A stretch of 24,773 bases of DNA, taken from a virus. The stretch is from positions 1-24,773 of IMG/VR virus record IMGVR_UViG_3300024054_000056, one strand, 5' to 3'. Below, in pieces: positions 1 through 24,773 of this stretch. Numbering within the stretch: the first letter of the stretch is position 1; each line of letters begins with the position of its first letter. The notes beneath the pieces are model-generated. The model worked only from the letters and a program-made list of their open reading frames with translations, did not search any database and was not told where the DNA came from. The translations under genes were made by a program, and so were the position numbers.

Positions 1-21
1 ACGTTCCCGTTTCGAGGCCCA

Positions 22-687
22 TTAGTCATCCCCCATTGCACGCATCTTCATGCTTTCCATAAACGCGGTGTTTGCGGTTGCGAGGCGAATGGTCGCCCGT
101 TTTATGTCCTCTTGCATGGCCACTGCAAGTTCGGCATTTCGCAAATACACCCGCGCGAGAAGTTCGGCGGTAGTCGCAATCAGCAAATCGGCCGCATGGG
201 TCAGCCACAGATTTGTAGTCGCCGCGTCGGCAACATCGCTGTCGGCAAAATACCCCCACACCTTCAACTGATACACCCCGTCAGGAATCGGTCGGAGATA
301 TGCCGTGTCCACGACAATGTCATAGACCCCCGGAACCCCCGTTGCGTCCTCGTCACCGTAGAAGTCCTGCATCTTGTTAAACCCGCTGCGATCGAGTCGC
401 ACCCACTTGTCCGGGCCGGTGATATCCGTGTCGTAGAGGAAAATCCCCCCGACTTCCAGGTTGTCATCAAACCGGAGGAATCCGGCCGGCATCGCCACGG
501 TTTCCGTACCCACCGCGGTACTCACCGACGTGTCCTGATCCAGGAGAAACCACATCGGCATCGGCCCCATTTCCAGTGCCGTGTGCATGAGGTTGTTCAT
601 TTCGGCCCGTGCGGTAGCGCGCAAACTCGTATCACTACTCCTCACGAGCCGCGCCATGACCAGATCAAGTGCAGTATTCCCGTTCAT
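22..687 (-). CDS. Head-tail adaptor (connector) protein, probable
   Basis: A 221-residue protein at the downstream end of the structural operon. The pattern fits phage adaptor proteins that sit under the portal (T7 gp11-like position and size). An N-terminal helical part (residues 1-45) is followed by a beta-rich middle with the phrase YLRPIPDGVYQLKVWGYF, then a long helical C-terminal half in which a hydrophobic helix (AADLLIATTAELLARVYL) precedes a charged one. In such proteins the middle strands and C-terminal helices dock on the portal ring and recruit the tail. The ATG overlaps the stop of the upstream glycosyltransferase by four bases (ATGA), so the two are translationally coupled. Its place after the major capsid protein matches podovirus gene order. 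The fold assignment is inference; a generic virion protein is the alternative. Confidence 0.6.
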   Translation of the reverse strand: MNGNTALDLVMARLVRSSDTSLRATARAEMNNLMHTALEMGPMPMWFLLDQDTSVSTAVGTETVAMPAGFLRFDDNLEVGGIFLYDTDITGPDKWVRLDRSGFNKMQDFYGDEDATGVPGVYDIVVDTAYLRPIPDGVYQLKVWGYFADSDVADAATTNLWLTHAADLLIATTAELLARVYLRNAELAVAMQEDIKRATIRLATANTAFMESMKMRAMGDD

Positions 688-1367
688 CTTTCACCTTGCC
701 GGATAACCCGCAGCTGCGACTGCGGCTGATTAATATGTTGATGCTCGAAAACGAATTGCCCCACGTGCCCGATTAGCTTGCTCGCCGCGTGGTCGACGTA
801 GATCGGAATCCCCGCCTTGTCCAACAGTTCACAGAAATACCAATCTTCGCCGGTGAAGTCGTTCAATTCGGCGTTCCATGCGGTGTCAAACCACGGCTTC
901 GGCAGCTTCTCGAAGATCGACAGATCAAGTAGCAGCACTCCGCAGCCGACTCGCCAAACGCGCTCAAGACCTGACTTCCCGTTCGAGTAAACCGCATGGC
1001 CTCCGCTGTGCGTCGGGTCAAAGTTTCGCGCCGTCGGATTACTCGGCAGCGTCTTCACCGCGATATTACACCCCACGACCTGTTTCTTGTGCTGCGCAAG
1101 CCGATGAACGATGTCCGCTGGGAAACTCTGATCACTGTCGATAAACAGCAAATGCGTACACTTCGCCGCAATGGCGTCCTCGACCAGGTCGTGCCGTAGC
1201 TTCGGCAAGATGCTCGATTTCTTCGACAGCACAATCAGCCCGTTTTGCTTATATCCCGGCACGACGTGTTTCTGCATGAACAAACACGTCTGCGCGAGGC
1301 ACAGCGCGTATTCCGTGGCGACTGTCCCAAGGTTCGGCGTAGCGATTGCGAGGTTAAAGAGGCTCAT
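684..1367 (-). CDS. GT-A fold glycosyltransferase
   Basis: A 227-residue protein with the layout of a small GT-A glycosyltransferase, which transfers a sugar from a nucleotide-sugar donor. An N-terminal strand-helix unit (residues 1-50) leads to THLLFIDSDQSFP, with a D77-S78-D79 metal-binding DXD motif. Further on is FTGEDWYFCELLDKAGI (E174, D175), the acidic acceptor-side motif common in this fold, and then His201 in IGHVGQ, a position that often completes metal binding. There is no signal peptide or membrane segment, so it should act in the host cytoplasm. It lies between small structural-type genes and the adaptor, so virion-protein or DNA sugar modification are possible targets. It starts three bases after the preceding stop. 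The fold is fairly certain; donor and acceptor are unknown. Confidence 0.75.
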   Translation of the reverse strand: MSLFNLAIATPNLGTVATEYALCLAQTCLFMQKHVVPGYKQNGLIVLSKKSSILPKLRHDLVEDAIAAKCTHLLFIDSDQSFPADIVHRLAQHKKQVVGCNIAVKTLPSNPTARNFDPTHSGGHAVYSNGKSGLERVWRVGCGVLLLDLSIFEKLPKPWFDTAWNAELNDFTGEDWYFCELLDKAGIPIYVDHAASKLIGHVGQFVFEHQHINQPQSQLRVIRQGER

Positions 1368-1370
1368 AGG

Positions 1371-1607
1371 TTACTTCAATCCCAAGAATTTTCCAACGGT
1401 CAACGCCTTTACGTGCGCCCAGATAGAATCGGGCGTCGCTATGCCGCTTTGAATCTCCGCCACGGCATCGGCAGCAAGCGCGTTGGCGTTAATCGTGTCG
1501 GTTTGCGCGGCGCCGATGCTGGCGTCCATCCGGCCGCCGCCCTCGTCGGCGGGAAGCCGAGTGGCGCGTAAATCGCCCGGCAACCGAACTGGAAGAAAAC
1601 TCTCCAC
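1371..1607 (-). CDS. Small tail/fibre-type protein of unknown function
   Basis: A 78-residue protein starting at GTG (the start overlaps the previous TAG by one base), with a GGAAG ribosome site a few bases upstream. It contains DTINANALAADAVAEIQSG followed by a short helix ending in VGKFLGLK. The phrase 'INAxALAADAVAEIQxG' recurs in phage tail and fibre-associated proteins, where it forms a short coiled or linker segment. That is recalled family knowledge, not checked. Here it stands alone in a very short protein rather than inside a long fibre. Function is unknown; a minor virion or assembly protein is the best guess from its position in the structural operon. Confidence 0.5.
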   Translation of the reverse strand: MESFLPVRLPGDLRATRLPADEGGGRMDASIGAAQTDTINANALAADAVAEIQSGIATPDSIWAHVKALTVGKFLGLK

Positions 1608-1882
1608 TAGTCATCTTCCGCGAGAAGTTCGCCAAAGGCGTCATCGAGCTTCGAAATCTCCATCTTGGAAACTTCGAGGGTGAGCGCGCCGACATTTCGC
1701 AGTGGCATATCGATATCCGGCTCTCGCTGGAGCACCTCGGTAACTTCGCCGACAAGCACCACACGCACCTGCTTCCTCGGCTTGATACCATTCAATTGCG
1801 AAACCGCCTTTGCCGGGACGTCGATGCGCACGACCGGAAAGTTCATTTCCGGGCTAGGAGCGGCAGTGGAAACGAGGCCCAT
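1607..1882 (-). CDS. Hypothetical protein in structural operon
   Basis: A 91-residue protein read from the ATG at 1882, one base after the stop of the upstream gene and preceded by a GGAG ribosome site. The open frame extends 22 codons further upstream, but that part lies over the neighbouring gene and has no better start. The chain is beta-rich in the first two thirds (NFPVVRIDVPAKAV, KQVRVVLVGEVTEVLQ) and ends in an acidic helix (SKLDDAFGELLAEDD). No family is recognised. Tight coupling with neighbours suggests a virion assembly or decoration role. Confidence 0.55.
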   Translation of the reverse strand: MGLVSTAAPSPEMNFPVVRIDVPAKAVSQLNGIKPRKQVRVVLVGEVTEVLQREPDIDMPLRNVGALTLEVSKMEISKLDDAFGELLAEDD

Positions 1883-1883
1883 G

Positions 1884-2303
1884 CTATTCTCCGTCGAGGG
1901 AGTTGTTAAACTGCGTAAACGGATTCGTTGCCCCTTGCGCGGCGGCACTCGCCTTCGCCACCAGGTCGTCGAAGTACTTCCGCCCGAGGTAGTTAACCAC
2001 CTCCGCCGGGATCACGTATTCCTGGCCGTGCACAGTTCCTGCTGGCACTTCCGGCGGAACGTCGCCGGTGTATCCCCCCTCCGCATACTCCTTCTTCGGA
2101 GGTTCCGCCTTTTCGACTTCGGCGTCGGCCTGTTCGCTCCGACGGTGGAGAGCACGAGCCGCGCCACCATAGAGGCCGCCGCCTTCTTCCGGAACGAGTT
2201 CCTTCGGCTTTTCCTGCGGCTTCTTATTGAACTTCTCCGGCGGCCACGGGTAATCCTTCCCGTGGATGAATTCGTAGATTGCAGTACCGAGTGAGTTGCT
2301 CAT
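1884..2303 (-). CDS. Hypothetical protein with VHGQEYVIPAE motif
   Basis: A 139-residue protein directly downstream of the major capsid gene, with AAGGAG before the ATG. The first half is charged and low in complexity (lysine, glutamate and proline rich, residues 15-75). The second half carries AEGGYTG, then AGTVHGQEYVIPAEVVNYLG, then an amphipathic helix (KYFDDLVAKASAAAQG). The phrase 'GGYTG...AGxVHxxEYVIPAEVV' is familiar from the C-terminal part of phage tape-measure and other virion proteins. Here it stands in a small protein without any tape-measure coiled coil. The role is unknown; a minor virion component is the likeliest reading. A hairpin lies just upstream of its ribosome site. Confidence 0.55.
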   Translation of the reverse strand: MSNSLGTAIYEFIHGKDYPWPPEKFNKKPQEKPKELVPEEGGGLYGGAARALHRRSEQADAEVEKAEPPKKEYAEGGYTGDVPPEVPAGTVHGQEYVIPAEVVNYLGRKYFDDLVAKASAAAQGATNPFTQFNNSLDGE

Positions 2304-2319
2304 GCGGGTCTCCTTAATA

Positions 2320-2348
2320 GCCGGGGGTAAGGTTTAATTACCCCCGGC
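2320..2348. repeat. Dispersed hairpin element, copy 1
   Basis: Perfect 11-bp stem with a 7-nt loop: GCCGGGGGTAA (2320-2330), loop GGTTTAA, TTACCCCCGGC (2338-2348). It sits between the end of the major capsid gene and the start of the next gene on the minus strand. No T-run follows in the direction of transcription; the ribosome site of the next gene comes immediately after. It could reduce read-through, protect the 3' end of the capsid message, or bind a protein. Three related copies are found at 9583, 12278 and 16884. Confidence 0.85.
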
Positions 2349-2356
2349 CATCTTCA

Positions 2357-3535
2357 TCACAGATAGAAGTTACCCAGATACGCCATCGTGCGCTGGTGGT
2401 GGATTTCGAGACCGCATTCCGAAATCCACTGACCCTTCTGCTCGTCGGCATCAGGTGCCTGGATGTTATCCTGCATCTTCGTATCCCGGCCCGTCAGATA
2501 CCGGTACTCCAGAGCGCCAGGATCGACAATGAACATCGAGTACGAATACCGCCCGTGGGTGTTCATCAGCGGGTGCGTCTTGAACAAGAACGTCCCTTGC
2601 GGCGTGATCCACTTCGTCAGTTCCATGCCGTAGAGGCGCACGACCTCGTCGGTACGAACCTGCATCCCGGACTTGGCCAGTTTGTTCAGGCCAGTCAGGG
2701 CGCCGTTGCCGCAGAACCCGATCCGCTCGTTCCCCGCGTCGGAATCGTAGTCGAACACCGGCGTAATGGCGTTCAGGAACGTCGTTTCCGTCGGGGTCGT
2801 CGCGAACACCGTCACGTTGCTGGTGATGAAATGACGCAGGCCGCCGGTGTAGCGAAGCGGCTTCCCGTTCGCGCCGCCTGTGGCATATTCGTACGGCTTC
2901 CCGAACAGGTAGGCCAGTTCCATCGCCACGCTGTGGTCGAACATCCGACGCTTCTTGTCGTTCTTCAGCGGATCGCCGGTACGAGTTCTCGTCACCTTCG
3001 CGGTGTTCGTGATCTCGTAGGCGGTCTTGAAGATCTGCGTGTAGTTCAACAGCTTCGTCGGATTGCGGGCGCTGACGGTCGGCGAAGTCGAGCCTTCCGA
3101 GAAGACGTTCCCGATCTTAGTAACGTACGTATTATCCGGAATCGCCGCCGCCGAGGTGCCGGCACGGCCACGCACCACGTCGAACGCGGTATCGCTCGCG
3201 ACGCCGTTGACCTGGACGATTTCCGCCGTGGTAGCGTCCGAGGTTTCGATCAACAGCACGTCGCCCGGAACGAGCATCAGCGCGGTGTTGTCGACGACGA
3301 AGGCCGTAACGGTCGTCGTGTTGATAACGCCGTTGATCTGAAGCCGCACCGCCGAGAGTTCTTCCTCCCACCAGGCGAATTCCGGATCGTCGACGCTCGA
3401 ACTCGACATCTTCGCCATTAGGGCCGTCATCGGCGCCATGCCGTTCGGCTTGCGCCACAGGATCATCTCGCGGAAATTCTTGGGCCGTTCGTCGGTCGCC
3501 CAATCACCGGTACCACGTAAGCCAGCAAAGGCCAT
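2357..3535 (-). CDS. Major capsid protein (HK97 fold, SU10/DUF5309-like)
   Basis: A 392-residue protein that should form the icosahedral shell. Size, position after the scaffold and layout fit the SU10-type major capsid family: an N-terminal arm with TALMAKMSSSSVDDPEFAWWEEEL, a beta-rich insertion (residues 70-145), a helical 'spine' region (TQIFKTAYEITNTAKVTRTRTGD, then KRRMFDHSVAMELAYLFGK), and a C-terminal beta section ending QWISECGLEIHHQRTMAYLGNFYL. The ATG has a strong GAGGAG ribosome site 8 bases upstream, as expected for the most abundant virion protein. A stable hairpin follows the gene. Assignment to the exact family is by recall; the major-capsid call itself is supported by context. 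Confidence 0.8.
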   Translation of the reverse strand: MAFAGLRGTGDWATDERPKNFREMILWRKPNGMAPMTALMAKMSSSSVDDPEFAWWEEELSAVRLQINGVINTTTVTAFVVDNTALMLVPGDVLLIETSDATTAEIVQVNGVASDTAFDVVRGRAGTSAAAIPDNTYVTKIGNVFSEGSTSPTVSARNPTKLLNYTQIFKTAYEITNTAKVTRTRTGDPLKNDKKRRMFDHSVAMELAYLFGKPYEYATGGANGKPLRYTGGLRHFITSNVTVFATTPTETTFLNAITPVFDYDSDAGNERIGFCGNGALTGLNKLAKSGMQVRTDEVVRLYGMELTKWITPQGTFLFKTHPLMNTHGRYSYSMFIVDPGALEYRYLTGRDTKMQDNIQAPDADEQKGQWISECGLEIHHQRTMAYLGNFYL

Positions 3536-3563
3536 GATTTCTACTCCTCAGTTAGTTCCGCCA

Positions 3564-4472
3564 TCACGCTCGATCCATGTCGATGAACTCTTGCGCGAGG
3601 GTCGTAAAGGGATTGTCAGACTGCACTTGTGCGGGGCCACCAACCCCTCTACCGGGATTCGCCGGGGTGAACGCTGGCGGGGGTGCCACCGGCGCTTGCG
3701 CGGGCTGTCCGAGTAGTTCCTGCGGGATGGGCATCCGAAGCGTAATCAGGGCGTTCAAGCCCGCAGCGCGGATAACCTCGTTCATCGGCGCAGTCGGATT
3801 CAGTTGGCGATACGCCGCCACCGAATTGTAAACCGTCTGCCGATACTTCTGGTCTTTCAGCGCCGGCCACGCAGTGAAGAAAGCATTCTCCGCGTCCGAA
3901 TACGTCTGCTTCGTTTGCTGAATGTGCTGAATCGCGTTGGGCAGATTCTGCATGACCGCGGAGATTACCGTATCCACCACGTACAGGTGCATTTTCGCCG
4001 CCAGTTTCGGCAGAACCTTTTCAGGCTCCGTCAGCAACGCTTGTGCATCCGCATCGGACAGACCGTAGGCCGTCTCGAGGTCTTGCAAATACTTCCCGCG
4101 CAATTCTTGGGGACTCACCGTCGGGGCCGGCTGGGCTGGTTGCACTGGAGCCGCAGATTGCGCGGGTTCCTGGGCAACTACTGCTGCTGCCGGTTGTTCC
4201 GGGGCAACGGGTTCGACAGGAGTTGCCTCCGCCGCTGGTGCTGCGGGCGGAACCGATTCACTTGGCGCGGCCTTCACAGGCTCCACTACTGCCGGAGCCC
4301 CTTCGTCCATCGCCGTGATTTCCTGGTCGAGCGCGTCCCAATTGACTTCTGAACCGGCGGCACTATCGCCACCGGCAGGAACCGCGCTGCTATCTGCGCT
4401 GACACCACCGCCACCAGCCCCGCCGACTTCCGCCGCCGGTGCTTCTTCCATCAACTCATGCTTCATCTTCAT
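3564..4472 (-). CDS. Capsid scaffolding-type protein, probable
   Basis: A 302-residue protein between portal-side genes and the major capsid gene, the usual place of a scaffold. The first 130 residues are rich in alanine, proline and glutamate and look disordered. From residue 125 on it is helical (ELRGKYLQDLETAYGLSDADAQALL, then a long helical stretch to about 215), followed by a proline-rich linker and a short C-terminal helix (NPFTTLAQEFIDMDRA) that may contact the capsid subunit. The ATG at 4472 is preferred because AAGGAG lies 9 bases before it; a TTG at 4490 is less well placed. It overlaps the upstream gene by 17 bases. No protease motif is seen. Scaffold is inferred from position, composition and helicity. 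Confidence 0.6.
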   Translation of the reverse strand: MKMKHELMEEAPAAEVGGAGGGGVSADSSAVPAGGDSAAGSEVNWDALDQEITAMDEGAPAVVEPVKAAPSESVPPAAPAAEATPVEPVAPEQPAAAVVAQEPAQSAAPVQPAQPAPTVSPQELRGKYLQDLETAYGLSDADAQALLTEPEKVLPKLAAKMHLYVVDTVISAVMQNLPNAIQHIQQTKQTYSDAENAFFTAWPALKDQKYRQTVYNSVAAYRQLNPTAPMNEVIRAAGLNALITLRMPIPQELLGQPAQAPVAPPPAFTPANPGRGVGGPAQVQSDNPFTTLAQEFIDMDRA

Positions 4473-4749
4473 CGCTGATAACTCCTTCAAGTTGTAAATC
4501 GGCGCGAATGGCGTCGATTATCTGTTGCGGAAGCGCAAGAACAACCCCCATTCCCGCTGCTTCCCCCTTAACGAATTCCTGCTCGAACACCTTATCGGCG
4601 CTTTCGAGCGGCTTTCGCAATACCGTTCCATCCCGGAGTTTCTGCTGCGCGGTTACGACTTCAACCAGCGCGGCCCACCCCGGACACTGCACCAGCTTGC
4701 GGAAGCTGGCTAAAGTCTCGCGTGCCTTTACTACCTCCTGTTCCGTCAC
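4456..4749 (-). CDS. Small protein following the portal gene
   Basis: A 97-residue, mostly helical protein that begins at GTG inside the 3' end of the portal gene, an 89-base overlap in another frame. The start is well supported by AAAGGAGG (complement of 4755-4762) 5 bases upstream. The N-terminal part (ARETLASFRKLVQCPGWAALVEVV) resembles short phage proteins often found right after portal genes that carry a 'PGW' phrase before a helix. That comparison is recalled. The C-terminus is acidic (ISDEDEA). The function is unknown, probably linked to head assembly. Confidence 0.6.
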   Translation of the reverse strand: MTEQEVVKARETLASFRKLVQCPGWAALVEVVTAQQKLRDGTVLRKPLESADKVFEQEFVKGEAAGMGVVLALPQQIIDAIRADLQLEGVISDEDEA

Positions 4750-6619
4750 TCGGGCCTCCTTTCGTCATCGGAATCAAATTCCCCGCCTTTACTGCGTTGG
4801 CGATCGCGTCGTCCGGCGTCGCCTTGAGACGGTACTTGTCGAAGTTCTTCACCCCGGACAAGTTCGCAATCAAGCCCATGATGCCGGGCACGTCGTAGGC
4901 CATAGCCAACTCCGGGAACTGCTTGAAGGCGAGGAACAACTCCTTCCACAAGCTTGCCTGGGCAAAGCGATCCACCGGCATGGTGCCATCGACCGGAATA
5001 AACGCATAGCTGCCCTTGATTAAGTCCGGGGTCACCACGATCGGCGCCGCGCGCATTTGCTGATCACCGGCAATGCGGAAAATCTGCTCTTTGTCGTACT
5101 TCTGCTGCGTATTCGCCAGGAGCTTCAACGACAGCGGCGCGAAGCCCATTGCGCTCGCGTACTCGCAGGTCGTCTTCAACCTATTAACCCCGAAGCTGGA
5201 CGACGTCCGCACCTCGGTCGCCGTTTTCCGGCCACCGGAATTAACCATCCCCATGACGTTATCGACGACGCCGGTAACACGCTGCATCATTTCGATAACA
5301 ACCTGGGCATCGCGGAGGTGGTTCTGCGTAACGTCGGCCACTTGCAGCTGCGAGACGGCGAGGCGTGCGTCGGAGCCATACGCCTCGGGCTTCAAACGAA
5401 TATACCGCCCGGCTTGCGGATCTGTCAAGTCCTTCATAACCACGCGGCTCGGGTCGACCACCAGCTGATCGTTCATGACCTTGCGCACATTAAACATGTG
5501 GCTATTAAAGAGCCAGTTCAACGCATTACTCAGCGGATCGAGCACCTCCAGCATCGACCGCTTCGACAGCGCGTAGCCTTCGACCTCGTACTCGAGCACG
5601 TCGAAAGCGAACTTGTCGTGATAGAGGCCTTGCGGCTGACAGCCGACGATCACCGTGTCGTTAAGAACCGAAAAGCACCACTTCTCCGGATACGAACTCG
5701 CCCCGAGACCCCACTCACTCGGGACAATCTCGATCGTCATTTCCGACAGGTCGAATCCGTCGCGATACTTCCCGTCGGAACTCTCTCTGGCAAACGTCTC
5801 CATGTGGTCGGGCAGCACCAGGCGCGACGAACCCTGCTCCCGCTCCATGCCCCACTTGCCCATGTTGCTTCGCACGGCGTCGAGGTTGAAATACACGCCA
5901 TCTGCGCCGCGGCGAATCACCTCATTCCACCCGACAGAAGTTATCCGACCGCAAAACTCTCCTTCTTGGAATCGCGCGATCGACACGCGCGGATCGGGGA
6001 AGAAGTCCTGGGGGCGCACATTATACAACCTGTTCCCCGAGTACCCATTAACCCGAACGGTTTCCCGCACCTTGCGAGTCTTGCCGGGGATCGCAATGCC
6101 GAAATACTCGACCGGAACCTCCCGCACTTCGCTCGTGATTGCAAACTCGTCTGCCCAGTAGTGGCCGATCACGCCGAGGCCGTATTTGCCCATGTCCATC
6201 AGCCACGTATAGAGCGGAACCAGCCACCCCGCGACGGTCTGTTGGTATTCGATCAACGCCTCGACGCTGCGCTCCTGCTCGGCCGTTTCGCCGTGCCGAC
6301 CCTGATACTGAAAATGCGGCGTGCGGCCGAAGAACACACTCGACCAGTACGTGTGCGCCGAAAGCAGCATCGCGTAGCTGTACGGAATCTCCAGCGTCGT
6401 GTATTGCGGCTTCCCGTTCTTCCGCTCGACTTCCCGCCGCGTGTCGTTTTCCGTCGGCTTGATATACGCTTGCGCGCGGTCTTCCATTTCCGCCCACTTC
6501 GAGTAGCGGTCGCCCATCTTCCGCTTGGACATGTCGAACCGCTGCTGAATCGCATCGAGAATCTGACGATGCCGCTCGGTATTAAACGGAATCTCGACAA
6601 CTTCTGGCCGCAATTTCAT
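4661..6619 (-). CDS. Portal protein
   Basis: A 652-residue protein that should form the dodecameric ring at one capsid vertex, through which DNA is packaged and ejected. The call rests on size, the place immediately after TerL (ATGA overlap), and features of podovirus-type portals: an N-terminal region with RFDMSKRKMGDRYSKWAEMEDRAQAY, the helix-rich wing (IEYQQTVAGWLVPLYTWLMDMGKYGLGV), the 'VRPQDFFPDPRVS' phrase typical of clip/wing strands, and a long stem-type helical region (VVIEMMQRVTGVVDNVMGMVNSGGRKTATEV, about residues 450-480). The last 30 residues are glycine and serine rich and overlap the next gene by 89 bases. Confidence is high for portal; the exact subfamily is not determined. 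Confidence 0.85.
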   Translation of the reverse strand: MKLRPEVVEIPFNTERHRQILDAIQQRFDMSKRKMGDRYSKWAEMEDRAQAYIKPTENDTRREVERKNGKPQYTTLEIPYSYAMLLSAHTYWSSVFFGRTPHFQYQGRHGETAEQERSVEALIEYQQTVAGWLVPLYTWLMDMGKYGLGVIGHYWADEFAITSEVREVPVEYFGIAIPGKTRKVRETVRVNGYSGNRLYNVRPQDFFPDPRVSIARFQEGEFCGRITSVGWNEVIRRGADGVYFNLDAVRSNMGKWGMEREQGSSRLVLPDHMETFARESSDGKYRDGFDLSEMTIEIVPSEWGLGASSYPEKWCFSVLNDTVIVGCQPQGLYHDKFAFDVLEYEVEGYALSKRSMLEVLDPLSNALNWLFNSHMFNVRKVMNDQLVVDPSRVVMKDLTDPQAGRYIRLKPEAYGSDARLAVSQLQVADVTQNHLRDAQVVIEMMQRVTGVVDNVMGMVNSGGRKTATEVRTSSSFGVNRLKTTCEYASAMGFAPLSLKLLANTQQKYDKEQIFRIAGDQQMRAAPIVVTPDLIKGSYAFIPVDGTMPVDRFAQASLWKELFLAFKQFPELAMAYDVPGIMGLIANLSGVKNFDKYRLKATPDDAIANAVKAGNLIPMTKGGPSDGTGGSKGTRDFSQLPQAGAVSGVGRAG

Positions 6620-8091
6620 GGGGCAACTCCATAAGCTTCAAGCTCGGGAATCCCGCGCTCGTCTTCAACTAGCCGCTCGTACTCCCCGTCAAGTGCATCC
6701 GGGAGATAATTCCGATACGACGCAACCCCGATCGCCACCATATCGAGCACGTCATCGTGGCCACTCGCAAGGGGCGAATACTCGGAAAACTGCTCGATGA
6801 ACTTCGTATGCTCCGGGCGACAATACAGCCGGAAGTCGCCAGCGATGTCGCCAAGCTCCTGTTGAATCCTGTCGGACTTCCGACGCTTGTCCTGGACTTT
6901 ATCAATCGTCAGCCACTGCCCATGCTGCCGCATCAGGTTCTCGAGATACCACGCGAGCACACGCTGATACGCCACGGATTCGCAAGCGGCTTTCAACGGC
7001 CGCCATTTACGCTTATATTCGAGGAACTTCACCCCGGCAACGTCAGGCATCTCCCCGCGCTCCGCCGAGTATTCCACAACATAGACATGCGTCTTCCGAT
7101 TAAACCGGCGGAAGCCGAGCACGCCGATAACCTGGTCGTCGGCATCTTTACTATCACTCGCCGCTGGGTCGATCGCGACGATGTAGGTCAAGTCCTCGGG
7201 GAGAACTTCCCAGTACTGCAACCACTCCACCCGGAACGTCGCCAGCTCCTTCGCCACGATGCGGCATTCCATTTCCCGCATCCACAGCGAAAGTTTATTC
7301 ATCCGGATATGTTGCTGCTTTTCCTGCTCGAGAAACTCCGTCGAGAACCGCGCTTCCCAAGTCGACTTCCCACGAGTATCGAAGCAACCGATCGTCGCCA
7401 CATGCCATGCCTCGTCCTTCTCACACGTCGCGATCAGGTCGAACTTATTAAACGGCGTCTGCGCGATGGCGACCTTCGCGTGCGGAGCCTCGGTCGGCGG
7501 CGCAAGCGACTTAATCAGCGCGCCGAACACAAGCTCACTCGTCTTCTCGCGCTGATCGGGCGTCGCAGTCGTTTCCTCGTTGTCCGGGTCGTCAAGCACG
7601 ATGAAATCCGGGCGGAAGTCCTCAATATTAATTCCGCGAATCTGGCCCGTTATACCGAGGGCGACGACGTAGATGGAGCATTTCGCCACGGCGTGGCGAA
7701 TCTCGATAATCTCCTCCGACCACGTCTTGCCCTTCGACAAGCCGTAGGTCTGCGCCCACAGTGTATTGAACTCGACCTGCCTCCGCAGCCAGCGCAGCGA
7801 GTAGATCGAGTGCCGCTGCGAGTTCGACACGAACAGGATCGTCCGCGAGATCGCGTAGGCAATATGCTTCGACACCCTCGCGCGAATCCGGGTCGTCTTC
7901 GCACTTCCCCGGAACATCTTGAAGCCGATGTAGCGGCGCGAGGGGTCGTTGAAGGCGGCGTTGAACTGCCACGAGAACTCGGGCATTCCCTGCCGGAACG
8001 TCTTCGGGAAGAAGTGCGCGCAGTAGAAGTTGTCATCAACTGCTGCAAGCTTGACGACTTCTTCGACTGGAACCTGGACTCCGTCCGTCAT
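6616..8091 (-). CDS. terL: Terminase large subunit (packaging ATPase-nuclease)
   Basis: A 491-residue two-domain motor that pumps DNA into the procapsid and cuts the concatemer. The ATPase half has a deviant Walker A, FRGSAKTT (K65, T66), as in many phage terminases, and Walker B FIVLDDPDNEE (D167-D168). A candidate coupling motif is AIAQTPF (about 208-214). The nuclease half has RNase-H-like acidic residues at D308 in IVAIDPAASDSKDADDQ, E371 in KAACESVAYQ, and D446-D447/D450 in GHDDVLDMVAIG. Length is normal and all motifs are intact. It is coupled to the gene before and the portal after by ATGA overlaps. The headful or cos mechanism cannot be decided here. Confidence 0.93.
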   Translation of the reverse strand: MTDGVQVPVEEVVKLAAVDDNFYCAHFFPKTFRQGMPEFSWQFNAAFNDPSRRYIGFKMFRGSAKTTRIRARVSKHIAYAISRTILFVSNSQRHSIYSLRWLRRQVEFNTLWAQTYGLSKGKTWSEEIIEIRHAVAKCSIYVVALGITGQIRGINIEDFRPDFIVLDDPDNEETTATPDQREKTSELVFGALIKSLAPPTEAPHAKVAIAQTPFNKFDLIATCEKDEAWHVATIGCFDTRGKSTWEARFSTEFLEQEKQQHIRMNKLSLWMREMECRIVAKELATFRVEWLQYWEVLPEDLTYIVAIDPAASDSKDADDQVIGVLGFRRFNRKTHVYVVEYSAERGEMPDVAGVKFLEYKRKWRPLKAACESVAYQRVLAWYLENLMRQHGQWLTIDKVQDKRRKSDRIQQELGDIAGDFRLYCRPEHTKFIEQFSEYSPLASGHDDVLDMVAIGVASYRNYLPDALDGEYERLVEDERGIPELEAYGVAP

Positions 8092-8471
8092 GATTTCTTC
8101 GCCGCTGGATTCACTTCGATGACTCGCGCCGGCGCTTCCGGCGACATGAAGAACTTCTGCTGATGCTTCCGTTCGCGCGCGAGAATCGGGTCAGCGTCGC
8201 CCGGACGCTCCCCGGCCATTTCATCCCACACGACAGGGACGTCTTGCAGCTTCACCGCCTCGCGGGGCGACAGGGGCGGTTGCCCGTGATGCCGGCGCCG
8301 AAACTGCTCAAGCAGATACTTCTTCGCCTCGCGCTCCCAGACGTATTCGACGTCGGCTGGCGTCAGGGCAAGCTGCACGCCGATCGGCTCATAGCCGAGC
8401 GCCCGGTACATCGCCTTGACGACGACCTTCGCGACGGCGAGGTTCCCGCGGCTGTAGTCGACGCTAGTCAT
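8088..8471 (-). CDS. Hypothetical protein upstream of terL
   Basis: A 127-residue protein; the ATG at 8471 is preferred because it overlaps the upstream stop by 8 bases, while the frame further upstream encodes arginine-serine-rich shadow sequence. It begins MTSVDYSRGNLAVAKVVVKAMYRALGYEP, followed by a highly charged helical middle (DVEYVWEREAKKYLLEQFRRRHHG) and a tail with ARERKHQQKFFMSPE. No known domain is recognised. It lies between a nuclease-like gene and terL and is coupled to both, so a role in packaging is plausible but not shown. Confidence 0.55.
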   Translation of the reverse strand: MTSVDYSRGNLAVAKVVVKAMYRALGYEPIGVQLALTPADVEYVWEREAKKYLLEQFRRRHHGQPPLSPREAVKLQDVPVVWDEMAGERPGDADPILARERKHQQKFFMSPEAPARVIEVNPAAKKS

Positions 8472-8982
8472 CCCCCGGCCTCCAGATGTAGACGCCGAAC
8501 TCGCCCGGCCTCGCCGCGCAGACACTCGGGCGCAGCTTCACCGGCTTCGGCACGGTGGTCGCGCAATCGTACCACTTCACCATCTCGATGCAGGCGAACT
8601 TCCACAGTTCCTCGGGAAACAATCGAAGAAGAACCGGCAAGTAGAGAGAGGTCAGCTGAAACCATGCGTCCGCCGTGTGGTTGTACTTTATCTCGACAAT
8701 TGTGATCTGGCCGCGTGGCAGATCGAAGTAGATGCCGTCCGGCTGGCACCATTGTAGCCGAGGGTCGCCGGCGAGCCGGAAGCGCAACCAGGGGCCGCGC
8801 AGAAACAGCGAACCGTAGCGGGCTTCCAGATAATCGTGTGCTTTGCGCTCATACTTCAACCCTTGCAACTTCCTGCCCGATCGGCGAACGGGCTTGATAA
8901 ACGGTGGCGCGGTCGATGCAAACTCAGCGAACTCGACGGCGTCCGCGGGAAAGTAATTACGCTGCCTCGGGTGGCTCGACAA
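8464..8982 (-). CDS. PD-(D/E)XK nuclease-like protein
   Basis: A 172-residue protein with the core signature of a PD-(D/E)XK endonuclease fold: a helix with KYERKAHDYLEARYG (E45), then PD82 in QPDGIYFD, a turn, and ITIVEIKY with E97-x-K99, followed by a helix carrying Q109 in WFQLTSLYLPVL. In this superfamily the aspartate, glutamate and lysine bind metal and activate water to cut DNA. The most likely start is TTG at 8982 with GGAAG upstream; no ATG lies near the N-terminus, so the start is uncertain. It overlaps TerS by 26 bases and the next gene by 8. The setting suggests a DNA end-cutting or packaging-associated job; host DNA degradation is an alternative. The fold call is by eye. Confidence 0.6.
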   Translation of the reverse strand: MSSHPRQRNYFPADAVEFAEFASTAPPFIKPVRRSGRKLQGLKYERKAHDYLEARYGSLFLRGPWLRFRLAGDPRLQWCQPDGIYFDLPRGQITIVEIKYNHTADAWFQLTSLYLPVLLRLFPEELWKFACIEMVKWYDCATTVPKPVKLRPSVCAARPGEFGVYIWRPGDD

Positions 8983-9493
8983 CTTGAGCTTCCGACACTT
9001 GAACCGCTGGCGGCGCGGCAGGAAGGGGGATAACTCGCCCGAAGTTCGCTTGCGCTGAGGCGAGAGTGTTTGCGTCGACTGTTACGAAGTTCTGCACGAG
9101 CGCGGGGCCGCCGGGGCCTTGAGTCCCCCCGGTTTTGTCGCCGTAGCCGAGACGCCGGAGCGCCAGGTCGGCAGTCTCGGCGAGAAACTCCCGATGGATA
9201 ATGTTCGGCCCGGCCTTCGTGCATTCGACGACCTCCTCGGCCAGTGCGTCGAGGGCGAGCCCGGCGACCCCGCGCAGCTTCGCCGGAATGTCCGCCACGA
9301 CGGCGACGTCCGCCTCCCGTTCGAGCGTCGCGAGCTTCGCCCGGAACGCATCGGAATTCATCAGCGTACTCACCCACGCCACCGTGTAGCCGAAGTATTC
9401 CGCTGTGCGCGTGACGAGCCTCGGCCCTGGGTTCGCCAGTACGAAGCGCATGATTTCCTCATGCGTGGGAGAGAGTTTCGCGGGGGCGGGCAT
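8957..9493 (-). CDS. terS: Terminase small subunit, probable
   Basis: A 178-residue protein at the head of the packaging operon. Residues 8-52 look like the helix-turn-helix DNA-binding part of small terminases: THEEIMRFVLANPG, LVTRTAEYFGYT, VAWVSTLMNSDAFRAKLATLE. A helical oligomerisation region follows (about 55-120, ending LALRRLGYGDKTGG), then a proline- and alanine-rich tail. TerS recognises the viral packaging site and regulates TerL. The ATG at 9493 has a C-rich leader without a clear ribosome site. An internal ATG at 9451 has GAGGA 4 bases upstream, but would remove residues that look like part of the first helix, so both starts are possible. First gene of the leftward operon. Confidence 0.68.
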   Translation of the reverse strand: MPAPAKLSPTHEEIMRFVLANPGPRLVTRTAEYFGYTVAWVSTLMNSDAFRAKLATLEREADVAVVADIPAKLRGVAGLALDALAEEVVECTKAGPNIIHREFLAETADLALRRLGYGDKTGGTQGPGGPALVQNFVTVDANTLASAQANFGRVIPLPAAPPAVQVSEAQVVEPPEAA

Positions 9494-9582
9494 GGGGGAA
9501 TTGGGGCGGGGGAGGGGGGAGAGTGGAAGGTGTGGAGCGAATGGTGCGGGGAGCGAGGCCGAAGGCCGAGCGGCCGAGCGGC

Positions 9583-9611
9583 CCCGGTGGTAATGGGGAG
9601 TTACCCCCGGG
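9583..9611. repeat. Dispersed hairpin element, copy 2
   Basis: CCCGGTGGTAA (9583-9593), loop TGGGGAG (7 nt), TTACCCCCGGG (9601-9611): an 11-bp stem with a single mismatch. It lies between the two divergent operons, upstream of TerS. The left arm has T in place of the central G, exactly as in the copy at 16884. Confidence 0.8.
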
Positions 9612-9667
9612 AGTATGTGAAAATTCCACCACGCCGGTGAGGGGGCTTTCCCCCACCCAACCCACCC

Positions 9668-9728
9668 GTCGCTGGGGGGAGGCCGGGGCGCGGCGCGGCT
9701 GGTCGCTGGGGCGAGGAGGCCGGGGCGC
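9668..9728 (+). repeat. G-rich direct repeat pair
   Basis: Two direct copies starting GTCGCTGGGG and ending AGGCCGGGGCGC: 9668-9691 and 9702-9728, differing by a 3-base insertion (GAG) and one other change. Several runs of four or more G lie on the plus strand, so G-quadruplex formation is conceivable. Their place in the divergent region suggests protein-binding or packaging-site repeats; this is inference. Confidence 0.65.
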
Positions 9729-9754
9729 CTGCGGGGGCGCGGCTCAGGGCGAGG

Positions 9755-9783
9755 TCGACAGGGCGATTAGTAATTCTTATATG
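9755..9783 (+). promoter_or_regulatory. Possible sigma-70 promoter for first rightward genes
   Basis: TCGACA (9755-9760, five of six bases of the -35 consensus), a 17-base spacer, then TATATG (9778-9783, four of six of the -10 consensus). The spacer enters the AT-rich patch, and the first rightward gene starts about 100 bases downstream. It is clearly weaker than the two promoters at 11502 and 12318. Confidence 0.35.
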
Positions 9784-9801
9784 CGGATAAATAAAATCCG
9801 C
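9783..9801. promoter_or_regulatory. Operator-like inverted repeat
   Basis: GCGGAT (9783-9788), AAATAAA, ATCCGC (9796-9801): a perfect 6-bp inverted repeat with an AT-rich centre. It begins at the last base of the possible -10 element and would cover the transcription start. This is a typical place for an operator or a 5' hairpin. No T-run follows, so it is not an intrinsic terminator in the plus direction. Confidence 0.45.
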
Positions 9802-9881
9802 TTGCATCATCTACGCTTTTCAGGCGATAATTCCCATGTCGACGCCATCCGGCGCGACGCAATCAATCAGGAGATTCAATC

Positions 9882-10430
9882 ATGGGAAAAAACCATAGCT
9901 GGAACGGAACAGAACTGACGCAAACGCTTTGCGGCGAAACCTTCAAGGTCGACATTGCCGCGCTGCCGGCCGATATCATCAACGCGGCAATCCGATTCGC
10001 CCTGCCGACGCTGCTCAGGAATGCCACTGCCGGCTTGGCGAGTGAAGACCCGCCGAAGGCAATCGAGCGCGTGAAGGCGCGACTGGCCGCATGGGCAGAG
10101 GGGAAGTGGAGTGCCAAGGGCGAAGCTTCGGCGGAACCCCGCACGAGCTTGCTGGCCCGCGCCGTCGCCGAAGCTCTTGGCAAGACCGTCGCCGAAGCCG
10201 CCGCGATTATCGAAGGCGCAGTCGAACGCGCCCTGGAAGCCGCCGAGTTGGATCAGGAATCGGAGGACGACGAGGAAAAGGCCGCCGTCCGCAAGGTCGG
10301 CACGGATGTTCGCAAGGTCTTCCGCGAAGCGGCCGAAGTAGCGCCGATCTACAAGCGCTTGAAGGATGAAGCCGCCGCGAAAGCTGCAAGCGATAAGCCG
10401 AAAGTCTCGCTGGCCAGCCTGATCGGCTAA
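9882..10430 (+). CDS. Alanine/glutamate-rich helical early protein, unknown function
   Basis: A 182-residue protein, the first gene of the rightward side, with AGGAG (9869-9873) 8 bases before the ATG. It begins MGKNHSWNGTELTQTLCGETFKVD and is then almost entirely helical: ADIINAAIRFALPTLLRN (30-47), a charged segment around 60-80, ARAVAEALGKTVAEAAAIIEGAVERALEAAEL (about 90-122), an acidic stretch (ESEDDEEK) and a final lysine- and alanine-rich helix. No membrane segment, zinc site or enzyme motif is seen. As the gene nearest the divergent promoter region it may be made early. I do not recognise a defined family. Confidence 0.75.
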   Translation: MGKNHSWNGTELTQTLCGETFKVDIAALPADIINAAIRFALPTLLRNATAGLASEDPPKAIERVKARLAAWAEGKWSAKGEASAEPRTSLLARAVAEALGKTVAEAAAIIEGAVERALEAAELDQESEDDEEKAAVRKVGTDVRKVFREAAEVAPIYKRLKDEAAAKAASDKPKVSLASLIG

Positions 10431-10439
10431 GGCAACTCT

Positions 10440-10467
10440 GCAAGCCGCTCGGCAACGGGCGGCTTGC
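10440..10467 (+). promoter_or_regulatory. Intercistronic hairpin
   Basis: GCAAGCCGC (10440-10448), a 10-nt loop, GCGGCTTGC (10459-10467): a perfect 9-bp stem between the first two rightward genes. No T-run follows; the ribosome site of the next gene (GGAGG, 10489-10493) is 22 bases downstream. It could act as an mRNA-processing or stabilising hairpin or an attenuator. Confidence 0.6.
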
Positions 10468-10500
10468 GGGGCAATCCTGCCCAGTTACGGAGGCCTCTTT

Positions 10501-11085
10501 ATGGAAACACCCTTCCTGCCGGAACATGGCCTAGAGTGGACGAAGCTAGTAGTCCCCTCGACCTTGCTGCCGGAAGAACTTAAATTCGTCGGGGACGATC
10601 CCGATACGTTTTTCGACTGCCTCGGGAAGATTGCAGTTTATCTGCCCGACTGGGATATTGGTTTTGCTTATTTGCCTAAGCCAAGGTCTTTGCGGACTTG
10701 GCGCAAGCGCGAGGCGCTCAAGCCGCTAGGCAAGCTCGAAGATGCAGTCGGCGCCCTTTTAATCATACATACCGCATGGGTGTTTAGCCTAGCGGCGAAC
10801 GTTCGCAAGGACGATATCTGCCCCTCGCGGCGCGGAAAGACTCCCCTCGCGCCCATCTTGGGGAACACCTATCGAGTTATCAACCTGCGCGGCAATCCGA
10901 TTCGCAGCGCAGCGCAGCTTGCTGATTATGTCGACTGGGCCATGCATCCCGCTCGGCGCTTGCATCTTGTTCGGGCCCACTTCCGCTATTATAAATCCGG
11001 CTTGATCACGCTCGTTCGGGCGCATACGCGGGGCCGCGACACGGGCGAGGTCGATAAGCATTTTACAATCGGCGCCCCGGCCTGA
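10501..11085 (+). CDS. Hypothetical protein with HLVRxHF C-terminal motif
   Basis: A 194-residue protein with GGAGG 7 bases before the ATG. The chain has a hydrophobic middle (EDAVGALLIIHTAWVFSLAANV, about 80-101) that could be a buried helix, and a C-terminal part reading RLHLVRAHFRYYKSG, then LVRAHTRGRDTGEVDKHFTIG. A closing 'HLVRGHF...HxRG' pattern is known to me from a set of short phage and bacterial proteins of unknown function; here Gly is replaced by Ala. There is no signal peptide. It is followed by a strong intrinsic terminator, so it is the last gene of the first rightward unit. Confidence 0.7.
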   Translation: METPFLPEHGLEWTKLVVPSTLLPEELKFVGDDPDTFFDCLGKIAVYLPDWDIGFAYLPKPRSLRTWRKREALKPLGKLEDAVGALLIIHTAWVFSLAANVRKDDICPSRRGKTPLAPILGNTYRVINLRGNPIRSAAQLADYVDWAMHPARRLHLVRAHFRYYKSGLITLVRAHTRGRDTGEVDKHFTIGAPA

Positions 11086-11103
11086 TCGAAGCCGCGCCCC
11101 GAG

Positions 11104-11134
11104 TCCCCCGGTACCCTCCGGGGGATTTTTTTTT
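11104..11134 (+). terminator. Intrinsic terminator
   Basis: TCCCCCGG (11104-11111), loop TACCCT, CCGGGGGA (11118-11125), followed by nine T (11126-11134). An 8-bp GC-rich stem with a long T-run is a textbook Rho-independent terminator. It lies 19 bases after the stop of the preceding gene and closes the 9882-11085 unit. Confidence 0.93.
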
Positions 11135-11142
11135 GCCCCCAC

Positions 11143-11467
11143 GCCGGGGGAATTACGGCAGGGGGAAATTATTTCCCACTTTCTTCCCGGATATTCCCGG
11201 ATACATCCGGGTCACCCAATATCTGAATGACCCCCCCTCTCGCCATAAACCCCCTGCCATATATCAATAACTATACCGGGACATAAAAGACCCCCTTGTT
11301 ATAGTGTATTAATTTTTTTTATTTTTTTTTTTTAAGTACTTATACCCCCAAACAATTTCACGGCGCAGCGTGGCGAAAGAGGGGGTCATTCACTTCTTGG
11401 GGGACCAGGATATTTCCGGGGATATCGGGGGGTATTTGCGGAAACAATCACCCCAATTTCCCCCGGC
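11143..11467. repeat. Large imperfect inverted repeat with AT-rich core (origin candidate)
   Basis: Core arms 11186-11244 and 11372-11430 are reverse complements of each other over 59 positions with 48 matches and no gap; the inner 21 bases match at 19 (both contain TGAATGACCCCC). Outer tips also correspond: GCCGGGGGAA at 11143-11152 against TTCCCCCGGC at 11458-11467. The 127-base centre is AT-rich, with T8-A-T12 (11313-11333), the 10-bp palindrome TAAGTACTTA (11333-11342) and ACTATA/TATAGT (11270-11275, 11304-11309). The left arm also has the tandem TCCCGGATAT/TCCCGGATAC and a CCCGGAT-AC-ATCCGGG palindrome. No gene is seen here. Such a layout between a terminator and a promoter fits an origin of replication or a protein-bound control site; this is inference. 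Confidence 0.8.
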
Positions 11468-11501
11468 TCGGCCTACGGCCTCGCCCCACTTCCCCCAACA
11501 C

Positions 11502-11530
11502 TTGACACGCCCCACCCTCGCGCCTATAAT
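11502..11530 (+). promoter_or_regulatory. Perfect sigma-70 promoter P1
   Basis: TTGACA (11502-11507), a 17-base spacer and TATAAT (11525-11530): full consensus at both boxes. Transcription should start near 11537, 28 bases before the ATG at 11565. The flanks resemble P2: CTTGACACG at the -35 box and CCCTTTG after the -10 box. A small TAAC-A-GTTA palindrome (11544-11552) lies in the leader. Confidence 0.92.
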
Positions 11531-11564
11531 ATCCCTTTGCCATTAACAGTTACAGGAGATTACC

Positions 11565-11966
11565 ATGACAATGCCGAAGCGAATTGATAGATATGAGGCC
11601 TACTGGCGGGAGATACTAGTTGCAGCGACCCTGGCTGACGCCGCCGGGGAACACTTCGCCGTTACAATACCCTCGACGAACCCACGCTATACGCAGTTAC
11701 GATTCTACGGCTTTCGTGAAGCAGCCCGTCGGCAGGGGATTCCCGGCGACCGCGTCCTCGACCGGCTAACTCCTCGGCTATCGCCGGACGGCCACGGGGT
11801 TACGCTAACTTGGGTCGGCACATCGCAAGCGGACGCCGAAGTCGCCGCAGCAATCGCGGAACAACTCAGGAAGTACACCGCCCCGGCGCAAGCGCCACAG
11901 GAATCGCCAACTCCGCCAGCGAAGCCGGCCGAAACGTGGCTCGACGAGGTCCTTCGCAATGGATAG
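11565..11966 (+). CDS. Hypothetical protein
   Basis: A 133-residue protein, first gene behind promoter P1, with AGGAG (11554-11558 region) before the ATG. The first 80 residues look globular: an N-terminal helix (RYEAYWREILVAATLADAAGE), then HFAVTIPSTNPRYTQLRFYGFREAARRQG, which suggests a small alpha-beta fold. It continues with a helix (ADAEVAAAIAEQLRKYT), a proline-rich linker (about 107-122) and a short end (ETWLDEVLRNG). The proline linker and terminal peptide could be a docking tail. No family recognised. Confidence 0.75.
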   Translation: MTMPKRIDRYEAYWREILVAATLADAAGEHFAVTIPSTNPRYTQLRFYGFREAARRQGIPGDRVLDRLTPRLSPDGHGVTLTWVGTSQADAEVAAAIAEQLRKYTAPAQAPQESPTPPAKPAETWLDEVLRNG

Positions 11967-12276
11967 TTCGCGGCGGACGCTCGTCGAACTCGCCTTCGAC
12001 CTCCGGGGGAAACGGCTCGGCGTTGCCGGCACGAATACGCCCTGGTGCGAGGCAACGCCATTCCATAGCGAATACTTCCCCACGCGTAGCGAGGCCGAAA
12101 CGCGCCGGACGTTTATTAAGAACACCCTCGCCTACGCCCGGAAGAAGCGGCGCCACTATGCCGAGTGGCTCGCAAACATCTACTCCATCCGGGAACGACC
12201 CGGCGGCAGCGATGCCGAACGCTACGTGCTCGAATGGAAGGTTCCGAGCAGGCGGGCACGACAGCGGGAGGATTAG
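11959..12276 (+). CDS. Hypothetical protein
   Basis: A 105-residue basic protein whose ATG overlaps the preceding stop by 8 bases, so it is coupled to it. An N-terminal section (RRTLVELAFDLRGKRLGVAGTNTPWC) precedes a charged helix (TRSEAETRRTFIKNTLAYARKKRRHYAEWLANIYSI, about 42-77) and an arginine-rich end. The positive charge would allow nucleic-acid contact, but no motif proves it. Followed directly by a hairpin element and promoter P2. Confidence 0.7.
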   Translation: MDSSRRTLVELAFDLRGKRLGVAGTNTPWCEATPFHSEYFPTRSEAETRRTFIKNTLAYARKKRRHYAEWLANIYSIRERPGGSDAERYVLEWKVPSRRARQRED

Positions 12277-12277
12277 G

Positions 12278-12305
12278 CCGGGGGGTAAAAATATTTTACC
12301 CCCGG
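12278..12305. repeat. Dispersed hairpin element, copy 3
   Basis: Left arm CCGGGGGGTAA (12278-12288, one extra G), loop AAATATT (7 nt), right arm TTACCCCCGG (12296-12305). The stem extends into the loop through A-T pairs. It starts two bases after a stop codon and ends 12 bases before the -35 box of promoter P2, so it could insulate the P2 unit from transcription arriving from P1. Confidence 0.82.
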
Positions 12306-12317
12306 GGCTTATTTCGC

Positions 12318-12346
12318 TTGACACGTCCCCCAATCTACGCTATAAT
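12318..12346 (+). promoter_or_regulatory. Perfect sigma-70 promoter P2
   Basis: TTGACA (12318-12323), a 17-base spacer and TATAAT (12341-12346). Transcription should start near 12353. It shares CTTGACACG and CCCTTTG flanks with P1, which suggests common ancestry or a shared regulator. It drives the run of small genes from 12392. Confidence 0.92.
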
Positions 12347-12352
12347 CCCCTT

Positions 12353-12371
12353 TGAATGCAAGGTGCATTCA
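12353..12371. promoter_or_regulatory. Operator-like perfect inverted repeat at the P2 start site
   Basis: TGAATGCA (12353-12360), AGG, TGCATTCA (12364-12371): an 8-bp perfect inverted repeat placed exactly where transcription from P2 should begin. As DNA it is a good operator for a dimeric repressor; as RNA it would make a 5'-terminal hairpin protecting the message. It ends 6 bases before the GGAGA ribosome site of the next gene. Confidence 0.65.
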
Positions 12372-12391
12372 TCTTACGGAGACTCGCCACC

Positions 12392-12841
12392 ATGAAATTA
12401 TCGAAAGAGCAACTCGCCGCCGCAGTCACCGCGGCATTCTCAAGCAGCGGCCTTACGATGAAACCGCCGCCGGCGCCAAAACCGGCGAAACAGCAAGCCC
12501 GCATCGGCGCCACGGAAAACGCAATCGCTGCCCGCTGGGCGACACGGGCTCCGCTTCGCCCCCGCTCAAAACTCTGGTACATCCACCGCCATCACTGCGC
12601 CGCGTGCGGAACCTCATCGGAATTCACCGGGCAACCGCTGGTGCGTTACGAAAACGAAACCACGGGATTCGCCCGGGAACTTCCAACTCTCGTCGTCGAC
12701 GACCTGCCCGTCGAAGTCATCGACCTGCCGGAACTCGAAGTCGAACAGTGCCCGGCCTGCCTGCGCCTCGGCCGGAAGCTCGACGACCTCCTGGCACTCC
12801 CCTCACCAACTCTCAACGGCCAGCGGAGCCTTTTCTCATGA
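12392..12841 (+). CDS. Zinc-ribbon-type protein, unknown function
   Basis: A 149-residue protein. The ATG at 12392 (GGAGA 9 bases upstream) is chosen over the upstream in-frame ATG at 12356, which would lie on the transcription start of P2 without a ribosome site. A helical N-terminus (KLSKEQLAAAVTAAFSSSG) and a proline/lysine linker precede a four-cysteine site: C69-x2-C72 in HHCAACGTSS and C120-x2-C123 in EQCPACLRLG, with an acidic beta-rich stretch between. The cysteine pairs would bind one zinc ion. Such ribbons serve DNA, RNA or protein binding; which one is not clear. Confidence 0.75.
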   Translation: MKLSKEQLAAAVTAAFSSSGLTMKPPPAPKPAKQQARIGATENAIAARWATRAPLRPRSKLWYIHRHHCAACGTSSEFTGQPLVRYENETTGFARELPTLVVDDLPVEVIDLPELEVEQCPACLRLGRKLDDLLALPSPTLNGQRSLFS

Positions 12842-13029
12842 CGCCGGCGCCGATCGTCCTCAAGCACCCCCGGTGTGCTGTTTGCGAAAACGCCGGGGAG
12901 TGCTACTTCCCCGAACACGACTACCGGGACTCGCCGCGACTCCGCCACATCCGGTGGCACTCCGCCGAGGCGACACAGCAAACGATTAATCCACTCGACA
13001 CCGAAAGGCCCGTCTATGACTTCCGATAA
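12838..13029 (+). CDS. Small cysteine-containing hypothetical protein
   Basis: A 63-residue protein coupled to the preceding gene by an ATGA overlap. It contains PRCAVCENAGECYFPEHDY (C-x2-C-x4-C and a following His), then a basic helix (SPRLRHIRWHSAEATQQ). The Cys/His cluster could hold zinc. No family recognised. Confidence 0.6.
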   Translation: MTPAPIVLKHPRCAVCENAGECYFPEHDYRDSPRLRHIRWHSAEATQQTINPLDTERPVYDFR

Positions 13030-13285
13030 ACGCCCCATTAAGGAAATCGCCCGTGCTATCCGCGATAACCTCGACGCCCGGTACCGCGACAAGCCGAAGC
13101 CTCCCGGCTTCTACTACCACTCCCGGCCCTATCTCGACGCCGCGTGCACGATGAACACTCTCGCCGACAGCTACTACCTCGACAACGGCCGCGACATCGT
13201 CCTCCGGCTGCTCGGCAACCTCGAAACCTGGCGTGGCGACGCCGCGCGGCAACTCAAGGCGGAACTGCGGGAACACCTGCAATGA
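13016..13285 (+). CDS. Hypothetical protein
   Basis: An 89-residue protein starting inside the end of the previous gene (14-base overlap). Helix IKEIARAIRDNLDARYRD, a PKPPGFYYHSRPYLDAACTM segment, and a C-terminal helical part DIVLRLLGNLETWRGDAARQLKAELREHLQ. It looks like a compact soluble helical protein. No known domain. Confidence 0.65.
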   Translation: MTSDKRPIKEIARAIRDNLDARYRDKPKPPGFYYHSRPYLDAACTMNTLADSYYLDNGRDIVLRLLGNLETWRGDAARQLKAELREHLQ

Positions 13286-13443
13286 AGGCGGCCATGCGTT
13301 GCTGGCTCCGCTTCCTTCGCTTCTGGAACTGCATCGACCTGTCCAACGCCCAGCGCACCGGCAACTGGCCCCTCGTCAGCGACTGCCGCGTGCGCATCGC
13401 CCAGCTCGACCGGAAACTCGACCTACTGGAGGTTACGAAATGA
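13282..13443 (+). CDS. Small hypothetical protein
   Basis: A 53-residue basic protein overlapping the preceding stop by 4 bases (ATGA). Sequence pattern: MKAAMRCWLRFLRFWNCIDL, a short loop, then a helix (RVRIAQLDRKLDLLEVTK). The tryptophan- and leucine-rich N-terminus may be amphipathic. Supported mainly by tight coupling on both sides. Confidence 0.5.
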   Translation: MKAAMRCWLRFLRFWNCIDLSNAQRTGNWPLVSDCRVRIAQLDRKLDLLEVTK

Positions 13444-13685
13444 ACACACGGACAAAACGGAACCACGGCCCGAGGACTCAGCGGCCCCGCTTCCTGCAAC
13501 TCCACCGCAACGGCCTCGCCCTCGCGCGAAGCACCTACGCACGCCCCGAGTCGGCGCAACGTGCGGCGCTGTATCTCGCCTGGTACAAGACCATCCCCGG
13601 CGACGTTATCGAAATCGTCGACCGCCGCACGGGCCGCAGCATCGCTCGATTCAAGTCGTCGACGCTCGGGGTGGCCATATGCTGA
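13440..13685 (+). CDS. Small basic hypothetical protein
   Basis: An 81-residue protein with an arginine-rich N-terminus (NTRTKRNHGPRTQRPRF). A small domain follows, with the helix YARPESAQRAALYLAWYKT and strands GDVIEIVDRRTGRSIARF. The ending resembles short phage proteins with a 'GDVIEIVD..TG..I' strand pair, but I cannot name a family. Coupled to the previous gene by an ATGA overlap; TTACG-GAGG-like sequence lies just upstream. Confidence 0.55.
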   Translation: MNTRTKRNHGPRTQRPRFLQLHRNGLALARSTYARPESAQRAALYLAWYKTIPGDVIEIVDRRTGRSIARFKSSTLGVAIC

Positions 13686-20272: not shown

Positions 20273-20680
20273 ATGCCTGATCTATTTATAACCCAAGCGG
20301 AATTCATGGCCGCTTGCGAACAACACATCGGCCAGCGCCCAAACTTCAACAGCGAAGTCGAACTCTGGGAACGCCTGATCGGGGAGGAATACGCTGAGCT
20401 TCGCGGCGCGCTTCGCAAGTTCCACCAGTCGCTCTCCGCCGATCACATCGTCGACATACTCCACGAAGGCTGCGATCTCTTATACGTCCTCAGTGGCCTC
20501 TTTAACAGCATCGGCGTCGGGCCGGTCGCGACCGAGGCCTTTCTCCGTATCCACGCGGCGAACATGGCAAAGGTCGACGGGAGCACGGGGGTAGTAACCC
20601 GCCGTGCCGATGGGAAGATTCTCAAGCCCGACGCCTGGAAGCCGGCGGACCTCCGGAATCTCGTCATCCCCCGAGCCTAG
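20273..20680 (+). CDS. MazG-like nucleotide pyrophosphohydrolase
   Basis: A 135-residue all-helical protein one base after the methyltransferase stop. Helix 2 carries the acidic metal-binding pattern ([18 protein letters not shown]), and helix 3 carries its partner ([20 protein letters not shown]), the E-x3-E ... D-x3-D logic of MazG/PRA-PH-like hydrolases. A phage-type C-terminal signature follows: [26 protein letters not shown]. These enzymes cleave nucleoside triphosphates or ppGpp-like nucleotides, so it could trim non-standard dNTPs or blunt host starvation signals. The same phage encodes a uracil-DNA-glycosylase-like domain, in line with control of nucleotide quality. Family fairly certain, substrate unknown. 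Confidence 0.8.
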
Positions 20681-20681
20681 C

Positions 20682-20915
20682 ATGTTCTGCCCCGACTGCG
20701 GCCACGAAGAAACTAGAGTCGTCGACACCCGCGTGCCGAAGTCGGGGAAAGCCGTCCGCCGTCGCCGCATTTGCGAGTCTTGCGGCTTCCGTTTTACTAC
20801 TTACGAAAGGATTGCACCGTGTACGAAATCCCCGAAGGAGTTACCAAGCTCCACATCGGCTGTGGCAGGACTCGAATTCCCGATGCCGTTAATGTCGATA
20901 TTTCCTCGGAAGTAA
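20682..20915 (+). CDS. Stand-alone NrdR-type zinc ribbon protein
   Basis: A 77-residue protein that reproduces the N-terminal zinc ribbon of the repressor Nrd[18 protein letters not shown] (C3, C6), [23 protein letters not shown] (C31, C34). In NrdR this ribbon binds NrdR boxes upstream of ribonucleotide reductase genes, while an ATP-cone domain senses ATP/dATP. The ATP-cone is absent here; after residue 44 the chain is an unrelated tail that overlaps the next gene by 97 bases. It may bind host nrd operators without nucleotide control, or serve as a small transcription factor. The start is one base after the preceding TAG. Confidence 0.78.
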
Positions 20916-21433
20916 GTCCCGACGTCGTCTGGGACGTCGAGAGCCGGGACGCGCGGCCCCTGCCCGACAACTCTTTCGACTCAATCCTCATGTCCCACGT
21001 GCTCGAACACCTGCGCTTTCCGCTGGTGGCGATGGAAAACCTGTGGCATCTGGCGAAGCCGGGCGGGAAGATACTCATTAAGGTTCCCTACGGCTCCAGT
21101 GATAATGCCTTCGAAGACCCAACGCACGTCCGGCAATACTTCCTTCATTCGTGGGACTACTTCTCTCAAGCCTCCTATGGCGGGGCCGACTACGGCTACC
21201 GAGGGGACTGGAAAATCCACGAGCGCATTCTCAAGATCAAGCCCCACTGGAACCCGGAGCAGTTCGAAAACGACCTCGACGCAATGCTCGAAATCATCAA
21301 CACCCATCGGAACACCGTCGAGGAAATGTCGTGCGTACTCGAAGCCGTTAAGCCGATTCGGGAAGCTGGCACATTTACCGAATCCGCCCCGATTCTGTTC
21401 GAACTTCCACAGCGTCTCGGGGTGGCGGCGTAA
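20819..21433 (+). CDS. Class I SAM-dependent methyltransferase
   Basis: A 204-residue methyltransferase starting at GTG with GAAAGG 8 bases upstream; the open frame extends further up but only as a shadow of the zinc ribbon gene. Motif I is [12 protein letters not shown], motif [10 protein letters not shown], then [16 protein letters not shown] (motif IV region) and [16 protein letters not shown] (motif V), followed by [16 protein letters not shown], typical of small-molecule, sugar or lipid methyltransferases. The C-terminal third ([20 protein letters not shown]...) may be the acceptor cap. No DNA-target motif is seen, so a nucleotide, sugar or protein target is more likely than DNA. It overlaps the polymerase start by one base. 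Confidence 0.8.
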
Positions 21434-23841
21434 TGCGTGTCCCGCCATCCGGGTCGATCCCCGCGACCTACGTCATCGTTGGCGAAGCCCCAGGCTCCGA
21501 CGAAGTTCGGGCGATGCAGCCCTTCGTCGGCCCGAGTGGCCAAGAGCTTAATCGAATCCTGCACGACGCCGGGATTCTCAGGGCCGACTGCTTTACGACG
21601 AACGTCTGCAAACACCGTCCGCCGGGGAACGATATCGACGTCTTTATTTCCGACTCGAAAACCGCGGCGGCAACGCTCCAGTTAACCCACTTCAAAGATG
21701 GCCGGTACTTCAACGACCTCGTCGCCGCCGGCCTCAAGGAACTCGTACATGAGATTGAAACCGCTAAGCCGACGGTGGTTCTCGCCCTCGGTGACACTGC
21801 TCTTTGGGCTCTTACTGGTCTCAGTGGGATTACTAATTGGCGGGGGAGTGTACTTCCTTGCAGTCTGGTGCCTGGTGTTAAGGTAATCCCGACGTATCAC
21901 CCGGCACTCGTCCTCCGGCAGTGGGAATGGCGGCCGACAGTAGTCCACGACTTGAAACGGGCCGTGCGGGAAGCCGGGTTTCCCGAGATTCGCCTTCCCG
22001 ACTACTCCTTCGTCGTCCGGCCAAGCGTCGGCGCAGTGCTCGCGACTCTGGCCGACCTTACTGCATGCTGCGATGCCGAGCCGTTCCTGCTTTCCGTCGA
22101 TATTGAAACCCGCTCGCAACAGATCGCCTGTATCGGCCTCGCTTGGAGTTCCCTCGACGCCCTCTGCATCCCGCTCCTCTGCGTCGAATCCCCCGAGGGC
22201 TACTGGTCACCCGAGGACGAACTCGCCATCACGGTCGCACTCCGCCGACTTCTGACGCATCCGAACTGCTCTGTCATCGGCCAGAATTTCCTCTACGACG
22301 CGCAGTACTTCGCCAAGCAATACGGCTACGTGCCGAACGTCCTAGCCGACACTATGCTGATGCAGCACGTTGCCTTTCCTGGAACGCCGAAGAGTCTCGA
22401 CTACCTGTCGTCGATGTACTGCCGTTTTCATCAGTATTGGAAAGGCGAGGGGAAACTCTGGAACCCCAAGACGACCCCCGAAGAACAACTGTGGACGTAC
22501 AACTGCAAAGACGCTGTTATCACCTTTGAAGTCTACAACACTCTCGTCGGCGTCCTGCACAAGTGCGGCCTGTGGGAAATCTTCCAACGGCAAATGCGGC
22601 TCTTTACGCCCGTACTACGCATGATGCTTCGCGGCGTGCGGATCGACGCCGGGTACCGGAAAGAGCTCGCAACCACGCTCCTCGGGGAAATCGCTGAGCG
22701 CGAAACGTCGATTAATAACATCGCCGGCTTCACACTGAATCCGCGATCGCCCAAACAGATGAAGGCGTTTTTCTACGACGACCTGCGCCTACCGATACAG
22801 TTCAATCGGAAAACCCGTAAGCCGTCGCTGGACGACGAAGCCCTCGACAAGCTGGCGAAGAAGGAAGTCCTCGTGCGGCCCTTGATTAAGCTGATCCGGG
22901 AAATCCGGTCGCTCGGGGTCTTTAATTCGACATTCGTGGGCGCGGCCCTCGATACCGACGGGCGAATTCGTTGCTCGTTTAACATATCCGGCACGGAAAC
23001 GTTTCGATTCTCGTCGAGCGAAAACGCATTCGGCTCAGGTACCAACCTACAGAACATTCCGAAAGGGAAAGAAGATGACGCAAGTCTCTCCGCCGACGAT
23101 CTCCGACTGCCCAATGTTCGAAAACTGTTCATTCCGGATTCCGGCTTCACAATCGCCGACTGTGATCAGTCCGGTGCTGACGCGCAAGTCGTCGCGTGGG
23201 AAGCTAATGACGATATACTTAAACAACTGTTCCGGTCCGGAGTCAAAATACACGCACACAATGCGAAAGATCTGTACGGAGCTGACGCAGGCCCTGACGG
23301 CAAGCGGGAACCGTACTACTCCCGAACCAAGCAGGGAGTACATCTTAGTAACTACGGCGGAACGGCGAGAACTCTTGCGACTACAATTGGAATTACTATT
23401 CACGAGGCTGAAAAATTCCAGCGACGGTGGTTCGACATCCATCCGGGTATTAAAGACTGGCACCGTCGTATTGAATCTGACCTTCAAACACGGCGCTTCG
23501 TGGCAAATCGCTTTGGTTACCGCCGATTCTATTTCGGCCGCGTCGAGGAGTTGCTCCCCGAAGCCCTAGCGTGGATTCCGCAGTCGACTGTCGCCATCGT
23601 TACCAACACCGCATTAGAACGAATCGACCGGGAATTCCCTGCAGCGGAACTCCTGTTACAAGTCCATGACTCATTAGTTTTCCAGTACGCAACTGCCGCC
23701 GAAGAACAAACCCTTAGCCGCATCCGACCCCTGTTAGCCGTCGTCGTCCCGTACGACGACCCGTTAGTTATCCCTTGGGGACTCAAGACGTCGACGAAGT
23801 CATGGGGGGCGTGCGAAGATCGCAAATGGCCCAGGGTGTAA
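21433..23841 (+). CDS. Uracil-DNA glycosylase-like domain fused to family A DNA polymerase
   Basis: An 802-residue replicative enzyme. Residues 1-180 are a family-4-type uracil-DNA glycosylase domain: YVIVGEAPGSDE (G17), FVGPSGQELNR, TTNVCKHRPPGND, LALGDTALWALTG, PTYHPA (H156). Residues 215-380 are a 3'-5' exonuclease: VDIET (D223, E225), VIGQNFLYDAQYF, YNCKDAVI (Y356, D360). The polymerase part has FRFSSSENAFGSGTNLQNIPKG; motif A IADCDQSGADAQVV (D578, with D583 where E is usual); motif B TKQGVHLSNYGGTART (K633, H637, Y641); and motif C QVHDSLVF (D746 followed by Ser rather than Glu). All proofreading residues are present. It belongs to a clade of phage polymerases with His at the nucleotide-discrimination position. 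The Cys-x2-Cys normally before the glycosylase core is missing. Confidence 0.92.
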   Translation: MRVPPSGSIPATYVIVGEAPGSDEVRAMQPFVGPSGQELNRILHDAGILRADCFTTNVCKHRPPGNDIDVFISDSKTAAATLQLTHFKDGRYFNDLVAAGLKELVHEIETAKPTVVLALGDTALWALTGLSGITNWRGSVLPCSLVPGVKVIPTYHPALVLRQWEWRPTVVHDLKRAVREAGFPEIRLPDYSFVVRPSVGAVLATLADLTACCDAEPFLLSVDIETRSQQIACIGLAWSSLDALCIPLLCVESPEGYWSPEDELAITVALRRLLTHPNCSVIGQNFLYDAQYFAKQYGYVPNVLADTMLMQHVAFPGTPKSLDYLSSMYCRFHQYWKGEGKLWNPKTTPEEQLWTYNCKDAVITFEVYNTLVGVLHKCGLWEIFQRQMRLFTPVLRMMLRGVRIDAGYRKELATTLLGEIAERETSINNIAGFTLNPRSPKQMKAFFYDDLRLPIQFNRKTRKPSLDDEALDKLAKKEVLVRPLIKLIREIRSLGVFNSTFVGAALDTDGRIRCSFNISGTETFRFSSSENAFGSGTNLQNIPKGKEDDASLSADDLRLPNVRKLFIPDSGFTIADCDQSGADAQVVAWEANDDILKQLFRSGVKIHAHNAKDLYGADAGPDGKREPYYSRTKQGVHLSNYGGTARTLATTIGITIHEAEKFQRRWFDIHPGIKDWHRRIESDLQTRRFVANRFGYRRFYFGRVEELLPEALAWIPQSTVAIVTNTALERIDREFPAAELLLQVHDSLVFQYATAAEEQTLSRIRPLLAVVVPYDDPLVIPWGLKTSTKSWGACEDRKWPRV

Positions 23842-23862
23842 ATCAGAATTATTGCCGGCATA

Positions 23863-24773
23863 ATGACAACACGGAAATGCACCAACTGGATTAAATCCTT
23901 TGTAGAATACGCGTCGATCGGGGAAGCTCCACTCTCGATGTATTTCTGGGTCGGGGTCTCGACTGTTGCCGGGGCTCTCCGGCGCCGCGTCTGGTACGAT
24001 CAGGAAATCTTCAAGTGGTACCCGAGCTTCTACATCGTCCTCGTGGCGCCGCCGGGCATCGTCTCGAAGTCGACCACCGCGTCGATCGGAATGAAACTCC
24101 TCCGGGACGTTCCGGGGGTTAAGTTCGGGCCGAATATCGTAACCTGGCAGGCTCTCGCAACGGCCTTCACGAATTCCCTCGAAATGGTCGAAATGCCGGA
24201 CGGGACGTTTTACCCCATGTCGGCAATGACTATCGAGTCGTCGGAATTCGGCAACCTGCTCGACCCGAGTAACCGCGAAATGGTCGACCTGCTTGTGTCG
24301 CTGTGGGACTGCAACGACGCGCCGTTGGAGAAGATGACAAAGACGCAGGGGAATGACTTAATCGAAAACCCGTTTCTCAATATCATCGCCTGTACGACGC
24401 CCGCGTGGATCGCCGGCTATGTTCCCGACTACGTTATCGGCGGCGGCTTCACCTCCCGGTGCATCTTCGTCTACGCCGACAAGAAACGCCAATACAAGGC
24501 GTATCTCGACGAGGAACTAACGCCGAAGGAACGCCAGGCCCGCACGGAACTCAAACAGGCGCTGATCCACGACCTCGAATTCATCGGGCAACTCCGTGGG
24601 GCGTTTCACCTCACTCCTGAGGCGCGCGCGTGGGGGAAGGAATGGTACCAGCAAGTCCACGAAGTCGTCCCGGCGCACCTCCGCGATGAACGTTTCGGCG
24701 GCTACATCAGCCGGAAGCAAACGCATTTGCACAAGATCGCAATGGTACTCTCCGCTGCCCGGCGCGACGATCT
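23863..24773 (+). CDS. DUF3987-like primase/helicase ATPase, partial
   Basis: An open reading frame from ATG 23863, 21 bases after the polymerase stop, running off the window end (303 codons seen, no stop). It starts with a helical section (residues 1-50). A P-loop-like VAPPGIVSKSTT follows (K69, S70; the usual second Gly is Ser), then MTIESSEFGNLLDP as the Walker-B-type strand (E125, E128). Next come LLVSLWDCND and ENPFLNIIACTTPAWIAGYVPDYVIGGGFTSRCIFVYAD, the sensor and arginine-finger area. This order is that of DUF3987-type phage primase/helicase ATPases, which unwind DNA at the fork. Its position after the polymerase supports replication. The C-terminus is not visible. Confidence 0.75.
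   Translation, partial: MTTRKCTNWIKSFVEYASIGEAPLSMYFWVGVSTVAGALRRRVWYDQEIFKWYPSFYIVLVAPPGIVSKSTTASIGMKLLRDVPGVKFGPNIVTWQALATAFTNSLEMVEMPDGTFYPMSAMTIESSEFGNLLDPSNREMVDLLVSLWDCNDAPLEKMTKTQGNDLIENPFLNIIACTTPAWIAGYVPDYVIGGGFTSRCIFVYADKKRQYKAYLDEELTPKERQARTELKQALIHDLEFIGQLRGAFHLTPEARAWGKEWYQQVHEVVPAHLRDERFGGYISRKQTHLHKIAMVLSAARRDD

Follow-up and report, generated by a model that had tools for sequence, protein, structure and literature searches.

What is a large, imperfect inverted repeat with an AT-rich centre doing in the genome of a virus? The repeat lies near the middle of a 24.8 kb virus contig (IMG/VR record IMGVR_UViG_3300024054_000056, positions 1-24,773; the whole of this stretch is referred to as the window), and an original prediction made from the letters alone took it for a candidate replication origin. 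Analysis of the window and its relatives indicates that the element is real, lineage-wide and conserved in its symmetry, in a group consisting mostly of uncultured bacterial viruses. The function proposed here, at a probability of roughly 0.7 and from sequence comparison, is that of a phage replication origin in which two opposed initiator-binding arrays would flank a DNA-unwinding element. The origins of most uncultured phages are unknown, and no description of such an element was found in the open-licence literature.

Anatomy of the inverted repeat

The features of the locus, including the transcription signals on either side of the repeat, are as follows.

11105-11134, + strand: terminator-like hairpin followed by T9 (from sequence), closing the upstream + strand gene at 10501-11085
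11143-11152: outermost 10-mer GCCGGGGGAA, perfectly reverse-complementary to 11458-11467 but shifted by 6 nt from the arm register
11162-11245: left arm of the imperfect inverted repeat, C-rich on the + strand, with short tandem repeats; 62 of 84 positions pair
11184-11203, + strand: two tandem 10-bp iteron-like units TTCCCGGATA within the left arm, with degenerate neighbours on both sides
11246-11370: AT-rich centre, candidate DNA-unwinding element, 125 nt, 34% GC
11313-11333, + strand (early-gene strand): T8-A-T12 tract
11333-11342: 10-bp palindrome TAAGTACTTA in the centre
11371-11454: right arm, pairing without gaps with 11162-11245
11458-11467: outermost 10-mer TTCCCCCGGC, partner of 11143-11152
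11502-11530, + strand: sigma-70 promoter with consensus TTGACA-N17-TATAAT (from sequence), reading into the early genes
11565-11966, + strand: first early gene; its 133-aa product belongs to an undescribed family of small proteins with the motif LR..fYgF..AL (profile search)

The repeat is genuine and far above chance: it scores 63.5 bits, whereas 1000 dinucleotide shuffles of the surrounding 600 bp averaged 17.4 (sd 2.1) and did not exceed 29.4. Shuffles of the whole window (n=40) gave a top score of 31.6 bits, and this is the sole strong inverted repeat of the window, the runner-up reaching 24 bits. The arms originally described, with 48 of 59 positions paired and no indel, correspond to the same repeat at 11186-11245 and 11371-11430 (49/60, ungapped), which log-odds scoring lengthens to the full arms listed above. 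The outermost bases do correspond, as had been claimed, in that the two 10-mers are exact reverse complements; however, they are displaced by 6 nt from the register of the main arms and therefore lie outside their ungapped helix. The other anatomical claims held on re-examination: the centre is AT-rich in a GC-rich genome (34% GC versus 59% for the contig), the T8-A-T12 tract and the palindrome TAAGTACTTA are both present within it, and the repeat is flanked by a terminator-like hairpin and by a promoter of consensus sequence. The two TTCCCGGATA units in the left arm may represent initiator sites.

To the left of the repeat the window carries leftward-reading terminase, portal and capsid-type genes, the last two named from their position and from comparison with Mel-JY34. 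To its right are genes for a PD-(D/E)XK nuclease, a Sak4-like ATPase, a ParB/methyltransferase fusion, a uracil-glycosylase/polymerase A fusion and a DUF3987 protein, a member of a predicted replicative helicase family (PMC5862659). No relatives were found for the gene at 10501-11085, and DNA similarity searches of phage records with the repeat region and with the whole window returned nothing useful.

Symmetry maintained across divergent phages

Relatives were collected through the terminase and the polymerase and subjected to an ungapped inverted-repeat scan. In 22 loci the available sequence reaches 5 kb or more upstream of the terminase; 21 of these have a repeat there (30-117 bits), at 1.6-3.5 kb from the terminase gene. 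Downstream of the terminase no score exceeds 23 bits. Comparable ungapped repeats around an AT-rich core were detected in about 40 phages in total. The repeat is also found in the Microcystis phage Mel-JY34 (PP438425, at 44116-44304), MW202489, the Desulfofustis phage OP947158, MW202554 and vir526 (BK063670), weakly in Vibrio phage VS-ABTNL-3, and in nine more virus genomes and two metagenome-bin contigs (L127 and L129); deposited complete or near-complete genomes are among the carriers. In three loci (L046, L060 and L123) the score falls under the whole-window shuffle maximum of 31.6 bits, and support comes from position together with the A/T tract. The scan gave no repeat in L101 and L058, and a 28-bit match in L128 was considered doubtful and is not relied on. 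In the closest relative, L004, the contig breaks within the T tract, leaving one arm whose repeats read TTACCCCGTA. This contig and those of L072 and L073 all terminate within a long A/T tract that lies where the core of the repeat is expected or close by, suggesting that the element hinders assembly.

The features kept across phages are symmetry, AT core and position. Arms range from 26 to 141 nt and centres from 50 to 271 nt, and the arm sequences themselves are unmatched between phages: BLAST matches fall nearly all in the T tract, the sole arm match outside it being one of 136 nt between L053 and L054. Since hardly any arm similarity persists, the symmetry appears to be renewed independently of the sequence. 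The proposal that selection acts on symmetry is thus strongly supported, as relatives with unrelated arms retain symmetry, AT core and position. Across 44 loci there is a sharp dip in GC at the dyad, on average 0.30 below genome GC, and the longest homopolymer of the centre, read on the early-gene strand, is T in 35, A in seven and absent in two. The compensatory changes that had been expected in relatives were looked for in a close pair, L105 and L138 (~92% identical). The arms of this pair are less changed than their flanks, with ten changes in 190 arm sites, of which five convert a mismatch to a pair, three convert a pair to a mismatch and one turns a mismatch into another mismatch; no Watson-Crick pair showed a compensatory change on both sides, ten changes being too few to decide the matter.

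Within the arms, many phages carry iteron-array-like tandem units of 7-14 bp that differ from phage to phage (L105, for example, has GGAGGCCACT-like units, L079 units based on GCAAT, L059 CATAGGGCCCACA and L127 units based on TTCCCCTA). When compared in 22 phages with column shuffles that preserve arm pairing, short-period tandem repeats are in excess in the arms (Fisher p=2e-9), 13 phages being individually below 0.05 and the remaining nine lacking significant tandem repeats. For the phage of the window, arm repeats with a period of 6-15 gave a column-shuffle p of 0.03. A helical period of 11 bp shared by all arms was considered and rejected, as the lag has its peak at 8-10 overall and varies by phage.

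A probable replication origin and the alternatives

The earlier suggestion of a link to replication proteins is also supported, since the repeat goes with the polymerase A/DUF3987 module rather than with the terminase. In MW202489 and BK063670 the terminase search found no match at E 0.001, and the matches in OP947158 and MW202554 are weak; all four genomes nevertheless carry the repeat together with polymerase A and DUF3987. The terminase of L105 has distant relatives in L143, L149, L154, L155, L159 and L163, which are without polymerase A, DUF3987 and the repeat, and Lebethron and MW202455 combine a distant polymerase A with no DUF3987 and no repeat. Caulobacter phage Kuura is an exception, having polymerase A and DUF3987 yet no AT-cored repeat. 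DUF3987 occurs in most near-complete genomes but is missing in certain fragments and in the L105 contig (40.6 kb), which makes the association between repeat and replication genes strong but not absolute. Separately, in the IMG/VR contig 3300005437_000018 (loci L043/L065) the polymerase A relative is broken over several frames with stops; a repeat is present there (33 bits), and DUF3987 and a close terminase were not found.

Symmetry, AT core, arm repeats, position, neighbouring promoter and replication-gene association are established by anatomy and comparison, and it is on these that the origin reading is built. Arrays of short initiator-binding repeats would face one another over the AT-rich unwinding element. 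The initiator would be a phage protein made early, with the DUF3987 ATPase and the product of the first early gene as possible candidates; it would bind both arrays in mirror orientation and then open the T-rich core, allowing one replisome to be loaded per direction and replication to proceed bidirectionally. Selection on symmetry and the replication-gene link favour the predicted origin, whereas GC skew shows no sign change in the window. The skew switch anticipated at the locus is thus missing from the window, but four of the six complete relatives have their cumulative minimum at the repeat (and one of the six has its maximum there), a mixed picture that is confounded by gene strand and is not decisive.

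Known origins offer partial parallels. In the herpes simplex virus OriS, inverted initiator sites flank an AT-rich spacer and their spacing is important (PMC12543377). The likeness, inverted sites on either side of an AT-rich spacer, is one of architecture only, as OriS has few boxes and belongs to an unrelated virus group, in contrast to the arrays of phage-specific repeats described here. In lambda and in iteron plasmids, repeated initiator sites adjoin an A+T-rich region where the DNA opens, and there is transcription close by (PMC5043065). Tandem short repeats and an adjacent AT-rich region are both found in the present element; however, those systems have their array to one side only of the AT-rich region, whereas here there are two mirror arrays whose unit length and sequence vary from phage to phage. 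The origins of the PLE satellite and of RepA_N plasmids have semi-palindromic iterons, with inverted sub-repeats that converge on a poly-A tract (PMC7145576). These sub-repeats are 3-13 bp long and of one iteron type, unlike the 26-141 bp arms and 50-271 bp cores found here, and none of the scanned proteins of the window could be recognised as RepA_N.

Alternatively, the element could be a transcriptional control region, with the arms serving as operator arrays for a phage regulator of the rightward early promoter (and in some phages of a leftward one as well). A sigma-70-like promoter often lies just to the right of the repeat, and the small protein that the first gene encodes could be an autoregulator. 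Among 43 loci, a rightward sigma-70-like site beside the repeat exceeds the random 95th percentile in 21, compared with three on the opposite strand, but this leaves about half of the phages with no strong promoter adjoining the repeat. Moreover, the T tract of the window ends ~170 bp upstream of the promoter, and an operator does not need two mirror arms of 60-90 bp around a melting core. Control as the sole function is accordingly judged unlikely. Origin and control functions may nevertheless coincide in one element, because the lambda origin is activated by transcription from PR (PMC5043065).

The proximity of the large terminase gene, 1.6-3.5 kb away in this group, raises the idea that terminase recognises the element for packaging or end formation (a pac/cos site). 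However, genes lie between the repeat and the terminase, the repeat persists alongside unrelated or barely related terminases while following the replication module, and its core is spanned inside contigs and in circular records, which makes a packaging site very unlikely. That the region is transcribed into a long structured non-coding RNA, the alternative named in the original prediction, is highly improbable. The folding check did return an RNA fold far more stable than shuffles (z -7.5), a result expected of any such repeat. Over 22 phages, however, the arm mismatches comprise 71 G-T (wobble pairs on the plus strand), 76 A-C (wobble pairs on the minus strand) and 215 others, so that neither strand is favoured, which argues against an RNA acting from one strand. 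Additionally, the arms are ungapped over up to 141 bp, and the window has no Rfam match at gathering score. The lack of wobble bias and the long ungapped arms would fit selection on double-stranded DNA. A mobile or recombination element (MITE-like or a resolution site) or an assembly artefact is scarcely credible, even though such elements typically have inverted repeats and the L004 contig ends within the T tract, as the repeat occurs as a single copy in a single place in very divergent phages, with unrelated arms, in many independent assemblies and in deposited complete genomes. A protelomerase resolution site was also considered and rejected, since this requires a long palindrome without a large spacer and the centre measures 125 nt here and 50-271 nt in relatives.

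Under the preferred reading as a replication origin, the element is of practical use: it can be found by symmetry alone, at a predictable place, in phages too divergent to align, allowing candidate origins to be located in metagenomic genomes where sequence similarity fails. A more tentative extension, offered as a possibility that is on balance doubtful, is that the element defines a lineage-wide class of origin in which symmetry and arrays are kept while the repeat sequence turns over. The repeats of each phage might then form a private code recognised by a partner that evolves fast, perhaps the small protein, or the arms might be recognised as extruded hairpins and not by their sequence.

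The small protein family and other neighbours

The family to which the product of the first early gene belongs was found by profile search at 28 loci (27 non-redundant phages with a match) and adjoins the repeat in 22 of the 27. Searches against Pfam, PHROGs and NCBIfam gave no usable match, a lone DUF348 match in one member being C-terminal and outside the shared domain. An AlphaFold2 model of the small protein is confident (pLDDT 89) and alpha/beta, and a Foldseek search of the PDB and BFVD with it returned nothing at an E threshold of 0.001; the VIA-align rows, with a Z of 5.3 at best, were too weak to name a fold. The protein is a candidate only for an origin-binding or regulatory role, as initiator or as regulator. 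With a linked protein family at hand, both origin function and the co-evolution of initiator and repeat become directly testable. Copies of the family also occur several kb away from the repeat, all on the minus strand (L025:989-1279, L112:4505-4831, L106:1924-2187 and L090:3049-3453).

Two gene fusions were observed among the genes to the right of the repeat. At 18976-20271 (+ strand), beside the replication genes, a ParB N-terminal domain is fused to an N6/N4 DNA methylase; a methylase gene is found at the equivalent position in Mel-JY34, and a ParB-like protein in OP947158. At 21433-23841 (+ strand), a uracil-DNA-glycosylase-like domain forms an N-terminal fusion on a family A DNA polymerase with 3'-5' exonuclease, an arrangement that aligns over its full length in several relatives.
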